NCBI GenBank assembly: GCA_002050165.1
Contig: MWSW01000012.1
Location: 186,001-250,000 of the forward strand
DNA from: Candidatus Tepidiaquacellales bacterium OLB4/UTCHB1
GTDB lineage: Bacteria > Bacteroidota > Ignavibacteria > Tepidaquicellales > Tepidaquicellaceae
Reading direction: 5' to 3'
DNA: 64,000 nucleotides
The notes under the pieces are model-generated. The model made no database searches, had not been told where the DNA came from, and saw only the letters and a list, made by a program, of their open reading frames with translations. The position numbers and the translations under genes were made by a program. Below, piece by piece: positions 1 through 64,000 of this stretch. Positions within the stretch are counted from its first letter, which is position 1, and each line of letters opens with the position of its first letter.

Positions 1-347
1 TCAATCGATCTGGAAGACGGAATTTCTTTACTGAGCAAATAGTTTAAAAGCTCATTTGATTCATCTCTAACGATTAGATCAATTACCGTTTTATCGTTTG
101 CATACGAATAGCCGAAGTTGATGAGATCATTGATTTTCAGGTCGAAGTAATTAACGACCTTCAATCTGTTTTCATCTGTTTTTTCAAGAGAAATTGAATT
201 CCAGTTCTCATCTGCGTTCGCGACCACGAAATTTCCAACAATTTTCACTACAATAATCCACAACAAAATAAAGAAAGCGATTAAAACGAAAATCTTTAAC
301 CGCTTTCTGAAAATTGTCTGAAAATTGTTTTTGTCTATCAGCGCCAT
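1..347 (-). CDS. Partial membrane protein, 5' end only (possible sensor histidine kinase N-terminus)
   Basis: An open frame reads leftward from an ATG at 347 and leaves the window at base 1, so only about 115 residues are visible. Residues 1-17 are basic. A strong hydrophobic segment (about 18-38) follows, then a polar, predominantly helical stretch containing KINDLINFGYSYANDKTVID. One N-terminal membrane helix followed by an extracytoplasmic helical region is the usual start of a two-component sensor kinase or similar receptor, but no kinase motif lies inside the window, so this is inference. It begins 19 bases after the stop of the DUF4783 gene and is probably co-transcribed with it. Confidence 0.5.
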   Translation of the reverse strand, partial: MALIDKNNFQTIFRKRLKIFVLIAFFILLWIIVVKIVGNFVVANADENWNSISLEKTDENRLKVVNYFDLKINDLINFGYSYANDKTVIDLIVRDESNELLNYLLSKEIPSSRSI

Positions 348-366
348 TTCATATATCAGGTTTAAC

Positions 367-840
367 TCAATATAAATTAATCTGATCTATGAGCCACTTC
401 TCATTTTTATAGCGGAGTGAAACAGAAAATGTGAGTTCAATGTTGCCCGCTCCTTTATTGTATCTGTAAGATCCGATAGCGAATGCATATTTAACATTTC
501 TATGAGATCTGTAGTAACGCACACGGTTCACGGGAAAGTAATTCAAAAAATCCAGAATTAATAATCCAGCCTGATTGGAACTGTAATACCCTTTTTCAAC
601 TGAAATCAGATTCAAATATACTTCGGAATCAAAATACAAGTTAATGAAATTAATATTGCTGTTTGAAAATCCTTTTGCTATATCTTCAAATGCCCGTTTG
701 CACAGAAAATATTTTATACGCGTCTGCTCATTCCGGTATTTTTTATCTGGCCACCAGCTATCCTGCGCATAAGTTTCTTTTGGTAAGAAAAAATAAAAAA
801 GCAGGATTAAGAAAATCGTAAAATAAAGAGAAAATTTCAT
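367..840 (-). CDS. DUF4783 family secreted protein
   Basis: A small exported protein of unknown function. From the ATG at 840 the product begins MKFSLYFTIFLILLFYFF and ends its signal region at TYAQ, a normal signal peptide. An ATG 12 codons upstream (876) would place a polar extension before the signal sequence and is less likely. The mature part has the DUF4783 pattern: an alpha helix (FEDIAKGFSNSN), then an NTF2-like mixed fold with YFDSEVYLNL, a YYSSNQAGLLILDFL segment and a C-terminal strand ending KWLIDQINLY. The family is typical of Bacteroidota and relatives and its members are thought to have an NTF2-like fold. No catalytic residues are recognisable. It precedes the partial membrane protein by 19 bases. 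Confidence 0.7.
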   Translation of the reverse strand: MKFSLYFTIFLILLFYFFLPKETYAQDSWWPDKKYRNEQTRIKYFLCKRAFEDIAKGFSNSNINFINLYFDSEVYLNLISVEKGYYSSNQAGLLILDFLNYFPVNRVRYYRSHRNVKYAFAIGSYRYNKGAGNIELTFSVSLRYKNEKWLIDQINLY

Positions 841-993
841 AATTGACTGGAAATAAGTTAAACAAAAAGTATTCATATTTCAATTTAGATTATTCAAGTT
901 TTAGTGATGCTTAAACCTGATATCCACATTTCAAAAATCTGAAGTTTGTATTCCATTGTAAAATTTTATTAAAAATTGTATGTTGACTGCCTT

Positions 994-1067
994 ACCGGAG
1001 TAGCTCAGCTGGTTAGAGCGTCGGAATCATAATCCGTAGGTCGGGGGTTCAAGTCCCTCCTCCGGTA
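994..1067 (+). tRNA. tRNA with CAT anticodon (tRNA-Met, or tRNA-Ile2)
   Basis: The cloverleaf can be drawn by eye. The acceptor stem ACCGGAG (994-1000) pairs with CTCCGGT (1060-1066), with discriminator A1067. The D arm holds TAGCTCAGCTGGTTAGAGC. The anticodon CAT is at 1028-1030, in a 7-base loop. The T arm GGGGG-TTCAAGT-CCCTC spans 1043-1059. The last pair of the anticodon stem (1021/1037) is T-T. CCA is not encoded in full. The initiator hallmarks (1-72 mismatch, three G-C pairs in the anticodon stem) are absent, so this is either elongator tRNA-Met or the lysidine-modified tRNA-Ile2, which sequence alone does not separate here. Confidence 0.93.
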
Positions 1068-1400
1068 CACATTAAGTTCTTCTCCAAACTTCACATATCA
1101 ATCCCCTGATATAGATGGTTGCATTTTTTCCGGCCAACTTTCAAAGTTTCCAAATTTATTCATCACTTTGAAATGCTTGGTTATTTCTTTCCACAAACTC
1201 TGTTGATTCAATTAGGAATCTGCTAATACATAAATTCTAATGTAAGTACTGAATTGTTTATATAACGTTTTCTAATTAAATTTATTTCCGTATGCAAAAA
1301 TCTTTACTACATCCTCTTCCGGATTTTATTTCATTCCGATTTCGTTCAAAATCAAAAACAAATTCACTCACGAAACAACATTTACTAAAAGGAGGCTACA
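1068..1400. other. Intergenic region upstream of sdhCAB
   Basis: This 333-base AT-rich gap between the tRNA and sdhC must carry the sdh promoter, but no convincing -35/-10 pair stands out. It contains AACTTT-C-AAAGTT (1137-1149) and a 9-base inverted repeat TTTCAAAGT/ACTTTGAAA (1139-1147 and 1165-1173). A clear Shine-Dalgarno sequence, AAAGGAGG, lies at about 1387-1395, just before the sdhC ATG. No coding sequence was found. Confidence 0.5.
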
Positions 1401-2066
1401 ATGGGATGGTTCATTAAGTTTATTGATTCATCCATCGGCAAAAAGATTGTAATGGCTCTCACAGGGTTATTCCTATCAATATTTTTAATTGCACACTTAG
1501 CGGGAAATTTACTTTTACTTGCGGGCGACGGTGGGGTTAAATTTGAGGAGTATGCAAACTTCATGGCAGAATCAGGAAATATTCCGGTCAGGATAGTGGA
1601 AATAGCGTTGTTCATTTTGCTTATCTATCACATAATAAACGGAATTCGAATTACATCCATAAATCGCAAAGCAAGAAACATTAAATATAAAAAAGTAGAC
1701 GCATCTGCAAACAGCACTTTCTTTTCGCGGTTTATGATTCAAAGCGGTGGAATCATTTTCATTTTTCTCGTAATTCATCTGCGGTCATTTTTCTTTCCTT
1801 ACAGGTTTTCGCACCCTGAGATAACAATGTATGAAGCAGTAAAAACTGCTTTTGAGAATCCTTTGTATTCGGGATTTTACGTTTTTGCAATGGTGTTGCT
1901 CGCGTTTCATCTTAATCACGGTGTCCAAAGTGCTTTTCAAACGCTCGGATTATACGATAAGAAGATTACCCCGATAATAAAAAAAACAGGAACCGCGTTT
2001 GCAATTATAATTTGTTTAGCTTTTGCAATTATACCGTTATATTTTTTAATGGGGATGGGAGAATAA
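1401..2066 (+). CDS. sdhC: Succinate dehydrogenase cytochrome b558 subunit
   Basis: Membrane anchor of succinate:quinone oxidoreductase (Complex II). It holds haem b and passes electrons from the iron-sulphur subunit to quinone. The 221 residues form five hydrophobic segments (about 13-40, 62-83, 112-130, 157-178 and 195-217). Histidines at 32, 77, 126, 170 and 173 lie in or beside these helices, as expected for the haem ligands of the one-subunit b558 type found in Bacillus, epsilonproteobacteria and Bacteroidota. The start is supported by an AAAGGAGG Shine-Dalgarno sequence. It is first in a three-gene operon and is followed after 4 bases by sdhA. Order C-A-B and the single anchor argue against the E. 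coli SdhCD arrangement. Confidence 0.94.
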
Positions 2067-2070
2067 TAAC

Positions 2071-3984
2071 ATGGAACTTAATGCAAAAATACCACAAGGA
2101 GATTTAAAAGATAAGTGGTCATACTATAAAGGTAATGTTAAGCTTGTTAACCCTGCCAATAAACGGAAATACAACTTGATTGTAGTTGGTACCGGACTTG
2201 CGGGGGCATCTGCTGCCGCATCATTGGCAGAACTCGGTTACAATGTAAAATCATTTTGTTTTCAGGACAGCCCTCGCCGCGCTCACTCTATCGCCGCGCA
2301 GGGTGGAATCAACGCAGCCAAGAATTATCAGAATGACGGCGACAGCGTGTGGAGATTATTTTACGACACAATAAAGGGTGGAGATTACCGCGCCAGAGAA
2401 GCCAATGTTCACCGTCTCGCGGAATTATCTGTCAACATAATTGACCAGTGTGTTGCTCAGGGGGTTCCCTTTGCGAGAGAATACGGCGGTTTGCTTGATA
2501 ACAGGTCGTTTGGAGGAGCTCAGGTTTCCCGCACATTTTATGCACGTGGTCAGACTGGTCAACAGCTTTTACTCGGAGCTTATTCTGCATTAATGCGGCA
2601 GGTAGGGTTAGGTAAAGTAAAACTATTCCCTCGATACGAAATGCTCGACCTCGTTGTAGTTGACGGCAGGGCAAGAGGTATTATAACACGAAACCTAATT
2701 ACCGGTGCAGTTGAGAGACATGCCGCTGATGCAGTCATACTGGCAACCGGAGGTTACGGTAATTTATTCTATCTGTCAACCAATGCAAAGGGTTCAAACG
2801 TTACCGCAAGTTGGCGTTCATACAAACGGGGAGCTCTGTTTGCTAATCCTTGTTTCACGCAAATTCACCCTACATGCATCCCCGTTAAAGGTGACTATCA
2901 ATCAAAATTAACACTGATGAGTGAGAGCCTCCGTAATGATGGCAGGGTTTGGGTTCCAAAGAGAAAAGGTGATACAAGAAAGCCAATGGATATCCCGGAA
3001 AACGAACGGGATTACTATCTCGAACGAAAATATCCGTCTTTCGGCAACCTCGTTCCCAGGGATGTAGCATCAAGAAATGCAAAAGAAGTTGTAGACGAAG
3101 GGCGCGGTGTTGGTGAATCAGGATTCGCAGTGTACCTTGATTTTGCTGACGCGATTAAACGACTCGGAGTAGATGAAATCAAAATGAGATACGGTAACCT
3201 CTTCGATATGTATTATCAGATTACAGACGAAGATCCGTATAAAGTGCCGATGCGAATTTATCCTGCCGTACACTATACAATGGGTGGTTTGTGGGTAGAT
3301 TATGAACTCATGACAACTATTCCCGGTCTTTACGCACTGGGGGAATGTAATTTTTCCGATCACGGAGCAAATAGACTCGGGGCAAGCGCCCTCATGCAAG
3401 GACTTGCAGACGGTTACTTTGTTATACCTTATACAATCGGAAACTACCTCGCAGATCACAGACCGGATGGCTTAGATATTAACGCTCAGGAGTTTGAAAC
3501 AGTTGAAAAGGAAGTAAACGACAGAGTCGGGAAATTGCTCTCTGTGAACGGTTCCAGAACTGTTGACGATTTTCACCGAAATCTTGGTCAAATAATGTGG
3601 GAATACGTCGGAATGTCAAGAAACGAGGGCGGGCTTAAAAAAGCTATAAAACTTATCAGTGAATTAAGGGATGAATTCTGGAAAGATGTAAAGGTTCTCG
3701 GGAGGAATGAAGAACTTAATCAATCGCTTGAGAAAGCGGGCAGAGTCGCGGATTTCCTGGAACTCGGTGAACTTGTTGCGAGGGGCGCATTAAACAGAAA
3801 TGAATCCTGTGGCGGTCATTTCAGAGCTGAATATCAAACGCAGGAAAACGAAGCGTTGCGTGATGATGAAAACTATTGTTATGTTGCCGCATGGCAATTT
3901 AAAGGCGATGACCAGCTGCCTGAACTTCATAAAGAAAATTTGAAATTTGAATTTGTAACACCATCACAAAGGAGCTATAAATAA
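2071..3984 (+). CDS. sdhA: Succinate dehydrogenase/fumarate reductase flavoprotein subunit
   Basis: Catalytic subunit of Complex II. It oxidises succinate to fumarate at a covalently bound FAD on the cytoplasmic side of the membrane. The dinucleotide-binding motif [19 protein letters not shown] is at about residues 38-56. The FAD-linking histidine is in [11 protein letters not shown] (His72). Further family motifs visible are [23 protein letters not shown], the [15 protein letters not shown] capping/FAD segment and the C-terminal [13 protein letters not shown]. At 637 residues it matches the longer type found with one-subunit b558 anchors. The stop overlaps the sdhB start by one base (TAATG), implying translational coupling. 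A fumarate reductase direction cannot be excluded from sequence. Confidence 0.96.
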
Positions 3985-4748
3985 TGTCGAATGGAAAAAA
4001 AATGAATCTTAGCCTTAAAATCTGGCGACAAGCAGATAAAAATTCTGCAGGTGAATTCAAGGATTATACTGTGAACAATGTATCACCCGATATGTCCTTC
4101 CTAGAAATGCTAGATGTACTGAACGAGGAACTGATAATAAAAGGAGAGGAACCGGTTGCATTCGACCACGATTGCCGGGAGGGAATTTGCGGAAGTTGCA
4201 GCCTGTACATCAACGGAAGACCTCATGGTCCTAAACGTGGCGTTACTGCATGCCAGCTCCACATGCGCAGTTTTCATGACGGACAATCAATTGTCATTGA
4301 ACCGTGGCGCGCTAATGCTTTCCCGGTAGTTAAAGATCTCATAGTGGATCGTAGCGCATTCGACAGAATAATTACTGCAGGTGGATTTGTTTCGGTTAAT
4401 TCCGGTGGTGCTGCAGATGCAAATTCAATTCTGATTTCAAAAGATGATGTGGAATACGCACTCGACGCATCGCAGTGCATTGGTTGTGGCGCTTGCGTTG
4501 CCGTTTGTAAAAATTCATCCGCATCGTTATTCGTCGGCGCTAAAATAGCTCACCTCTCGCGCCTCCCACAAGGCTCACCGGAACGTCACAAGCGGGCAAT
4601 AAATATGATTAAGCAAATGGATAAGGAGGGATTTGGTTCTTGCACGAATACAGAAGCCTGCGCCGCTGAATGTCCAAAAGAAATTTCAATGGACGTTATC
4701 GTTACCATGCGGAAAGAGTACATGAAAGCCATTAAAGAAATGGAGTAA
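3984..4748 (+). CDS. sdhB: Succinate dehydrogenase iron-sulphur subunit
   Basis: Electron-transfer subunit of Complex II linking FAD to haem and quinone. Cysteines for the plant-type [2Fe-2S] cluster are at 64, 69, 72 and 90 (CREGICGSC then TAC). A ferredoxin-like [11 protein letters not shown] (165-175) and C220, C226 and C230 ([13 protein letters not shown]) supply the remaining two clusters. Length (254) and spacing match the family. It is the last gene of sdhCAB. The 109-base gap after it carries no strong terminator and holds the promoter and possible operator of the efflux operon. Confidence 0.96.
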
Positions 4749-4793
4749 TTCCTTCATTTTCCGCGAAACTTTTTTAACCCTCATCGCGAATAT

Positions 4794-4799
4794 TATAAT
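4794..4799 (+). promoter_or_regulatory. Possible -10 element of the efflux operon
   Basis: TATAAT sits 58 bases before the GTG start of the TetR-type regulator. No good -35 hexamer is found at the usual distance (the best is TTTTTA at about 4771), so this is a weak call resting on the -10 match and its position. Confidence 0.35.
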
Positions 4800-4828
4800 T
4801 GTTTCAGAAAAGTATTTTCATTAGTTTT

Positions 4829-4856
4829 GGAAACTTAAAACACGATAATAGTTTCC
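4829..4856. promoter_or_regulatory. Candidate TetR-family operator (inverted repeat)
   Basis: GGAAACT (4829-4835) and AGTTTCC (4850-4856) are perfect inverted 7-mers separated by 14 bases. The 28-base span ends just before the GTG start of the regulator and lies downstream of the putative -10. Operators of efflux-controlling TetR proteins are commonly inverted repeats of about 24-28 bp, so autorepression by the adjacent regulator is a reasonable inference. Confidence 0.45.
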
Positions 4857-4857
4857 T

Positions 4858-5517
4858 GTGAGTGGCGATAAATATAGAATAAAGATTTTGAATTACTCCC
4901 GTCAGAAATTCTTCAGGCAAGGTTTTTACAAGACTTCAATGGATGAAATCTCGTCTGAGTTGCGAATCAGCAAAAAAACAATTTACAAATTTTTTGATAC
5001 CAAGGAAGACCTGGTAAGTCAAATTATCAATGACTCTTTAGAGAACGATGAAATTATATTAGATGAAATTATAAATTCGGGAGATAATGTCATTATTAAG
5101 TTTATCCGAATAATGAGCTATCTCCAAATGAGATTTTCCGAGCTATCAGAATACTGGCTTCGGGATCTCCAGATTCATATACCAAAAAAATGGGAAGCAC
5201 TAGATGAATTCCGCGTCATTAAGGTAAATTCTGTAATGAAAAAATTAATTGAACAGGGCAAACGCGAGAAGTCAATTAAAAATCTTGATAGTTCGCTCAT
5301 TATTGAGATTACAATTTCTTCCATGAGAATGATTCTAAGAAATGATTTCCTTACCAAAAACAAGTTAACCGTTGTTGATGCATATCTTCAGATTTTCGAT
5401 TTGTTATTAAACGGTATCTTAACAGAGAAAGGAAAACGGATGTACAACAGTGAAAAGAGAAAAATTAAATCAAATTTTGAAAAGAACCTGCTGCTTGAAA
5501 GGGAATTTTATGTATAA
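4858..5517 (+). CDS. TetR/AcrR family transcriptional regulator
   Basis: Probable local repressor of the efflux operon. The N-terminus carries the TetR helix-turn-helix (about residues 28-47, MDEISSELRISKKTIYKFFD), preceded by the usual first helix (ILNYSRQKFFRQGFYKTS). The C-terminal part is helical and variable, as expected for the ligand-binding and dimer domain. The start is GTG; the next in-frame ATG would cut into the DNA-binding domain. The gene overlaps the start of the TolC-like gene by 8 bases and is first in a four-gene unit, so regulator and pump are probably co-expressed. An inverted repeat immediately upstream is a candidate operator. The inducing ligand cannot be guessed. Confidence 0.88.
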   Translation: MSGDKYRIKILNYSRQKFFRQGFYKTSMDEISSELRISKKTIYKFFDTKEDLVSQIINDSLENDEIILDEIINSGDNVIIKFIRIMSYLQMRFSELSEYWLRDLQIHIPKKWEALDEFRVIKVNSVMKKLIEQGKREKSIKNLDSSLIIEITISSMRMILRNDFLTKNKLTVVDAYLQIFDLLLNGILTEKGKRMYNSEKRKIKSNFEKNLLLEREFYV

Positions 5518-6823
5518 ATTAATCCGGATTATTTTTACAATTTGTATTTTCCTCAATCCAGAGGTAATACTACCCCAAACAATTAAAGTTTTAACTCTCA
5601 CAGAGGCAATAAATCTCGCTACTGAAAACAACAACGAATTGGTAACGGCGAGACTCGAACAAGTCAAAGCAGAAGAGAAAGTCTCAGAAGTTTATCGCGA
5701 CAATCTAGCCCCGAATTTTGTTCTGAGTTCACGCTACTCAAGAAATTTTAAAAAGCCTACATTTAATATTTTTGGTGAAACATTCGAAATCGGTGCAGAT
5801 AATGAATTGGTAAACACTCTTGAAATCCAGTACTCAATTCCTGTGCTTGGTGTCCCTGTATTCCAGGGGATAAGGGTAGCAGAATATTATCAACAACTGA
5901 GCGAGACTAACGTTAAGAATATAAAAAATTCCGTAATAGCGCAGGTAAAAAAGTCGTTTTATGCTACACTTCTCGCAAAGGAAATTGTTGAGGTTAATAA
6001 ACAATCGCTTGAAAATTCAAAGAACAATTTATCGGTTGTTGAATCAAGATACAAAAACGGCATTGCAACAGAATTTGATTACCTAAGGGCAAAAGTACAG
6101 GTAGAAAATATTAAACCTGCGGTAGAAAAATCAATCAGCGATCTCAACGTAAGTAAACTCAGACTTAAAGACCTGATTGGTTTAAGGGAGGAGGATGAAA
6201 TTGAAATTACAGGGAACTTAGAATACGACAGTTCCGAGATCTTCAGGAGCACAGAGGAAATTTTGAACTCAATAATTTCTAACAACTCCGGATTAATCGC
6301 ACTTGACCTTAATAGAAAAATCAATCTGGAACTCGTCAGGGTTAATGAAGCAAACTATCTCCCGAAACTCGCAATATTCGGGCAATACCAGTTATCCGCA
6401 TCTGAAAACGATAATAATAGTATTACAAACTGGAAATTTAACAATGCTGTTATCGGAGGGTTAGCGCTTTCCTGGGATCTCAATATTTTCAGAACACAAA
6501 AAGTCGTTTCACAATCATTAATTGATGTAAGAATTAATGAAGAGCAAATTGAAAATCTCAGGAATAAACTCAGGCTATCAGGTGAATCAATAATTCTCCG
6601 GTTAGAGAATGCACGAAGCAGAATTATAGCACAGGAGGAGAATGTAAAACTTGCGCAACGCGGATTAGACCTGGCTAACATTAGTTTTCGTGAAGGTATA
6701 TTAAATCAGCTTGATGTCCTCAACGCAGAACTTCAACTAAGCCAATCTAAACTGGCTTACCTTCAGGCGGTTTATGATTATCAAATTGCCAAAACTGAAC
6801 TCGAGGAATTACTTGAAAATTAA
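5510..6823 (+). CDS. TolC-like outer-membrane efflux protein
   Basis: Outer-membrane channel of a tripartite RND pump. The ATG at 5510 is preferred: it gives a signal peptide (MYKLIRIIFTICIFLN...LPQ), follows a GAAAGGGA sequence and overlaps the regulator gene by 8 bases. An in-frame ATG at 5450 would add 20 charged residues inside the regulator gene. The mature part shows the two-fold OEP repeat, with long amphipathic helices beginning TLTEAINLATENN and, in the second half, EEILNSIISNN. The RYKNGIATEFDYLRAKVQ and SFREGILNQLDVLNAELQLSQ segments are characteristic. Length is normal for the family. It is followed after 20 bases by the adaptor gene. Confidence 0.9.
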   Translation: MYKLIRIIFTICIFLNPEVILPQTIKVLTLTEAINLATENNNELVTARLEQVKAEEKVSEVYRDNLAPNFVLSSRYSRNFKKPTFNIFGETFEIGADNELVNTLEIQYSIPVLGVPVFQGIRVAEYYQQLSETNVKNIKNSVIAQVKKSFYATLLAKEIVEVNKQSLENSKNNLSVVESRYKNGIATEFDYLRAKVQVENIKPAVEKSISDLNVSKLRLKDLIGLREEDEIEITGNLEYDSSEIFRSTEEILNSIISNNSGLIALDLNRKINLELVRVNEANYLPKLAIFGQYQLSASENDNNSITNWKFNNAVIGGLALSWDLNIFRTQKVVSQSLIDVRINEEQIENLRNKLRLSGESIILRLENARSRIIAQEENVKLAQRGLDLANISFREGILNQLDVLNAELQLSQSKLAYLQAVYDYQIAKTELEELLEN

Positions 6824-6843
6824 AAGTCTAACTTAAGTGTAAA

Positions 6844-7866
6844 ATGAAAAAGCCATTACTTGTATTAATTTTAATCCTCTCGACACTTATCGGATGTGGC
6901 GATAAAGAAGAATTTGTTGCTGATGTGAAGTTACCTCTGGTAAAAGTAAAAACCATAACTACAGAAAATTTTACTGAAAGCTATAACATTTCCGGGGTTG
7001 TAAAACCTATCGAAGAGGCAACCATATCTGCAGTTGAAGGTGGGCTTATCACTCACCTCGCAGTTGATAAGGGTAGCCGTGTTGGAAGAGGACAGGTTCT
7101 TATCAGACTTCGCAAAGATACTGAATATGCCACATATCAACAAGCACTCGCACAGTTCGAACTTGCAAAATCAAATTATGAAAGAGTTGAGCGCCTTTTT
7201 AACGATGGAGTAACAACCGAACAAAATTTCACAAATGCAAAACTCAATCTGGAAATTGCAGAAAAGACAGTTGAAGTTACCAGACAACGACTTCAAAATG
7301 CGGTTGTAAGGTCTCCCATCAACGGTATTGTAGATCAGAAATATATGAACCGGGGTGAAACTTCCGGACCGGGTTCACCAATACTGAAAATTGTCAATGT
7401 TTCAAAAGTTAAAATTACAACCGGCATCCCAGAACGTTACTTACCGGAAATTTCAATTGGTACTCCTGTAAATATCACCTTTGATGTACTTCCAGGTGAA
7501 GAATACAACGGAAAGATAAATTACATCTCACCGACAATAAGCACAGTAAACCGGACATTTGAAATTGAAGTGATACTTGATAATCAAAACGGGAAGCTCA
7601 AACCGGAAATGAGTGCTAATCTAAGCGTTCAAAGATTTTCAGTTGATAACGCCGTTGTGTTACCTCAGAGTCTTATTATTGACCTTGGTACAGAGAAGTA
7701 TGTCTTCGTTTATGTAAACGGAATAGCAAAACGCCGAACTGTTACACTCGGTGGTTATAACGGTAATAACGTTCTGGTTACTAGTGGCCTTAATCCGGGA
7801 GATACAATGATCGTGGAAGGTTTTCAATCGCTTGCGGATGATGATAAAGTAAAGATACTTGAATAA
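6844..7866 (+). CDS. RND efflux periplasmic adaptor (membrane fusion protein), lipoprotein
   Basis: Links the inner-membrane pump to the TolC-like channel. A lipoprotein signal with the lipobox LIGC (Cys18) predicts anchoring to the inner membrane. A lipoyl-like half-motif (GGLITHLAVDKGSRVGRGQVL) and its partner (VVRSPINGIVDQKYMNRGE) flank a helical hairpin (about residues 95-155). Beta-barrel and membrane-proximal domains follow, to the end (LVTSGLNPGDTMIVEGFQSL). At 340 residues it is an ordinary AcrA/MexA-type adaptor. It lies between channel and pump genes with gaps of 20 and 17 bases. Confidence 0.9.
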   Translation: MKKPLLVLILILSTLIGCGDKEEFVADVKLPLVKVKTITTENFTESYNISGVVKPIEEATISAVEGGLITHLAVDKGSRVGRGQVLIRLRKDTEYATYQQALAQFELAKSNYERVERLFNDGVTTEQNFTNAKLNLEIAEKTVEVTRQRLQNAVVRSPINGIVDQKYMNRGETSGPGSPILKIVNVSKVKITTGIPERYLPEISIGTPVNITFDVLPGEEYNGKINYISPTISTVNRTFEIEVILDNQNGKLKPEMSANLSVQRFSVDNAVVLPQSLIIDLGTEKYVFVYVNGIAKRRTVTLGGYNGNNVLVTSGLNPGDTMIVEGFQSLADDDKVKILE

Positions 7867-7883
7867 CCCATAAAGTTTACAAA

Positions 7884-10800
7884 ATGTCTATCTCAAAAAT
7901 TGCAGTTAATAACAAAGCAACCGTTTATGTCTTATTGTTGCTAATAGTTGTTGGAGGTATATTTTCTTACGTTTCTCTACCTAAGGAAGCCTCACCGTCA
8001 ATAACCATTCCTTATGTTTTTGTATCTACTGCATACTTCGGCGTTTCCCCTGAAGATATGGAAAATCTCGTTACGCAAAAGATTGAGAACGAAATCAAAT
8101 CTTTAAGCGATATTAAAAATATTACATCAATCTCTCAGGAAAGTTTTTCATTTGTTACGATTGAATTCAATACAAATGTGAACATTGAAGATGCTTTGCA
8201 AAAGGTAAGGGATAAAGTTTCTGTGGCAAAAACAAAAATGCCGGCAGATATTGAGGAACCGAATATTACGGAAATCAACCTCTCGGAACAACCAATTCTT
8301 TATATAAGCCTCTCTGGTAATTTCGGTTTGTATAAGCTGAAGGAGATTGGAGAAGAACTCGAGGATAAAATTGAAACAATCCCCGGAGTGTTATCGGTGG
8401 ATCTGACGGGAGGTTTGGAGCGTGAGGTAAAAATTAATGCTGATGCAAATAAATTGAGATACTATAATATCAGCTTTGGGGATATAATCAATACAGTCAA
8501 CTTCAACAATAAAAATATTCCAGGAGGTGGAATTGAAATCGGATCTTCGAGTTACACTGTACGTGTACCCGGCGAAGTTTCACAGCCTGAAGATTTCGCT
8601 AATCTTACTATTAAAGCGCAAAACGATAAACCGATTTTCGTCAGAGATGTTGCTGATGTAGAATATTCATTTAAAGACAGGACAACGTTTGCAAGAAGGA
8701 ATGGAGTTGAAGCAGTTACACTTGTAATAAAAAAGAGCAGTGGTGAAAACATCATTGAAGTAATCAACAGGGTGAAGAATTTGATTGACAGCGAATCAAA
8801 ATCTTTACCGTCCGGACTCTCAATCGGATATACCGGCGACCAATCAAAGATGATAGAAGTTACGGTTCACGAATTAGAAAATGGAATTACTACAGGTGTT
8901 ATACTTGTAACGCTCATACTTTTTATGGCGATGGGAATAAGGACAGCATTCCTTGTAGCGCTTTCAATTCCACTTTCATTTTTTATTGCCTTCATTATCC
9001 TCAGTATGCTCGGAATTACAATGAACATGATTGTATTGTTTTCTTTAATATTGGTGCTTGGTATTATCGTTGATGATGCAATTGTCGTAACTGAAAATAT
9101 ATACCGGCTTCAGGATAAGGAAAATTTCAATCCGCACGATGCTGCAATTGAAGGGCCACGTGAAGTTCAAATACCGGTACTCATCGCTACACTGACAATC
9201 ATATCATCATTTTTCCCGTTACTCTTTTTCCCCGGGATAGTCGGTGAGTTTATGAAGTATCTGCCAATAACATTGATAGTATGCCTTTTTTCATCGTTAT
9301 TTGTTGCGCTTGTGTTTAGCCCTGTTTTCGCATCCACTATGATTAATGTAAAAGAGATTAAAAAATCAGAGTCAGGCGAAATTCCAAAATGGAAGATATT
9401 TACCTGGCTTCATCACAAATTTGATAATTGGTTCGACGGGTTCAGTTATAAATATGAGCGGTTCATCCACGTCACTATGAGGCATAGAAAAACCACATTA
9501 ATTGGAGTTTTCGCTTTGTTCATATTGGTTATAATTCTCTTCGGTACATTTAATAAAGGGGTTGAATTCTTCCCGACGGTTGAACCTAATACTGCCTATA
9601 TTTATATAACAACTCCCGTAGGCAGCAGCATTGAATTGACAAACAAGATTACACAAACTATCGAACAACAGCTACCCCAATTCAAAGATGTCGAATATTT
9701 CGTCTCTAATGTTGGGCAGGAAATCCGTATGGGGTCGTCCGGAGGTAAAGAATCAAATAAAAGTACTATAACAATTTCATTCTTCGATAAGGAAGACCGG
9801 AATACAAATTCTCTTGAAACAGTTGAAAAGATTCGTGAAGCGGTTACAGGTATCACAACTGCCGAAGTCATAGTTGATAAACAGAATGCAGGACCGCCAA
9901 CCGGACCACCGGTAAATATAGAAATTTCCGGACCGGACTTTAAACAACTCGGTGAAATTGCAGACGACATTAAACGAAAGATCGCAGATGTTCGTGGGAT
10001 CTCCGACTTAGAAGATAATTTCGAAATGGCTAAACCTGAACTGAGATTTAAAGTTGATCGTCAAAAAGCCTCGCTTTACGGGCTTAACATTACAAGTATT
10101 GCCTCGACTATCAGAACCGCCGTTAATGGCACTGAAGCAACCAAATTCAGAATTGCCGATGATGAATACGATGTAACCGTCCGATTGGACAGCGCTCAAA
10201 GGAATAATATTGAAAACATCAAAGATCTGTTCGTAACCGATAAAGATGGATTCAAGGTGCCGATCTCATCAGTTGCCGATGTTGAGTTCGCTGGTGGTCT
10301 TGGCGCAATCAGAAGGGTTGACCTGAAACGTGTAGTTACTGTTTCCGCAAATTCACAGGGGAGACTTGGAAATGACGTGTTGATGGATGTGCAAAATATT
10401 CTTAAGAATTACGAATTACCCGACGGTTATCAACTGAAATACACTGGCGAACAGGAAGATCAACAGGAAACATCAGCATTTTTATTTCAGGCGTTCTTCA
10501 TATCTGTATTCCTTGTATTCTTTTTCCTGGTATTAGAGTTTAACAAAATCGGAACTTCCCTGTTAATCATGTTAACTATTATACTTTCAATGATTGGCGT
10601 TCTGATCGGACTCATGGTTGTACAAATACCCTTTGGAATTGTTATGACGGGTATTGGTATTATTGCACTCGCCGGTATCGTTGTCAGAAATGCTATTGTC
10701 CTTCTTGACTTTCAGAAAATTCTTGAACGACAGGGATTATCATTAATAGAATCAACTGTGATTTCCGGTAGAATCAGGCTAAGGCCGGTAATACTAACTG

Positions 10801-11084
10801 CACTTACAACTATTCTCGGAGTTGTTCCGCTCACGACAGGTGTTGATTTCGACTGGCGTTCTCTCTCATGGGTTATCGGCGGCCAAAATACTGCATTTTG
10901 GCGACCGATGGGTGTTGCAATAATTTTCGGATTGGCAATTGCCACATTCTTAACTCTTATTGTCATCCCGGTTTTATATGTTTCATACAGAAATGTGTTT
11001 GATAAATTTTCTTCAAAAAAGAAAAAAGCAGTTGACAAAGGAACAGACAATTCAGGAGAAATACCAATTACATCTAAGCCCTAA
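7884..11084 (+). CDS. RND superfamily efflux transporter, AcrB-like
   Basis: Proton-driven inner-membrane pump of the tripartite system. At 1066 residues it shows the duplicated RND plan: a first helix (about 13-31), a large periplasmic loop, six helices (about 335-560), and then the same pattern again. The proton-relay aspartates are in TM4 (LGIIVDDAIVV, D397 and D398). In TM10, where AcrB has a lysine, this protein reads GIVVRNAIVLLDF, placing arginine at about 935. The substrate is not predictable; many relatives export drugs, bile salts or lipids. A hairpin terminator at 11095-11125 ends the operon. Confidence 0.92.
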   Translation: MSISKIAVNNKATVYVLLLLIVVGGIFSYVSLPKEASPSITIPYVFVSTAYFGVSPEDMENLVTQKIENEIKSLSDIKNITSISQESFSFVTIEFNTNVNIEDALQKVRDKVSVAKTKMPADIEEPNITEINLSEQPILYISLSGNFGLYKLKEIGEELEDKIETIPGVLSVDLTGGLEREVKINADANKLRYYNISFGDIINTVNFNNKNIPGGGIEIGSSSYTVRVPGEVSQPEDFANLTIKAQNDKPIFVRDVADVEYSFKDRTTFARRNGVEAVTLVIKKSSGENIIEVINRVKNLIDSESKSLPSGLSIGYTGDQSKMIEVTVHELENGITTGVILVTLILFMAMGIRTAFLVALSIPLSFFIAFIILSMLGITMNMIVLFSLILVLGIIVDDAIVVTENIYRLQDKENFNPHDAAIEGPREVQIPVLIATLTIISSFFPLLFFPGIVGEFMKYLPITLIVCLFSSLFVALVFSPVFASTMINVKEIKKSESGEIPKWKIFTWLHHKFDNWFDGFSYKYERFIHVTMRHRKTTLIGVFALFILVIILFGTFNKGVEFFPTVEPNTAYIYITTPVGSSIELTNKITQTIEQQLPQFKDVEYFVSNVGQEIRMGSSGGKESNKSTITISFFDKEDRNTNSLETVEKIREAVTGITTAEVIVDKQNAGPPTGPPVNIEISGPDFKQLGEIADDIKRKIADVRGISDLEDNFEMAKPELRFKVDRQKASLYGLNITSIASTIRTAVNGTEATKFRIADDEYDVTVRLDSAQRNNIENIKDLFVTDKDGFKVPISSVADVEFAGGLGAIRRVDLKRVVTVSANSQGRLGNDVLMDVQNILKNYELPDGYQLKYTGEQEDQQETSAFLFQAFFISVFLVFFFLVLEFNKIGTSLLIMLTIILSMIGVLIGLMVVQIPFGIVMTGIGIIALAGIVVRNAIVLLDFQKILERQGLSLIESTVISGRIRLRPVILTALTTILGVVPLTTGVDFDWRSLSWVIGGQNTAFWRPMGVAIIFGLAIATFLTLIVIPVLYVSYRNVFDKFSSKKKKAVDKGTDNSGEIPITSKP

Positions 11085-11094
11085 TTTCATTCAG

Positions 11095-11125
11095 AAAATC
11101 CCGATACAAATATATCGGGATTTTT
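11095..11125 (+). terminator. Rho-independent terminator of the efflux operon
   Basis: AAAATCCCGATA (11095-11106) pairs with TATCGGGATTTT (11113-11124) across a 6-base loop and ends in a T run. It lies 11 bases after the pump stop codon. Confidence 0.85.
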
Positions 11126-11500
11126 AATGATCATAATTCAATCGGAATTAATTCATTACGACGCAGATAATCTCATAGTACTGCATAAGGAATATTAAAT
11201 TGATTAACTTTTATACAAAAGTTATCTTTGTACTTCATTTTAAATTTCCGAAAAAAAATTAGCACGAGTTTATACCAATTAAGGGTATATTCATTTTCGA
11301 TTAACTACAAATGGTAATGAACAGGTAATGTCTGATTTCCCAACCGCAAGACTAATTAATATTTTTATATATTTAACATTCCGGGAAGTTTTAATCTCTG
11401 TACGGAGATAAATGAAATCGCAATATTAAAAATCCTGATAATAAATCTTGTCAGGATTTTTATTGAGGGGAAAAATTTATTAACTAAAATTAAATAATAT
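11126..11500 (+). other. Leader/intergenic region of the pyrophosphatase gene with second hairpin
   Basis: This 375-base AT-rich region has no convincing coding sequence. Near its 3' end, AAAATCCTGA (11429-11438) pairs with TCAGGATTTT (11451-11460) and runs into TTTTAT, giving a terminator-like hairpin only 40 bases before the hppA ATG. GAGGGG at 11465-11470 follows it. The hairpin could end a short upstream transcript or act as an attenuator. Confidence 0.5.
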
Positions 11501-13900
11501 ATGAAAAAATATTTAATGGGTTTAACCCTGGTTTTGCTTGCGCCGGTAGTATCTTTTGCAAGTGAAGCTGATTTAATAATACCCGAATTATCTCAGGAGC
11601 AAAATCAATTATTGCTTTATGGTATTTTAGTTTGTATCGCGGGTATGCTATTTGGCTTGTATCAGTTTTCGTCCGTAAAAAAATTACCTGCGCACAAATC
11701 TATGCTGGATGTAGCACAAATAATTTTTGAAACGTGCAAAACATATTTAATACAGCAGGGGAAATTTTTGTTTATTCTGTTTTTGTTCATCGCTGCGTGT
11801 ATTGCGTTTTATTTCGGTGGTCTGCAATCACTTTCGTTTGGCGGTGTAGCCCTCATTTTAATGTGGACGATAATCGGAATTCTCGGATCTTACGGCGTTG
11901 CATGGTTCGGTATCAGGATGAATACGTATGCAAACAGCAGAATGGCGTTTGCATCATTGGAGAGAAAACCTTTAAAACTACTGAACATCCCGCTAACTGC
12001 GGGTATGAGCATTGGCGTACTTCTGATTTGTGTTGAGCTTATTATGATGTTGATTATTTTCCTCTATGTACCTAGAGAATATGCCGGAGCAAGTTTTATC
12101 GGTTTTGCTATTGGTGAGTCATTAGGTGCATCAGCGTTAAGGATTGCCGGCGGTATTTTCACTAAGATTGCTGATATCGGATCCGATTTAATGAAGGTTG
12201 TTTTTAAAATTAAAGAGGACGATCCACGAAATCCCGGCGTTATTGCTGACTGTACCGGAGATAATGCGGGTGATTCTGTCGGACCTACAGCTGACGGCTT
12301 TGAAACGTACGGCGTTACAGGTGTTGCACTCATTAGTTTCATCGTGCTTGCTATTGTCCCCGATGCCGATACTTTGAAAGCGGAATTGTTAGTATGGATT
12401 TTCGTAATGAGAATATTAATGATAGTTACTTCCATCGGATCGTATTATATCAATGGATTAATTTCAAAGGTGAAATATTCAAACAAGGATTCAATGGACT
12501 TTGAAGCACCACTGACTTCGCTCGTTTGGATTACTTCCATTATTTCAATGATAGCAACTTTTATTGCATCGTATTCAATAATAGGCCACCTGTCTGATAA
12601 TATGTGGATTACACTTTCAGTTATTATAAGTTTTGGTACTCTCGGAGCTGCGCTTATACCCGAGTTCACTAAAATATTTACTTCCCCGAAGTCTAAGCAC
12701 GTAAATGAAATTGTAACCGCATCAAAAGAAGGTGGCGCGTCACTTACAATTCTATCCGGATTAGTTGCGGGAAATTTCTCCGCATTCTGGAAAGGGATGG
12801 TATTTTTCGGCCTGATGTTCGGAGCTTACATCGCCTCAGGTTCAATTCCTGAATCTATGATGGATTACAGACCAATATTTGCTTTTGGTCTCGTCGCATT
12901 CGGGATGCTTGGCATGGGACCAGTTACTATCGCGGTTGATTCCTATGGACCTGTTACCGATAATGCACAATCGATTTATGAGTTATCTTTAATTGAAGAG
13001 AATAAAGATAAAAACAGCGCGGAAATTGAAAAAGAGTTCGGATTTAAACCGGATTGGGAAAAAGCAAAATTATATCTTGAAGAAAATGATGGAGCGGGTA
13101 ACACATTTAAAGCAACCGCAAAGCCCGTCCTGATTGGTACTGCAGTCGTAGGTGCAACAACTATGATATTTTCATTAATCCTTGTCCTGAAAAATGTACT
13201 TGGTGTAGAACCGGAGACAATATTAAATTTACTTAATCCGTATTCACTGCTTGGATTCCTTTGTGGAGGTGCTGTGATATATTGGTTTACCGGTGCATCA
13301 ATTCAGGCTGTAACTACCGGAGCGTACAGTGCGGTTGAGTATATCAAGAAAAATATTAATCTCGATGAAAATGCATCATTGAGCGCCTCAACAGAGAAAT
13401 CGAAGAAGGTAGTTGAGATTTGCACAAAGTATGCACAGAAGGGGATGTTTAATATTTTCATTGCGGTATTTTGTTTCGCATTAGCGTTTGCTTTCATGTC
13501 AGCTCCTGCAGGTGGAGACAATGCACCTGCTTCATTCTTCGTTAGCTATCTTATCTCAATTGCAGTATTTGGATTATTTCAATCTATCTTTATGGCAAAC
13601 GCAGGCGGCGCATGGGACAACGCTAAAAAGGTCGTTGAAGTTGATCTGAGGGAAAAAGGAACACCGCTTCACGATGCAACTGTTATCGGTGATACAGTCG
13701 GCGATCCGTTTAAAGATACTTCTTCGGTCTCTTTAAATCCAATTATTAAATTTACAACCTTGTTTGGTCTGTTAGCAATGGAGATTGCAATTACCGATGC
13801 CTTCAGGGATTCTGCTCCGGTTATCGGAATTATCTTCCTTGTAATAGCTTTTATTTTCGTTTGGAAATCATTCTTTTCAATGAGAATTAAAAGCTCATAG
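11501..13900 (+). CDS. hppA: Membrane-bound ion-translocating pyrophosphatase, divergent type
   Basis: Couples hydrolysis of pyrophosphate to pumping of H+ and/or Na+ across the membrane. The 799-residue protein begins with a hydrophobic leader (MKKYLMGLTLVLLAPVVSFA) and has about 16 helices. The substrate-binding region is clear but unusual: DIGSDLM at about 225, then EDDPRNPGVIADCTGDNAGD and SVGPTADGFETYG. Classical enzymes have DVGADLVGKVE and GDNVGDVAG with an acidic end. The site that marks K+ dependence reads GNTFKATAK (533-541), with Lys where K+-independent enzymes have Lys but Ala where they have Thr. This points to the divergent clade seen in Chlorobi and Bacteroidota. The ion pumped cannot be read off. 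A terminator follows. Confidence 0.92.
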   Translation: MKKYLMGLTLVLLAPVVSFASEADLIIPELSQEQNQLLLYGILVCIAGMLFGLYQFSSVKKLPAHKSMLDVAQIIFETCKTYLIQQGKFLFILFLFIAACIAFYFGGLQSLSFGGVALILMWTIIGILGSYGVAWFGIRMNTYANSRMAFASLERKPLKLLNIPLTAGMSIGVLLICVELIMMLIIFLYVPREYAGASFIGFAIGESLGASALRIAGGIFTKIADIGSDLMKVVFKIKEDDPRNPGVIADCTGDNAGDSVGPTADGFETYGVTGVALISFIVLAIVPDADTLKAELLVWIFVMRILMIVTSIGSYYINGLISKVKYSNKDSMDFEAPLTSLVWITSIISMIATFIASYSIIGHLSDNMWITLSVIISFGTLGAALIPEFTKIFTSPKSKHVNEIVTASKEGGASLTILSGLVAGNFSAFWKGMVFFGLMFGAYIASGSIPESMMDYRPIFAFGLVAFGMLGMGPVTIAVDSYGPVTDNAQSIYELSLIEENKDKNSAEIEKEFGFKPDWEKAKLYLEENDGAGNTFKATAKPVLIGTAVVGATTMIFSLILVLKNVLGVEPETILNLLNPYSLLGFLCGGAVIYWFTGASIQAVTTGAYSAVEYIKKNINLDENASLSASTEKSKKVVEICTKYAQKGMFNIFIAVFCFALAFAFMSAPAGGDNAPASFFVSYLISIAVFGLFQSIFMANAGGAWDNAKKVVEVDLREKGTPLHDATVIGDTVGDPFKDTSSVSLNPIIKFTTLFGLLAMEIAITDAFRDSAPVIGIIFLVIAFIFVWKSFFSMRIKSS

Positions 13901-13938
13901 ATTTAATATCTCTTAGCTAACGAAAGCATACAGATTAC

Positions 13939-13972
13939 AACCGCCGGTTTAAAAAAATCGGCGGTTTTTTTA
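13939..13972 (+). terminator. Rho-independent terminator after hppA
   Basis: AACCGCCG (13939-13946) pairs with CGGCGGTT (13959-13966), followed by a run of T. It lies about 40 bases after the hppA stop. Confidence 0.88.
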
Positions 13973-14090
13973 TTTAATATATAGCTATCCTGTTATTTCA
14001 GGGAATCATAAAAGTGTCCCAAATTACTCGATTGAAATAAAAATGTAATTAAATTATCTTACGGTTTATTTTATTTAAATATTTAAAACA

Positions 14091-14726
14091 ATGTCAGAGC
14101 TAAGCTTAAAGGCAATAAAAAGGGAAAGTTTTAAGGGTTCCGATCTTACGAAATTAAGGACAAATGAAATGGTACCCGGAGTATTTTACGGGAGCGGTCA
14201 GGAAAGTATTGCCATCGCTGTAAAAAATCTGGATTTGAGAGATTTTGTTTATTCATCCGAATCTCATCTTATAAATCTCACAATTGACGGCAACGATAAA
14301 AATTTCACCTGTATTTTAAAAGATGTACAGTTTGATCCGGTAAAATATAAACCAATCCATTTTGATTTACTTGCAATAAAAGCAGATGAGAAAATCAAAG
14401 TTGACATACCGGTTCATGTTACCGGAACACCGATAGGAGTTAAAGAAGGCGGAGTTTTGCAATTAGCAATTCACAAACTTGAAGTAGAATGTCTGCCTAA
14501 ATATATCCCCGCAAACATCGAGGTTAATGTAGAAGATTTGAAGATCGGAGAATCCATCAGAGTTTCCGACCTTAAGACTGAAAATTTTGAGATCCTTCAC
14601 GATCCTGCTGATAGCATCGTTTCAGTAACAGCTCAAGCAACTGAAGAAATCGCCGAACCTGAAGCTACCGATGAAGGACAAGAACCGGAAGTTATGAGCA
14701 AAGGTAAGAAAGAAGAGGAATCTTAA
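14091..14726 (+). CDS. rplY: 50S ribosomal protein L25/general stress protein Ctc
   Basis: Binds 5S rRNA in the large subunit. The 211-residue protein has the N-terminal L25 domain (KAIKRESFKGSDLTKLRTNE, then MVPGVFYGSGQE; about 1-92) and the C-terminal TL5/CTC beta domain (PVHVTGTPIGVKEGGVLQLA onward, about 95-185). The tail is acidic and low in complexity (EEIAEPEATDEGQEPEVMSK), as is common in long L25 proteins. It is followed after 9 bases by pth, a pairing seen in many bacteria, so the two are very likely one transcript. Start codon ATG; no strong Shine-Dalgarno sequence. Confidence 0.94.
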   Translation: MSELSLKAIKRESFKGSDLTKLRTNEMVPGVFYGSGQESIAIAVKNLDLRDFVYSSESHLINLTIDGNDKNFTCILKDVQFDPVKYKPIHFDLLAIKADEKIKVDIPVHVTGTPIGVKEGGVLQLAIHKLEVECLPKYIPANIEVNVEDLKIGESIRVSDLKTENFEILHDPADSIVSVTAQATEEIAEPEATDEGQEPEVMSKGKKEEES

Positions 14727-14735
14727 TAATTTCTG

Positions 14736-15308
14736 ATGAAACTAATTGTAGGTCTTGGTAATCCCGGAGAGAAATATCTCAAGTCAAGGCACAATATAGG
14801 TTTCATGATAATTGATGAGTTTGCCCGTTCATTGAAAACAAAATTTAAATCAGATAACGACCTTTATTCCGGTACGTCCACTAAGGTTGGTAACCAGGAT
14901 GTTTTTTTAATGAAACCCTTGACTTACATGAATGGCAGCGGAGAAGCTGTTTCTGAATTTCTCTACGAATTCAACATGGATCCGACCGACATCCTGGTAA
15001 TTACGGATGATTTCAATTTACCACTTGGAACTATTCGCCTCAGAGAGCGGGGGTCTGATGGCGGGCATAATGGCTTAGCTAACATTCAATATTTCCTGCA
15101 AACCGAAGAATATCCCAGAATGAGGATAGGAATCGGAACTACCGAGATTGATAAAGAGAAATATGTTGATTTTGTATTAGGTGATTTTTCTACTGAAGAA
15201 ATTGAAACTATTAATCGTTTAATGCCGGTCTTTGTCAATTGTATTAATGATTTTCTTACAAAACCAACTCTTGATGTTATGACTACTTTCAATCGTCTTC
15301 ATGTCTGA
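14736..15308 (+). CDS. pth: Peptidyl-tRNA hydrolase
   Basis: Releases tRNA from peptidyl-tRNAs dropped by the ribosome. Family motifs are all present: GLGNPGEKYLKSRHNIGF at the N-terminus with the catalytic His in RHNIG, KPLTYMNGSGEAV with the substrate-binding Asn, VITDDFNLPLGTIRLRERGS with the catalytic Asp, and GGHNGLANI. The length of 190 residues is typical. It is the second gene after rplY. The next gene is more than 400 bases away. Confidence 0.96.
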   Translation: MKLIVGLGNPGEKYLKSRHNIGFMIIDEFARSLKTKFKSDNDLYSGTSTKVGNQDVFLMKPLTYMNGSGEAVSEFLYEFNMDPTDILVITDDFNLPLGTIRLRERGSDGGHNGLANIQYFLQTEEYPRMRIGIGTTEIDKEKYVDFVLGDFSTEEIETINRLMPVFVNCINDFLTKPTLDVMTTFNRLHV

Positions 15309-15735
15309 TCTGACTTTACTATTGTCAAAAAAGAATACTTTAACTACCTCACTGACTTCTTTCTATACAATTTTTTAAATTCTTACAACCTGTAAGTTTT
15401 CCTTAACGCAGATATATCTATCAAGAGTAATACAATACTTGTATAGTGAGATGTTTAAATTATTCCATCTATCATCGTACTCTTTCATTTTATTCTTTAA
15501 ACTTCCGACTGAATCTTTTATTATTAATCAGGTTAATTTTAATCTCATAACACGAATAAAAATTTCTTAACAATACATTTTAAATTCTCTTCAACATCAT
15601 TCATTGAAATTCTCCTATTATATTAAATCAACAGTCAATATATAAAACCCTTTAAGGTTTCAAATCATTTTTCATACAATATAATTGAATTTAAATCAGA
15701 AATAATTTAAATAACATTTAATAAATTTCTTACGA
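15309..15735. other. AT-rich gap with two minus-strand mini-ORFs, probably non-coding
   Basis: This 427-base region separates pth and rsmG. On the minus strand an ATG at 15604, seven bases after AGGAG, opens a 19-codon frame (MNDVEENLKCIVKKFLFVL, stop at 15545). A second frame (15488-15375) encodes 37 residues starting MKEYDDRWNN. The two are in different frames. They could be remnants of a decayed gene or chance frames in AT-rich DNA; no family is recognised. No terminator for pth is obvious. Confidence 0.3.
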
Positions 15736-16380
15736 TTGAAGTTAACTGAAAAATTTTTAACTGAAGAATTTCATATTGTGAACTCATCAATAATCATTCA
15801 GAAGTTCATTGAATATGAAAATTTAATTTTGAAATGGAATTCAAAAGTTAACCTGATCAGCAGGCGGGCTACAGGCATTGAAGACCTCATTTTAAATTCA
15901 ATTTTCTTTATATCAGAATTCAAATTTCAAAATGGCAGCACAATCTGTGATATCGGTACAGGTGGCGGTTTTCCCGGAATTCCTTTGAGCATTTTGTTTT
16001 CTCAATGCCAATTTACATTGGTTGATTCAATCAGGAAAAAAGTAACCGCATTGTCCGATATCGTTAACAGCTTGAATCTTAAAAATGTGGTTACCGTAAA
16101 CACCAGAGCGGAAACGCTCCGGCGATTTGATGAGAATTTCGAGAGTTTTGATTTTGTAATTTCAAAGGCTGTATCGGAATTGAAATATTTATATAAATGG
16201 TCACGAGATTTAGTAAAACCAAACGGAAAAATTCTTTGTATTAAAGGTGGCGATGTAACCGGTGAACTCCGGGAATTAAAGAAGAGGTATAGTGGGGTGA
16301 GAGTTAAAGTAATCGATTTTAGTTTTAATCAGGTGTACAAAATCGATGATAAAAAGCTATTAATTATTGAACCATCATGA
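15736..16380 (+). CDS. rsmG: 16S rRNA (guanine-N7)-methyltransferase RsmG (GidB)
   Basis: Methylates N7 of the conserved guanosine 527 (E. coli numbering) of 16S rRNA using SAM. Diagnostic stretches are LILKWNSKVNLISRR (about 31-45), the SAM-binding loop DIGTGGGFPGIPLSILF (about 73-89), and TLVDSIRKKVTAL and FDFVISKAVSEL. At 214 residues it has normal size. The start appears to be TTG at 15736, since no in-frame ATG gives a complete N-terminus. Its TGA overlaps the ATG of the following gene (ATGA), so the two are translationally coupled. Confidence 0.93.
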   Translation: MKLTEKFLTEEFHIVNSSIIIQKFIEYENLILKWNSKVNLISRRATGIEDLILNSIFFISEFKFQNGSTICDIGTGGGFPGIPLSILFSQCQFTLVDSIRKKVTALSDIVNSLNLKNVVTVNTRAETLRRFDENFESFDFVISKAVSELKYLYKWSRDLVKPNGKILCIKGGDVTGELRELKKRYSGVRVKVIDFSFNQVYKIDDKKLLIIEPS

Positions 16381-18761
16381 AATTTATTTTCATCATTCTC
16401 GCAATCTTCATTTTAACCGAGGTAACGGATGCACAATTATCTGACCTCCAAGGAACTGTTTCAGAAATCCGGACAGGCGAAGCATTGGGATATGTTACCG
16501 TAAAGGTTGATAGCAGCAATACCGGAACCACGTCTGATGAGAATGGTCATTACAAACTTCTCTTACCTGATGGGTTACATCGGGTTATATTTTCCATGGT
16601 TGGCTATTATAGCGATACTGCAATTGTAAATATTAACGGGTTATCACAACAGAGAAATATCTATCTAAAGCAATCTGAAATCCTAACTGAGGTAATCGAA
16701 GTCGAAGGTGAAGATCCGGCTTATGAAATTATCAGGCGGGCATTAGTTTATAAAAATAATTTCAAACGAAATCTTAATGAGTATAAACTAAGCGCATATT
16801 CTAAATTTATACTCAGATCCAATCAAGGTTCGGTAATCATTCCGGACTCAATTAAAACCTCCGGCTCTGACCTTGGGATTCTTGGAATACTTGAATCTGA
16901 GACATTACTCTATTTTAAAAAACCTGATTTAACTAAACAAGTAGTTACCTCAAAGCGTGAAACCGCAAACATAATCAGGGGATTTGCACTCCCATATATT
17001 GTAAATTTTTACGATGACAATATTGACATTGGTTCTGTATCTATCCCCGGTCCGCTTTCTGAAGATACTTTCGATAATTACGATTTCAGACTTAGTGGGA
17101 TGACCTCTTTTGACTCAGTCCCGGTTTTTAAAATTGACGTTTACAATAAATCTGAAAGAGTACCACAGTTCTATGGTCAGATTTTTATTTTGGATAATAT
17201 CTACTCGTTAATAAAAGTTGACCTGCGGACAAATCAAGCAACCGATATCAGATTTATCAACAACCTGAGATTTCTACAAAGTTTCAATCACTACACCGAT
17301 GAAAGTGATAACGATTTCTGGCTTCCGACAGATGTCAGAATTTTTGCAAACGGGTCAGTAGGTGGTATTATCGGGCTCCTTAAACTTGAAGCTGATGTTT
17401 TCACGATAGTCTCAGACTATGAGATAAACAAACCCGCTCCCATCGGAACTTTTGACGATATTATCATCAAAGTCAATGAAGACGCCACAAAGGATAGCAG
17501 TTATTGGGCTGAAAGAAGTTTAATAAAAACCTCCAAAATGGAAAATTTTGTGTTTCAAAAGATGGAGGAGAAAACCGAACAAAGAAAACATAAGTTATCA
17601 ATCGGACCCGGTTCTATTAATTACGGCAAATATTTCTCTTCTTTTCCGGTCTCCTATTACAGTTTTAATCGGGTTGAAGGTAATGCTCTGTCTTTTAATG
17701 CGAGATACAATTCCGATCTTTCGCGCGAAATCATTAACGGAAAAATAAAATACGGACTGGACGATAAAAAAATTAAATATAAATTGTTTGCAACTGCGAA
17801 CCTTTTACCCGACAGGAGTCTTAAACTTTCTACGGGGCTGTTTAGAGATTTAAAAACGACTGCTGAAAACCCCAGCGATTTAACCCTGCTATCAAACACT
17901 GCTGAAGCTATCGGTTATAAAATGGATGATTACGACTATTACTATTCATCAGGATATTTCGGAAGTATTGATTATGAGCTTTCGCCAGCATTTGGTTTGA
18001 ATCTCTCTTTTAATCAACAGAAGCAATGGAGTGCGAAAACAAATACCGACTTCAGTATTTTAAAATCTGAGCAAAAATCTAAATTGAATCCTAAGATAAA
18101 TGAAGCTTTCCTTAGAACAATATCATTCACCGCTTACCTTAATTTCAACAGGAGCTATAAAATTGACTGGGGCGACGGGGAATTCAGTAATCTAAAGGTT
18201 TCCAATGAAATTCCTCGTTTGGAATTACAATATTCAATCACACCAAAATCTCTCGGCAGCAACTATGAATTCAGCAAGTTTTCCGCTATTCTCAGCGGAC
18301 GAAACAAGTTGAATTTCTTGTTTGATTTTAGATACACCTTAGGGGGTGAATATTTCACCGGTGGTGTACCCTACCAAATGCTCGGTCATTTAAGTGATTA
18401 CAACGGTAAAGGGGTTCCGGATTTTGGTGTTAAGTCCATAATGTTTCAGGAATACCTCGGTGATAGAGTTTATTATTTTAAGTTTGAGAATAACTTTGGG
18501 AAATTGTTGTGGGGGAATATCCCAATTCTCGGAGACTTTAATCTGATAGGCTTTTTCAATGCATCAAAAGTTGAAATATCCGATCGGAACAGATATGGTG
18601 CAGTTTATAAGGGTTTCAGAACCACTGATGGAATTTTCACTGAAGCGGGATTCGGAATTGGTCGAATACTGGATATTTTCAGATTAGATTTCATCTGGCG
18701 GTTGAACAACTTTATCAAGGACAGAAATTTTAAATTGACTTTGAGTATTGATAATTTCTAA
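16377..18761 (+). CDS. DUF5686 outer-membrane protein with carboxypeptidase-like regulatory domain
   Basis: A probable outer-membrane beta-barrel of unknown function. A signal peptide (MKFIFIILAIFILTEVTDAQ) is followed by a CarboxypepD_reg-like/Ig domain (about 24-95: LQGTVSEIRTGEALGYVTVK, later GHYKLLLPDG). Next comes the DUF5686 signature EDPAYEIIRRALVYKNNFKR (about 114-133) and a long region of amphipathic strands rich in Tyr, Phe and Asn, ending in the strand FKLTLSIDNF, which fits barrel insertion by Bam. Size (794) and domain order match Bacteroidota DUF5686 proteins, which resemble TonB-dependent receptors without a plug. The ATG overlaps the rsmG stop. Confidence 0.85.
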   Translation: MKFIFIILAIFILTEVTDAQLSDLQGTVSEIRTGEALGYVTVKVDSSNTGTTSDENGHYKLLLPDGLHRVIFSMVGYYSDTAIVNINGLSQQRNIYLKQSEILTEVIEVEGEDPAYEIIRRALVYKNNFKRNLNEYKLSAYSKFILRSNQGSVIIPDSIKTSGSDLGILGILESETLLYFKKPDLTKQVVTSKRETANIIRGFALPYIVNFYDDNIDIGSVSIPGPLSEDTFDNYDFRLSGMTSFDSVPVFKIDVYNKSERVPQFYGQIFILDNIYSLIKVDLRTNQATDIRFINNLRFLQSFNHYTDESDNDFWLPTDVRIFANGSVGGIIGLLKLEADVFTIVSDYEINKPAPIGTFDDIIIKVNEDATKDSSYWAERSLIKTSKMENFVFQKMEEKTEQRKHKLSIGPGSINYGKYFSSFPVSYYSFNRVEGNALSFNARYNSDLSREIINGKIKYGLDDKKIKYKLFATANLLPDRSLKLSTGLFRDLKTTAENPSDLTLLSNTAEAIGYKMDDYDYYYSSGYFGSIDYELSPAFGLNLSFNQQKQWSAKTNTDFSILKSEQKSKLNPKINEAFLRTISFTAYLNFNRSYKIDWGDGEFSNLKVSNEIPRLELQYSITPKSLGSNYEFSKFSAILSGRNKLNFLFDFRYTLGGEYFTGGVPYQMLGHLSDYNGKGVPDFGVKSIMFQEYLGDRVYYFKFENNFGKLLWGNIPILGDFNLIGFFNASKVEISDRNRYGAVYKGFRTTDGIFTEAGFGIGRILDIFRLDFIWRLNNFIKDRNFKLTLSIDNF

Positions 18762-18824
18762 GCGTCCATCAAGTAATCACAGTAACTAAATCGTTAAACA
18801 CAACTGAATCAAAACGACTACTTT

Positions 18825-20624
18825 TCACTTTACAAGTACCATTGCTTTAACGAAACTATAATCTGCTGTTGATAACCGATAAAAGTAAACTCCGCTAGAT
18901 AGGTCATCCGCTTCAAATGGTACAATATAACTTCCGGCTCGAAGATACAGATTTATCAGTTCTGCAACTTGCCTTCCAGCAGGGTCAAATACAGAAAGTG
19001 TAACAAACGTATTGACCGGAACGTCAAAAGTAATATTCGTTACTGGGTTAAACGGATTTGGGAAATTCTGATAAAGTTGAAATCCATCTGGAATTTCCGA
19101 ATTTATCGGCTCAATTGAAGATTGATTAAGAGCCATTTGAATAGCTGTCCATGCATTCAATGTACCCCAACCTACAAATCTATCAGGGTTCGCAGTATTA
19201 TTTCCGCTTGCTCTTATAATTTGCATCAGTTGAGTTGGATTTAAATTCGGATTTGCGGAAAGAATCAAAGCAGCAACACCTGAAACCATAGGACATGCAA
19301 ATGAAGTCCCGCTACCAATCGAAGTAAATCCTGTGTTACCGGAACCGGATTGTGCTGTTACATTCGAACTCCCCATCGCCATAATATCTGGTTTTATCCT
19401 ACCATCAACAGTTGGACCAACCGATGAATAACCTGCCCGCTCACCCAAAGTGTTAAGAGCACCTACAGTTAAAACCTTAAACCCATCAGCAGGCGCCAGC
19501 AGAGTGTTTCTGAATTCATTATATCCGTTGTTCCCCGCCGAATTTACAACTAATATTCCGTTTTGTGCAGCAATGTTTGCGCCTTTGGTTATAAGGCAAC
19601 TATCACCTGACATCCAGGTCCAGTCATAAGACCATGGTGAACCGGGATCCATATCGAGGTAACCGAGTGAACTTGAGATTATATCAGCGCCGAGACTATC
19701 AGCCCATTCTGCGGCTGCAATCCAGTTATCCTCTTCAATGGGTGTTTCACTTTCTGTATTCTCGGTTTTTGCAAGTATGACTTTTGACCTGAACGCGGGC
19801 GAAATAAGCTCGCCGGGTGTATATCCAACAATGAGCGATAAGACTCGTGTACCGTGTGACCCGTTTCCCATGTGACCGGGAACATTTGCTACAATTGTAT
19901 CACCGTTTACGAAATCATAAGTCCTGACTCCCCTGCTCATGACAGAATCAAACGTGGGATGTTCAAGATTATCAAAACCCGAATCGAAACAAGCAATGAG
20001 AACATCTTGACCAAAATATCCACTATCGTGACAAACGGGGACATTGATCATCTGATTTTGAAGATAAGAAGCGCCATAATTGAATTGTGTGGAATAATTA
20101 AAATCCGGGTTACCGCCTGCTTCTGACTTATCCTGAAATTGAATCTTCCCTGTATCGTAAGATTTGAATGTCCTAACTAAATCAATTTTTCTTACATATT
20201 CCTTTCGAGCAATTTCATAGATTTCAGATTTGGAAAGTTTAAGAGAAACGCTGTTGAACCATTTCGATTTATTCTTTATTTCGAAACCATTTTTTTGTAA
20301 ATCGTCAATGTATTCGTAATTAACTGGAACATCGGTTTCATTTACCAAATTTTCATTTTCACTCTTTATTATCCGCCGGTGAATTGCGCGATCGGTTAAA
20401 TACAGTTGAGGGTTATTGATATAAAAGTCAACATTGTCACCTTTATCTGTAAACTGAACCCAAACTAAAACATTTTCCTGAAAATCAATTCTATCAATTT
20501 TTTCCAGCAATTTATCTGATAGTTTTTCTTTTGCTGAATTTTGAATATATCCTGAAGTAAATGCATAAAAACATGTCAACGAAATAATTCCGATTACTAT
20601 TTTTAACTTTATTTTGTTTTTCAT
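18825..20624 (-). CDS. S8 family (subtilisin-like) serine protease with T9SS sorting domain
   Basis: A secreted protease exported by the type IX system. A basic-hydrophobic signal sequence (residues 1-27) leads into an N-terminal domain (about 45-155) containing YLTDRAIHRR and KWFNSVSLKLS. This domain is characteristic of Bacteroidota/Ignavibacteria S8 enzymes and probably serves as a propeptide or inhibitor. The catalytic triad is visible: Asp214 (CFDSGFD), His257 (GSHGTRVLS) and Ser441 (GSGTSFACPMVSGVAALIL), with the oxyanion Asn in NSAGNNG. The C-terminus (about 518-599) is a type A sorting domain, with LYQNFPNPFNPVTNITF and a final SSGVYFYRL...VKAMVLVK. It converges on the DUF5686 gene and is divergent from the next gene (65-base gap). 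Confidence 0.93.
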   Translation of the reverse strand: MKNKIKLKIVIGIISLTCFYAFTSGYIQNSAKEKLSDKLLEKIDRIDFQENVLVWVQFTDKGDNVDFYINNPQLYLTDRAIHRRIIKSENENLVNETDVPVNYEYIDDLQKNGFEIKNKSKWFNSVSLKLSKSEIYEIARKEYVRKIDLVRTFKSYDTGKIQFQDKSEAGGNPDFNYSTQFNYGASYLQNQMINVPVCHDSGYFGQDVLIACFDSGFDNLEHPTFDSVMSRGVRTYDFVNGDTIVANVPGHMGNGSHGTRVLSLIVGYTPGELISPAFRSKVILAKTENTESETPIEEDNWIAAAEWADSLGADIISSSLGYLDMDPGSPWSYDWTWMSGDSCLITKGANIAAQNGILVVNSAGNNGYNEFRNTLLAPADGFKVLTVGALNTLGERAGYSSVGPTVDGRIKPDIMAMGSSNVTAQSGSGNTGFTSIGSGTSFACPMVSGVAALILSANPNLNPTQLMQIIRASGNNTANPDRFVGWGTLNAWTAIQMALNQSSIEPINSEIPDGFQLYQNFPNPFNPVTNITFDVPVNTFVTLSVFDPAGRQVAELINLYLRAGSYIVPFEADDLSSGVYFYRLSTADYSFVKAMVLVK

Positions 20625-20689
20625 TTTGAAAAAAGAATTTGTAACTTAAACAGATATGTACAACCTATAAATCAATTTCATCCTTTACA

Positions 20690-23167
20690 ATGAAAATTTT
20701 ATCCTTAGTTTTTCTTATAACCGCTTTACTTCAGATTGTGAAGATATCAAATGCACAGGAGCTGAATATTCCAGGCAGCATATACAATGGAGTTGATAGT
20801 ACAATAAGTTCCCGAAAGCCATTTAACCGGGAGAAATGGTTTTATGAACAGCGGATGTTCCCGAACAATTACCTGCCGAAAGACGCATACAGCAAAGCAC
20901 TCAGCCAGCGAGATGAAATGCGTAAACAAAATGGATACTATTACAATGATTACACCCCATCGTGGATAAACTTAGGTCCTACATCAGGTTACTATTTCAA
21001 TTATGGTTATATATCTTCCCGTATAGTTACTTTAGCGATTCATCCATACAATCACAATATAATTTACATCGGCACAGCAAACGGCGGCGTCTGGAAAACT
21101 ACGGATGGTGGAATATCTTGGAATCCGAAATCTGATAATGAAACATCCCTGTCATCAGGGGCTATTGCAATTGATCCCATGAATCCTGAAATAATATACT
21201 ACGGAACGGGTGAAGCTACGTACAGTTTGGCGTCTTATTACGGCAGAGGTTTATTGAAATCAACCAATGGTGGAACCACATGGACAAATTATTCATCAGA
21301 TCTGCCATCGTTAAGTTATACATCAAGAATAGTAATCAGACCCGGGAATTCAAATCACCTGCTGGCGGCAATGGGTAACTCAGGTTTATATCGAAGTACA
21401 AATGCCGGACAGAACTGGCATCTGGTTTTTAGCAACAGAACTGATGATGTTGTATTTTCTCCGACTGGTGATACTGCCTATGCAAGCGGCAATTTAGGAA
21501 TAGTTATTTCAACAGACGGTGGAGCTACTTTTCCATTCAATGCAGGTGGCTATACATCGGCAACAAGAAACCATATTGCAATCTGCAATTCTTCTCCAAA
21601 TATCCTTTATGCGGCCGGGTATTATGCTTCTAATCCGAATGAAACTAAAATTCGTGTATTTAAATCTACCAATCACGGAGAATTTTTCTATCCTGTTGCG
21701 GTAGGTACAAACTTTGAAGGTAAACAAGCATGGTATGACTTTTACATACACGTTAGCCCTCACGATCCGGACCTTGCGTTTGTTGGATCAATTGATATTT
21801 GGCGAACAACCAACGGCGGTGATAATTTTTATAATATTACGAATGGCTATAACGGGGGGAACGTTCACGTTGACCAGCACAATATGGCTTTTCATCCGGT
21901 TGACCCAAATATAGTTTTCTGTACGAACGATGGCGGTATTAACAAATCAACTAACAAAGGTGACACATGGACAAATCTAAATCAGGGATTAACCCTCACA
22001 CAGTTCTACCGGATTGCATCAAATCCCTCTAACTACTTACACATTTTGGGTGGGACACAGGATAACGGAACTCAACGAACTTACGGCTCGATAGACTGGG
22101 TAGCTGCATTCGGCGGTGACGGAGGCGAAGTTGTTTATCACTCAGTCAGTAATCAATTTATGCTTGGTGAAACTCAGAATAACGGTGTCAAACGCTCGAT
22201 GGATTTCGGTGGGTACTGGGTCTCTGCGACTGAGGGATTAACCGGTTCAGCTGCCTGGATAGGGCCGTTGATATCGCACCCTGATTCAAACGGAATTTTC
22301 TATACCGCCAGACAACAGGTATTCAAAACGACGAACTGGGGAGCAAACTGGTTCCCGATTTCAAGCGGAACTACTGGAACAATTCGTGAACTTGCAATTT
22401 CAAAATCTGATCCGGAGGTCATGTACGCTTCCATCAGTAGTTACTTGTACAAATCTACAAACATGGGTTATAACTTCACGAGCGTTACAAATGGACTTCC
22501 TTCACGAACACTTACAAGCATTCAAGTACACCCGGATTCATCGAATGTTGCGGTTGTCTCTTTCTCGGGTTTCGGAACAAACAAGATATTTAAAACCACA
22601 AACCAGGGGAACTCCTGGTTTAGCATCGCCGGCAACCTTCCGGATTCTCCGGTAAACGATGTTTTGATTTTTTATCCAGGGTTTTTCACTAGTACCTATA
22701 TCGCTGCAACCGACGTTGGAGTATTTGTTACTGACGATTGGGGAACTAAGTGGCGAGAACTTACCTATGGTTTACCAAATACAGTCTGCATGAGTTTGGA
22801 TTATCACGATTTCACGGGGAGACTCAGAGTTGGTACCTTTGGCAGAGGTGTTTGGGAATTTAATATTCTAAACACAATCTCTCAGATAGCTACAGGGTCA
22901 GCTGATAATTTTGAACTATTGCAAAATTACCCGAATCCATTCAATCCGTCAACTGTAATTACTTTCAAATTGCCTTCAAAGCAAAAAGTGAAGCTTACAG
23001 TTTACAATACTCTCGGTGAAGTGATAACTGAACCCGTTAATTCTATGTTGAGCGCAGGTACCTATAATGTAAATCTAAATATGAGCGGGTTCTCAAGCGG
23101 TTTATATTTTTATAAAATTGAGACGGATAATTTTTCGGATACAAAGAAAATGATATTTATAAAATAG
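20690..23167 (+). CDS. Sortilin/Asp-box beta-propeller protein with T9SS sorting domain
   Basis: A large secreted protein (825 residues) with a signal peptide ending NAQ. The body is a run of Asp-box blades, S/TTxxGxxW/F: TTDGGISW, STNGGTTW, STNAGQNW, STDGGATF, STNHGEFF, TTNGGDNF, STNKGDTW, TTNWGANW, STNMGYNF, TTNQGNSW and TDDWGTKW. Eleven such repeats suggest one large (VPS10-like 10-bladed) or two smaller propellers. The C-terminal 80 residues are a type A sorting domain (LLQNYPNPFNPSTVITF ... SGLYFYKIET...KMIFIK). No catalytic residues are identifiable; binding or glycan recognition is possible. It is followed by another T9SS gene after 169 bases. Confidence 0.9.
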   Translation: MKILSLVFLITALLQIVKISNAQELNIPGSIYNGVDSTISSRKPFNREKWFYEQRMFPNNYLPKDAYSKALSQRDEMRKQNGYYYNDYTPSWINLGPTSGYYFNYGYISSRIVTLAIHPYNHNIIYIGTANGGVWKTTDGGISWNPKSDNETSLSSGAIAIDPMNPEIIYYGTGEATYSLASYYGRGLLKSTNGGTTWTNYSSDLPSLSYTSRIVIRPGNSNHLLAAMGNSGLYRSTNAGQNWHLVFSNRTDDVVFSPTGDTAYASGNLGIVISTDGGATFPFNAGGYTSATRNHIAICNSSPNILYAAGYYASNPNETKIRVFKSTNHGEFFYPVAVGTNFEGKQAWYDFYIHVSPHDPDLAFVGSIDIWRTTNGGDNFYNITNGYNGGNVHVDQHNMAFHPVDPNIVFCTNDGGINKSTNKGDTWTNLNQGLTLTQFYRIASNPSNYLHILGGTQDNGTQRTYGSIDWVAAFGGDGGEVVYHSVSNQFMLGETQNNGVKRSMDFGGYWVSATEGLTGSAAWIGPLISHPDSNGIFYTARQQVFKTTNWGANWFPISSGTTGTIRELAISKSDPEVMYASISSYLYKSTNMGYNFTSVTNGLPSRTLTSIQVHPDSSNVAVVSFSGFGTNKIFKTTNQGNSWFSIAGNLPDSPVNDVLIFYPGFFTSTYIAATDVGVFVTDDWGTKWRELTYGLPNTVCMSLDYHDFTGRLRVGTFGRGVWEFNILNTISQIATGSADNFELLQNYPNPFNPSTVITFKLPSKQKVKLTVYNTLGEVITEPVNSMLSAGTYNVNLNMSGFSSGLYFYKIETDNFSDTKKMIFIK

Positions 23168-23336
23168 TCTCTGCAGAATTTGAAGTTGTTTATGCTAACT
23201 GTCTTTTTTAAAAAGAAGTTATTGATATTTACCTGACAATATTTTTCAATTAATTACTTGACTTATTAATGCAATCAAATTTTAAATAAATTATTTACAT
23301 CTTTAACAGGTTAAATCATTAACAAATATCAGTAAA

Positions 23337-25052
23337 ATGCGATTCAAAGTTATTGCCTTAATGCTTTCATTATCAACAATAAATGCTTTTGCACAATGGA
23401 CTTCTAATATCGCGATAAATACACCGGTCGTAACAGCAATAAAAAATCAATTTGAGCCAATTGCGATTTCTGATGGAAGAAGCGGAGTGATAATAGTTTG
23501 GGAAGACCAGAGAAATTCCGGGTCACAAACCCAGAGAGATATATTTGTTCAACGATTTGATTCACTCGGATTTGCTCAATGGGGCGATAGTAATGGTCTC
23601 CCCATTGCAGTATTACCGGTTTCCGAAAGGTATTATGACATTTGTTCTGATGAGAAAGGTGGCGCATTCATCGTTTGGGAAGAGTATTCTTCAAACTTTG
23701 TTCAATCAAGAATAAGGGCTCAACGGGTAAATATCAACGGGGATAAAATGTGGGGAGACAGTGGAATCTACATTACCAATGAAGGTAATAAACAATTAAG
23801 ACCAAAAATTACCGGGGACAATAACGGTGGTTTTTTTATTGCGTACGAATCAAGTGAACTTGTATCTTCCGAAGTAGAGTTGAAAGCAAACCGAATTGAT
23901 TCCCTCGGGAATAAACATTGGGGAAACGGTGTATTCTTCTGTACGGCAGAAACTAATCAATCTGATTTAGTCGTTACGACAAGCGCTGATGATATGTTAA
24001 TTGTAACATGGCGTGACTTCCGAAATATTTATACCGAATCGGATATTTACATTCAAAAGTTGAGCCCAAGTGGTACTCCGCTTTGGCAAACTGATGGCAT
24101 TCAGGTTTGCAACGAAAGGTTTTCACAAGAATATCAGGAAGTATTCCCGGACAACAGCGGAGGCGCATTCATATCGTGGTGCGATATGAGAGATTCAATT
24201 CAGTTTGATATTTTTGCCCAACGGATAAACAGCGAAGGTACATTTGTAGCTGCAACAAACGGAGTTGTTGTTTGCTCATCACCAACAAGCCAATACAGAC
24301 CTCGCTTCACATCTGATATGAAAGGTGGTGTAATTGTAACATGGAACGATTTCAGGAACGGACCATCAGCGCCTTTCAATATTGACATTTATGCCCAAAG
24401 GTTAGACTCACTTTGTAACAATTTATGGCAAGCTAACGGAATTCAGGTAACCGGCGCTCCGCTTTCACAGAACAATCAACGGATAATAAGCGATGGTGAG
24501 TATGGAGCTGTAATCACCTGGGACGACAGGCGGACCGGTACAACTTCATATGATATATACGCGCAACGAATTGATTCACTTGGAGAAAAACTTTGGGATG
24601 TAAACGACGTTGCAATAAGTACCGCCTCCGGAAATCAATATTCACCGTTTATTGCACCTGTATCCGGAGGATATGCAATTGCATTTGAAGATACAAGAAA
24701 CGGATACAGCGATTATAATATTTACATACAGAAAATCTTACAGAGCGGAAGCGTTATATTGAATGTTGAAAACACCGGTACATTGGTGGAAGAATACAGG
24801 CTTTCACAGAATTATCCGAATCCTTTTAACCCAATTACCGTAATTAAATTTGAAATTCCGGAACCGGGGATTATCTCAATTAAAGTTTTCGATTTAACAG
24901 GTCGGGAAATTTCGGAACCGGTTTACGGTTTTTTCAATCGAGGGGAATATTCATTTATTTTTGATGGAACAAATCTCACATCCGGCGTATATTTATATCA
25001 GTTACAATCCGGAACTCATTTGATCTCAAAGAAAATGATCTTAATCAAATAA
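23337..25052 (+). CDS. Repeat-containing secreted protein (eight-repeat propeller-like) with T9SS sorting domain
   Basis: A 571-residue exported protein; the signal peptide ends NAFAQ. It is built from about eight repeats spaced roughly 55-65 residues apart. Each has an Asp/Glu-Arg-rich strand such as VWEDQRN, TWRDFRN, SWCDMRD, TWNDFRN or TWDDRRT, followed by IYAQRxDSxGxxxWxxxGI. This is the pattern of a beta-propeller that lacks Asp boxes. The end is a type A sorting domain (LSQNYPNPFNPITVIKF ... SGVYLYQLQS ... KKMILIK). No enzymatic motif is seen. It lies 41 bases upstream of the M28 peptidase gene and is probably co-transcribed with it. Confidence 0.88.
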   Translation: MRFKVIALMLSLSTINAFAQWTSNIAINTPVVTAIKNQFEPIAISDGRSGVIIVWEDQRNSGSQTQRDIFVQRFDSLGFAQWGDSNGLPIAVLPVSERYYDICSDEKGGAFIVWEEYSSNFVQSRIRAQRVNINGDKMWGDSGIYITNEGNKQLRPKITGDNNGGFFIAYESSELVSSEVELKANRIDSLGNKHWGNGVFFCTAETNQSDLVVTTSADDMLIVTWRDFRNIYTESDIYIQKLSPSGTPLWQTDGIQVCNERFSQEYQEVFPDNSGGAFISWCDMRDSIQFDIFAQRINSEGTFVAATNGVVVCSSPTSQYRPRFTSDMKGGVIVTWNDFRNGPSAPFNIDIYAQRLDSLCNNLWQANGIQVTGAPLSQNNQRIISDGEYGAVITWDDRRTGTTSYDIYAQRIDSLGEKLWDVNDVAISTASGNQYSPFIAPVSGGYAIAFEDTRNGYSDYNIYIQKILQSGSVILNVENTGTLVEEYRLSQNYPNPFNPITVIKFEIPEPGIISIKVFDLTGREISEPVYGFFNRGEYSFIFDGTNLTSGVYLYQLQSGTHLISKKMILIK

Positions 25053-25093
25053 TCAACCAAATTTAACTCTATCAACGAACTCAAAATATTAAA

Positions 25094-26368
25094 ATGAAAA
25101 AATTAATTAACTTCCAAATTCTGTCTCTCATCGTTGTTTTCACATTTGGTTTCAGGGGAAATGATGATGATCCAAAGAACAACATTTCTGCCGAGCTTAT
25201 GAAAGGTTACGTTCAATTTCTCGCAGATGACTCAATGGAGGGAAGGTTACCCGGTACGAACGGAGACAAACTTACTCAGGAATTTATCTCCGGATATTTC
25301 GAAGATTTCGGACTTATCCCGATGGGAGATAACGGTACTTATGTGCAAGAATTTAAAATGTCATATCGTCAATCCAAAGGTGATGATAGCCCAAAGATTG
25401 AAGTAACAACCGGAAATGTTCTGGGAATGCTTGAAGGAACAGACCCCGAATTAAAAGACGAGGTTATCGTAATCGGTGCTCACCATGACCACGTCGGACA
25501 TGGTGAATACGGCGCTTTAGACAGGTCGAAAATCGGTGAAATACATAACGGCGCCGACGACAATGCTTCCGGTACATCAGGCGTAATTGAACTCGCGAGG
25601 GTTTTTAGTGGGGCAAATGAAAAAACTAAACGAAGCATTTTGTTCATGACCTTCGGAGGTGAAGAGGCGGGATTACTCGGTTCAAGCTATTTCGTCAAGA
25701 GTGACAAATTTCGTGAACTAAATATTGTCGCAATGTTGAATATGGATATGATAGGAATGTTGCGCGATGAGAAATTAACTATTAACGGTACCGGTACTTC
25801 GCCAATTTGGGAAGACCTGTTGAATGAAATAAATAAGAATTACAACCTCACGCTTTCATTTTCGAAACCGGGAATAGGTCCATCAGATCATTCTTCTTTT
25901 TATCTGTCAGATGTTCCGGTATTGCATATTTTCACAGGGCTACACAGCTATTATCACAGGCCAAGCGATACTCCGGAAAAATTAAATTACGATGGAATGG
26001 TACAGGTTACATCATTCGTATACGATATCGCTAAACACATAGCAAATGCAAACGAAAAACCTGAGTTTACAAAAACTGAAGACAAAGAACAAAAAATGGG
26101 TAACATCAAAGTTACTGTTGGTATTATTCCCGATTACGCTGAAAACGAAAGTGGACTCCAGATTTCCGGAGTTAAAAAAGGAAGTCCGGCAGAGTTAGGT
26201 GGTTTAAAAGGAGGGGATATAATCACTAAGTTTGCAGGTAAAACAGTTAAAGACATTTACGATTTTACAAATATCTTAATTGACCTTAATCCCGAAGACA
26301 AAGTTGAATGTGAAGTTATAAGAAATGGTGAGAAAGAAGTCCTCACAATTATTGTTAAAGGACGATGA
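25094..26368 (+). CDS. M28 family zinc aminopeptidase with C-terminal PDZ domain
   Basis: A secreted metallopeptidase. A signal peptide (about 1-20) and a pro-region (about 30-95) precede the M28 catalytic domain. Zinc ligands and catalytic residues are recognisable: GAHHDHVG (His130 and Asp132), GADDNASG (bridging Asp), FGGEEAGLLGS (general-base Glu and ligand Glu), NMDMIG (Asp218) and LHSYYHRPSDT (final His). Residues about 340-424 form a PDZ domain (GLQISGVKKGSPAELGGLKG). M28 enzymes remove N-terminal amino acids from peptides in the periplasm or outside. There is no T9SS sorting domain, unlike its two upstream neighbours. A bidirectional terminator follows. Confidence 0.92.
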   Translation: MKKLINFQILSLIVVFTFGFRGNDDDPKNNISAELMKGYVQFLADDSMEGRLPGTNGDKLTQEFISGYFEDFGLIPMGDNGTYVQEFKMSYRQSKGDDSPKIEVTTGNVLGMLEGTDPELKDEVIVIGAHHDHVGHGEYGALDRSKIGEIHNGADDNASGTSGVIELARVFSGANEKTKRSILFMTFGGEEAGLLGSSYFVKSDKFRELNIVAMLNMDMIGMLRDEKLTINGTGTSPIWEDLLNEINKNYNLTLSFSKPGIGPSDHSSFYLSDVPVLHIFTGLHSYYHRPSDTPEKLNYDGMVQVTSFVYDIAKHIANANEKPEFTKTEDKEQKMGNIKVTVGIIPDYAENESGLQISGVKKGSPAELGGLKGGDIITKFAGKTVKDIYDFTNILIDLNPEDKVECEVIRNGEKEVLTIIVKGR

Positions 26369-26375
26369 GTTTATA

Positions 26376-26407
26376 AAAAAATCCCCCCGTTCTCAGGGGG
26401 GATTTTA
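26376..26407. terminator. Bidirectional terminator between M28 peptidase and nuoF
   Basis: AAAATCCCCCC pairs with GGGGGGATTTT across GTTCTCA. A-rich and T-rich flanks on the two sides let it serve both the plus-strand peptidase and the minus-strand nuo transcripts that converge here. Confidence 0.88.
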
Positions 26408-26439
26408 GTATAATAACTTTAAAACCGGTACACATCTTT

Positions 26440-27837
26440 TTATTCATCGCCCGAAAATCTTTTCTCTTCGACATCTTCCCTAACATTACCAAACATTTCA
26501 AGTACCATTTTATTATCGGATTCAGTATTATTCGAAATGTATTCCGGAGATTTTCTTAAAGCATGAACTTTTTCCTTTACATCAAGGGTTACTTCCTCTT
26601 TAGGTATTTTCTTTTGGAATTCATCCCTGAATTTCCTGATTGTCCATTTCACAGGCCAGGCTGCAGCATCTCCTAAAGCGCAAATAGTATTGCCCTCAAT
26701 ATTTTCTGCGACTGAAATAAGCTGGTCAAGGTCGCTCTGACGCCCTTTACCCTCATCAATGCGTTTGAGAACCCTGTACATCCAACCCGTCCCTTCGCGA
26801 CATGGTGTACACTGACCACATGATTCATGAAAATAGAAATGTGAAATCCTTATAAGTACTTTTATCAAATCTGTATCCTCATCCATTACCATTACACCTG
26901 CTGTCCCGATTGCAGACCCGATTTCTTTAAGGCTTTCATTATCCATCTTGATATTCATACACTCTTCGCGGGTTAACGGTGGCATCGAGGAACCTCCGGG
27001 AATTACCATTTTAATCTGCTTACCACCTTTAACACCACCGGCATAATCATTAATCAACTCCATCAAAGGAATACCCGTTGGGAGCTCGTAAACCCCGGGT
27101 TTATTCACGTGTCCGCTAACACCGAATAACAATGTCCCCGGATGTCTCGGATCACCGATTGAAGCGAACCACTCTCCCCCATTTTTTATAATTTCCGGTA
27201 CACAAGCCAAAGTTTCGATATTGTTAATTGTAGTTGGTTGACCCCAAACGCCTACCGCAGCTGGGAAAGGCGGTTTAACTCTTGGATATCCGCGCTTTCC
27301 TTCAAGGGAGTTCATCAATGCTGATTCTTCTCCGCAGATGTAAGCTCCGGCGCCTTTGTGTACATACATATCAGTGGAGAAATCTGAACCGAAAATATTT
27401 TTACCGATAAATCCCGCTTCATAAGCTTCTGCAACTGCTTTCTCCATTATGTTAATCCATTTCCAGTATTCACCTCTGATATAAACATAAGATGCAACGC
27501 AACCCATTGCGTAAGATGCGATAAGTGCACCTTCAATGAACTGGAATGGATTTCTTTCGAAAATTTCCCGATCTTTAAAACTCCCCGGTTCACTTTCATC
27601 ACCATTACAACAAAGATATTTCGGTTTTTCATTTCCTTTTGGCATGAAGCTCCACTTAAGGCCGGTCGGAAAACAAGCGCCACCCCTTCCTTTCAGATTA
27701 GATTTCTTTACTTCGTCAATTACCTGTTCGGGCGACATTGAAGTAACTACTTTCTTTAATGTCTCAAACCCGCCGTTTGACTTGTAAACTTCGAGCTTAT
27801 GAAGGTCAGGTATATCTTTTAAAATTACTTTCACCAT
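26440..27837 (-). CDS. nuoF: NADH-quinone oxidoreductase subunit F
   Basis: NADH-binding subunit of Complex I, holding FMN and cluster N3. Motifs: the glycine-rich FMN/NADH loop LKGRGGACFPTGLKWSFMPK (about 48-67), the NADH-site stretch CNGDESEPGSFKDRE, HKGAGAYICGEESALMNSLEG, and the [4Fe-4S] ligands in ESCGQCTPCREGTGWM (three Cys), plus NTICALGDAAAWP. At 465 residues it is slightly longer than usual because of a charged tail (EMFGNVREDVEEKRFSGDE). It is the last gene of nuoCDEF here. No nuoG follows; a terminator and an unrelated convergent gene do. Confidence 0.95.
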   Translation of the reverse strand: MVKVILKDIPDLHKLEVYKSNGGFETLKKVVTSMSPEQVIDEVKKSNLKGRGGACFPTGLKWSFMPKGNEKPKYLCCNGDESEPGSFKDREIFERNPFQFIEGALIASYAMGCVASYVYIRGEYWKWINIMEKAVAEAYEAGFIGKNIFGSDFSTDMYVHKGAGAYICGEESALMNSLEGKRGYPRVKPPFPAAVGVWGQPTTINNIETLACVPEIIKNGGEWFASIGDPRHPGTLLFGVSGHVNKPGVYELPTGIPLMELINDYAGGVKGGKQIKMVIPGGSSMPPLTREECMNIKMDNESLKEIGSAIGTAGVMVMDEDTDLIKVLIRISHFYFHESCGQCTPCREGTGWMYRVLKRIDEGKGRQSDLDQLISVAENIEGNTICALGDAAAWPVKWTIRKFRDEFQKKIPKEEVTLDVKEKVHALRKSPEYISNNTESDNKMVLEMFGNVREDVEEKRFSGDE

Positions 27838-27848
27838 TTTAAAAAACT

Positions 27849-28361
27849 TTAAATGTGTTTTGATTTCAGTTCATCCAACAGTGTATCAATCTTATCAAGC
27901 GAAAGGTTTTCGTGATACTCTCTGTTATTGACCTGCATCATTGGTGCAGTACCACAACTCCCCAAGCACTCAACTTCTTCAATAGTGAATATTCCATCTG
28001 TGGTCGTTTCCTTATTTTTTATTTTCAATTTATCTGATATATAATGAAAGATATCGTAAGCACCGTTGAGCATACAGGATACATTAGTACATATCTGGAG
28101 ATGTACTTTTCCGACAGGTTTTTCGTTATACATAGTGTAAAACGTAACAACACCGTAAACATGGTCAGGTGGTACATCAAGGAGACCAGCAACATACCGC
28201 ATTGCGTCTTTCGATATCCAGCCGTATTTGTCCTGGATCATCCAAAGCACCGGCAAAGTAGCCGCCATTTTATGCGGATACTTCTTTAAATGGTTATTGA
28301 CAATTTTCAATTCTTCTTCGTTGAAGAAATTGTCTTTCATTTCTTGATATGGAATAGACAT
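27849..28361 (-). CDS. nuoE: NADH-quinone oxidoreductase subunit E
   Basis: [2Fe-2S] (N1a) subunit of the NADH dehydrogenase module of Complex I. It has a helical N-terminal domain with the family stretch LPVLWMIQDKYGWIS and a thioredoxin-like C-terminal domain. The four cluster cysteines are C91 and C96 (QICTNVSCML) and C132 and C136 (VECLGSCGTAPMM). Length 170 residues, normal. It is separated by 11 bases from nuoF and 6 bases from nuoD. Confidence 0.95.
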   Translation of the reverse strand: MSIPYQEMKDNFFNEEELKIVNNHLKKYPHKMAATLPVLWMIQDKYGWISKDAMRYVAGLLDVPPDHVYGVVTFYTMYNEKPVGKVHLQICTNVSCMLNGAYDIFHYISDKLKIKNKETTTDGIFTIEEVECLGSCGTAPMMQVNNREYHENLSLDKIDTLLDELKSKHI

Positions 28362-28367
28362 AATAAA

Positions 28368-29633
28368 TTATTTATCAGCTTCACCCATCACAGGATCAAC
28401 ACTACCGATAATGACGACCGTATCTGAAATGAAACATCCTTTCATCATTTCCGGTAACCCCTGAAGATTTGAGAAGCTGGGACTTCTGATTTTCATACGG
28501 AACGGATAACCCGATCCATCACTGATTATATAAAAACCAAGCTCACCTTTCGATGATTCGATAGCACCGTACGATTCCCCTTTCGGCGGATTTATACCGA
28601 AATTAATTATCATGAAATCATTAATGAGCTCTTCCATCTTAGTGTAAACTTTTTGCTTTGCAGGCAAAACCTTCTTTGAATTCAACGCATTGTGCGGACC
28701 GGCAGGAATTTGTTCAATACATTGCTCTACGATTCTTGCCGATTGAATCATCTCTTCTACTCTTACATAATATCTTGCCAGAGCATCTGAATCATCATAC
28801 ACGGGAATATCAAAATTTAACCTGTCGTATATAAGATACGGATCATCCTTCCTGAGGTCCTGTTCAATCCCGGCAGCCCTTACCAGCGGACCGGTCAATC
28901 CGATATCTATAACCGCTTTGGGTTCAAGATATCCGATCCCTTCTGTTCTGATAATGAAAATTTTATTCCTTTCGACTAAGTCGCGGCATTCTTTAAGGTT
29001 CCCATAAAATTCTTTAATGAATTTTTTGATGCCATCAATTATTTCTTCGCTTATATCCTGTGCCGTACCGCCAATCCTTGTATATGTGTTGGTAAATCTG
29101 GCGCCACAGATTAAATCCCAAAGATCAAGAATTTTCTCACGCTCGCGGATAGCCCACAGGAACGGTGTTACAGCCCCGACATCCATGAGCAAAGCTCCGA
29201 TTGCAAGCAAATGCGATTGTATTCTCGCAAGTTCAGCAATTATGGTCCGGATGTACTTTGCACGATCCGGAATTTCCAGTTTTATGAGCTTTTCAACCGC
29301 TAATGTGTAGGCAACGTTATTTGCCATCGGTTGCAAATAATCCAGACGATCTGTGTGTGGAATAAACTCGTGAAAGGTTGATGCCTCGGCAAGTTTTTCA
29401 TAACCTCTGTGAAGATACCCTAACTCCGGAACGCATTTCATTACTGTCTCGCCGTCAAGACTTAGCAATAACCTCAGTACACCGTGTGTTGCGGGATGCT
29501 GCGGTCCCATGTTAAGTATCATCTCGTTGTCAAGAGAATCGCTAAACTGAACACTCAGATCATTGCTTTCAAGAGCTCTTAATATTTTTGATTTTATAAT
29601 CTCCGGTTGCCGGTCAATTATTGTATTAGACAT
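28368..29633 (-). CDS. nuoD: NADH-quinone oxidoreductase subunit D
   Basis: 49-kDa subunit of Complex I, forming the quinone-binding site with NuoB. Recognisable segments are MILNMGPQHPATHGVLRLLL (about 48-67), the HRGYEKLAE loop, YLQPMANNVAYTLAVEKL and the C-terminal IIGSVDPVMGEADK, which marks the Complex I D subunit. The protein is separate, not fused to NuoC as in E. coli. It lies 12 bases after nuoC. Confidence 0.95.
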   Translation of the reverse strand: MSNTIIDRQPEIIKSKILRALESNDLSVQFSDSLDNEMILNMGPQHPATHGVLRLLLSLDGETVMKCVPELGYLHRGYEKLAEASTFHEFIPHTDRLDYLQPMANNVAYTLAVEKLIKLEIPDRAKYIRTIIAELARIQSHLLAIGALLMDVGAVTPFLWAIREREKILDLWDLICGARFTNTYTRIGGTAQDISEEIIDGIKKFIKEFYGNLKECRDLVERNKIFIIRTEGIGYLEPKAVIDIGLTGPLVRAAGIEQDLRKDDPYLIYDRLNFDIPVYDDSDALARYYVRVEEMIQSARIVEQCIEQIPAGPHNALNSKKVLPAKQKVYTKMEELINDFMIINFGINPPKGESYGAIESSKGELGFYIISDGSGYPFRMKIRSPSFSNLQGLPEMMKGCFISDTVVIIGSVDPVMGEADK

Positions 29634-29645
29634 AATATAACTTCA

Positions 29646-30128
29646 TTATTTATTAGGTAACGGAAGTGAACCGGGAATTCCCATAAGTGGGAAATCCTTT
29701 CTTAACGGATGATACTCAAAATCCTCCGGCATGTACATTCTTCTTAAATCGGGGTGATCTGTAAACTCAACGCCGACCATATCATACGCTTCTCGCTCAT
29801 ACCAGTTAGCTGATCCCCAGATGGGAACAAGGCTCGGGGAATTCGGTTCATTTGCATCAACTTTAACTTTTATAAATAGTCTGTCCTTGTATCTTACTGA
29901 ACGCAAATTGTATATTACCTCAAAACGATCTTTCTTAGTAAACCTGTCAACGCCAATTGCATCAACAAGCTGATCAAATGACAGTTCATTGTCATTCTTT
30001 AAAATTTTACAAACTTCAAGAAGATTTTCTTTGGGAATTATTACGCCAGGGGTGCCGTTTACATCAATGAGTTCTATTTTAAATGAACTGAGTTTTGATT
30101 TTAATACTAAGATTCTTTCTTCGGTCAT
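29646..30128 (-). CDS. nuoC: NADH-quinone oxidoreductase subunit C
   Basis: 30-kDa subunit of the Complex I Q-module. The signature ANWYEREAYDMVGVEFTDHP, then LRRMYMPEDFEYHPLRKDFP, is intact near the C-terminus. The N-terminal half is more variable. Length 160 residues. It is the first gene of the nuoCDEF block and starts opposite a plus-strand T9SS gene, so this block needs its own promoter in the 330-base divergent gap. Confidence 0.93.
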   Translation of the reverse strand: MTEERILVLKSKLSSFKIELIDVNGTPGVIIPKENLLEVCKILKNDNELSFDQLVDAIGVDRFTKKDRFEVIYNLRSVRYKDRLFIKVKVDANEPNSPSLVPIWGSANWYEREAYDMVGVEFTDHPDLRRMYMPEDFEYHPLRKDFPLMGIPGSLPLPNK

Positions 30129-30458
30129 TTATAAATTTTTATCAAATTACTCAACGTCAGTTACATTTGAAATAACAAAATCAGTAAGTACTGAAATACA
30201 ATTGCTGAGATACTGAAATCATATTGGATTAATTATTTTTGCTTTGAGGAAGGTGAATTTGAAATTGGAACTTTTAAATCTTATAACGGTAAAACCTGCA
30301 TTGCATACTTTAAATCAAATTTCGAAAGTGAATAATGTTGCTGAAAAAAGATATATGCATCTCTCCAGCAAATTACAACATAAATATTTTCTCTGTGGAA
30401 TTATTATATAATTTGAGTAAATTTAAAATTCATTATTTAACCTAAACCAAAAACTAAA
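30129..30458. other. Divergent intergenic region between nuoC and a T9SS protein gene
   Basis: This 330-base AT-rich region must hold the promoters of nuoCDEF (leftward) and of the T9SS gene at 30459 (rightward). A TATAAT at 30407-30412 lies about 46 bases before the rightward ATG, without a recognisable -35. No coding sequence or terminator was found in it. Confidence 0.4.
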
Positions 30459-30935
30459 ATGAAAAAATTAAACACATTTTTGTTAGTACTTTTCCTCTGT
30501 GTAACAGGTTCAGTTTATTCTCAAACTCAAGAGGATATTTATAGAGAATCCAATCCTGAGGAGAATGTAGTTGATAACTCAACCAAGGCTCAGGAGTGGG
30601 CACAAATTGTTGAAGCCCGAAAATCAGGCAATGAAAACTATTATTTCGAACTACTGAACAATTACAGACAAAAATATGAAGGAGATTTTAAATCAGTTCG
30701 TAACCCATTTAACGGTCCTCAGGTTGTTCCGGTATCGAAATCACAAAATGCTCCTTTCAATCAGGACTGGATTGCTAATGGTGATAATATAGTATCGTAC
30801 GGCGGAGTACCAAATCCTGGTATCTTCGAGCGAAACCTCAGACTTAGAATAGATTCACTCGGGACACAGTATGTTGCCTATATCTCTACGAACAGAGATT
30901 CACTTGTAATTTACAGGTCAACGAATGGGGTGTAA
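30459..30935 (+). CDS. T9SS-exported protein, 5' part of a frameshifted gene
   Basis: The 158-residue product has a signal peptide (MKKLNTFLLVLFLCVTGSVYSQ) and then a polar region ending ...SLVIYRSTNGV before a TAA at 30933. The reading frame of the next gene, entered one base back at the GGGG tract (30927-30930), continues the sentence as STNG-GVNFEFFNLIVPGG, an Asp-box-like motif. The two parts are therefore one gene of about 590 codons broken by a one-base deletion in the G run, either real or from sequencing. No independent function is proposed. It lies inside the gap that separates nuoAB from nuoCDEF. Confidence 0.75.
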   Translation: MKKLNTFLLVLFLCVTGSVYSQTQEDIYRESNPEENVVDNSTKAQEWAQIVEARKSGNENYYFELLNNYRQKYEGDFKSVRNPFNGPQVVPVSKSQNAPFNQDWIANGDNIVSYGGVPNPGIFERNLRLRIDSLGTQYVAYISTNRDSLVIYRSTNGV

Positions 30936-30994
30936 ATTTTGAATTTTTTAATCTTATAGTTCCCGGTGGTTCTAACAAATGGCATTCATTCGAT

Positions 30995-32227
30995 ATGTTC
31001 ATAACCGACTCTACCGGTGGACACATATTAGGAATTGTTGCTTCAAGAACGCCGAATACTTCATCTTACGCCGGTGAGCTTTACTGGCTCTCTTTTAAGT
31101 CCAGTGGTAGCTTCTTAGGTGCTACTTTAATAACCCCTACAGAATCCGGTAGAGGTAACATTGAACCAAGTGTAATTTCTGATGGAAGGGATTGGTCAGT
31201 TAGTTTAACTTATTGGTACGTAGCCTTCAGAAATGTTGATGCTTCAACAGGTGTGGGTGATAGTGCTGTAACAAGTTATTCATCGAACTGGGGTCACGGT
31301 TGGAATCCCCCCCGAAAGATCAGATCCTTTGATGATTACGACCTAAGCATTAATTACAACTATGAATCAGATTCAATTTATGTCTTACTCACAAATTCCC
31401 TTACTCCTTCCAATCCAAATCTTCGGTTAATGAGGATTTACTTGGGAAACTTAGGTACCGGAACAAGTTGGACTCAATTTAATCCGGCAAATTCACCTGA
31501 TCCTGAAACTTTACCACAACTTGCAGTTAACAGAGAAGTCAATGAAATGGCTATAACTTACACAAGGGAAGAGAGCGGTCTTAAGAGAATATATTATAAC
31601 TATTACACTCCAGGTGGGACATACTGGAGTAACTCAGCGCCGGTTTTTGTCCAACCTGAAGCACAAAACGTTTCAACTTTGGATTGTAACATAGGACAAT
31701 GGGCATATAGACTTTGTTTTAGGGTAATCGGTGGCAACGATACAATTGTTTACATGAATTCCGGTAATATATCAACAGGATTCGTTGGAAGAACTCAAGT
31801 CAGCAATCATATGCCAACCGGTACTGTTGCTCCAGTAGTAGCCGGTTATACTGTTCCTTCAAACGGTGGAGCTGTTGTTTATGCTGGGTTCGGGGCAACT
31901 CCGATTTATTACGATAACTCAAGTATCGCAACCAACATAACAAGTAACGGTGAAATTGCACCGGCGAGTTTTAAACTCTCACAAAACTATCCGAATCCTT
32001 TTAACCCAACTACTAACATTAAATTTGACATCATCAACAAAGGAAATGTCAAGTTGGTTGTTTTCGATGCGACCGGAAGAGAAGTTACCACTTTAGTTAA
32101 TGATAATCTTGATCCGGGATCTTATGAGGTGAACTTCGATGCATCGAAACTTTCTTCAGGGGTTTATTTCTACAAACTTACCTCAGGAGAGTTTAGCGAT
32201 TTGAAGAAAATGGTGTTGGTAAAATAA
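30995..32227 (+). CDS. T9SS-exported protein, 3' part of the same frameshifted gene, with sorting domain
   Basis: This 410-residue frame carries the body and C-terminus of the interrupted protein. The first ATG is at 30995, but the frame is open back to 30929, directly at the frameshift, and lacks its own signal peptide. The body is beta-rich with no recognised enzymatic motif (for example SVSLTYWYVAFRNVDASTG, and MAITYTREESGLKRIYYNYY). The last 80 residues are a type A sorting domain: LSQNYPNPFNPTTNIKFDI ... SSGVYFYKLTSGEF ... KKMVLVK. A strong terminator follows. As sequenced, this part would not be exported. Confidence 0.8.
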   Translation: MFITDSTGGHILGIVASRTPNTSSYAGELYWLSFKSSGSFLGATLITPTESGRGNIEPSVISDGRDWSVSLTYWYVAFRNVDASTGVGDSAVTSYSSNWGHGWNPPRKIRSFDDYDLSINYNYESDSIYVLLTNSLTPSNPNLRLMRIYLGNLGTGTSWTQFNPANSPDPETLPQLAVNREVNEMAITYTREESGLKRIYYNYYTPGGTYWSNSAPVFVQPEAQNVSTLDCNIGQWAYRLCFRVIGGNDTIVYMNSGNISTGFVGRTQVSNHMPTGTVAPVVAGYTVPSNGGAVVYAGFGATPIYYDNSSIATNITSNGEIAPASFKLSQNYPNPFNPTTNIKFDIINKGNVKLVVFDATGREVTTLVNDNLDPGSYEVNFDASKLSSGVYFYKLTSGEFSDLKKMVLVK

Positions 32228-32252
32228 ACTTGTATCAGGTATTGCCTAATTT

Positions 32253-32286
32253 AAAGAGCCACCTCAATCTGAGGTGGCTCTTTTGT
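32253..32286 (+). terminator. Rho-independent terminator after the frameshifted T9SS gene
   Basis: AAAGAGCCACCTCA (32253-32266) pairs with TGAGGTGGCTCTTT (32270-32283) across a 3-base loop, followed by T-rich sequence. It is a long and very stable hairpin. Confidence 0.92.
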
Positions 32287-32539
32287 TTTTCGATTATAAT
32301 GTTGATGTGATTTTGAATTTGTCTGAGTGAATATATTCTATACTTGCGGACGTTTTTTTTGCTTTGTCGGAATATAAACTTTTGTCAACTTTCAATATTA
32401 TTATTCCCAATATAATTTAAGAAATCTTTTATCATGCCAGCACCTTTAGAGAAGTTGAATTTTTACGAACAATATGTTCATCACGATAGTTTATCTGTGT
32501 TAGGGTAAAACGTATTAAAAATACCAACAGAGGCAAAAC
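32287..32539. other. Intergenic region with a 24-codon frame
   Basis: AT-rich spacer between two terminators facing each other. It contains an ATG frame at 32434-32508 (MPAPLEKLNFYEQYVHHDSL plus four residues) preceded by TATAAT at 32411-32416. The short frame may be a remnant of a gene or chance. Nothing else is seen. Confidence 0.3.
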
Positions 32540-32572
32540 ATAAATAAAAAACCCCGGCTGAAACCGGGGTTA
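32540..32572 (-). terminator. Rho-independent terminator of the anchor-J protein gene
   Basis: Read on the minus strand, AACCCCGG pairs with CCGGGGTT across TTTCAG and continues into TTTTATTTAT. It lies about 30 bases beyond the stop codon of the minus-strand gene. Confidence 0.88.
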
Positions 32573-32602
32573 ACGAAAGGTCATTTACTAAACTTTCAAT
32601 TT

Positions 32603-33532
32603 CTACTTAACCAGAAGCATTTTCTTTGTTTCAACATAAGCATCGGCTTCAAGTCTGTAGAAGTATGTTCCACTCGCTAGAGTACTGCCATCAAACTCAG
32701 CCTCGTAATAACCGGCATTCAATACACCATCCTGAAGAACTTTAACAACCTGTCCAAGCGAATTGAAGATAGTCAGCTTAACGTTTGATGTTTTTGCAAT
32801 ATCAAACTTAATCCTGGTAGTTGGATTGAAAGGATTAGGATAGTTCTGCCCCAGAGCATATCGTTCAGGAATTTCAGATCCAATCGTATTAATTGAGGTT
32901 GGATCGCCTATATACACATCGTCAACGAAAACAAAGAAACCATCAACTGCGCAATCCATATAATATCTGAATGCTATATAAACCGGAGTACCGAATGCTA
33001 GCCCTGAAAGGTCAACAGTGTATTCCTGAAATTGCCCGTAAACTGATCCTGCTGGCCAAAATACAGATTGCAGGTACACAAAGTTTGATGGTATTGAGTC
33101 AATGAAACTTCCCCAAATCTGGATACTATCGGAATAACTAGCACTTCCACCCGAAGCCCAGAATTTTAAAATATAGTTGTTATTAACTCCTGTAATCTGA
33201 GGGGTAATCAGCCAGCAATCTGCGACTCCATCCCCACCTTGACCTGAAGTGTCAATACTCGCCCACCAGCTAACTCCAACTGACTTCGTTCCGTTATGCG
33301 ATTGTGTGAGAGCATTTGCCAATCCTGGGCAATATTCTCCGGAATCCCTTACAGTCCAGTTTACATCAGGATTTGCGCTGATTGGAAAAACTGCATTATT
33401 TACTTTGTGCCATCCAGGAGGTAGGATTGAGTCTGTGGTTTCAAAACCCTCTTCAATCGTCGTAATCTGAGCTTTTGAGTTTGTAAACACAAAAACCAGA
33501 ATAATAAAAAAAAGTAAAGTGAGTTTGTTCAT
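32603..33532 (-). CDS. Choice-of-anchor J domain protein with T9SS sorting domain
   Basis: A secreted, probably adhesive or carbohydrate-binding protein of 309 residues. The signal peptide is MNKLTLLFFIILVFVFTNSKAQ. The middle (about 28-212) is a jelly-roll-type cleaved-adhesin/choice-of-anchor J domain: EGFETTDSILPPGWHKVNN, ADCWLITPQITGVNNNYILKF, and DGFFVFVDDVYIGDP near its end. Residues about 225-309 form a type A sorting domain (LGQNYPNPFNPTTRIKF ... ASGTYFYRLEA ... KKMLLVK). It lies downstream of nuoAB on the same strand after about 200 bases and has its own terminator. Confidence 0.87.
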   Translation of the reverse strand: MNKLTLLFFIILVFVFTNSKAQITTIEEGFETTDSILPPGWHKVNNAVFPISANPDVNWTVRDSGEYCPGLANALTQSHNGTKSVGVSWWASIDTSGQGGDGVADCWLITPQITGVNNNYILKFWASGGSASYSDSIQIWGSFIDSIPSNFVYLQSVFWPAGSVYGQFQEYTVDLSGLAFGTPVYIAFRYYMDCAVDGFFVFVDDVYIGDPTSINTIGSEIPERYALGQNYPNPFNPTTRIKFDIAKTSNVKLTIFNSLGQVVKVLQDGVLNAGYYEAEFDGSTLASGTYFYRLEADAYVETKKMLLVK

Positions 33533-33740
33533 TTTTTATTTGTTTAATTTATAAGGAATATTTCGGTTGTTTTTTGCCTATAAACTAAATACATCACATT
33601 GACTTTTTTTTAAATGAAATACAATTTACTTCGCAAAACTTTCTGATGTAAGATATAAAATATTTATGGTTAAATTAAATGCTAAAAATTAAATACCCAG
33701 AGTTACTTATTATGGGTTAAAACGATGCGAATTGTTTAAT

Positions 33741-34229
33741 TTAGTTTGAAGAGAATTTGATAAATTTTTCTTTTTCCACTTTATTCTGAATTTTGATTAA
33801 CGCATTTAAAAGGTTGTCAGGTCGGGGAGGACAACCAGCAACATAAGCGTCAACCGGGAGAAATTGGTCAATTCCCTGCACAACCGAGTAACTTCTATAC
33901 ATCCCGCCACTCGATGTACAAGCGCCCATCGCGATCACCCATTTCGGGTCGGGCATCTGGTCGTAAATCTTTCGCACCACGTGAGACATTTTATACGTAA
34001 CAGTACCAGCAACAATCATAACATCAGCCTGCCTCGGCGAAAATCTCATTACTTCCATACCAAATCGTGATATATCGAATCTCGGTCCTGCTACGGCCAT
34101 CATTTCAATTGCACAACACGAAATACCCATAGGCATTGGCCAAAGTGCATTTTTTCTTGACCAGTTTACTAACTCTTCAATCTTGGTAGTAAAGAAGCTT
34201 TCAGATGAAAGTTTTTCCTCTAATCCCAT
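33741..34229 (-). CDS. nuoB: NADH-quinone oxidoreductase subunit B
   Basis: Holds cluster N2, the last iron-sulphur centre before quinone, in the Complex I Q-module. The four ligands are C38, C39 ([10 protein letters not shown]), C104 ([11 protein letters not shown]) and C133 ([14 protein letters not shown]). Residues [20 protein letters not shown] are family-typical. Length 162. It overlaps nuoA by 10 bases and follows AAAAGGAG-like sequence. Its usual partner nuoC is not next but 3.6 kb away. Confidence 0.95.
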
Positions 34230-34588
34230 TTTAATACTCCTTTTTTGTATTCATAAATTAACCCTACAGCAAGTACTACGATAAAAATTAATCCGATTAC
34301 AAACGAATAAATCATCTCCGGTTTAGGAAAGTTCAGAAAAGAGACCGCCCAGGGATAAAGAAATACAACTTCAATATCAAACACAATGAAACTAACAGCT
34401 ACCATATAGTATTTTATGGAAAACCTGTCGTGGGCAGTGCCAATCGGTTCCATACCGCTTTCATAAGTAGATAACTTTTCTTTATTGGGACGATTAGGCC
34501 CAAGTAAACTTGATAGATTTATGTTTAGAAACGCAAATGCAGCTGAGATAAAAATTATAATAAAGATTGGAATATAACCTTCAAGCAT
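34220..34588 (-). CDS. nuoA: NADH-quinone oxidoreductase subunit A
   Basis: Small membrane subunit at the junction of the Q and proton-pumping modules of Complex I. The 122 residues form three helices (about 5-25, 60-85 and 92-112). The conserved loop [22 protein letters not shown] corresponds to the family's YECG loop, with Ser where most homologues have Cys. It is followed by the signature [12 protein letters not shown]. It is first in nuoAB and overlaps nuoB by 10 bases. Confidence 0.93.
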
Positions 34589-34721
34589 CTTTAAATTTTG
34601 TTTACCAAAAATAAAGTTACCGGATGTAAATTGAAATTCATTTAAACGTAAATATTATTATTTCTAAAATCAATTAAAGCAAGAAGAACACATTAAAAAC
34701 GATAACAGAAATATAGTTCAA

Positions 34722-34753
34722 TAAAAAAAGGCAGGTCACACTACCCTGCCTTT
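34722..34753 (-). terminator. Rho-independent terminator of dnaK
   Basis: Read leftward, AAAGGCAGG pairs with CCTGCCTTT (outer parts of 34727-34753) and runs into a T tract (the AAAAAAA at about 34722-34729 on the plus strand). It is about 50 bases beyond the dnaK stop. Confidence 0.85.
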
Positions 34754-34800
34754 ATTCTTCACTGATAATGATATTTATATATATTAATGGGTACTACATT

Positions 34801-36741
34801 TTATTTCTTATCATTATCATCCACAACTTCGAAGTCTGCATTTTCAACGTTCTCATCACTACCGGATTTTTTTTCATCTTGTTGTCCTGCATTTTGTCCT
34901 GCCTGTCCGCCGGGTTGCTGCGTTGCCTGAGAATACATTTTAGTTGAAGCTTCGTTCCATGCAGCATTAAAACCATCAATTGCAGATTTCAATTCATTCA
35001 AATCAGATGAGCCTTTCACACTTTTCAATCTATCAATTGAAGCCTGGACTTTACCCTTTGTATCGGCATCCATTTTTTCGCCAAGCTCACCAAGTTGCTT
35101 TTCACCCTGAAATGCGAGTGAATCTGCCTGATTTTGCATATCAATTAATTCCCGTTTTTTCTTATCCTCGGCTTCGTGAGTTTTGGCATCTTTCTTCATC
35201 TTTTCAATTTCTTCATCACTCAAACCGGATGAATGGGTTATCCTTATATCCTGCGTTTTTCCGCTCCCCATATCTTTCGCAGATACGTTAAGAATACCGT
35301 TTGCATCAATATCGAAAGTTACTTCAATTTGCGGAATACCCCTCGGTGCCGGTGGAATTCCATCAAGGTGAAATCTTCCGAGTGTTCTGTTATCAACTGC
35401 CATTTGCCTCTCACCCTGTAAAACGTGAATTTCAACAGACGGCTGGTTGTCCGAAGCAGTAGAAAATATCTGAGATTTTTTTGTCGGAATAGTTGTATTT
35501 GAATCTATCAACTTCGTCATTACGCCACCGAGAGTTTCTATACCAAGTGATAACGGGGTAACATCAAGCAGAAGGACATCCGATACATCACCCGCAAGCA
35601 CACCACCCTGGATTGCCGCTCCGATTGCCACAACTTCATCCGGGTTAACACCTTTGTTCGGTTCTTTTCCGAATATTTTCTTAACTGTTTCTTGTACAAG
35701 CGGAATCCTCGTTGAACCGCCAACAAGAATAACTTCGTCAATGTCATCTTTAGTAAATCCCGAATCCTTCAGTGCTTTTTCACAAGGTTCAACAGTTCTG
35801 TTTACAAGATGGTCAACAAGTTGTTCAAATTTCGCTCTCGTTATTGTTTCCAAAAGAAATTTAGGACCTTCAGCCGTTGCGGTAATGTACGGCAAATTAA
35901 CCTCAGTCTGAGTTTTACTCGAAAGTTCTTTCTTCGCCTGCTCGCCTGCGTCTTTCAGCCTTTGTAGCGCCATTGGATCTTTCCTAAGGTCAATACCTTC
36001 CTTCTTCTGAAACTCATCAGCCAGATAGTCAATAAGCACCTGATCGAAATCATCGCCACCGAGGTGACCGTCGCCGTTACTTGATTTAACTTCAAATACA
36101 CCATCACCAAGTTCAAGGATTGAGATATCGAATGTACCGCCGCCAAGATCGAACACAGCAACTTTTTCGTTAGCTTTCTTTTTGTCCAAACCATACGAGA
36201 GCGCTGCTGCCGTTGGTTCGTTGATTATTCTCTTCACTTCAAGCCCTGCAATTTTTCCAGCATCTTTAGTTGCCTGTCTTTGTGCATCATTGAAATATGC
36301 AGGTACAGTAATCACCGCCTCCTTAACCGGTTCCCCAAGATAATCTTCAGCAGTTTTCTTCATCTTCTGAAGTATCATCGAAGAAATTTCCTGAGGTGAA
36401 TAAATCCTCTGCTGGCCGGTCGCAGGGTCTGTTATCTCAACTCTCGCAACATCGTTTTCGCCCTTAATTACTTTGTAAGGAACTTTGGTCATTTCGTCTG
36501 ATACTTCATCAAACTTTCTACCCATGAAACGTTTAATCGAAAAGATTGTGTTTTGAGGATTGGTTACTGCCTGCCTCTTAGCCGGTTCGCCTACCAACCT
36601 GTCACCCGATTTAGTAAATGCAACAATTGACGGAGTCGTCCTGTGACCTTCAGCATTTTGAATTACAACTGGATCGTTCCCTTCCATTACTGCTACAACC
36701 GAGTTTGTAGTACCCAGGTCAATTCCTATTATTTTACCCAT
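34801..36741 (-). CDS. dnaK: Molecular chaperone DnaK (Hsp70)
   Basis: ATP-dependent chaperone. The nucleotide-binding domain begins [20 protein letters not shown] and holds [20 protein letters not shown], the phosphate loop [19 protein letters not shown] and [13 protein letters not shown]. The substrate-binding domain follows from about 390 ([20 protein letters not shown]), then the helical lid. A Gln/Gly-rich linker ([16 protein letters not shown]) and the acidic tail [12 protein letters not shown] complete the protein. Length 646. A Shine-Dalgarno sequence (AAAAGGAG) precedes the start. It lies downstream of the small heat-shock gene on the same strand with a hairpin between them. No dnaJ, grpE or CIRCE element is nearby. 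Confidence 0.97.
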
Positions 36742-36814
36742 TAATTGTTTCTCCTTTTTGATTTCCCATTACGGGATGTTTTATAAAATTTTGAATATAT
36801 TCTTATATAATAGA

Positions 36815-36840
36815 AGCATCAGGACAAAAGCCCTGATGCC
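36815..36840 (-). terminator. Hairpin between hsp20 and dnaK (weak terminator or processing site)
   Basis: GCATCAGG (36816-36823) pairs with CCTGATGC (36832-36839). On the minus strand it is followed by TTCTATTATATAAG, a poor T tract. It may attenuate read-through from the small heat-shock gene into dnaK rather than stop it. Confidence 0.55.
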
Positions 36841-36856
36841 CCTTTTTCTGATTAAC

Positions 36857-37273
36857 TTACTTTACAGCGATTTCTTTTACAACCGGTTTTGCCTCTTCTA
36901 TTTTCGGAAGCGTCAGGTTTAATACTCCGTCACTGTATTGTGCATCTATGCTGTCAATCTTAATATCTTTACTGAGATTGAAACTTCTGCTGTATTCGCC
37001 ATAATACCTCTCGTTTACCACAAGGTTCTTTTCTTCTTTATTGTAAGTCTGGTTCTTCGTACCTTTTACCGTTAAAACGTTGTTCTCAACATTAATCTTA
37101 ATATCCTCTTTCTTAATTCCGGGCAATTCAAGGTTGAGATAAAAATTATCACGATCCTCAGTAATTTCAACTTTTGGTGTGAAACCTGAATTGAGCTCCG
37201 GTGTCGGAAAATCCTTGAAGAAAGTGTTTATCGTATCTAACAAGTCGCTGTTTCTGAATTTTACTAAGTTCAT
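36857..37273 (-). CDS. Small heat-shock protein, Hsp20/alpha-crystallin family
   Basis: ATP-independent holdase that binds unfolding proteins and hands them to DnaK-type chaperones. The 138 residues have a short N-terminal arm, an alpha-crystallin domain (about 28-128: PKVEITEDRDNFYLNLELPG ... NVLTVKGTK ... YSDGVLNLTLPK) and a C-terminal IAV, matching the I-x-I/V anchoring motif. A strong Shine-Dalgarno sequence (AAAAGGAGGAA) supports the start. Expression is likely controlled by sigma-54: a consensus -24/-12 promoter lies 50 bases upstream, with repeated dyads behind it. It sits directly upstream of dnaK. Confidence 0.94.
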   Translation of the reverse strand: MNLVKFRNSDLLDTINTFFKDFPTPELNSGFTPKVEITEDRDNFYLNLELPGIKKEDIKINVENNVLTVKGTKNQTYNKEEKNLVVNERYYGEYSRSFNLSKDIKIDSIDAQYSDGVLNLTLPKIEEAKPVVKEIAVK

Positions 37274-37322
37274 TTTTTTATTCCTCCTTTTAGGGTTTTA
37301 ATTTTAACTTTACTTACTATAT

Positions 37323-37338
37323 AGCAACTTCCGTGCCA
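37323..37338 (-). promoter_or_regulatory. Sigma-54 (-24/-12) promoter of the hsp20 gene
   Basis: On the minus strand the sequence is TGGCACG-GAAG-TTGCT, preceded by C. It matches the sigma-54 consensus YTGGCACGrNNNTTGCW at every fixed position, with the required ten bases between the GG and GC. The predicted start, near 37312, leaves a leader of about 39 bases containing the Shine-Dalgarno sequence. Confidence 0.85.
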
Positions 37339-37350
37339 GACCAACTTTTG

Positions 37351-37426
37351 TGAATTATTGTTCAATAATATTGAATTATCGTTCATATTTAGCATATAAA
37401 AGAGATTTTAAATGAAATATGTTTCA
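37351..37426. promoter_or_regulatory. Three phased TGAA-N6-TTCA dyads, candidate enhancer-binding protein sites
   Basis: TGAATTATTGTTCA (37351-37364), TGAATTATCGTTCA (37372-37385) and TGAAATATGTTTCA (37413-37426) share the palindrome TGAA-N6-TTCA. Their starts are 21 and 41 bases apart, about two and four helical turns, so they face the same side of the helix. Centres fall near -46, -67 and -108 from the predicted start. A degenerate fourth copy with a 5-base spacer is at 37456-37468. Confidence 0.65.
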
Positions 37427-37516
37427 CACTATTATGAAATTTTGAGTTGAAAAGGTGAACAGGCTTCAACACCGGTTATACTAAATTTACCAAATTCGAA
37501 TTAACTTTCTCTGAGG

Positions 37517-38992
37517 TTAAGTGACTTTAACGCTTTTGACAATTGACAATACTTTTCTCAGGTCTAACAAACCGGATAACTGAATAGTGAAGAAAAAAAG
37601 CAGTACCAGCAGGATTGATGAAATAAATATCAACATTTCATTTTCCACAAAAAACGATATCAGGGTGAATAAAAGGAAACAGCAAACTGCAACAAAAAAG
37701 ATTGTAAGATTGATGAACCATTGGTATTCAATTCTATAGATTTTTTGAGAGATGAAATAAAGAAAGATGAACATTACGAAATATGAAAACAAAGTGCTGA
37801 ATGCTGCACCAGTTATATCATATAAGGGTATTAAAATTATATTAGAAATTAAATAAACTCCCAAACCAATCAATGCATTAATGAAAAGGTGGTAAGTCTT
37901 GTTTGAAAAGAACGGCGCAACATTCATATTTGCAATTAATCCAGCGAAGAAATATGACAGCAGCACTATAGGAACAATCTTCAAGCCGTACCAAAAGTCT
38001 TTATCAAGAAAACTTATTCCGAACATTTCCAATTTTACTAACGGGGGCAATAGTAATGAGAAAATCAAGACTAAACTGATCCCTGCGAAAACAAAATATG
38101 TGAAAATTTCCGATATAATTTTTTTATTCTCAGGATCATCTGCAATATTTAAAAAATACGGAGTCCACGAGAAACGGAAGGCAACAACAAGTAATCTCAT
38201 AACAGATGCGAGTTTGATACTCGCTGAATATATCCCTACCAATCCTTCATCGAAATAATGTTTAAGAAAAAATCTATCGGCTTGCTCTGTGAAAATTATT
38301 ATAAGTCCTATATAAATGAATTTATTGCCATACAAAATCATCCGTCCGGTCAACTTAAGATCAATTTTGAACGTGAGGAATTGTTTTGTAATGTATAAGC
38401 TGTAAATGTAAGTTACCGCAACCGAAATTATATAGCTGTAGAGAATCGCTTCAATCCCAAACCGGAAATAAAATATGAACAAAAGGTTGAATGCAAGATT
38501 CAAGATAAACGTTACAATTGTGAGTTGGAAATATTTCTTCGCGTTTAATTCAGCCCTAAGGAGGATCAATGGGATTCTGTACATCGAATCTGTAAAAAGC
38601 AGCACAGATAAAATCCTTACGATATATATTCCGTAACTATCGTTTGCAAAGCCAATGAACTCAGCTATATCGCCTGCTAAAATAAATACAACAATTGAGA
38701 ATATAAACGAGGTTACCGTAATCGTAATGAGTGTAGAAGAATAAATTTTACATTTACCCTCATGACTATTTTCATCAATAAAAAATTTAAGAAACGAGGT
38801 TTCCGAGCCATACATATAGAGTACTATCAAAAGGAACCAAACCGAACTCAACAGGGCGTAATATCCAAGTTCATTCACTGAAAAGTAGGCTGTGTAAACC
38901 GGTAAAAGTATAATAGAAAGAGAACGGTTGAGAAATGCACCGAGCCCGTAGAACATAGTTTGCGAAAATAGTTTCTTGATGTGGCTGCTCAT
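37517..38992 (-). CDS. Oligosaccharide flippase (Wzx/MOP superfamily)
   Basis: An integral membrane protein of 491 residues with about 12-14 hydrophobic segments. Its N-terminal pattern (LFSQTMFYGLGAFLNRSLSI, then ILLPVYTAYFSVNELGYYAL) is typical of the polysaccharide-transport/MVF-like flippases that turn undecaprenyl-linked oligosaccharides across the inner membrane. No charged catalytic motif is expected. It is the last gene of an 11-gene minus-strand array and starts 2 bases after the glycosyltransferase gene, which supports a role in exporting the glycan built by the array. Confidence 0.88.
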   Translation of the reverse strand: MSSHIKKLFSQTMFYGLGAFLNRSLSIILLPVYTAYFSVNELGYYALLSSVWFLLIVLYMYGSETSFLKFFIDENSHEGKCKIYSSTLITITVTSFIFSIVVFILAGDIAEFIGFANDSYGIYIVRILSVLLFTDSMYRIPLILLRAELNAKKYFQLTIVTFILNLAFNLLFIFYFRFGIEAILYSYIISVAVTYIYSLYITKQFLTFKIDLKLTGRMILYGNKFIYIGLIIIFTEQADRFFLKHYFDEGLVGIYSASIKLASVMRLLVVAFRFSWTPYFLNIADDPENKKIISEIFTYFVFAGISLVLIFSLLLPPLVKLEMFGISFLDKDFWYGLKIVPIVLLSYFFAGLIANMNVAPFFSNKTYHLFINALIGLGVYLISNIILIPLYDITGAAFSTLFSYFVMFIFLYFISQKIYRIEYQWFINLTIFFVAVCCFLLFTLISFFVENEMLIFISSILLVLLFFFTIQLSGLLDLRKVLSIVKSVKVT

Positions 38993-38994
38993 TC

Positions 38995-40062
38995 TCAGAT
39001 TATCTTGTTGTCATAATAAAGCAGATCGAGCTTGTCGTTAACCGAACGGTAAGAATGATATTTCTCCGCCCATGCACGACCTTCGTTTATCTTTGCTCTC
39101 CGGAGTTGTTCGTTATCAATCAGTTGAAGAAGCCTTTCTTTCAGGTTATTTATGTTACAGGCTATAAACGGATTTTCTTTTAAGAAATCAAGATAACCTG
39201 ATGAAAATTCTACAAACGTCGGAATCCCCATTGAAAGATTTTCAATTGAATTTTTCCCATATCCGCTACCACCGGCAATCCCGCCAACCTGATCAATTGC
39301 AAGGTCGCACGTGCTCTTAATTTTTAATACTTCCTCTCTGTCCATATTTTCAACAAGGACAAACTCAATTTGCCTCACTGCTTCAACCTCCCTGATTACT
39401 TCAATAATTTTATCAGTTCCTTTGAAAAGTCTGTTAGTCGGAGAATGAATAATTTTTATCTTTGAATTATTTCGAATTGGAATTTTATATTGATGTACAT
39501 CGAAAGGAAAGAAGAGATAATTTATTCCGGGATACAATTGTGTATGATCGAACTCAACGGTAAGGTTCAGGTCAGAAATTTCATCCAGATCTTTAAATAT
39601 TCCCCTGGTTCTCAAATCGCTACCGAAGTAACAACATACGATTTTTTTCCCCAGTGATTTAATTTTCCTTGCGAAACGCAAATCCCTGAAGAGGTCCATT
39701 CCACCATCGAAATGGTATATGTCGTAATCAAATAAATCATAATGATTAATCGCGGAAAATATTTTAGGGGTATTTTTTAAATCGCGCAACTTGAAGTAAA
39801 GTGCTTCAATCGGGTTTTTTGATTTATAGTATTTTAAACCCGAAACTTTTGCATCAATTTTACTGTCGCGCCACTTCTTTGCATATTTTCCGGTGTGACT
39901 ATTAAGGTTCAGGCATATATCTTCAGGGAATTTCAAAGTATTCGGGTACATTGTGACTAAGCGGGCTTTGTAGTGATTTGCGTTCTGCATATTTACAAAA
40001 TCCATCGGCATCCCTGCGAAGTTCTGCGGTGCAATATGAAGAACTTTAATCAGCCTGTTCAA
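38995..40062 (-). CDS. Glycosyltransferase, GT4-like (GT-B fold)
   Basis: The 355-residue protein starts KVLHIAPQNFAGMPMDFVNM, the N-terminal nucleotide-binding start of a GT-B enzyme. The second domain has KIKIIHSPTNRLFKGTDKII (strand plus K-G-T-D helix, as in GT4 enzymes) and GKNSIENLSMGIPTFVEFSS, equivalent to the E-x7-E region that binds the sugar nucleotide. The first half is unusual for the family, with a FDYDIYHFDGGMDLFRDLRF segment in place of the common PDVVHAH. Donor and acceptor are unknown. It overlaps the amidohydrolase stop by 4 bases (ATGA). Confidence 0.78.
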   Translation of the reverse strand: MNRLIKVLHIAPQNFAGMPMDFVNMQNANHYKARLVTMYPNTLKFPEDICLNLNSHTGKYAKKWRDSKIDAKVSGLKYYKSKNPIEALYFKLRDLKNTPKIFSAINHYDLFDYDIYHFDGGMDLFRDLRFARKIKSLGKKIVCCYFGSDLRTRGIFKDLDEISDLNLTVEFDHTQLYPGINYLFFPFDVHQYKIPIRNNSKIKIIHSPTNRLFKGTDKIIEVIREVEAVRQIEFVLVENMDREEVLKIKSTCDLAIDQVGGIAGGSGYGKNSIENLSMGIPTFVEFSSGYLDFLKENPFIACNINNLKERLLQLIDNEQLRRAKINEGRAWAEKYHSYRSVNDKLDLLYYDNKII

Positions 40063-40796
40063 CTTCTGTTGCTTATTAGCCTAAGTATGTTCCCGGAAAA
40101 TATCTGCTCTTTATCTGTTGCGGGTATATCCAATGACTCAATTAACGGAATATACATTGACGGTAATCCGAGGTTGTAATCGCTACCGAAAATTACTTTA
40201 TCTGCCCCGACAATTTTTACTGCGTTATTGACAAAGTAAAATTCCCTGACTGACTCGGTTCCGAGATAAACGTTATTATAACGATTGCGTGCTATTTCAA
40301 TCGCACATTCCATTATCAGACCCGGTTGATCTCCACCCATATGTGCGAGTATTAACGGAATTCCCGGGAACATTACAGAAACTTCAAGGCAGAATTTATA
40401 ACTTGCAATCTCCTGCCACCTGCCGCAATGTACAACAACAGGAATCCTTCTTGATTCAGCTAGAGCAAGATATTTTACAAATGAAGGATCTGTAATTCTT
40501 CTCTTTTGTAGAGATGGATGGATTTTAAACAGTGAAATCCGGTTGATGTTATTTTCAAGAAATTTGTCAAGCTCCGGATCCATCGGATTTATCCATGCCA
40601 TATAATAAAATTTGAAATCCCGGTTGTCAATTGTTTGAGCAAATAACTCGTGATTTGATGTTGAATCGGTTGGCATACATACAGCTGCATCCACTCCGGA
40701 TGACTTCATTACATATATTGCCTGCTCAACAGTTGAAGTGTAGTTAAAAAATACTTCACTCCATTTTCCGATATGAATGTGCGAATCAATTATCAT
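40059..40796 (-). CDS. Amidohydrolase family protein (Amidohydro_2-like TIM barrel)
   Basis: A metal-dependent hydrolase or decarboxylase-type barrel of about 245 residues. Visible metal and active-site residues: the first strand MIIDSHIHIGKW (His6 and His8), VVVHCGRW, PLILAHMGG and IFGSDYNLG, the Amidohydro_2 layout. The ATG at 40796 is preferred over 40823 because it follows CAGGAG at good spacing and begins directly at the DSHIH strand. The gene overlaps its upstream neighbour, a formyltransferase, by 11 bases and the downstream glycosyltransferase by 4. In this setting it could act on a formylated or acylated sugar intermediate; that is inference from neighbourhood only. Confidence 0.82.
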   Translation of the reverse strand: MIIDSHIHIGKWSEVFFNYTSTVEQAIYVMKSSGVDAAVCMPTDSTSNHELFAQTIDNRDFKFYYMAWINPMDPELDKFLENNINRISLFKIHPSLQKRRITDPSFVKYLALAESRRIPVVVHCGRWQEIASYKFCLEVSVMFPGIPLILAHMGGDQPGLIMECAIEIARNRYNNVYLGTESVREFYFVNNAVKIVGADKVIFGSDYNLGLPSMYIPLIESLDIPATDKEQIFSGNILRLISNRS

Positions 40797-41724
40797 AAAA
40801 TTTTTCTCCTGTTTTAAATTCATTCAATAGGGATATTTCCTTACGGTTAATATCATTAAGCTCGAAAATCAAAATTTCTCCGTCAGCAAGCGCAAGCCTG
40901 ATAAAATTATCATTAACTTCGGTTACTTCAGCAAAATCCGATTTCTTTGTATTTACTTTAACTAACCCGGCACGATTAATAAAATACCGTTTACCCTTGA
41001 AATCAAAGAATGACTGAGGATAAGGCGTATATAGCGCCCTCATTTTATCGTACGATTTTTTAACTCCGGCGCTCCACTTGATTAACCTTTCATCTTCACT
41101 AAGTAATTTACCGGCAATGAATGAACTCCCGGATTGAGGATGATAATTGCACTCCCCTGTCTCCAACTCACATATAGCTTCGCAGAATATCTCACCGGAA
41201 ATTAATGCACATTTTTCGTACAACGTATTAACGTCATCGGTTAATTCAATTCTTAACTTTTTTTCGATAAGTAAATCACCCGAATCAACACCATCGTCAA
41301 TCCTGTGAACAGAAATAATCAAACTTTCATCACCATTCATGATTGTCCTGCTAATGGGCGCCCGCCCCCGATATTCTGGAAGTTTACCACAGTGTAAATT
41401 TAAAATACCAAACTCCGGTAAGGAATAAACATCCTTTTTAATTATCTCCATAAAACCGCAACAAACCCCAAGATTGCATTCAGATATTTCACTTTTGAGC
41501 TCATTAAGTTTTTTGACTTTGAAAATTCTAATCCCGTTTAAGTCACAATATTCTATAAGCGGGAAGAAAAATTTTGAGTCAAGTTTTTCCCTGTCGCGAT
41601 TTTCGTGAATAACAGTAAATTCTGGAATTCTCCCATTCTTTATTAACCCCTTGAGACAATGGAGGCTCATCACTCCATGAGCAAGATAAAAAAACTTTAT
41701 TTTTGGAGTTGCGTTTTGTACCAT
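40786..41724 (-). CDS. Formyltransferase of the Fmt/ArnA family, probably sugar-nucleotide N-formyltransferase
   Basis: Transfers a formyl group from 10-formyl-THF. The catalytic triad of the family is present: Asn109 and His111 in GILNLHCGKLPEYRGRAPIS and Asp147 in RIDDGVDSGDLL. The C-terminal 100 residues resemble the Fmt C-terminal beta domain (YTPYPQSFFDFKGKRYFINR). True methionyl-tRNA formyltransferase usually sits with def, pri or rsm genes and has the loop SLLPRWRG. Here the loop is GKLPEYRG and the neighbours are an SDR, glycosyltransferases and a flippase, so a sugar substrate is more likely. The start follows GAGG and overlaps the SDR gene by 28 bases. Confidence 0.82.
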   Translation of the reverse strand: MVQNATPKIKFFYLAHGVMSLHCLKGLIKNGRIPEFTVIHENRDREKLDSKFFFPLIEYCDLNGIRIFKVKKLNELKSEISECNLGVCCGFMEIIKKDVYSLPEFGILNLHCGKLPEYRGRAPISRTIMNGDESLIISVHRIDDGVDSGDLLIEKKLRIELTDDVNTLYEKCALISGEIFCEAICELETGECNYHPQSGSSFIAGKLLSEDERLIKWSAGVKKSYDKMRALYTPYPQSFFDFKGKRYFINRAGLVKVNTKKSDFAEVTEVNDNFIRLALADGEILIFELNDINRKEISLLNEFKTGEKFYDN

Positions 41725-42662
41725 TTGTATGACCTCATAATCCCCTCATTTAAATCAACTTTTGGTTTATATCCGAGCATACTTGTTGCCTTATCAATTG
41801 ATGGTATTCGCAATTCAACGTCAACATAGTTCTTCGGGATATATTTTATTTTTGCTTTAGTACCCGTCAGTGAAACTATCTTTTCAGCAAGTGATGAAAT
41901 TGTAATAGTACCCTTCGGATTTCCAATATTAAATATTTGTCCGACAGCTTTCCTCTTTGTAAGACATAACATAATACCATTAACCATATCGTCAATATAG
42001 CACCAGGAGCGTATTTGATCGCCATCACCATGAATTTCAATATCTTTATTGAGCACGGCATTTTTAATAAACTGATGAATCGCACCTTCGCCAACCTGTC
42101 CCGGTCCGTAAATATTGAAAGGTCGAATTATTACAATCGGATAACCAAATGTTTTGAAATAGCTGTGCAGTATATGTTCGCCGGCTACTTTACTGATTGA
42201 ATACGTCCATCTCGCTTCACCTACAGGTGCAAAATTGGTCGCATCTAATTCAGTTGATTTGTAAGCATAAGCGCCCAATACTTCGGATGTGGAAAAATCC
42301 AATACTCGCTCAAGTCTTTTAGAACATGGCTCAAGCGCCTTCATAAGGTTGAATGTACCGGTTATATTCACGTCCAGAGTTTCTACCGGATTTTTTATAA
42401 CGGTATCAATACCTGCAACTGCCGCAAGATGAATTACTACCTGAGGTTTAAATTGATTCACCTGCTTATTAAGGAAATCCACATCAAGTATATCACCTCG
42501 TATAATTTTCAAATTACCGGATTTGATATTTTTCGTTGAAATTGAATCTCTGGAAAAGTTATCGTAAATCAGAATTTCATTATTCATGACGAGCTTTGAG
42601 ACCAGAGTACTCCCAATAAATCCCGCACCACCGGTCATCAGTATTTTTTTCCCTTTTAGCAT
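41697..42662 (-). CDS. Extended SDR: NAD-dependent sugar epimerase/dehydratase or decarboxylase
   Basis: Acts on a nucleotide sugar with bound NAD. The Rossmann motif is GGAGFIG (11-17). The catalytic pair is Tyr154 and Lys158 in RWTYSISKVAGE. The loop FSTSEVLG has Ser126 and Glu127, and DVELRIPSI contains Arg285. These positions correspond to the Ser-Glu and Arg that UDP-glucuronate decarboxylases (ArnA C-terminal domain, UXS) need. A plain 4-epimerase remains possible, because some carry similar loops. At 321 residues it has family length. It lies between a GNAT-type gene (1-base overlap) and the formyltransferase gene (28-base overlap). Confidence 0.88.
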   Translation of the reverse strand: MLKGKKILMTGGAGFIGSTLVSKLVMNNEILIYDNFSRDSISTKNIKSGNLKIIRGDILDVDFLNKQVNQFKPQVVIHLAAVAGIDTVIKNPVETLDVNITGTFNLMKALEPCSKRLERVLDFSTSEVLGAYAYKSTELDATNFAPVGEARWTYSISKVAGEHILHSYFKTFGYPIVIIRPFNIYGPGQVGEGAIHQFIKNAVLNKDIEIHGDGDQIRSWCYIDDMVNGIMLCLTKRKAVGQIFNIGNPKGTITISSLAEKIVSLTGTKAKIKYIPKNYVDVELRIPSIDKATSMLGYKPKVDLNEGIMRSYKWYKTQLQK

Positions 42663-43639
42663 TAAGTTAAATTATATTCAAAAACTTTCCTCAGATAACC
42701 AAACCCGAGAAATCTCCTTTTAAAAGAAAACAAACCTTCAAGCAAATTCCCTTTAATATCGGAAGTCCCGATGTCATAATATTTGAAACCATTTCCCTTT
42801 GCCCATTCAATAGTTTTATATAACGTAAAGTCAGATGCTCCGTCAATATTTTCGTTTGTATCAATTGCGAGATAAAAATTAAGAATTACATCCGGAGTAA
42901 TTTCAAACAGGTAACAAACGCTGACAGGTAAACCTTCACAGGTTGAATAAAATATTCTTATACGGTCATTCACCGATTCCTTCAGATACCGGATTTCATC
43001 AAGCGTATGAGTTGGTTTAACGTTTTTTGCGCCCCGGTCTTTAAGAAGTATCTCGAACAAATCATTGAAAAGCGTACTTTCATCTTTAGATGAATATTCA
43101 AAAAACTCAAACTTCTTCGCCCCCCTGTTTATTGCCCGCTTTTTCTCAGCGATATTTCTGAATTCAAATTCGGATAGATTGATAATGTTCGTGATTGATA
43201 CTTTCAAAATTCTGAATCCTTTGTAGAGCAAAGCGTATTCGTTCTCCTCGCATGGCATTGCGTCGTACAGGAACGGATAGCTCCTGAGCGTAATTTTATC
43301 GAAACTGTTTTCCCTCATGTAATTTAAAAATTCCGGAATAGCCTTAATGTAATCTACAACGTAACTCCGCCTCTTCCACCAGAAACTTCCGAAACTCACG
43401 CCGTTGCACGAAATAAATCTTTTCAAACCATTTTCATTTAGTTCGCAGCCGGTCATTAACGCAAGCAGTTTGTTGTTCCGTGTATCCCTGAATTTCAAAT
43501 GATGCCAGCAAATTCCCTTTCCGAATTTATCGTTATAGCTCAGAAATTTCGGGTCGAAGAAAAGGTTGTATTGATTCCGGAGAAATTCAGCCCAGTCCAA
43601 ATCTTCGTTCAGTTCCTTTACTCGCTCTACTACTATCAT
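42662..43639 (-). CDS. GNAT/FemAB-like N-acyltransferase (BioF2-like domain)
   Basis: A 325-residue protein with the duplicated GNAT architecture of the FemAB/CelD-like acyltransferases. The second GNAT domain (about 165-300) is best preserved: KKRAINRGAKKFEF, a central ISYSTCEGLPVSVCYL-like strand pair (read as IFYSTCEGLPVSVCYLFEI), DGASDFTLYKTIEWAKGNGF and YYDIGTSDIKG. Members transfer aminoacyl or acyl groups to cell-wall or polysaccharide substrates. The array context favours modification of an amino sugar or a glycan. The start abuts the GT39 stop directly. Confidence 0.75.
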   Translation of the reverse strand: MIVVERVKELNEDLDWAEFLRNQYNLFFDPKFLSYNDKFGKGICWHHLKFRDTRNNKLLALMTGCELNENGLKRFISCNGVSFGSFWWKRRSYVVDYIKAIPEFLNYMRENSFDKITLRSYPFLYDAMPCEENEYALLYKGFRILKVSITNIINLSEFEFRNIAEKKRAINRGAKKFEFFEYSSKDESTLFNDLFEILLKDRGAKNVKPTHTLDEIRYLKESVNDRIRIFYSTCEGLPVSVCYLFEITPDVILNFYLAIDTNENIDGASDFTLYKTIEWAKGNGFKYYDIGTSDIKGNLLEGLFSFKRRFLGFGYLRKVFEYNLT

Positions 43640-45319
43640 TTAGTTATTCGAATATAATTCATAGCCTCTGGTTTTATAAATCAACCGGTAGTTACCCGGG
43701 ATGAACAATTCTGAAGCTGGATAATCTGCGCGGTTAATATTGTCTTTCTCGACTATCACAAAGGTTTCGTCTTTATATTCAGATAGATCCGACCTTATTG
43801 AGTCTGTCCCGTTTTTTGTATCCAACATTGTAATATTGTAACCGCTCTTCGTCCAATCAACATCCGCCCCTTCGAAATAAAAACTTAATTGCGGGTTATA
43901 TCTGTAATCTGATGCAATGTAACAAATCCTGCTTGCGGGATAAGAATCAATAATTAACTTCAGTTCGGAAATATTGTAAGTATTCTCCCAACTCGGGATA
44001 TCAATCAGATATTTTATATTTGATATTAGGAAAGTCAGTACTACAAATAAAATTAACACCGGCTTTAACCTGTTTATCTTTGATACCAGAAATGCCACAG
44101 CTGTCAACAAAATAACCGATACACCGAGAACTAACAGTATAATAAGAAAATCGCTATGCAACACAACTTCTTTTGCCTGATGTCTGACTGTATCCGTGAA
44201 ATACCAAATAAGATTAAATAACAACAACAACGCTGCGATAAATTTCTTCCGGAAGGAATCAAACTCATAAGATAAAATAAAATCTGCAAGCAACATTACA
44301 CCGGGGGTTAAAATAAGCAGAATGTAAACTTCGAGCTTCGTCTTGAATATTGTAATTATTACAAAGCCGGTTAAAAACCAAACCCAAAGGAAAACTTTTT
44401 GCCACGATAGTTTCCTGATTTTTTTAAAATCAGTAACCAACGAGTAAAAAATCAAAACTGAAAAAGGAATTATATTCAGCAAATAGTTTATATAATAAAG
44501 CAATCCGGAGCTTTTATTGTTATGCTCTAAACCTGAGAATGCTCTTTCAATAATATGAAATCCGAAAAAGTAAGACAGGAATTCATAACCATGCGTAACA
44601 ATCATGTATATATGCCAGGGCGCCGCTATGATTATACCGATCAGAGAGAACAACAAAATATCTTTTACCGTAACTTTGAATCTATCTTTTAAGAAATAAT
44701 ACGAAATCATGAAAACAATCGGAATCAGGATTCCAACAATAATTTTCACCATCAGGCATAAACCAAAAACAACCCCTGTTGAATACAAATATTTTACCGA
44801 TCCGCTCCGGTTATAATTCAACATTAAATAAACTGAAAGTAAAATAAAGAACGTGTAGGGTATATCAAACTGAAACCGCTTTGAAAAGACATTGAAGATG
44901 ATCGTAGAGCTGAAAATCAACGTCGCAAGCAGACCAACTTTCCTGTCAAATAATTCCGAAGAAGTCTTATAAATCAGAAAAAGTGATGCGATTGAAAACG
45001 CGAAGATAATTAACTTCAAAGTTGGGGAGTTCAACCCGGTAATGAGAGAAATGAAATAGCCAATCCAAATTAGCAACGGAGGATGAGACCCGGAATAGAA
45101 ACCACCGGTGGAATGAGAACTTTGGTCAAAGAAATCACCGTTAATATAAATCGATAGTACTCTCAACGCGTACATCCCCTCATCCCAGGGTTGTATGTCT
45201 GTCGAAAATACCGGTGGAATTTTTAAAACACAGATTATGAGGAGAGCAGAATAAAAAAGGTAATTCAGGATTTTCTTATTATCGAAAGCCTGATTGAATT
45301 TTTCTAAATGAACGTTCAT
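43640..45319 (-). CDS. Glycosyltransferase family 39 / ArnT-like membrane protein
   Basis: An integral membrane GT-C enzyme of 559 residues with about 11-13 helices. After the first helix the conserved acidic pair lies in IQPWDEGMYALRVL (Asp46 and Glu47), the motif that binds the polyprenyl-phosphate sugar donor in PMT and ArnT enzymes. A soluble C-terminal part (about 445-559) follows the last helix. Such enzymes move a sugar from undecaprenyl phosphate to lipid A, glycan or protein on the periplasmic side. It is the first glycan gene after the two PorV/PorQ-like genes, separated by 14 bases. Confidence 0.88.
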   Translation of the reverse strand: MNVHLEKFNQAFDNKKILNYLFYSALLIICVLKIPPVFSTDIQPWDEGMYALRVLSIYINGDFFDQSSHSTGGFYSGSHPPLLIWIGYFISLITGLNSPTLKLIIFAFSIASLFLIYKTSSELFDRKVGLLATLIFSSTIIFNVFSKRFQFDIPYTFFILLSVYLMLNYNRSGSVKYLYSTGVVFGLCLMVKIIVGILIPIVFMISYYFLKDRFKVTVKDILLFSLIGIIIAAPWHIYMIVTHGYEFLSYFFGFHIIERAFSGLEHNNKSSGLLYYINYLLNIIPFSVLIFYSLVTDFKKIRKLSWQKVFLWVWFLTGFVIITIFKTKLEVYILLILTPGVMLLADFILSYEFDSFRKKFIAALLLLFNLIWYFTDTVRHQAKEVVLHSDFLIILLVLGVSVILLTAVAFLVSKINRLKPVLILFVVLTFLISNIKYLIDIPSWENTYNISELKLIIDSYPASRICYIASDYRYNPQLSFYFEGADVDWTKSGYNITMLDTKNGTDSIRSDLSEYKDETFVIVEKDNINRADYPASELFIPGNYRLIYKTRGYELYSNN

Positions 45320-45333
45320 TCATCTGATTCAAA

Positions 45334-46230
45334 TTAAAAGCTAATTCCAAGGGAAAAAGTATTGCTATTCCCGAAATCGAGTGAATAAGGCACATAAGCG
45401 TAATCCACATTAAAGTTTTTATATTTCAACCCGATTCCTGTAGTGAGTCCCCTGTTCTCGTACGCAGTCTGATAGCCTACTCTGACGAACACAATTTCCT
45501 TATACCCTAATTCCCCTCCCGAATTAATATGGAAACTTCCCCCGTCAATAATTTTGTATCCCTCCAAGCCGAATCTGAAAGCAAAGTCACCTCTTGTCTG
45601 TGTATAACCCGCGCCAAGCCTTATGGCAGTTGGTAATTTTGTTTCAACGTGTCTCAAACCGTTAACTGATCCAAAGTTACTTAATACTGCAGACAGACTC
45701 AAATCATCCATTATATAATTTGCTCCAATATCGAAGGCAACACCTGAAGCATCATCCACATAAAGTTTCTCGTAAATAAATTTTCCGGTTGCTCCGACAG
45801 TTAAGAATTCAGAAAGTTTATATGCCGCGGAAACTCCCATAGATAAATACTCTGCGTTGAACTCACCTTCCCTTTCACCCGGTATTTGTCTGATTTCAAT
45901 ATCTGAAATACCCGTTTTAAGGAAACCGATACCGAAAGCAAATTTATCTGATATCTTCATTTTTCCGGCAATAAAATCATGATTCAAATCTTCCATTTGG
46001 TTACTGTGCATCAGTACAACATTCGTATTCGCTCCATTAATTAACCGTGCAGGGTTATAGATAACAGCGGTTGCGTCATCGGTTAATGAAGAGTATGCAT
46101 CACCCATGGAGATTGACGGAGCGCCTACACCTAATTTAAGAAATGCAAATCCTGTATTGCCCGCCCCGTCATTTTGTGAATAAATTACAATAGGCAACAT
46201 TGAAAATATAAGGATAAAAACTTTTTTCAT
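45334..46230 (-). CDS. PorV/PorQ family outer-membrane protein (first of two)
   Basis: An outer-membrane barrel of the T9SS-associated PorV/PorQ family, 298 residues. The signal peptide (MKKVFILIFSMLPIVIYSQ) is followed by the family N-terminus FAFLKLGVGAPSISMGDAYS, then DDATAVIYNPARL. The rest is alternating strands ending in NTFSLGISF with a terminal aromatic residue. In Porphyromonas, PorV is the shuttle that carries T9SS cargo from the translocon to the PorU sortase, and PorQ is related. Which role this copy plays is not known. It is 3 bases from a paralogue. Confidence 0.88.
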   Translation of the reverse strand: MKKVFILIFSMLPIVIYSQNDGAGNTGFAFLKLGVGAPSISMGDAYSSLTDDATAVIYNPARLINGANTNVVLMHSNQMEDLNHDFIAGKMKISDKFAFGIGFLKTGISDIEIRQIPGEREGEFNAEYLSMGVSAAYKLSEFLTVGATGKFIYEKLYVDDASGVAFDIGANYIMDDLSLSAVLSNFGSVNGLRHVETKLPTAIRLGAGYTQTRGDFAFRFGLEGYKIIDGGSFHINSGGELGYKEIVFVRVGYQTAYENRGLTTGIGLKYKNFNVDYAYVPYSLDFGNSNTFSLGISF

Positions 46231-46233
46231 ATC

Positions 46234-47256
46234 TTATTTAAATTTAAAAACCAGGCTAACATTTTGTAGCGCGGATTTTGAATAAGGTTCAAGTTGAAAT
46301 GAATAATCAAGCCCAAGATTTATGTCTTCGGAGAACTTTCTTGTAAACCCGAAGCCCGCAGCAGGTTTGATATTTCCGAAAAAATCATCAACCCCGAAAT
46401 TTATCCTTTCAATCCCGGCACGAAGAATAATTGATTCAGTTAACTTATATTCACCTCCCAATTTCACTGAAAATTCATCGTAAAGTTCAACACCACTATC
46501 GGAGTTGAAATTCTCAGGTTGCCGGATTTTTATATATTCTGCTTCAAGTGTAACCGAGCCCTTATTATCCGGGAGTTTATATGAACTTCCGATATTGATA
46601 AGTGTCGGGAATTTGTCAACGGTAATATTCCCGGATGATCCGTAAATCTCGCTCGAACTCCACTCATTTTTCGCACCTAAATCTCTTACAGCTAATCCGA
46701 TTGTAAGGTTATGACGAAGTTTGTAAATTGCCCCTACATCGAATCCAAGTGCGAGCTTACTCGTTACATCCTCGAATAATTTCGAATAGTAGAGCTTGAA
46801 ACCAACACCGATTGCCAATTGCTCATCAAGTAAAAATCCTGTACCGAGATAAAACTGATTATCGAAGGTTGAGAACATTCCAATCTGTCTGGTATCGTTA
46901 TTCCTGCCGTCAATATCCGATACACCGGAGTTAATCCAGGATAGGGTAATCCCTGCTCCGCCTTTTTCCTGATTTGGTAACTTAAATTTTCTTGAGAACC
47001 CGACAAAGTTCAGACTTCTGTCGAAACTCATAAAGGAATATCCAACATTTACTATCCCCTGTTCCTGGAAAGTTGAAATCGCTGGATTGTAATAACCGAA
47101 ATTGTCAGTGAAAATGTTCGATACCATCGCGTTACCCATTGAGAGCCCCCTTGCTCCGAAGCCCATTCGTGCAAAAGCTCCGGCGAAACTCCCTACCTGT
47201 GCAAAGACAGAACCGGCAATAAGTGAAATTAAAAACGTTAATAATAACTTTTTCAA
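46234..47256 (-). CDS. PorV/PorQ family outer-membrane protein (second of two)
   Basis: A 340-residue relative of the adjacent PorV/PorQ-like protein. The signal peptide (MKKLLLTFLISLIAGSVFAQ) leads to GAFARMGFGARGLSMGNAMV, then DNFGYYNPA, the family's N-terminal pattern. Strand-rich sequence follows and the protein ends VSLVFKFK, with an aromatic residue third from last as expected for Bam substrates. Sequence similarity to its neighbour is partial, so they are distinct paralogues, not a recent duplication. It lies 19 bases after the propeller gene. Confidence 0.87.
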   Translation of the reverse strand: MKKLLLTFLISLIAGSVFAQVGSFAGAFARMGFGARGLSMGNAMVSNIFTDNFGYYNPAISTFQEQGIVNVGYSFMSFDRSLNFVGFSRKFKLPNQEKGGAGITLSWINSGVSDIDGRNNDTRQIGMFSTFDNQFYLGTGFLLDEQLAIGVGFKLYYSKLFEDVTSKLALGFDVGAIYKLRHNLTIGLAVRDLGAKNEWSSSEIYGSSGNITVDKFPTLINIGSSYKLPDNKGSVTLEAEYIKIRQPENFNSDSGVELYDEFSVKLGGEYKLTESIILRAGIERINFGVDDFFGNIKPAAGFGFTRKFSEDINLGLDYSFQLEPYSKSALQNVSLVFKFK

Positions 47257-47275
47257 ATCAATTCAAATTTTAATG

Positions 47276-48910
47276 TTATTGAATAACGAGAATTTTACCC
47301 CAATATTCATCATCACCATCAATTTTAATCCTGTAAAAATAAACGCCATTTGCCACCTGCAATCCGTTATCATTCTTTCCGTCCCATTGAGTGAACAGCT
47401 CGTCTGTTCCGAATCTCGTCGCATTTTGTATTATCGTCCTCACCTGATTCATACCAAAATCGAAAAGTTTAATCGTTACTTTCGCGGAAGGTTTGTTTGT
47501 TTTATAAAAAATTCTGGTTACTTCATCATCCGGCGCGAAGGGATTGGGCGCAGCATAAGTTTTAATATCAGAAGAGAGTTCAATCGGATCAATTGCCCTT
47601 ATAATTTTCCAACTGTCTGTCCATGATGTCCCAAGCTCCCTTGTTCTGCACATCCCGTCAATTGTTCCGATATATAAAGTATCCTGGATATAATTTCCCG
47701 AGAAGAACCGTTCCGTGCGGAGTACATCATTAGTTTTGTTATCAATTATTGAACCTGGTTTAACCCAAAGGAATTGTCCGAAAGTTGATTTCCAGACACC
47801 CTGGTCGGTAAGTGCGTATATAATTGTATCTCGTGCGAAAACGTTGTTCGGTTTAATATTGCCTAATGTTGACTTCCAAGTAATTCCGTTGTCAGTGGTG
47901 AAAGAAAAAGCATCGTACTCAAGTTGCCCCTCAGCTTTTCTTGAAGCCGCCCATATTACCGGTTGCCCGAAAAGCGATTGAACGTAAATATTCGTAACGA
48001 AATTCCCTGAAATGCCGTTACCTGAACCGGTGGGGTCAGTATTACCAAAGTTGTATTTACGCCAACTCTCTCCCCAGTCCGTTGATTTATTAATACCATT
48101 GGCAGTGCCAACGTATAAAACGGAATCGTTTTGAGCTTCAATAGTAAATGCTCTGTGGTTGAGGTTTATTCGCGGATCGAGGATAAAATCGTATGTACCG
48201 CCCGGAATAATACTGTCAATATTATCAGGAGGTAGAACAACCCGATGCCACGAATTTCCGTAATCAGTTGATTTCCTCAGACCGCCCGCAAAAGAAGTTA
48301 TCCAGATGGTAAAGTTGTTTAAATCGTTTTTGGTTCTTGTAATCGCGATATCAAATGATAAATTTTGTTGTGGTACAACAACCGGTAGCGCGCTCAGTAT
48401 GTTACTCCCGTATTGCACTGTAGTATCGTACATTCCGTCCATTGGTTGCGGAAACGAACTCCAATTGGTTCCACCATCGGTTGAAACTTTGATACCCGTT
48501 CCGGTCGGGACAAAATCACCGGATACTTCAGTGGTCGTGGATGTTGCAACTGCAACTACGTTAAACGTTACCCCGATTCCGGAAATCCCGTCTTCACCGA
48601 ATGGTTCAAGTCCGAAATAATGCTGGTAATTCCTGAATCCGTCAATAGTCCTCATCACACCGGTTCCTGTTGAAAACCAAACTGTATCGCCGGTAAATGA
48701 CTTTAATATTCTTGTCAGGAAATTACTAGACGGATACTTTACAGTTTTCGGAACAACTTCAACCTGCGGGGCATCCCGTAATACCGTTGTTCCCATATTT
48801 ATGTTTTGAAAATTCCGGTCAAGCAACCTGAATGTTTCAAGATCAAAAATATCCTGTGAATGCAGTGTTGACGAAAATAAAATAAAAATGAACAAAAAGT
48901 ATTTTCTCAT
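47276..48910 (-). CDS. Asp-box beta-propeller protein with FlgD-type/T9SS C-terminal domain
   Basis: An exported protein of about 544 residues; the signal peptide from the ATG at 48910 is MRKYFLFIFILFSSTLHSQ. The ATG at 48937 would add nine residues and overlap the upstream gene. Asp boxes include STDGGTNW, STDYGNSW, STDWGESW, TTDNGITW and TRELGTSW. The C-terminal 90 residues (TYAAPNPFAPDDEVTRIFYK ... QWDGKNDNGLQVANGVYFYR ... KILVIQ) are of FlgD Ig-like type. They are related to T9SS sorting domains but with APNPFAP in place of NYPNPFNP. Its gene neighbours, two PorV/PorQ proteins, make it a candidate cargo for them. Confidence 0.85.
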   Translation of the reverse strand: MRKYFLFIFILFSSTLHSQDIFDLETFRLLDRNFQNINMGTTVLRDAPQVEVVPKTVKYPSSNFLTRILKSFTGDTVWFSTGTGVMRTIDGFRNYQHYFGLEPFGEDGISGIGVTFNVVAVATSTTTEVSGDFVPTGTGIKVSTDGGTNWSSFPQPMDGMYDTTVQYGSNILSALPVVVPQQNLSFDIAITRTKNDLNNFTIWITSFAGGLRKSTDYGNSWHRVVLPPDNIDSIIPGGTYDFILDPRINLNHRAFTIEAQNDSVLYVGTANGINKSTDWGESWRKYNFGNTDPTGSGNGISGNFVTNIYVQSLFGQPVIWAASRKAEGQLEYDAFSFTTDNGITWKSTLGNIKPNNVFARDTIIYALTDQGVWKSTFGQFLWVKPGSIIDNKTNDVLRTERFFSGNYIQDTLYIGTIDGMCRTRELGTSWTDSWKIIRAIDPIELSSDIKTYAAPNPFAPDDEVTRIFYKTNKPSAKVTIKLFDFGMNQVRTIIQNATRFGTDELFTQWDGKNDNGLQVANGVYFYRIKIDGDDEYWGKILVIQ

Positions 48911-48923
48911 TAAAATTGCCATC

Positions 48924-49724
48924 TTAAGGTTGTACAAATTTTATGCTATCTGAAACCGGTTGACTTAATGCGTTTGAATTATCGTTTACTTTAAATGTAT
49001 AAACAAAATATCCGTTCAGACCCGTTGAAGTTACATAGTTAGAAAATTTAAAAATACCGTTTCCCTCATACACCATTGGTAAATTATTGAATACAACTCC
49101 ATCCGGTCGTTTGGCATCAAAGGTTGCCGAACGTATATCGCAAATTCCATCGGAATCGTTTGCATTAAGCGAAATAGTCAACAGCACTGAATCCTGAACA
49201 GGTCTCACTACACTATCCGGAAGCGAGGTAAGTTCGATGAACGGCGGCGAGTTGTTCGGATTTCGTACTTCAAACTCTTTTAGAAATACATTGCTCATCA
49301 AGCCGAGATTGTCCTCAACCTGAAACTGAATCTTATAAACTCCAACAACAAGGCAACTGATGTTACCAATTGAAGCATTTGCTGAATACGAATTTCCACC
49401 GGAGTTTTGGAGTAATACTTCTGCAATCATAGTATTACCCGGATTAAAAATTCGCGCATAAGCATTGGATATTTGATTCTGCGAATTTACTTCTATGGCA
49501 ACCGGAAATGAAATTTCCGGGTTGGATGAACTTGCATTAACTACGGTTGGTGATTGAGTAATGTTAACTATTACCGGAGCGGTGTAATTGGGATCAATTA
49601 CACCGGAATCTTCTTTTTCACATGAAGAAAAAAATAATATCGTTGTTGTAAAAAGAAGTAACTTTAAAATAAGGTTTTTATTCAAAATGTAATCTGAGAG
49701 TTTTTGGGATAATACGCAAAACAA
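48924..49724 (-). CDS. Lipoprotein with Ig-like repeats, function unknown
   Basis: A predicted lipoprotein: the hydrophobic leader ends in the lipobox FFSSC, followed by EKED. From the ATG at 49724 the leader would be long (Cys at about 35). A TTG at 49685 gives a conventional 23-residue signal (MNKNLILKLLLFTTTILFFSSC) and is a credible alternative start. The mature part has two Ig-like/Cadherin-like repeats (SPTVVNASSSNPEISFPVAI ... KIQFQVEDNLGLMSNVF, then PPFIELTSLPDSVV ... VYTFKVNDNSNALS). It is first in the 11-gene array. No family name can be given. Confidence 0.72.
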   Translation of the reverse strand: MFCVLSQKLSDYILNKNLILKLLLFTTTILFFSSCEKEDSGVIDPNYTAPVIVNITQSPTVVNASSSNPEISFPVAIEVNSQNQISNAYARIFNPGNTMIAEVLLQNSGGNSYSANASIGNISCLVVGVYKIQFQVEDNLGLMSNVFLKEFEVRNPNNSPPFIELTSLPDSVVRPVQDSVLLTISLNANDSDGICDIRSATFDAKRPDGVVFNNLPMVYEGNGIFKFSNYVTSTGLNGYFVYTFKVNDNSNALSQPVSDSIKFVQP

Positions 49725-49967
49725 AAAAAGTATAGTAAGGCTATATGGAGTGATTTAAGATTTCTTGATTCCTGCAAATTATAATATCAAATCAGTACTG
49801 TCAAGGGTTTATTTTATTACGATTTCGCTGACTTTTTAGTTTATTCCCTGTTTGGCGGAATAATGCTATATTGCCATAATATGTTTTATCCCTATGAAAT
49901 GAAAAAATCTACGATAATGATGATACTAAAATTTTAAAATTTAACTAAACAACCTTAATTTTTAACT

Positions 49968-51743
49968 ATGGCTACGAGGAAACTTTGCGCTTTTTATCTG
50001 AGTGCATTTAATCGGTTCAGTACAAATGATGAGTTTATTTTCACAAAGACAGCTGACAAGTATATTGGAATCACCAGAAAATTTTTAACAACCAAGATAG
50101 AATCCCTCATCAGTTATTATCAGGCTGCAGGTCTGGGAAAAGGCGATAAAATTGCAATCATCTCTGAGAACAGAATAGAATGGATAGTAACGGATATTGC
50201 AGCTGCGTTTTTAGGTTTGGTAACGGTTCCGATTTACAACACGCTTAGCAAAGAGCAAATAAAATACATCCTGGGAAATTCCGGCTCAGTTATGTGTTTC
50301 GTTTCTGGAAGCCTTATGCTTGATCGAGTACTTCAGTCCAGGGATGAGTTACCCGATTTGAAATCCGTAATATCATACAACGATTTTCATGACATCGAAC
50401 GTCCTGAAGGTATCTGCTACTTTTCTGAAATTGTATCTCACGCCCGGGATCATATTCCGGATATAAACAAACTGAAAATCCTGTGCGATAAAATCGAAGA
50501 GGAAGATTTATTAACCATTATTTACACTTCAGGTACAACCGGGATACCGAAAGGTGTAATGCTTTCTAACAAAAACATCTGTTCAAACCTCGTTTCATGT
50601 CAGAATGTGCTTGAGATTTCAGAGCGGGATTCATTTCTCTCATTCCTTCCATACTCGCATATTTACGAGCGGGTCGCTGGTTATTATCTTGCATTATTTT
50701 CCGGAGCTAAAATCTATTATGCACAAAACATTGATACAATTGCAACACAAATGCCTGAGACAAAGCCCACTATAATTATTACTGTTCCGAGGTTGCTGGA
50801 TAAAATGTATTATAAAGTAATGAAATCAGGGCTTGAAGAAACCAGCGGAATAAAAAAACGTATTTTCAAGTGGGCTATAAGAACAGCCAAACCAGGGAAA
50901 TCAAATAATCCAACGCTTAATTGGAAAATCGCAAACTTTATGGTTTACAAAAAAATTAAAGATAAAACCGGTGGGAGAATCAGGTGTTTCGTAAGTGGTG
51001 GTGGTGCACTTAATAAACAAATCGGCGAATTCTTTGATGGGATTGGTCTGCAAGTTCTTGAAGGTTATGGTATGACGGAAACTTCTCCCGTGATTTCAGT
51101 TAATCGTCCCGGACGGAATAAATACGGTACAGTCGGTATTCCCCTCGATGGTGTAATGGTTGATATTGCCCACGATGGTGAGATACTCGTTAAAGGTGAA
51201 CTCGTAATGCAGGGCTATTATAATTTACCTGAAGAAACTTCCGAAACAATAAAAAACGGATGGCTTCATACCGGCGACATCGGTGAGTTTGATAAAGACG
51301 GGTTTTTAAAAATCACAGATAGAAAAAAATCACTATTCAAAACTTCGGGTGGAAAGTATATCGCACCGTTGCAAATTGAAGAAACACTCGCACAGTTGCC
51401 ATGGATAGAGCAGATAATCGCTATCGGTAACGAGCGGATGTTCGTCTCTGCTCTCATCGTTCCCGCCAAAGATGAATTAATAGCAATTGCAAAGAAAAAT
51501 TCATTTGATGCAAATAGTTTTGAAACCCTGATAGAAAATTCTGAATTTTTGAAACTGCTTCAAAGACAAATTAATTCTGCTCAGAAAAATTTGGGTAGCC
51601 ATGAAAAAGTTAAACGCTTCGGATTTATTAAAGAACCGTTTACAATTGAATCAGGAGAACTTACACCAACTTTAAAGGTGAAACGAAAAGTGGTGGAAGA
51701 GAAATACAAAGAATTAATAAACAGTCTGTACGAGAAAATCTGA
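49968..51743 (+). CDS. Long-chain fatty acyl-CoA ligase (AMP-forming)
   Basis: Activates fatty acids to acyl-CoA through an acyl-AMP intermediate. The ATP-binding P-loop is TIIYTSGTTGIPKGVMLSNK (about 181-200). The A5 motif is EGYGMTETSPVISV, the A7/A8 region is WLHTGDIGEFDKDGFLKITD then RKKSLFKTSGGKYIAPLQIE, and the C-terminal catalytic Lys is in PTLKVKRKVV. Length 591 residues, like the FadD15-type ligases of Bacteroidota and Actinobacteria. It is monocistronic, starts 243 bases from the divergent lipoprotein gene and converges on the next gene with only 7 bases between stops. Confidence 0.93.
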   Translation: MATRKLCAFYLSAFNRFSTNDEFIFTKTADKYIGITRKFLTTKIESLISYYQAAGLGKGDKIAIISENRIEWIVTDIAAAFLGLVTVPIYNTLSKEQIKYILGNSGSVMCFVSGSLMLDRVLQSRDELPDLKSVISYNDFHDIERPEGICYFSEIVSHARDHIPDINKLKILCDKIEEEDLLTIIYTSGTTGIPKGVMLSNKNICSNLVSCQNVLEISERDSFLSFLPYSHIYERVAGYYLALFSGAKIYYAQNIDTIATQMPETKPTIIITVPRLLDKMYYKVMKSGLEETSGIKKRIFKWAIRTAKPGKSNNPTLNWKIANFMVYKKIKDKTGGRIRCFVSGGGALNKQIGEFFDGIGLQVLEGYGMTETSPVISVNRPGRNKYGTVGIPLDGVMVDIAHDGEILVKGELVMQGYYNLPEETSETIKNGWLHTGDIGEFDKDGFLKITDRKKSLFKTSGGKYIAPLQIEETLAQLPWIEQIIAIGNERMFVSALIVPAKDELIAIAKKNSFDANSFETLIENSEFLKLLQRQINSAQKNLGSHEKVKRFGFIKEPFTIESGELTPTLKVKRKVVEEKYKELINSLYEKI

Positions 51744-51750
51744 TACTCTG

Positions 51751-53457
51751 TTAATTCATTACAAAATTCACAATATCATCTTTTGAGTGTGTATCGTTAA
51801 TTTCCAAAACCTTCCTATGATCACGATTGAGCGCAAGCCAGTTTGAGATTACTTTTATCTCATCAAGTTCCTGAACAGTAAATTTATGTTTGATAAACTT
51901 ATTTAACGAAAAGAAAAGATACTCCGATGTTTCAATAATTTTCTCAAAATGGTTATTCTGATCAAACTGATTATCCTTTTCGAGAATGTACGTTTCAACA
52001 AGTTTACCGTTGTGAATAAAGAAAATTTCTCGCTTTTGGTTATTGTCGCATTTAATTATAATCTTTTTATCATTTATCGCCGAAGTTATAACTTTTTGAT
52101 AGCTCATCACCCTTGATATATCATTTATCCTATCCCGTACAAAGGCAGCCCGCTCATAATCAAACTGATCTGAGAAATTTGTCATTTGCTTCAGATAGAT
52201 TTTCTGTACAGACTCCTTTTCAGTTGTAGTGAGAAAATTGTGCACTTTCATTACCTCTTCCCTGTAAGAACTTAAAGACTGACTGAAATTACACGGCGCA
52301 TCGCATTTGCGCATTTCAAAATACATACAGGTTGAGTTAAGATTTGAAGGTTTAAGAATTTTATATTCACACTTTCGCAGTTTAAATTTTTCGTGGATAT
52401 CTTTAAGCAACCGGTTTACAGTCAATCCGCTTGAGAATGGTCCATAATAATAAGCACCGTCATTTTCTATTTCATAAACCTTTTGAATTTTCGGGAAATC
52501 ATTTTGCACATCAATCTTAATAAACGGGTGGAACCTAAACCGTTTAATTGCGGAGTTGAAACGTGGTTTTAATTTTTTAATTAGATATGATTCACGTATC
52601 AATGCCGAGAGTTCGGAATTGGTAATTTCATATTCAAGTTCCTGAATATTTGCAAGCAGATTTCTCACCTTATACGGCATCTCAGAATTATGCCTGAAAT
52701 AAGATGAAATTCTTTCCCTTAAACATTTAGCTTTACCGATATAGAGAACCTCGCCCGACCTGCTTTTCATAAAGTAAACACCAGGCTCTTTCGGAATATC
52801 CCTTAGGTTTAACCCTATTCTTTTTAAAGCAGGTGGTTTGTGGTTATCAGTATAAATCTTGCTGTTTTGATATTTAAGCAATTCGTCAATGTATTCCAAA
52901 TCATAATTTTCCGTTATGTTTGAAATCAAATGCATTAGTATTTTGGCAGTGGCTAACGCATCGTCTAATGCACGGTGAGAATTTCTTCTTTTTATGTTGT
53001 AGTATTCGCACAACCTCGAAAGAGATTTGCTCTTTAACCTTCGATGTATCCTCCTTGCAAGTTTACAGGTGCACAATGTTTTCAACCGGAATTTATTTCC
53101 GTAACCTGCATTAATAAAGGCTGTCTGGAGGAATTTGTAATCGAACATTACATTGTGTCCGGTAAAAATTATTTCCGGACTAAATTCACCATAAATGAAA
53201 TTATAAACCTCATGCGCAATATCTGCAAACGTTGGTTTATCGTAAACATCTTCATTAGATATTCCTGTTAATTCAGTAATCCCGTATGGTATGTGTTGTT
53301 GCGGGTTGACAAGTGTGGTGTACTTTGAGGTCAATTCGCCGTTCACAACTTTTATTAACGCAATTTCTGTTATTCTGCTATCGGATGGAGATAATCCCGT
53401 TGTTTCAACATCGCAAACAATGAAAGTTGCGTCAAGTATTGGCGTTCTGTCAGACAT
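51751..53457 (-). CDS. DEDDh 3'-5' exonuclease fused to UvrC-type GIY-YIG endonuclease
   Basis: A probable DNA-repair nuclease of 568 residues. The N-terminus (about 10-175) is a DnaQ/epsilon-like exonuclease: FIVCDVETTGL (Asp16 and Glu18), TGHNVMFDYKFL and HRALDDALATAKIL (DEDDh pattern). A GIY-YIG domain follows (about 225-305): GVYFMKSRSGEVLYIGKAK then CLRERI, and ends in a Cys-rich CMYFEMRKCDAPC segment. A UVR-like motif (DYERAAFVRDRINDI, about 430-445) completes it. The UvrC C-terminal RNase H-like and HhH domains are missing. Related fusions occur in Actinobacteria and Bacteroidota; Cho-like incision is a likely but unproven activity. Confidence 0.9.
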   Translation of the reverse strand: MSDRTPILDATFIVCDVETTGLSPSDSRITEIALIKVVNGELTSKYTTLVNPQQHIPYGITELTGISNEDVYDKPTFADIAHEVYNFIYGEFSPEIIFTGHNVMFDYKFLQTAFINAGYGNKFRLKTLCTCKLARRIHRRLKSKSLSRLCEYYNIKRRNSHRALDDALATAKILMHLISNITENYDLEYIDELLKYQNSKIYTDNHKPPALKRIGLNLRDIPKEPGVYFMKSRSGEVLYIGKAKCLRERISSYFRHNSEMPYKVRNLLANIQELEYEITNSELSALIRESYLIKKLKPRFNSAIKRFRFHPFIKIDVQNDFPKIQKVYEIENDGAYYYGPFSSGLTVNRLLKDIHEKFKLRKCEYKILKPSNLNSTCMYFEMRKCDAPCNFSQSLSSYREEVMKVHNFLTTTEKESVQKIYLKQMTNFSDQFDYERAAFVRDRINDISRVMSYQKVITSAINDKKIIIKCDNNQKREIFFIHNGKLVETYILEKDNQFDQNNHFEKIIETSEYLFFSLNKFIKHKFTVQELDEIKVISNWLALNRDHRKVLEINDTHSKDDIVNFVMN

Positions 53458-53595
53458 TGTACAATTATACCAATCAGAAATGATTATTGAAATAATATTT
53501 TTGTGTGTTTGAACCCCAAACTTAGCGTGGTTATGAGATCAGGATTCAATTGTTTGAAAGTAATTTGAATTGTAATTGAAACCGATTATTAATAA

Positions 53596-53620
53596 AATGA
53601 TTTCTTTTGTCAAAATCATT
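53596..53620. repeat. Inverted repeat before the PPIase operon
   Basis: AATGATTT (53596-53603) and AAATCATT (53613-53620) form a perfect 8-base dyad with a 9-base spacer, ending 8 bases before the ATG at 53629. It could be an operator or a hairpin in the mRNA leader. Confidence 0.4.
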
Positions 53621-53628
53621 AAACATAT

Positions 53629-55389
53629 ATGAAAAGGAAAAACTATTTTTTTAATAGTGCAATTGTCATTTTCGTTTGTTTATTAACCGCATTTATAGCG
53701 TGTTCATCCAGGAAAAAAATTGAGCTTGCATCGTTGGGGGACGAAAAGATTTGGTTATATGAATTTGAGGATCAATTCCTTAGAACTGTAAACAATCTCG
53801 ATTCTGCAAAAAAGACATCTATCGAACAACGCGAACAATTCTTGGATTTGTTGATTAAATTCCGGTTAAAGGTTAAAGATGCGCGTGACAGGGGGTTGCT
53901 CGAATCAGACGATATTCAGAAAGATCTCAACGAATACAAGAAAAACTTTCTTTCAACTTACCTTGTTGACAAAGAAATCATAATACCCGCAATTAAAGAA
54001 GTATACGACAGGCGAAAAGAAGAAATCAGAGCTTCACACATATTAATTAATCTTCCTCAAAATCCGAGCTCTGAAGATTCAATAGCCGCATACAATAAAG
54101 CTGAACAAATAATTGAGAGACTTAAAAACGGTGAAGATTTCCGCAAGGTTGCATCCGAAACTTCTGAAGATCCAACCGCTGCACAGAACGGTGGTGACCT
54201 GTATTATTTTACTGGTGGTATGACAGTGCCGGAATTTGAAGATGCGGTTTATTCAATGAAAGTTGGAGAGTTTTCCAAAAAGCCGGTCAGGACTCAGTTC
54301 GGGCTTCATATTATTTACGTTACAGATCGGCAACCGAGGAAAGAATCAGTATCTGCGTCTCACATATTAATTCAAATTCAACGGGATTCGCTTGGTAACA
54401 TAATTGACTCAATCGGCGCATACAACAAGGCTAACGATATTTTAAACCGTGTGAGGAACGGTGAAGACTTTGCTACCCTCGCAAAAGAGTTTTCTATGGA
54501 TCCCGGTTCATCCCAGAGAGGTGGTGATCTCGGATATTTCGAGAGGCGACGAATGGTGCCGGAATTCGACAGTGCCGCTTTCTCAATGAAAAAAGGCGAA
54601 ATTTCCGATCTTATTAGAACTCAGTTCGGTTGGCATATTATTAAAGTAAACGACATTAAAGAAGTTGCCCCCTTTGAGGTTAGCAAAGACAAGCTAAAAT
54701 CTGAGTTCAGGCGAAGTCCGCAGTTCAAAAAATTGTATAATGAATATTTAGAAAAGGTCAGGAAAAGGTTTAAATTTGAAATCATTCCCGCCGGTATAGA
54801 TTTTTTACTCAGCAAATCGGATACAAGTCAAACTGTAGCAGTAAACGGTTTCGCAACGAAATTTACCGGAGCAGATAACGATTTTATTGTTGCCGAATAC
54901 AACGAAGGTGAAATCAAAGTCAGCAATGTCCTCCATTTTCTTGAAACCAATCGCGAGTTCGCGAACTTAAAACCGACACGAGACGTGCTTGAGGATATCA
55001 TTAAAGGTTCGTCTGAAATTATCCTTCTCGATAAAATGGCAAAACGTGAAAACGTTGAAAAGGATGATGAGTACAAGGAAATGTTAACCGAATACGAGAA
55101 CGGGCTTCTTTCATTCAAAGTTGATCAGGAGGAACTTTGGAGTAAAATTCAGGTTAGCGAAGAAGACATAAAAAATTACTACGAATCCAATAAAGAAAAG
55201 TATTCGATTATGGACGGAGAAGAGAAGAAGTATAAAACAATAGATGAGGTACGTTCCGAAATCTCAAATCAGCTACAACAGGATAAATTCAAAGAGTTGG
55301 AGAATGCTTATATTACAAAGCTTAAAGAGAAATATCCTGTTGTAATAAAACGTGAAGTATTGGAAAAAGCATTCACTGAATCCAGATAA
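53629..55389 (+). CDS. Peptidyl-prolyl isomerase lipoprotein with two parvulin domains
   Basis: A periplasmic folding factor for outer-membrane or secreted proteins. The lipobox FIACSS gives a lipid-anchored protein. After an N-terminal SurA-like helical domain (about 30-130) come two PpiC rotamase domains. The first runs RASHILINLPQN ... GGDLYYFTGGMTVPEFEDAV ... QFGLHIIYVTD (about 135-240). The second runs SASHILIQIQRD ... GGDLGYFERRRMVPEFDSAA ... QFGWHIIKVND (about 243-345). A long helical C-terminal region (350-586) has no recognised function. It is followed 7 bases later by a second SurA-like gene, a tandem common in Bacteroidota. Confidence 0.92.
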   Translation: MKRKNYFFNSAIVIFVCLLTAFIACSSRKKIELASLGDEKIWLYEFEDQFLRTVNNLDSAKKTSIEQREQFLDLLIKFRLKVKDARDRGLLESDDIQKDLNEYKKNFLSTYLVDKEIIIPAIKEVYDRRKEEIRASHILINLPQNPSSEDSIAAYNKAEQIIERLKNGEDFRKVASETSEDPTAAQNGGDLYYFTGGMTVPEFEDAVYSMKVGEFSKKPVRTQFGLHIIYVTDRQPRKESVSASHILIQIQRDSLGNIIDSIGAYNKANDILNRVRNGEDFATLAKEFSMDPGSSQRGGDLGYFERRRMVPEFDSAAFSMKKGEISDLIRTQFGWHIIKVNDIKEVAPFEVSKDKLKSEFRRSPQFKKLYNEYLEKVRKRFKFEIIPAGIDFLLSKSDTSQTVAVNGFATKFTGADNDFIVAEYNEGEIKVSNVLHFLETNREFANLKPTRDVLEDIIKGSSEIILLDKMAKRENVEKDDEYKEMLTEYENGLLSFKVDQEELWSKIQVSEEDIKNYYESNKEKYSIMDGEEKKYKTIDEVRSEISNQLQQDKFKELENAYITKLKEKYPVVIKREVLEKAFTESR

Positions 55390-55396
55390 AAAATTT

Positions 55397-56677
55397 ATGT
55401 TTGGTAGTAAAGTACTTATAACAGTAATTTTTCTGCTACTTTCAAGTGCAATATACCCTCAGCAGGAAGGCGACAGGATAATTGCAATAGTTGGTAATGA
55501 GATAATTCTTGAATCGGATTTTCAATATCAGGTTCAACTATATGCACGACAGAATAAATTAACACAAATCCCACCTGCACTGGCACAGCAAATCTTCCAA
55601 CAAATGTTAACCGATAAGATAATCTATGCGAAAGCTGTGCAGGAAGGGATAGAAGTTACCGATGATGAAATCAGCCGCGAACTGCAATACAGGATAGAGT
55701 CTTTATCAAATCAGGTTGGCGGCATAACAGCTTTAGAAGAAATCTACGGTATGTCAATCGGAAAGTTAAGGATTATTCTTCGTGACGAGCTGGCAAAGAA
55801 TCTTAAAGCAGATAAATTAAAGAGGAAGAAATTTAGCGGAGGGATTAAAGTTTCCGACCGTGAAGTAAGGGAGTTTTTTAATACTTACAGTGACAGCCTT
55901 CCACCGGCAAGCGAAGAATACGAACTTTCACATATAGCGGTTACGAGATCAATCTCTCAGGCTGAAAAGGATGAGGCCCGGCAGAAAGCGCTGCGACTAA
56001 TCGACAGTCTTAACAACGGAGCAGATTTCTCAGCCCTCGCGAAAAAATATTCGGATGACGAAGGTTCCGCTGTGAACGGCGGAAATCTCGGACCGGGTAA
56101 ACGTGGAATGTTCGTTAAAAACTTTGAAGACGCACTCTTTTCATTATCCATCGGTGAAATCTCCCAACCTGTCGAAACGGAGTTTGGATACCACATAATT
56201 TTGCTTGACGAAATTGACGGCGAAATCCGAACAGCACGGCACATACTTATAAAATACCCGCGATTGGAATCATCCGATATGGAAACATTATTAATGCTCT
56301 CTGATGTGAAATCGCAGATTGAACGCGGTGATATAACCTTCGAGGAAGCTGCAGCTAAATATTCTCAAGATGAATCCACAAAATCAAACGGCGGCTATAT
56401 TGGTTTCGTACCTGTAGAAAGGCTCAGTGAGGATGTGACTAAAGCGCTTGAAAAAATTTCAGACGGTCAGATTACGGAACCAATAAGAATAGGTGATGAC
56501 TTCTCTTACGGTTACGAAATTTTAAAACGAATTTCCTACGTCCCATCACACAAACTTAATCTAGAACAGGACTATGACAGGATTAAAAAGTTAGCATCAT
56601 TTTTCAAAGAAGGAAAGGAAATGGAGAAATGGGTTAATGAAATGAGGGAGACTATCTACGTTGACGTAAAATTTTAA
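55397..56677 (+). CDS. SurA-like peptidyl-prolyl isomerase
   Basis: A periplasmic chaperone for outer-membrane protein assembly. The ATG at 55397 gives a good signal peptide (MFGSKVLITVIFLLLSSAIY) and starts 7 bases after the previous stop. The ATG at 55352 lies inside the preceding gene. The SurA N-domain follows (DRIIAIVGNEIILESDFQYQ and QQIFQQMLTDKIIYAKA), then two parvulin domains: LSHIAVTRSIS ... GGNLGPGKRGMFVKNFEDAL ... EFGYHIILLDE, and ARHILIKYPRL ... GGYIGFVPVERL. At 426 residues it resembles E. coli SurA. It overlaps in function with the upstream lipoprotein. Confidence 0.93.
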   Translation: MFGSKVLITVIFLLLSSAIYPQQEGDRIIAIVGNEIILESDFQYQVQLYARQNKLTQIPPALAQQIFQQMLTDKIIYAKAVQEGIEVTDDEISRELQYRIESLSNQVGGITALEEIYGMSIGKLRIILRDELAKNLKADKLKRKKFSGGIKVSDREVREFFNTYSDSLPPASEEYELSHIAVTRSISQAEKDEARQKALRLIDSLNNGADFSALAKKYSDDEGSAVNGGNLGPGKRGMFVKNFEDALFSLSIGEISQPVETEFGYHIILLDEIDGEIRTARHILIKYPRLESSDMETLLMLSDVKSQIERGDITFEEAAAKYSQDESTKSNGGYIGFVPVERLSEDVTKALEKISDGQITEPIRIGDDFSYGYEILKRISYVPSHKLNLEQDYDRIKKLASFFKEGKEMEKWVNEMRETIYVDVKF

Positions 56678-56695
56678 TCCATACTTTTTGTTCTA

Positions 56696-58795
56696 ATGGA
56701 TTTCACCTTAAATTATGCTCTCAGTCCTTTTGTAATTCTCATCTTGATTGCAATATCAGTTTTATTATCCTGGATTACTTACAGGAATAAACTTCCTGGT
56801 CCGGGAGTTTACTTCAGATATGTACTTCCCGCTCTCAGAACTGCCGGAATTTTCCTGATACTTTTCCTTTTCGCTTCTCCCGTTATTTCATCTATAAAAA
56901 GGTTTACGGGCAACCCGCGAAATATCGTGTTAATTGATAATTCCGAAAGCCTCGCAATTGAAAACAGATTTAATGAGAGTTTAAACATTCTTCAAAGGGT
57001 AAATAATTCTCCCACCGGCAACAACATAAACGAGTATTATTTCTTTTCAGATAATCTTAAGCAACAAATTGACAAAATCCCGTCAGACAGTTCGGAGTTT
57101 TTCAACGGTGATATATTTTCAACTGACATAGGCGGGAGCATCACCAATATTCTTGAATTGTCTGACCCGTCTTCTATTGCGTCTGTACTCGTAATTTCGG
57201 ATGGAATAAACACCAAAGATGGAATCCCCTCGTATTTGCTTTCAAGTTTCGGTGTACCGGTTGGGTTTATTATACCTGCAGATTCAGTAAACCAAAAAGA
57301 TCTATCAATCCTTTCAGTTTCGTTCAACAAAACTGCATTTATTGACAGTCGCACTCCTGTAAAAGTCAACATTCTGTCAAACGGATTTTCGGGAACTGTC
57401 AAAGCAAGTTTGTTTGAATCCGGACATAAAATTTTCGAAAATACCCTAACTACCTCTTTAGATAAGCACAATTACGAAATAACATTCCACGTTTCTTCAG
57501 GCACTCCCGGGTTCAAGTCATATACAATTGAACTTGAAAAACTTTCGGAAGAAGTAACTTATATCAATAATTCTGAATCATTCTTCATAAAATATATAGA
57601 CAATAAATTCCGCGTCCTTGTTGTTTCCGGTTCACCTTCGCCTGATTTCGCTTTTCTAAAACGGGAAATAAAACGGATTTCAAATTTTGAAACCACATTT
57701 CTTACACAAAAATCACGTGGAACATACTACGAAGATATTCCCGATTTGAACTTATTCAGCACTGTCATATTTATCGGGTATCCGAATAAATATACTGATG
57801 AGATATTTTTGAACGACATTTATGAGTCCATCGAAAGAAATCAGCAGTCGGTTTTTTTCTTCGCTTCTTCCGATATTGACCTGAATAAAATTCCTCTTCT
57901 CGATGGGATATTACCTTTTATTGCAATTGGTTCAACGATGACAGAATTTGAGACTTCACTTAGGAACGTGTATAGCGGTAATCTGTTTAAAGACTCCCAG
58001 TTTCTCAGGGAAATAGATCAATTACCACAAATATTTTCAACAACAGTTTCATATTCTCCGAAACCGGGTAGTAATACTATACTCATTAACAACAAAGACC
58101 AGATGCCAGCCTTTATCGTCAATACTAGTAGTTCTCCGCCCGCCGCGGCTTTTTTATCGCATGGTTTCTTTAAGTGGCGACTTTCCCCCGGCGACAGCAA
58201 AATTGGCGAATCTACACTTTCATCTTTATTAAGTAATACAATACTCGCAATTACCGATAAAGAAAACCAAAAGAAAATAAGAGTTGAAACTGAGTTTACA
58301 GAATATTCCCCTAACCAAATAATCAATATATCCGCGTTTATCAACCCGGATGTAATTCAATATTCACCGAAGGTGAACTATAAAGTTTACGGTGCTGATA
58401 CAACTATATCCGGCGGAATGATTATGACCGGTCACGGTGTTTATACTAATTCAATATCTCTTAATAAGAAAGATGATTATTTTATAACTGCCGAGTTGTC
58501 TGATGAATCCGGCTTGAATGAAAGCGATACTACGATGATTAAAATCGGTAGGTCTATCAACGAATTCAGATTTACAAATCCGGATTCAATTACACTGCAT
58601 AACATTGCCACTGCAACAGGTGGATATGAAATTTCGACTGATGAGGAGTTAGAAGAATTTTTAAGCCGGGACATTGAATCCTTGAAAGTATCGCTAAGTA
58701 ACGTACAACTTAACTTTAATCCATGGTTGCTAGGTTTTGTAATTTTAATTTTCAGCCTTGAATGGTTTTTAAGAAAAAGAAATAACCTTCCTTAA
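56696..58795 (+). CDS. Membrane protein with VWA-like domain (BatA/DUF-type), function unknown
   Basis: A 699-residue protein. Two N-terminal helices (about 7-27 and 42-65) precede a domain beginning RNIVLIDNSESLAIENR (about 79-95), with a degenerate MIDAS-like D-x-S-x-S arrangement, and a strand VLVISDGINTKDGIPSY. A second alpha/beta segment (FRVLVVSGSPSPDFAFLKRE ... FSTVIFIGYPNKY) resembles the glutamine-amidotransferase-like domain found in similar membrane proteins. The protein ends with a helix (about 675-692) and a basic tail. Relatives accompany Bat or MoxR-type genes, but none are here. It lies 18 bases after the SurA-like gene, likely in the same operon. Confidence 0.7.
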   Translation: MDFTLNYALSPFVILILIAISVLLSWITYRNKLPGPGVYFRYVLPALRTAGIFLILFLFASPVISSIKRFTGNPRNIVLIDNSESLAIENRFNESLNILQRVNNSPTGNNINEYYFFSDNLKQQIDKIPSDSSEFFNGDIFSTDIGGSITNILELSDPSSIASVLVISDGINTKDGIPSYLLSSFGVPVGFIIPADSVNQKDLSILSVSFNKTAFIDSRTPVKVNILSNGFSGTVKASLFESGHKIFENTLTTSLDKHNYEITFHVSSGTPGFKSYTIELEKLSEEVTYINNSESFFIKYIDNKFRVLVVSGSPSPDFAFLKREIKRISNFETTFLTQKSRGTYYEDIPDLNLFSTVIFIGYPNKYTDEIFLNDIYESIERNQQSVFFFASSDIDLNKIPLLDGILPFIAIGSTMTEFETSLRNVYSGNLFKDSQFLREIDQLPQIFSTTVSYSPKPGSNTILINNKDQMPAFIVNTSSSPPAAAFLSHGFFKWRLSPGDSKIGESTLSSLLSNTILAITDKENQKKIRVETEFTEYSPNQIINISAFINPDVIQYSPKVNYKVYGADTTISGGMIMTGHGVYTNSISLNKKDDYFITAELSDESGLNESDTTMIKIGRSINEFRFTNPDSITLHNIATATGGYEISTDEELEEFLSRDIESLKVSLSNVQLNFNPWLLGFVILIFSLEWFLRKRNNLP

Positions 58796-58812
58796 AAAGT
58801 TATCTTATCACT

Positions 58813-60111
58813 ATGAAAAATTGGTTAGCAATAATAATTTTTTTTACAACAGTGTCAGTTACTTTTGCTCAGGGAGGATGGTACAAAATAAATTCCCCGA
58901 CAGATGTTCGACTGAACCGATTATATTTCCTGAATGAAAACACCGGGTGGGTTGCAGGTGATTCCGGAAAGATTTATAAGACAACCGACGGAACGGCAAC
59001 TTGGATTGACCAATCGACAAGCACAATGAATAATATTTACGATATAAGATTTTTAAATGAAAATACGGGATGGGCATTAGCGTGGATAATTGATCTTGGT
59101 AGCTATAATAATTACGGAACTGAAATTATTTCGACTACAAATGGTGGTGAAGACTGGAATCTTCAGGAATTTTCCCAACCTGATCTGTTTCTTGAAACGA
59201 TTTATTTTAAAAATGAAAATGAGTATTATCTTGGCGGATATCCGGGACAATTCTTAAAATCAACGGATGCGGGTTTAAACTGGAATCCGGTCGTAGTGGA
59301 TTCATCTGTGTTCGCTTTCTTTCCTGTTCTGAGCGTTGATTATTACTCCTCTACTTTGGCGATCGCAAGCGGTGGTTATATTGATATTGCAGGCGTAATG
59401 TGGAAATCAACGAACAATGGTCTCAGCTGGTTTGCACAAGCTGTCGGACCTGAACCGGTTCAGGATTTCATAATTTTTGATTCATTGAACATTCTGGGTG
59501 TTGGTGGCGACTTCGAATACGGAACGGGAGTTGTAAGATCTTCTGACGGCGGAGTTACATGGGAACACGAAAACCTTAATATTCTCGGGACTGCCTCATC
59601 CGTTTCGTTCAGAAATAGAAATAACGGTTGGATGTGCCTCGGCTTTGCCGGTGCGCTTTTGTTTACCAGAGACGGTGGGAGTACATGGGAGACTTATTAC
59701 ACTTCCGATAGCGCTGAAATTTATCAGTTGCAGTTCATAAATGATTCAACCGGTTATGGAGTTGGAGTTGATGGTGTCATTATTTCGTTCAGTCGTAACC
59801 CATCCGGTATTGAAACTAATCAGAACATATTTGATACGGATTTCCGGCTTTATCAAAACTATCCAAATCCATTTAATCCGACAACCGCGATTAAATATTA
59901 CCTCCCGGAAAAGTCGGCTATAAAATTGACATTGTACGATCTCAATGGGAAAGAAATCTTAACACTGGACGAAGGCGTTAAATCACAAGGGAGCTATATT
60001 GTAACTTTAAATGCACGAAACTTAAGCTCAGGAGTGTACATATACAAACTTTTGGCTGAACACAGTTCCGGTATTTTCTCTGAAAGTAAAAAGTTAATTC
60101 ACATCAAATAG
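58813..60111 (+). CDS. Ycf48-like/Asp-box propeller protein with T9SS sorting domain
   Basis: A 432-residue secreted protein; the signal peptide ends VTFAQ. Repeats of the Ycf48-like type (FLNENTGWVAGDSGKIYKTT, RFLNENTGWALAW, SFRNRNNGWMCLGFAGALLF, QFINDSTGYGVGVDGVI) alternate with Asp boxes (STNNGLSW, SSDGGVTW, TRDGGSTW), implying a six- or seven-bladed propeller. The C-terminus is a type A sorting domain (LYQNYPNPFNPTTAIKY ... SSGVYIYKLLAE ... KKLIHIK). The start is 17 bases after the upstream gene and it may be the last gene of the PPIase operon. A bidirectional terminator follows. Confidence 0.88.
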   Translation: MKNWLAIIIFFTTVSVTFAQGGWYKINSPTDVRLNRLYFLNENTGWVAGDSGKIYKTTDGTATWIDQSTSTMNNIYDIRFLNENTGWALAWIIDLGSYNNYGTEIISTTNGGEDWNLQEFSQPDLFLETIYFKNENEYYLGGYPGQFLKSTDAGLNWNPVVVDSSVFAFFPVLSVDYYSSTLAIASGGYIDIAGVMWKSTNNGLSWFAQAVGPEPVQDFIIFDSLNILGVGGDFEYGTGVVRSSDGGVTWEHENLNILGTASSVSFRNRNNGWMCLGFAGALLFTRDGGSTWETYYTSDSAEIYQLQFINDSTGYGVGVDGVIISFSRNPSGIETNQNIFDTDFRLYQNYPNPFNPTTAIKYYLPEKSAIKLTLYDLNGKEILTLDEGVKSQGSYIVTLNARNLSSGVYIYKLLAEHSSGIFSESKKLIHIK

Positions 60112-60133
60112 ATTCATTTTTATTCACACACAA

Positions 60134-60169
60134 AAAAAAAGACCTCAAAATCAGGAGAGGTCTTTTTTA
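60134..60169. terminator. Bidirectional terminator between two T9SS genes
   Basis: AAAAAAGACCTC pairs with GAGGTCTTTTTT across a 10-base loop. Poly-A and poly-T on the two sides serve both the plus-strand gene ending at 60111 and the minus-strand gene ending at 60214. Confidence 0.87.
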
Positions 60170-60213
60170 TTTTCAAATTTTATCCGAACCGGAATTTCAG
60201 CTGAATACGGATA

Positions 60214-61818
60214 TCATTTTACCAGAATCATTTTTTTCGTTATAGAAATTTCACCGGAGGAAAGATTATAAAAATAAATCCCGCTTGGTAAATCATTACC
60301 GTTAAAAACAACTGAATATTTACCCGGCTTCATTGATTGATCCACAAGAGTTGAAACCTTACGCCCCACCGCATCAAAAACGACAAGTGAAATATTATCA
60401 TTGGAATTCGGTACTTCAAAGACAATCTTCGTATTGGGATTGAAAGGGTTAGGAAAATTCTGACTCAGGGAATATCCGTCAGGAAGTTCACCGGACAATT
60501 TTTCAACACTAACATCATCAAGGTTTATCGGCACTGTCCAGATTTGATAAATCCCGCTCCTGTTATCCATCCAAAGCGGCCAGAGTATATTGCCGGAAGT
60601 TGTCAAATCAATATTATCTCCCTGATATCCCTGCCCTAATCCACCAATTGCAACGGGTTTAAAGTTCGCATCGCTTATCTGGAAATCGTTCCATGTATCT
60701 CCGCCATCCATTGAACGTGAGAGAAAAACACCGGTGGAATCACTTGTCGTATTCCGGTCATCGTAGTAAATCACATTTATTCCACCGTCATCATCAACGT
60801 GAATTGCCGGGAAATACTGAATCTTCCCGTTATTCAACGGATCCTGATTTACCCTTATTCCGCTTGACCATGTTGCGCCGCCATCGGAAGATTTGTAAAA
60901 GATTACATCCGGGTCAGACCCCGCCGGCGATAGATTTTTCTGTGTTGTGACTATGTAAATCCAGCCGTGCCTTACACCATTGGAAAAGTCCACTGTAATT
61001 TTAGGAAGTCCGTTTACCCTTATATTGCTCTTTTCGGAAAGGATACCCTGAATACCGTTTATATCGAATGCGTTTTCCGTTACAATCCAGTTTTGTCCGC
61101 CATTGGTTGATTTCGCAAAACCAACGAAATCTTCGGTAAACGGTGAATTCGGAATTACTCCCGCCCATGTGATGTAAACTTCGCCGTTTGGTCCAATGGT
61201 AACTTCCGCACCTTGGCTCCTTTGAATAGGATTATTAACCTGAAACTGCGATACCCACGTTGCGCCACCGTCGTCGCTATAAGACATATTCACCGGGAAC
61301 GGATTACCCAACTTTACCCAGGAAGCGTAAGTCCGCCCATAGAATGCGCTGGATGGTACAATGTCTGAGACCAATGATCCTCTGTCCTGATCGTCAAGGG
61401 ATAAAGTACGTTGTCCCGACCATGTAACTCCATTATCGGTTGAATAATGGGAAAACAAACCGGGTGAAAACCCAAGCCGCGTTATGATAAATCTGCCGTT
61501 TTTATCAATTGTAATTGCCGGATCACCCCGATGAAAATTTACCGGAGATCCTTTACATGAATCACTCCCAAACCAGCTCTGGCCTGCGTTTGTCGTTATG
61601 TAAATCCCTTCGCTAATAAACCCGTTTGAGAGATTTATTGTATTCGCAGAAGAAAACATAATGTTGCTGTTAAACGGATGCGTTACAATAAAAGTCTCTG
61701 TCTGCGTAATATTGCTTGGATAAATCCGATAATTCGGACTAATTCCGGCAAACGAAATTCCTGACACACAAATGATAATCGCCTGAACAAGCAGCGTAAT
61801 AGAAATTCTTCTGATCAA
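60214..61818 (-). CDS. Sialidase-like BNR/Asp-box propeller protein with T9SS sorting domain
   Basis: A secreted protein of 534 residues with a signal peptide (about 1-25). Asp boxes are STDNGVTW, SDDGGATW, STNGGQNW, SSDGGATW and SMDGGDTW, spaced 45-75 residues, as in six-bladed sialidase-type propellers. The arginine triad and other catalytic residues of true sialidases cannot be confirmed, so enzyme activity is not claimed. The C-terminal 80 residues are a type A sorting domain (LSQNFPNPFNPNTKIVF ... PSGIYFYNLSS ... KKMILVK). It converges on the Ycf48-like gene. Confidence 0.87.
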   Translation of the reverse strand: MIRRISITLLVQAIIICVSGISFAGISPNYRIYPSNITQTETFIVTHPFNSNIMFSSANTINLSNGFISEGIYITTNAGQSWFGSDSCKGSPVNFHRGDPAITIDKNGRFIITRLGFSPGLFSHYSTDNGVTWSGQRTLSLDDQDRGSLVSDIVPSSAFYGRTYASWVKLGNPFPVNMSYSDDGGATWVSQFQVNNPIQRSQGAEVTIGPNGEVYITWAGVIPNSPFTEDFVGFAKSTNGGQNWIVTENAFDINGIQGILSEKSNIRVNGLPKITVDFSNGVRHGWIYIVTTQKNLSPAGSDPDVIFYKSSDGGATWSSGIRVNQDPLNNGKIQYFPAIHVDDDGGINVIYYDDRNTTSDSTGVFLSRSMDGGDTWNDFQISDANFKPVAIGGLGQGYQGDNIDLTTSGNILWPLWMDNRSGIYQIWTVPINLDDVSVEKLSGELPDGYSLSQNFPNPFNPNTKIVFEVPNSNDNISLVVFDAVGRKVSTLVDQSMKPGKYSVVFNGNDLPSGIYFYNLSSGEISITKKMILVK

Positions 61819-61879
61819 TGTTAATGTTTTTTAGTTAAAATTTGACGTACTATTTCAGGGAATATGAAATTCCGATTTC

Positions 61880-61910
61880 AACACTCAATAAATTTTTATT
61901 GATTAGTGTT
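61880..61910. repeat. Interrupted dyad downstream of the TonB-dependent receptor
   Basis: AACACT-CAATAA (61880-61891) pairs with TTATTG-AT-TAGTGTT (61896-61910), apart from a small bulge. It lies about 40 bases past the receptor stop codon, without a T run on the minus strand, so it may be a poor terminator or an mRNA 3' stability hairpin. Confidence 0.4.
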
Positions 61911-61949
61911 TAAAGCATAACACTTTCAGACACCAATAAATTTCATTCT

Positions 61950-64000
61950 CTACCTGAAAGTATATCCGATATTGAGTCCGGCAAAATAATTTCTCGGTTC
62001 ACCAGCTTCATAAAATTCCTTTCTCGCCGAGTTAATATTCACAAACCCTACGTAGGATTTATCGAATACATTATACAATCCGCCGTTAAACATCAGATTA
62101 AAGTTTCCCTTCACAATGTCTAAACCAACGATAGTGTTGACCAAAAAATACCCGTCAGTCTTTGCTGTATTCTGGTCATCAACCCACAATCCCGATACGC
62201 CGTTAACACCGCCTTTCAGGAATATAGTAATACCTTCAGAAACCGGGTAATCATAGGAAAGCGACGCGGCAAAATTGTGTTCCGGAACGCTTGGCGCAAA
62301 GTTGCCTGCAAAATCCCTGTCAATAAATACCAGATTGCTGTTTGAATCGTATTCAATCGTACGGGCTATGTATTCATCGTAAACAAAGTGTGAGTATGTA
62401 TAAGCGCTTTTGAACCTTAAACCGTTATAAATTTCCGTACCAAGCCCGAGTTCGAAACCCAAACGGTTAGTCTTCGCTGCATTTCTAAAGTAAACCTCTC
62501 CGAGCACTTCAAACGGAACTATCTCATCATCAATAACACTTTTAAAGAATGTAGCTTCAAAAAGCAAGTTGTTGAAGAATTTTGTACCTCTGTAAACGAG
62601 ATTACCTTTTATACCTAATTCGAAATTCTTAGAGCTTTGACTTTTGAGGTCAGGGTTCAACAAACCGACCGGATCAGAACTCAGCGGATAATTATCCATT
62701 TCGTTACCTGCCGGGGCATCGAAACTAAATCCATAAGAAGTATATGCAGCGATATACGGCGTGAATTTGTAGTTCAATGCAAATTTCGGAGTGAATGCAT
62801 CGAAAACTCTTTGCCTGCTTTGAACTTCAAGCAACATATTTTTCTGGTCGAACAAAACCCTGTCGTATCTACCCGTAGCGAGAAAGTCAAGTTTTCCCGG
62901 AATCAAATTGAAATAATTCTGATAATAAAAGCCGGTGTTCCCAATTGTTTCATCGGTTAAATACAATAAATTATCGCTCCTTTTTCCGTTCAGGTTCTGA
63001 TAATTCTCAATCGGTCCGGACTGATAAAAGTAATCTCCGCCAATTGAAAATTCATTATCCTGACCGAACAGAACGGATTTATTTATCCATCTTCCGGTTG
63101 CACCTAAACCGTAACGGTTCATAATCCTGTAGGTGGCTGCTGTTCGCTCAAAATATTTAATGGTTCCGTAGGCGGTAAATTCAATTTCGTTTTTTTCGTC
63201 TTCATCAAGGTATTTATTGAATCTCAGAGCTACACGACCTTTTCTTGAAATTCGCTTTGCATCTCTTGATACATCGCGTGGATTCGGCTGCAACGGATTC
63301 TGATCGAATTGTTCCTTAGTCAGCGAACCCGGAAGACGAATAAGTCCGTCGGCGAAATAACCAAGTAACGTGAGCCGTGAATTATCGCCGGGATTTGATT
63401 CTAGCACCATATTTAGTACATGCCAGAAATCTTCGCTGTGTTCCCTGTAGCCTTTGAAGTGGTGGTACTTATACGTCCCGAGGAACGCATATTTATCGCT
63501 ACGGATACCCGCTTTAAGACCGTTTTCACGCAGGTCAAATGACCCGAAATAATTGAAAGTACTCAGGAAAGTTCTCGGGAAGGTGATGTCGTTTATGAAA
63601 TTGATTACACCACCGGGCGCGTTAGTGTACAGCGACGAAGAGTTTCCTTTTACAACCTCAATGGAACCGATTGAGTAAAAGTCAATTGCTTCAATCCTCG
63701 TTTGACCGTCCGGTTCAGATTCCGGAATACCATCGAGCAGAATCCTGACCCCTCTGATGCCTGTATTTGAACGACTACCGAAACCGCGAATTGAAATTCT
63801 CGTATCGTGATTTCCGTATCTTGACTGAAGAAATAACCCCGGAACGGACCCCAATACATCCTGTACGGCTGACCGCCTGTCAAATTTGTATTGTGACTGA
63901 TCAATTCTGACTACCGAATAAGGAATGTCAATAATACGTTTGTAAGTCCTTGTACCAGTAATCACGACTTCATCGGTTTCGTAAATAACCGAATCTCCGG
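61950..64000 (-). CDS. TonB-dependent outer-membrane receptor, 5' end outside the window
   Basis: Outer-membrane transporter powered by TonB for large nutrients such as iron chelates or glycans. The frame is open to base 64000, reading GDSVIYETDEVVITGTRTYK, so the GTG at 63965 is internal and the true start lies beyond the window. The plug domain is clear: QDVLGSVPGLFLQSRYGN, then ISIRGFGSRSNTGIRGVRIL and APGGVINFIND. About 22 barrel strands and the C-terminal ...YFAGLNIGYTFR with a terminal aromatic residue follow. The last barrel segments hold the family's QNTAKTDGYFLVNTIVGLDI region. The substrate is unknown; there is no SusD partner in view. Confidence 0.92.
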   Translation of the reverse strand, partial: GDSVIYETDEVVITGTRTYKRIIDIPYSVVRIDQSQYKFDRRSAVQDVLGSVPGLFLQSRYGNHDTRISIRGFGSRSNTGIRGVRILLDGIPESEPDGQTRIEAIDFYSIGSIEVVKGNSSSLYTNAPGGVINFINDITFPRTFLSTFNYFGSFDLRENGLKAGIRSDKYAFLGTYKYHHFKGYREHSEDFWHVLNMVLESNPGDNSRLTLLGYFADGLIRLPGSLTKEQFDQNPLQPNPRDVSRDAKRISRKGRVALRFNKYLDEDEKNEIEFTAYGTIKYFERTAATYRIMNRYGLGATGRWINKSVLFGQDNEFSIGGDYFYQSGPIENYQNLNGKRSDNLLYLTDETIGNTGFYYQNYFNLIPGKLDFLATGRYDRVLFDQKNMLLEVQSRQRVFDAFTPKFALNYKFTPYIAAYTSYGFSFDAPAGNEMDNYPLSSDPVGLLNPDLKSQSSKNFELGIKGNLVYRGTKFFNNLLFEATFFKSVIDDEIVPFEVLGEVYFRNAAKTNRLGFELGLGTEIYNGLRFKSAYTYSHFVYDEYIARTIEYDSNSNLVFIDRDFAGNFAPSVPEHNFAASLSYDYPVSEGITIFLKGGVNGVSGLWVDDQNTAKTDGYFLVNTIVGLDIVKGNFNLMFNGGLYNVFDKSYVGFVNINSARKEFYEAGEPRNYFAGLNIGYTFR

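What the first reader, a model, noticed from the sequence alone, without database searches (positions are those of the whole stretch)
30129..33740. Complex I operon split between nuoB and nuoC by T9SS protein genes
Seen: nuoA-nuoB (overlapping) and nuoC-D-E-F (gaps of 6-12 bases) are on the same strand but separated by 3.6 kb with an opposite-strand, frameshifted T9SS gene, a same-strand anchor-J gene and two terminators. No nuoG-N follows nuoF. Established: nuoA-F order is usually continuous. Inference: an insertion or rearrangement placed surface-protein genes inside the operon, leaving nuoCDEF dependent on a promoter in 30129-30458.
Basis: partly seen in the sequence, partly recalled or inferred. 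Interest (0 to 1): 0.5.

Follow-up and report, generated by a model that had tools for sequence, protein, structure and literature searches.

The report
Swapping surface adhesin inside complex I operon
In one family of Ignavibacteria-related bacteria a surface-adhesin gene sits inside the respiratory complex I gene row, and its binding half has been swapped between two very different forms while its export tail stayed put.

Summary
In detail: nuoAB and nuoCDEF lie on one strand, 3.6 kb apart, with a same-strand T9SS choice-of-anchor-J gene (anchJ), an opposite-strand two-frame T9SS gene and two terminators between; nuoG, H, K-L, M and N lie elsewhere. "Recent insertion" fits only the opposite-strand gene, seen at no relative's nuo locus that I fetched. 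anchJ is at the nuo site in 22 of 27 family genomes with this nuo set (12 of 15 genera), in 14 of them between nuoB and nuoC. In the class sample 16 of 24 other families keep nuoB-nuoC together, so the insertion is old but family-level.

The unexpected part: the anchJ N-terminal domain (cleaved-adhesin/MAM-like fold) has two deep forms, A and B (about 33% identical). Either occurs at this site, even within a genus, while the T9SS tail stays resident (G003/G006: domain 33%, tail 95%). Tail data reject grouping by A/B; domain data reject grouping by family. The sister family shows the same alternation at another fixed site. This is exchange of a surface domain on a resident sorting tail, resembling published Porphyromonas allelic exchange, here across genera and two families. 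Function and recombination route are inferred.

The parts
34220..34588 (-). nuoA
   Evidence: Pfam PF00507, 7.7e-35
33741..34229 (-). nuoB, last gene before the insertion
   Evidence: NCBIfam NF011390 (PRK14815.1) 1.2e-84, over its cut-off
32603..33532 (-). anchJ: 309-aa protein with choice-of-anchor-J domain and T9SS type A tail; N-domain type A
   Evidence: choice_anch_J 3.6e-18, T9SS type A tail 1.5e-11; fold matches gingipain K2/K1/K3 at Z 15.3/15.0/14.2, tied with meprin MAM domains; type A in the domain tree
32897..33466 (-). exchangeable N-terminal domain (about residues 23-212)
   Evidence: 29-36% aa identity in the A/B pairs compared at the same site
32606..32890 (-). linker and T9SS sorting tail (about residues 215-309; QNYPNPF begins at residue 229, base 32848)
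   Evidence: tail 70% identical to the B-type G026 gene at the same site, domain 36%; against G007 only 55% and 34%; tail tree follows family, not A/B
32550..32571 (-). intrinsic terminator behind anchJ
   Evidence: a comparable hairpin with T-run follows anchJ in 17 of 19 genomes tested (own script, no shuffle control)
30459..32227 (+). T9SS gene in two frames (158-aa piece without a recognised family, 410-aa piece with T9SS tail), probably a lineage-specific addition
   Evidence: no relative of its non-tail parts among the loci held
32253..32283 (+). intrinsic terminator of the + strand T9SS gene
30129..30458 (.). divergent intergenic stretch that should hold a start for nuoCDEF if transcription stops after anchJ
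   Evidence: position only; no promoter above chance
26440..30128 (-). nuoC-nuoD-nuoE-nuoF unit

Best explanation
Three things lie on top of one another. (1) Shown by comparison: within this family's ancestry a gene for a ~310-aa surface protein (signal peptide, cleaved-adhesin/MAM-like domain, T9SS type A tail) came to lie next to nuoB; with the terminator behind it, nuoA-F became two units, nuoAB-anchJ and nuoCDEF (the unit boundary is inferred from terminators). (2) In the window's lineage a second T9SS gene was added on the opposite strand and is now in two frames (its absence at relatives' nuo loci is shown, its age inferred). (3) Shown by sequence: the anchJ N-terminal domain exists in two deep forms, A and B, that have been exchanged repeatedly relative to the resident T9SS tail at a fixed site (nuo site in family f1, rfaD-p939 site in sister family f2). 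Inferred: exchange by homologous recombination with incoming DNA, using the conserved tail and flanks as arms, perhaps through a tandem intermediate as in G024; the two forms differ in surface binding or recognition and are kept by selection for variety. The tie to complex I is most likely positional, because f2 shows the same exchange away from nuo.
For: anchJ at the nuo site in 22 of 27 genomes, 12 of 15 genera (21 beside nuoAB, and G027 on nuoC's side with nuoB off the contig). In a search with the window's domain alone a genome had 1-5 matches, and the nuo-site gene was the best one in 21 of those 22 (not G016). nuoB-anchJ spacing of 10-41 bases in 11 genomes; hairpin with T-run after anchJ in 17 of 19 tested. 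Outside f1 nuoB-nuoC within 400 bases in 94 of 133. Domain tree: A and B one split, support 100; f2 as one clade rejected, p-AU 5e-57. Tail tree: f1/f2 one split, support 100; type A as one clade rejected, p-AU 3e-7; A/B needs 10 changes against 10.4 in shuffles. Same-site pairs: G003/G006 domain 33%, tail 95%, downstream DNA 83%; G053/G073 33%, 89%, upstream DNA 84%; identity jumps at the linker. Control: tails at other loci of the same genome are 38-60% identical (12 pairs). A/B labels are no more clustered on flank-gene trees than shuffles: f1 5 changes against 5.3, f2 3 against 3.9.
Against: Five of 27 genomes (G008, G009, G010, G021, G023) have nuoB and nuoC close together without anchJ; in G021 they overlap by 4 bases, much as on outside contigs, so the insertion may be younger than the family's base, have happened twice, or been cleanly undone; deep nodes of the nuo tree are weak (41, 81). 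Sister family f2 has nuoB and nuoC apart in 8 of 8 genomes with both in view, so the ancestral state of the order is not settled. Flank identity is not high in every A/B pair: G053/G073 downstream DNA 50%, G002/G005 54% up and 59% down. The window's own tail is only 55% identical to that of G007, within the range of unrelated-locus tails. No population data: exchange is seen between species, never caught within one. Nothing tests binding or expression. Most relatives are draft assemblies. G024 holds both forms in tandem, as the rival model wants.
Confidence: 0.7

Rival explanations
1. An ancestral tandem pair A-B stood at the site; each lineage lost one copy at random and gene conversion kept the tails alike.
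For: G024 carries nuoB-A-B-nuoC with tails 85% and domains 34% identical.
Against: 1 of 22 f1 genomes and 0 of 11 f2 genomes show both forms at the site, yet A/B differ between close sisters such as G003/G006 and G043/G073, so the tandem would have had to persist until very lately in many lineages; f2 B forms fall in three places among f1 B forms, which suggests transfer anyway.
Confidence: 0.2
2. A recent insertion or rearrangement of surface-protein genes into one genome's operon.
For: The non-tail parts of the + strand two-frame gene match nothing in the relatives' loci fetched.
Against: anchJ is at the same site in 22 of 27 genomes.
Confidence: 0.04
3. anchJ is a functional partner of complex I, kept in the operon for co-expression.
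For: Tight same-strand spacing in 11 genomes; anchJ stays by nuoAB where nuoCDEF is elsewhere (7 genomes).
Against: Its signal-peptide-like start and T9SS tail point outside the cell; sister family f2 keeps it away from nuo; five family genomes lack it at nuo; in G007, G026 and G020 a terminator-like hairpin separates it from nuoB.
Confidence: 0.03
4. A/B alternation is an assembly or binning artefact of draft genomes joining unrelated T9SS genes through similar tails.
For: Several contigs end or hold N at or near this gene (G175, G179, G020, G027).
Against: A and B both occur in assemblies of few contigs (G043: 2, G007: 4, G015: 8, G073: 10) with the flanking genes on both sides, and tails of other loci are only 38-60% alike.
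Confidence: 0.03

Closest known systems
Porphyromonas gingivalis domain rearrangement and allelic exchange of surface proteins (Kgp catalytic and adhesin-domain variants, FimA, RagAB and others; PMC5266723, abstract and passages seen)
   Same: T9SS-linked surface proteins among them; cleaved-adhesin domain variants; variants form a mosaic not related to the SNP phylogeny
   Different: There among strains of one host-associated species; here among genera and two families, with two deep forms of the whole N-domain on a resident tail, in uncultured relatives of Ignavibacteria
Cleaved adhesin / gingipain K domains (PF07675; PDB 3km5, 4itc, 3m1h) and InhA-like MAM domains (PF20773)
   Same: Fold (K2/K1/K3 Z 15.3/15.0/14.2); sequence: 3m1h_A 2.3e-08 and 4itc_A 3.3e-08 with the profile; PF07675 in 7 and PF20773 in 9 of 13 members at E up to 1
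   Different: One stand-alone domain plus tail, not part of a protease polyprotein; the window protein is under the PF07675 cut-off; meprin MAM domains tie with the K domains in Z; ligand unknown
Dispersed 14-subunit nuo set of Ignavibacterium album-like genomes (PMC6338057, passages seen)
   Different: An adhesin gene between nuoB and nuoC is not mentioned in the passages seen
Melioribacter roseus ndh clusters (PMC3534657, passages seen)
   Same: A block ndhABCDEF whose G, H and I lie at another locus
   Different: The gene numbers given (Mros0160-0155) imply six consecutive genes A-F, with J-N a little apart

Membership tests
T9SS type A cargo | C-terminal type A sorting domain | tested here: met
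   TIGR04183 44.1 bits against cut-off 23, 1.5e-11; PF18962 3.9e-10
T9SS type A cargo | Export and surface attachment shown | not testable with these tools
   needs an experiment
Choice-of-anchor J domain | NF038128 over cut-off | tested here: met
   66.3 bits against 30
Cleaved adhesin (PF07675) | Pfam gathering score | tested here: not met
   window domain 18.2 bits against 21.4; the fold agrees, so it resembles one but is filed as choice-of-anchor J
Complex I nuoA-F block | Six subunits in order and on one strand | tested here: met
   with the B-C interruption
Allelic domain exchange at a fixed locus | Domain phylogeny conflicts with tail and flank phylogeny | tested here: met
   AU tests on quick trees, identity along pairs, shuffled labels. 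The A/B labels were read off domain trees, so the A/B split there is by construction; the tail test is the independent one
Allelic domain exchange at a fixed locus | Both forms among strains of one species | not tested
   the genomes searched are one per species
Phase-variable inversion switch | Silent alternative copy and inverted repeats beside the gene | not tested
   no repeat or invertase scan was made; 1 of 22 f1 sites holds both forms, in tandem

The most novel reading that the evidence does not exclude
The site carries a two-form surface recognition gene whose forms A and B are older than the split of two families and are kept side by side by balancing selection (phage, grazer or partner choice), passing between genera by recombination at the shared sorting tail; in one family it has settled inside the complex I gene row, whose conserved flanks serve as landing arms.
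Probability: 0.3. Interest if true: 0.72.

Novelty: new variant of a known kind. Interest (0 to 1): 0.5.

Why it matters
It shows that an apparently broken respiratory operon can be an old landing site for a modular surface gene, and gives a natural system (same site, same tail, two domain forms) for asking how free-living bacteria vary what T9SS displays. It also warns that T9SS genes annotated by their tails can hide domain exchange, and that tail-based and domain-based trees of one gene can disagree completely.

Tried and rejected
Promoter search: sigma-70-like sites equal shuffles (17 found, mean 17.7) and a Bacteroidota-type pattern equals chance (38 in the window, mean 40.9), so no promoter is claimed; that pattern is recalled from memory.

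Terminators in relatives: one search used my own script without a shuffle control. The tool's scan finds the same hairpin after anchJ in G015, G018 and G013, but its totals there are 1, 4 and 2 against shuffled means of 1.4, 1.6 and 1.3, so only the repeated position, not the number, carries weight.

Functional link of anchJ to complex I: rejected as main reading because sister family f2 keeps anchJ away from nuo.

Genome-wide homogenising of T9SS tails as cause of the tail pattern: rejected by same-genome tails at other loci (38-60% in 12 pairs; 40-56% against other T9SS genes in the loci checked).

A third form in the f2 genomes without a match at E <= 1e-40 (G063, G174, G175, G177): not resolved; G175's contig begins at rfaD and the other three show no close rfaD.

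Relatives of the + strand gene's non-tail parts: none among the loci held; not searched in whole genomes. nuoI and nuoJ were not searched for.

Literature: searches listed no title or abstract start about an adhesin gene in a nuo operon or T9SS domain exchange between genera; only open-licence papers are held, lists were capped, and only PMC5266723, PMC3534657 and PMC6338057 were opened (passages).

Trees: searches (IQ-TREE, 41 rows; FastTree, 51 domains) gave the same A/B split for the site genes. The AU tests use the site rows only (34 domains, 32 tails; tails of G179 and G027 dropped because cut or masked) and quick trees; G006 and G016 are long rows in the domain tree. In one search only 19 candidates per genome were scored where the first look found more, so anchJ counts outside f1 are lower bounds.
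Full report
OBSERVATION. The gene list of the finding is right. nuoA and nuoB overlap; nuoC, D, E and F follow on the same strand after a gap of about 3.6 kb. The gap holds a same-strand choice-of-anchor-J gene with a T9SS type A tail (32603-33532, here anchJ), a + strand T9SS gene in two frames (30459-30935 and 30995-32227) and two convincing terminators. The genome (G000, 2.42 Mb, 19 contigs) has one nuoB and one nuoC match. nuoG (C16, about 60 kb), nuoH (C16, about 38 kb), nuoK-nuoL (C13), nuoM (C12) and nuoN (C8, about 123 kb) stand apart (K, L, M, N named from my reading of the proteins and the PF00361 hits). nuoI and nuoJ were not searched for. Such dispersal is in print for Ignavibacterium album-like genomes (PMC6338057, passage).

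RELATIVES. The 29 genomes held of the family, the window's included, were searched with NuoC and NuoB. Two (G001, G022) show only a second, distant complex I set, leaving 27. In 22 of the 27 an anchJ gene is at the nuo site (12 of 15 genera): in 14 between nuoB and nuoC on the same strand; in G027 upstream of nuoC with nuoB off the contig; and in 7 (G002-G006, G011, G028) beside nuoAB although nuoCDEF lies elsewhere. In G003 and G006 it is divergent, upstream of nuoA; in G004 another gene lies between. Five (G008, G009, G010, G021, G023) have nuoB and nuoC close together without it. In a search with the window's domain alone the nuo-site gene was the best match in 21 of the 22 genomes (not G016). 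The non-tail parts of the + strand gene matched nothing among the loci held.

WIDER VIEW. In a class sample of 159 genomes (25 families), 133 of 145 non-family genomes had both genes in view: 94 with nuoB and nuoC within 400 bases, 33 on different contigs, 3 far apart on one contig (two of them on opposite strands), 3 (family f11) with 743-2086 bases between. By family, 16 of 24 keep them together and 8 do not, the sister family f2 among the 8. So the split arose more than once in the class, while contiguity is the common state. Matches of the specific small anchJ family (E <= 1e-50) were found in the window's family f1, in f2 and in one f13 genome (candidates capped at 19 per genome). Of the named contigs outside the family read, ten (L111, L115-L120, L126, L130, L132) have nuoC directly after nuoB and seven (L121-L125, L127, L128) do not; L129 and L131 could not be judged.

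TRANSCRIPTION UNITS. nuoB and anchJ are 10-41 bases apart with no terminator-like hairpin in 11 genomes. A hairpin with T-run follows anchJ before nuoC in 12 of 14 genomes with that order (not G016, G024) and follows anchJ in 5 of 5 tested where nuoC is elsewhere (own script, no shuffle control; searches find the same hairpin in four of these genomes). G007, G026 and G020 also have one between nuoB and anchJ. The likely arrangement is nuoAB-anchJ as one unit and nuoCDEF as another; in the window the 208-base nuoB-anchJ gap leaves open whether anchJ has its own start. No promoter rises above chance.

TWO FORMS AT ONE SITE. The domain tree of the 34 site genes falls into two clades, A and B, with full support. 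In f1 6 genomes have A (the window among them), 15 have B, and G024 has both in tandem. In f2 anchJ stands at another fixed site, beside an rfaD-like gene and a 939-aa protein (one of the two neighbours is cut off by a contig end in some, and extra T9SS genes intervene in G082 and G176): A in 6, B in 5 of the 11 genomes with a match, out of 15 searched. The tail tree ignores A/B (10 changes; shuffled mean 10.4; type A as one clade rejected, p-AU 3e-7) and splits cleanly by family; the domain tree rejects f2 as one clade (p-AU 5e-57). On trees of the flanking genes A/B is no more clustered than shuffled labels (f1 5 changes against 5.3; f2 3 against 3.9). Close pairs show the joint directly: G003 and G006 share tails at 95% and downstream DNA at 83% but domains at 33%; G053 and G073 share tails at 89% and upstream DNA at 84%, domains 33%, although their downstream DNA is only 50% alike. 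Identity jumps within the linker before the QNYPNPF motif. For the window itself the tail is 70% identical to B-type G026 but only 55% to B-type G007. Tails of other loci in the same genomes are 38-60% identical, and 40-56% to other T9SS genes in the loci checked, so tails are not homogenised genome-wide.

WHAT THE DOMAIN IS. The best structural matches are gingipain K domains (3km5 Z 15.3, rmsd 2.8, 160 aligned; 4itc Z 15.0, 2.9, 156; 3m1h Z 14.2, 3.2, 161), tied within 1 Z with MAM domains of meprins, other MAM and Eph domains following. A profile of 13 domains finds 3m1h_A at 2.3e-08 and 4itc_A at 3.3e-08; single members match PF20773 (InhA-like MAM; 9 of 13) and PF07675 (cleaved adhesin; 7 of 13) at E up to 1. 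So a surface adhesin-like role is reasonable, but a fold shows no function.

READING. Shown: anatomy, old insertion, hairpins after anchJ, mosaic genes. Inferred: homologous recombination through tail and flanks (G024's tandem could be an intermediate), selection for variety, and mere co-location with complex I. The strongest rival is an ancestral tandem with differential loss; it needs the tandem to have lasted until very late in many lineages though it is seen once in 33 site genomes. The closest precedent is domain and allelic exchange of surface proteins within Porphyromonas gingivalis (PMC5266723, abstract and passages). The searches listed no paper on the present case; they cover open-licence papers only.

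Noticed in passing
L035:5310-6626 and L035:8036-8713; L064:6263-7582: Genus g15 has a further ~438-aa gene between anchJ and nuoC, and in G026 an opposite-strand 225-aa gene between nuoB and anchJ: the gap keeps gathering genes.
   Followed up: no
L047:7598-7969, L053:3851-4222, L055:8704-9075, L059:1785-2156: In four g3 genomes a 123-aa protein gene sits between nuoE and nuoF, a second interruption of the same gene row.
   Followed up: no
L225, L233, L239, L240 (f2); L199, L200 (f1): A second, B-like anchJ branch lies beside a ~740-aa T9SS gene in f2 and beside a ~517-aa 'RRDFIKT' T9SS gene in f1, mostly with a ~476-aa protein close by.
   Followed up: partly
L203-L206, L208: In five genomes of five genera a ~544-aa 'RRDFLK'-type protein is followed by a ~300-aa anchor-J protein with T9SS tail, another conserved pair.
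   Followed up: no
L033:6014-8827: Upstream of the lone nuoH of the window's genome lies a 937-aa T9SS protein that also carries an anchor-J-like domain, with one gene between.
   Followed up: no
L229:3920-4858 (G167, family f13): One distant-family genome holds an anchJ (E 1.3e-57) near form A; transfer or contamination, not resolved.
   Followed up: no
G175:C2 start, L238 start, L049/L067, L064: Several contigs end, or hold N, at or near the anchJ gene, as one would see if strains in a sample differ there; equally a plain assembly effect.
   Followed up: no

Follow-up and report, generated by a model that had tools for sequence, protein, structure and literature searches.

Heat-shock genes are usually controlled by sigma-32 or HrcA, and their control is poorly mapped outside the Proteobacteria and Firmicutes. 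The closest described parallel to the locus considered here is ibpB of E. coli, a small heat-shock gene for which, as the work is cited in a later paper, a sigma-54 promoter was described in addition to a sigma-32 promoter (Kuczynska-Wisnik et al. 2001, cited in PMC8155344). A survey of predicted sigma-54 promoters (PMC12316311, PLoS One 2025) further reports that IbpA (COG0071), GroEL/GroES, GrpE, DnaJ and DnaK are enriched behind such promoters in Bacteroidota and Planctomycetota. It does not mention Ignavibacteria, its passages on the chaperone cluster give neither an enhancer nor an activator for these genes, and our literature search found no study of sigma-54 in Ignavibacteria. Sigma-54 control of heat-shock genes is already known and what we describe is not a new kind of system; what the present case contributes is a further lineage, the arrangement of the enhancer and a candidate for its activator.

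The locus lies in a stretch of 64,000 nucleotides, referred to below as the window, from the genome of Candidatus Tepidiaquacellales bacterium OLB4/UTCHB1, a member of the Ignavibacteria. Like ibpB it comprises a sigma-54 promoter and, behind it, a small heat-shock gene, but it belongs to another phylum and another gene neighbourhood, an enhancer array and a candidate activator can be defined for it, and no counterpart of the sigma-32 promoter was recognised in a scan that covered sigma-70-type promoters only. Based on the sequence evidence set out below we propose, with a probability of roughly 0.77, that this hsp20 gene is driven by sigma-54 from an element at 37338-37323, with an enhancer-binding protein (EBP), here termed EBP A, as the candidate activator acting at phased dyads. 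Such a sigma-54 chaperone circuit is directly testable, given that its promoter is conserved, its enhancer follows a recognisable grammar and a candidate activator can be named.

The hsp20 promoter and the adjacent dnaK gene

The hsp20 gene (36857..37273, minus strand) encodes a small heat-shock protein of the alpha-crystallin family (138 aa; PF00011, 2e-24) and is preceded by a Shine-Dalgarno sequence, AAGGAGG, at 37283..37289 on the minus strand. Further upstream the same strand carries the -24/-12 element TGGCACGGAAGTTGCT (37323..37338), which reads TGGCACG-GAAG-TTGCT from 37338 to 37323 without a mismatch to the sigma-54 consensus and has GG at -24 and GC at -12 (37325/37324) in the canonical spacing. 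The initial annotation had reported a perfect element about 50 bases before the hsp20 ATG and a transcription start near 37312; the match is indeed exact, the distance to the ATG at 37273 measures 49 bases, and the arithmetic behind the predicted +1 at 37312 is correct. In a pattern scan this was the sole perfect match to TGGCACG-N4-TTGCW both in the window and in the 2.42 Mb genome, and the three one-mismatch sites found elsewhere in the genome lie within genes in two cases and before a small zinc-ribbon ORF in the third. The scan for sigma-70-type promoters gave no matches above chance in the hsp20 upstream region.

An hsp20 gene was found in 38 of the 40 relatives searched. Throughout families f1 and f2 (about 37 genomes) a -24/-12 element of the form TGGCA(C/T)-N5-TTG precedes every readable orthologous hsp20, typically some 60-90 bp ahead of the start codon and in one case at 147 bp, and the only clear exception is G016, whose gene is a paralogue with 35% identity. 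In a class-wide survey of 129 genomes, for which about 55 further hsp20 loci were read and a weighted score was compared with that of shuffled sequence, the element was clear in f6, f8 (with C for T at -26), f10, f12, f16, f18 and part of f4 and f17, and its canonical form was not found at hsp20 in f7, f11, f13, f14 and f15. The conservation of the element across families provides strong evidence, of a comparative kind, that the hsp20 promoter is functional.

The next gene downstream is dnaK (34801..36741, minus strand), for which co-control is possible. It might be held that hsp20 and dnaK constitute a single sigma-54-driven operon whose upstream array also governs the main Hsp70, inasmuch as the two genes lie on the same strand, are separated by 115 bp and keep their order in most f1 genomes. 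Between them, however, is a terminator- or attenuator-like hairpin with a weak T tract, GCATCAGG-GCTTTTGT-CCTGATGC (36816..36839, minus strand), which is GC-rich, has 8 bp and gives an MFE fold of z = -4.4. Hairpins recur at this place in most relatives, and about 570-730 bp separate dnaK from hsp20 in G006, in G018 and in the majority of f2 genomes, all of which makes a single operon rather unlikely. Read-through into dnaK had also been suggested, tentatively, in the initial annotation; since a stable hairpin separates the genes it is weakly supported, and the circuit may mainly serve hsp20 with some read-through into dnaK. A match of the hairpin to Rfam BSnc120 was discarded (27 versus 114 bits).

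The phased dyad array

Upstream of the promoter lie three putative enhancer dyads, given here as read on the minus strand: TGAACAATAATTCA (37351..37364, centre about -46), TGAACGATAATTCA (37372..37385, centre about -67) and TGAAACATATTTCA (37413..37426, centre about -108). They are TGAA-N6-TTCA palindromes whose starts at 37351, 37372 and 37413 are 21 and 41 bases apart, just as originally annotated. A fourth dyad, which had been described as degenerate, is TGAAGCCTGTTCA (37456..37468, minus strand, centre about -150); it has the form TGAA-N5-TTCA, with perfect arms, a 5-bp spacer that is one base shorter, and a start 43 bases from that of the third, and it is the less certain of the four. Most enhancer sites lie farther from their promoter than the proximal dyad does.

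The genome contains 228 TGAA-N6-TTCA dyads, from which about 0.017 would be expected per 180 bp, as against the three found at hsp20. The array is retained in most of the relatives read. When 180 bp of sequence preceding the -24 element was examined at 36 hsp20 loci, 16 such dyads were recovered (three of them the window's own) versus 0.55 expected from dinucleotide shuffles, in which the maximum was 4; one-mismatch versions in the same upstream regions numbered 51 versus 10.5 expected. The spacing was examined with a relaxed dyad consensus, picked after the data were seen, and pairs 18-22 bp apart numbered 23 in f1 versus a shuffle mean of 0.43 (maximum 3) and 11 in f2 versus a shuffle mean of 0.35 (maximum 2), with additional peaks at 40-41 and 61 bp. 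Phasing at 20, 21 and 41 bp is accordingly seen in both families, and, judged from sequence, the spacing is one of helical phasing with a two-turn repeat. Counted from where the -24 box begins, arrays usually sit at -106/-86/-66, and the window uses the grid positions -88, -47 and -26. The sites of other families, read by eye, resemble TGNCA-N3-TGNCA with a repeat of about 20 bp. The enhancer grammar that emerges is one of dyads two helical turns apart, with a motif that drifts from a TGNCA type to TGAA-N6-TTCA.

We also read 30 perfect TTGGCACG-N4-TTGCW sites in relatives, among which a multi-dyad TGAA array accompanies the hsp20 site of G008 alone. This implies that the array is specific to hsp20, and fits the earlier idea of an activator dedicated to this gene. 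Free EM motif discovery fell onto A+T-rich composition and was replaced by the above tests of TGAA-N6-TTCA and of spacing; in a genome-wide search for paired GAA-N6-TTC dyads, coding sequence swamped the signal and the search was left unused.

RpoN and the candidate activators

Control of the proposed kind, as the initial annotation had pointed out, calls for both RpoN and a sigma-54 activator. All 40 relatives searched encode RpoN, and that of the window genome is full length with the box ARRTVAKYRE. The same genome encodes four NtrC-like AAA+ proteins (EBPs A, B, C and D), two of which, A and B, have a usable GAFTGA/GSFTGA loop; C and D were excluded as hsp20 activators because the loop is missing. 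These two NtrC-like response regulators, encoded at G000:C8:44529-45881 and G000:C6:129804-131168, have lost GAFTGA and probably do not act through sigma-54.

EBP A (G000:C6:233685-234794, 370 aa) combines a sigma-54 AAA+ domain bearing GAFTGA (PF00158, 1.8e-70) with a lid (PF25601) and a Fis HTH (PF02954); its AAA+ domain begins at residue 6, and a domain search found no N-terminal receiver or sensor domain. It shares the AAA+ sigma-54 domain, the GAFTGA loop, the Fis HTH and upstream dyads with NtrC, NifA and NorR, but unlike them is devoid of a receiver, GAF or other N-terminal sensor. With its AAA+ sigma-54 domain, its C-terminal Fis HTH and no receiver, it is reminiscent of PspF (PDB match 1.7e-64), from which it differs in scoring 277.3 bits versus the 443.55-bit cut-off of NCBIfam TIGR02974, in having about 60 residues between the lid and the HTH, and in the overlap of its gene with lptE. 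It falls below the cut-offs of the PspF, NifA, NorR and NtrC equivalog models, and its nearest solved relatives are the NtrC1, FleQ, ZraR and PspF cores. The missing receiver does not exclude an activator function, with which it would be compatible as in PspF. The activity of PspF is set by PspA, and EBP A, being without a sensor domain, would similarly have its activity set by a partner protein, or else by its abundance.

Each of the 40 relatives has one clear orthologue of EBP A. Its gene overlaps lptE (assigned from sequence) by a few bases, and overlap or abutment is observed in nearly all relatives; the present proposal assigns a likely target to this orphan EBP, which adjoins lptE throughout the relatives examined. 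In the window genome a search of up to 300 bp upstream of A found neither a sigma-54 site nor a TGA(A/C)-type dyad that would point to autoregulation; two of the relatives have an isolated dyad in this region, and a third has one sigma-54-like match there.

Evidence linking EBP A to the array comes from its DNA-binding region. A (T/S)PRN-type recognition helix in EBP A goes together with TGAA dyads, and LRS, found in G003, G013 and G017, with none. The hsp20 genes of these three genomes are among the closest to that of the window and keep the promoter, and the absence of TGAA dyads fits the altered recognition helix of their EBP A. In partial Mantel tests in f1 with the AAA+ core controlled, which are subject to inflation by relatedness among the genomes, dyads correlated with the recognition helix of A at r = 0.37 (0/2000 permutations) and with its HTH at r = 0.29 (p = 0.0015); the lid and the linker gave 0.10 and 0.19, and two segments of the AAA+ core, which does not co-vary, -0.06.

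EBP B (G000:C8:100319-101734, 472 aa), a response regulator with a receiver and GSFTGA whose gene adjoins that of an RsbU-like phosphatase, is the one protein of this genome besides A that has kept a usable sigma-54 loop; were it the activator, sigma-54 would still drive hsp20 and the gene would answer a two-component signal. However, close orthologues of B (at least 55% identity) are missing from G001, G009-G012, G021, G022 and all of f2, where phased dyads occur, and clear dyads are likewise present in G001, G009, G011, G021 and G022. Nothing was found that ties B in particular to hsp20, and we consider B an improbable activator of this gene. As a close B orthologue is missing from several array-bearing genomes, and A is conserved and its recognition helix co-varies with the dyads, the comparison indicates that EBP A is most likely the activator of the hsp20 promoter. 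It is highly improbable that the dyads are repressor or activator operators of a sigma-70 or sigma-32 type promoter and the sigma-54-like site is incidental, as the usual mode of heat-shock control, the presence of HrcA in the genome and the closeness of the proximal dyad to the promoter might suggest, because the -24/-12 element is retained in every readable f1/f2 orthologue, the arrays are placed upstream of this element without covering it, the region has no more sigma-70-like matches than chance would give, and CIRCE was found neither in the window nor at the hrcA-grpE-dnaJ operon.

For CIRCE we used the pattern TTAGCACTC-N9-GAGTGCTAA with up to three mismatches, which gave no match either in the window, bearing out the reported absence, or at the hrcA locus; as a positive control, the core was detected in Clostridia-type hsp20 loci. 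The scan of the hrcA-grpE-dnaJ operon covered 7 kb (L327, G000:C19:117500-124500) without a recognisable CIRCE, which raises the possibility that the HrcA operator is diverged here.

The proposed sigma-54 and EBP A circuit and its distribution

In the preferred reading, with EBP A acting at the dyads, sigma-54 RNA polymerase would transcribe hsp20 from the -24/-12 element, starting at 37312, and expression of the gene in vivo would depend on sigma-54. Dimers of A would bind the three or four TGAA-N6-TTCA dyads, which lie about 20-21 bp apart on the same side of the helix just upstream of the promoter, and would assemble there into a hexamer; ATP-driven remodelling of the closed complex by A would generate the open complex. 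The inducing stress might be heat, protein misfolding or envelope stress. The conservation of promoter and phasing, the presence of RpoN in 40 of 40 relatives and the availability of a candidate activator all support the original suggestion of sigma-54 control through an enhancer-binding protein at phased dyads.

Beyond f1 and f2, EBP A is absent from all 13 sampled genomes of f11, and the hsp20 -24/-12 element from seven of the eight f11 loci read, which speaks for A as the activator; the joint absence amounts to one evolutionary event. EBP A is present in f7, f13, f14 and f15, where the canonical hsp20 site is absent, so its function in those families has to be an additional or a different one. 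A more tentative extension is that the class as a whole possesses a sigma-54 stress circuit that is separate from HrcA and sigma-32 and through which A, translationally coupled to lptE, would tie the state of the envelope to a cytosolic holdase chaperone. In such a reading sigma-54 might serve chiefly this circuit in the window genome, where no more than two competent activators and a single perfect promoter remain; we regard the extension as possible but doubtful.

The hsp20 upstream regions of f7, f11, f15 and f19 (e.g. L189, L199, L178 and L214) keep TTGGCAC followed by N3-4 and TTT(C/G)nTA in place of N5-TTGC, which is possibly an altered -12 element or a different type of promoter. The number of perfect TTGGCACG-N4-TTGCW promoters varies greatly within one family, with 14 in G005 versus none with the leading TT in G000, and in G005 and others such sites precede genes for response regulators and secreted proteins. 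Finally, a Zixibacteriota locus (L231, DOTU01000194.1) has two hsp20 genes, each with a sigma-54-like site, at -61 and -77, suggesting that the sigma-54/hsp20 arrangement may reach beyond the Bacteroidota.
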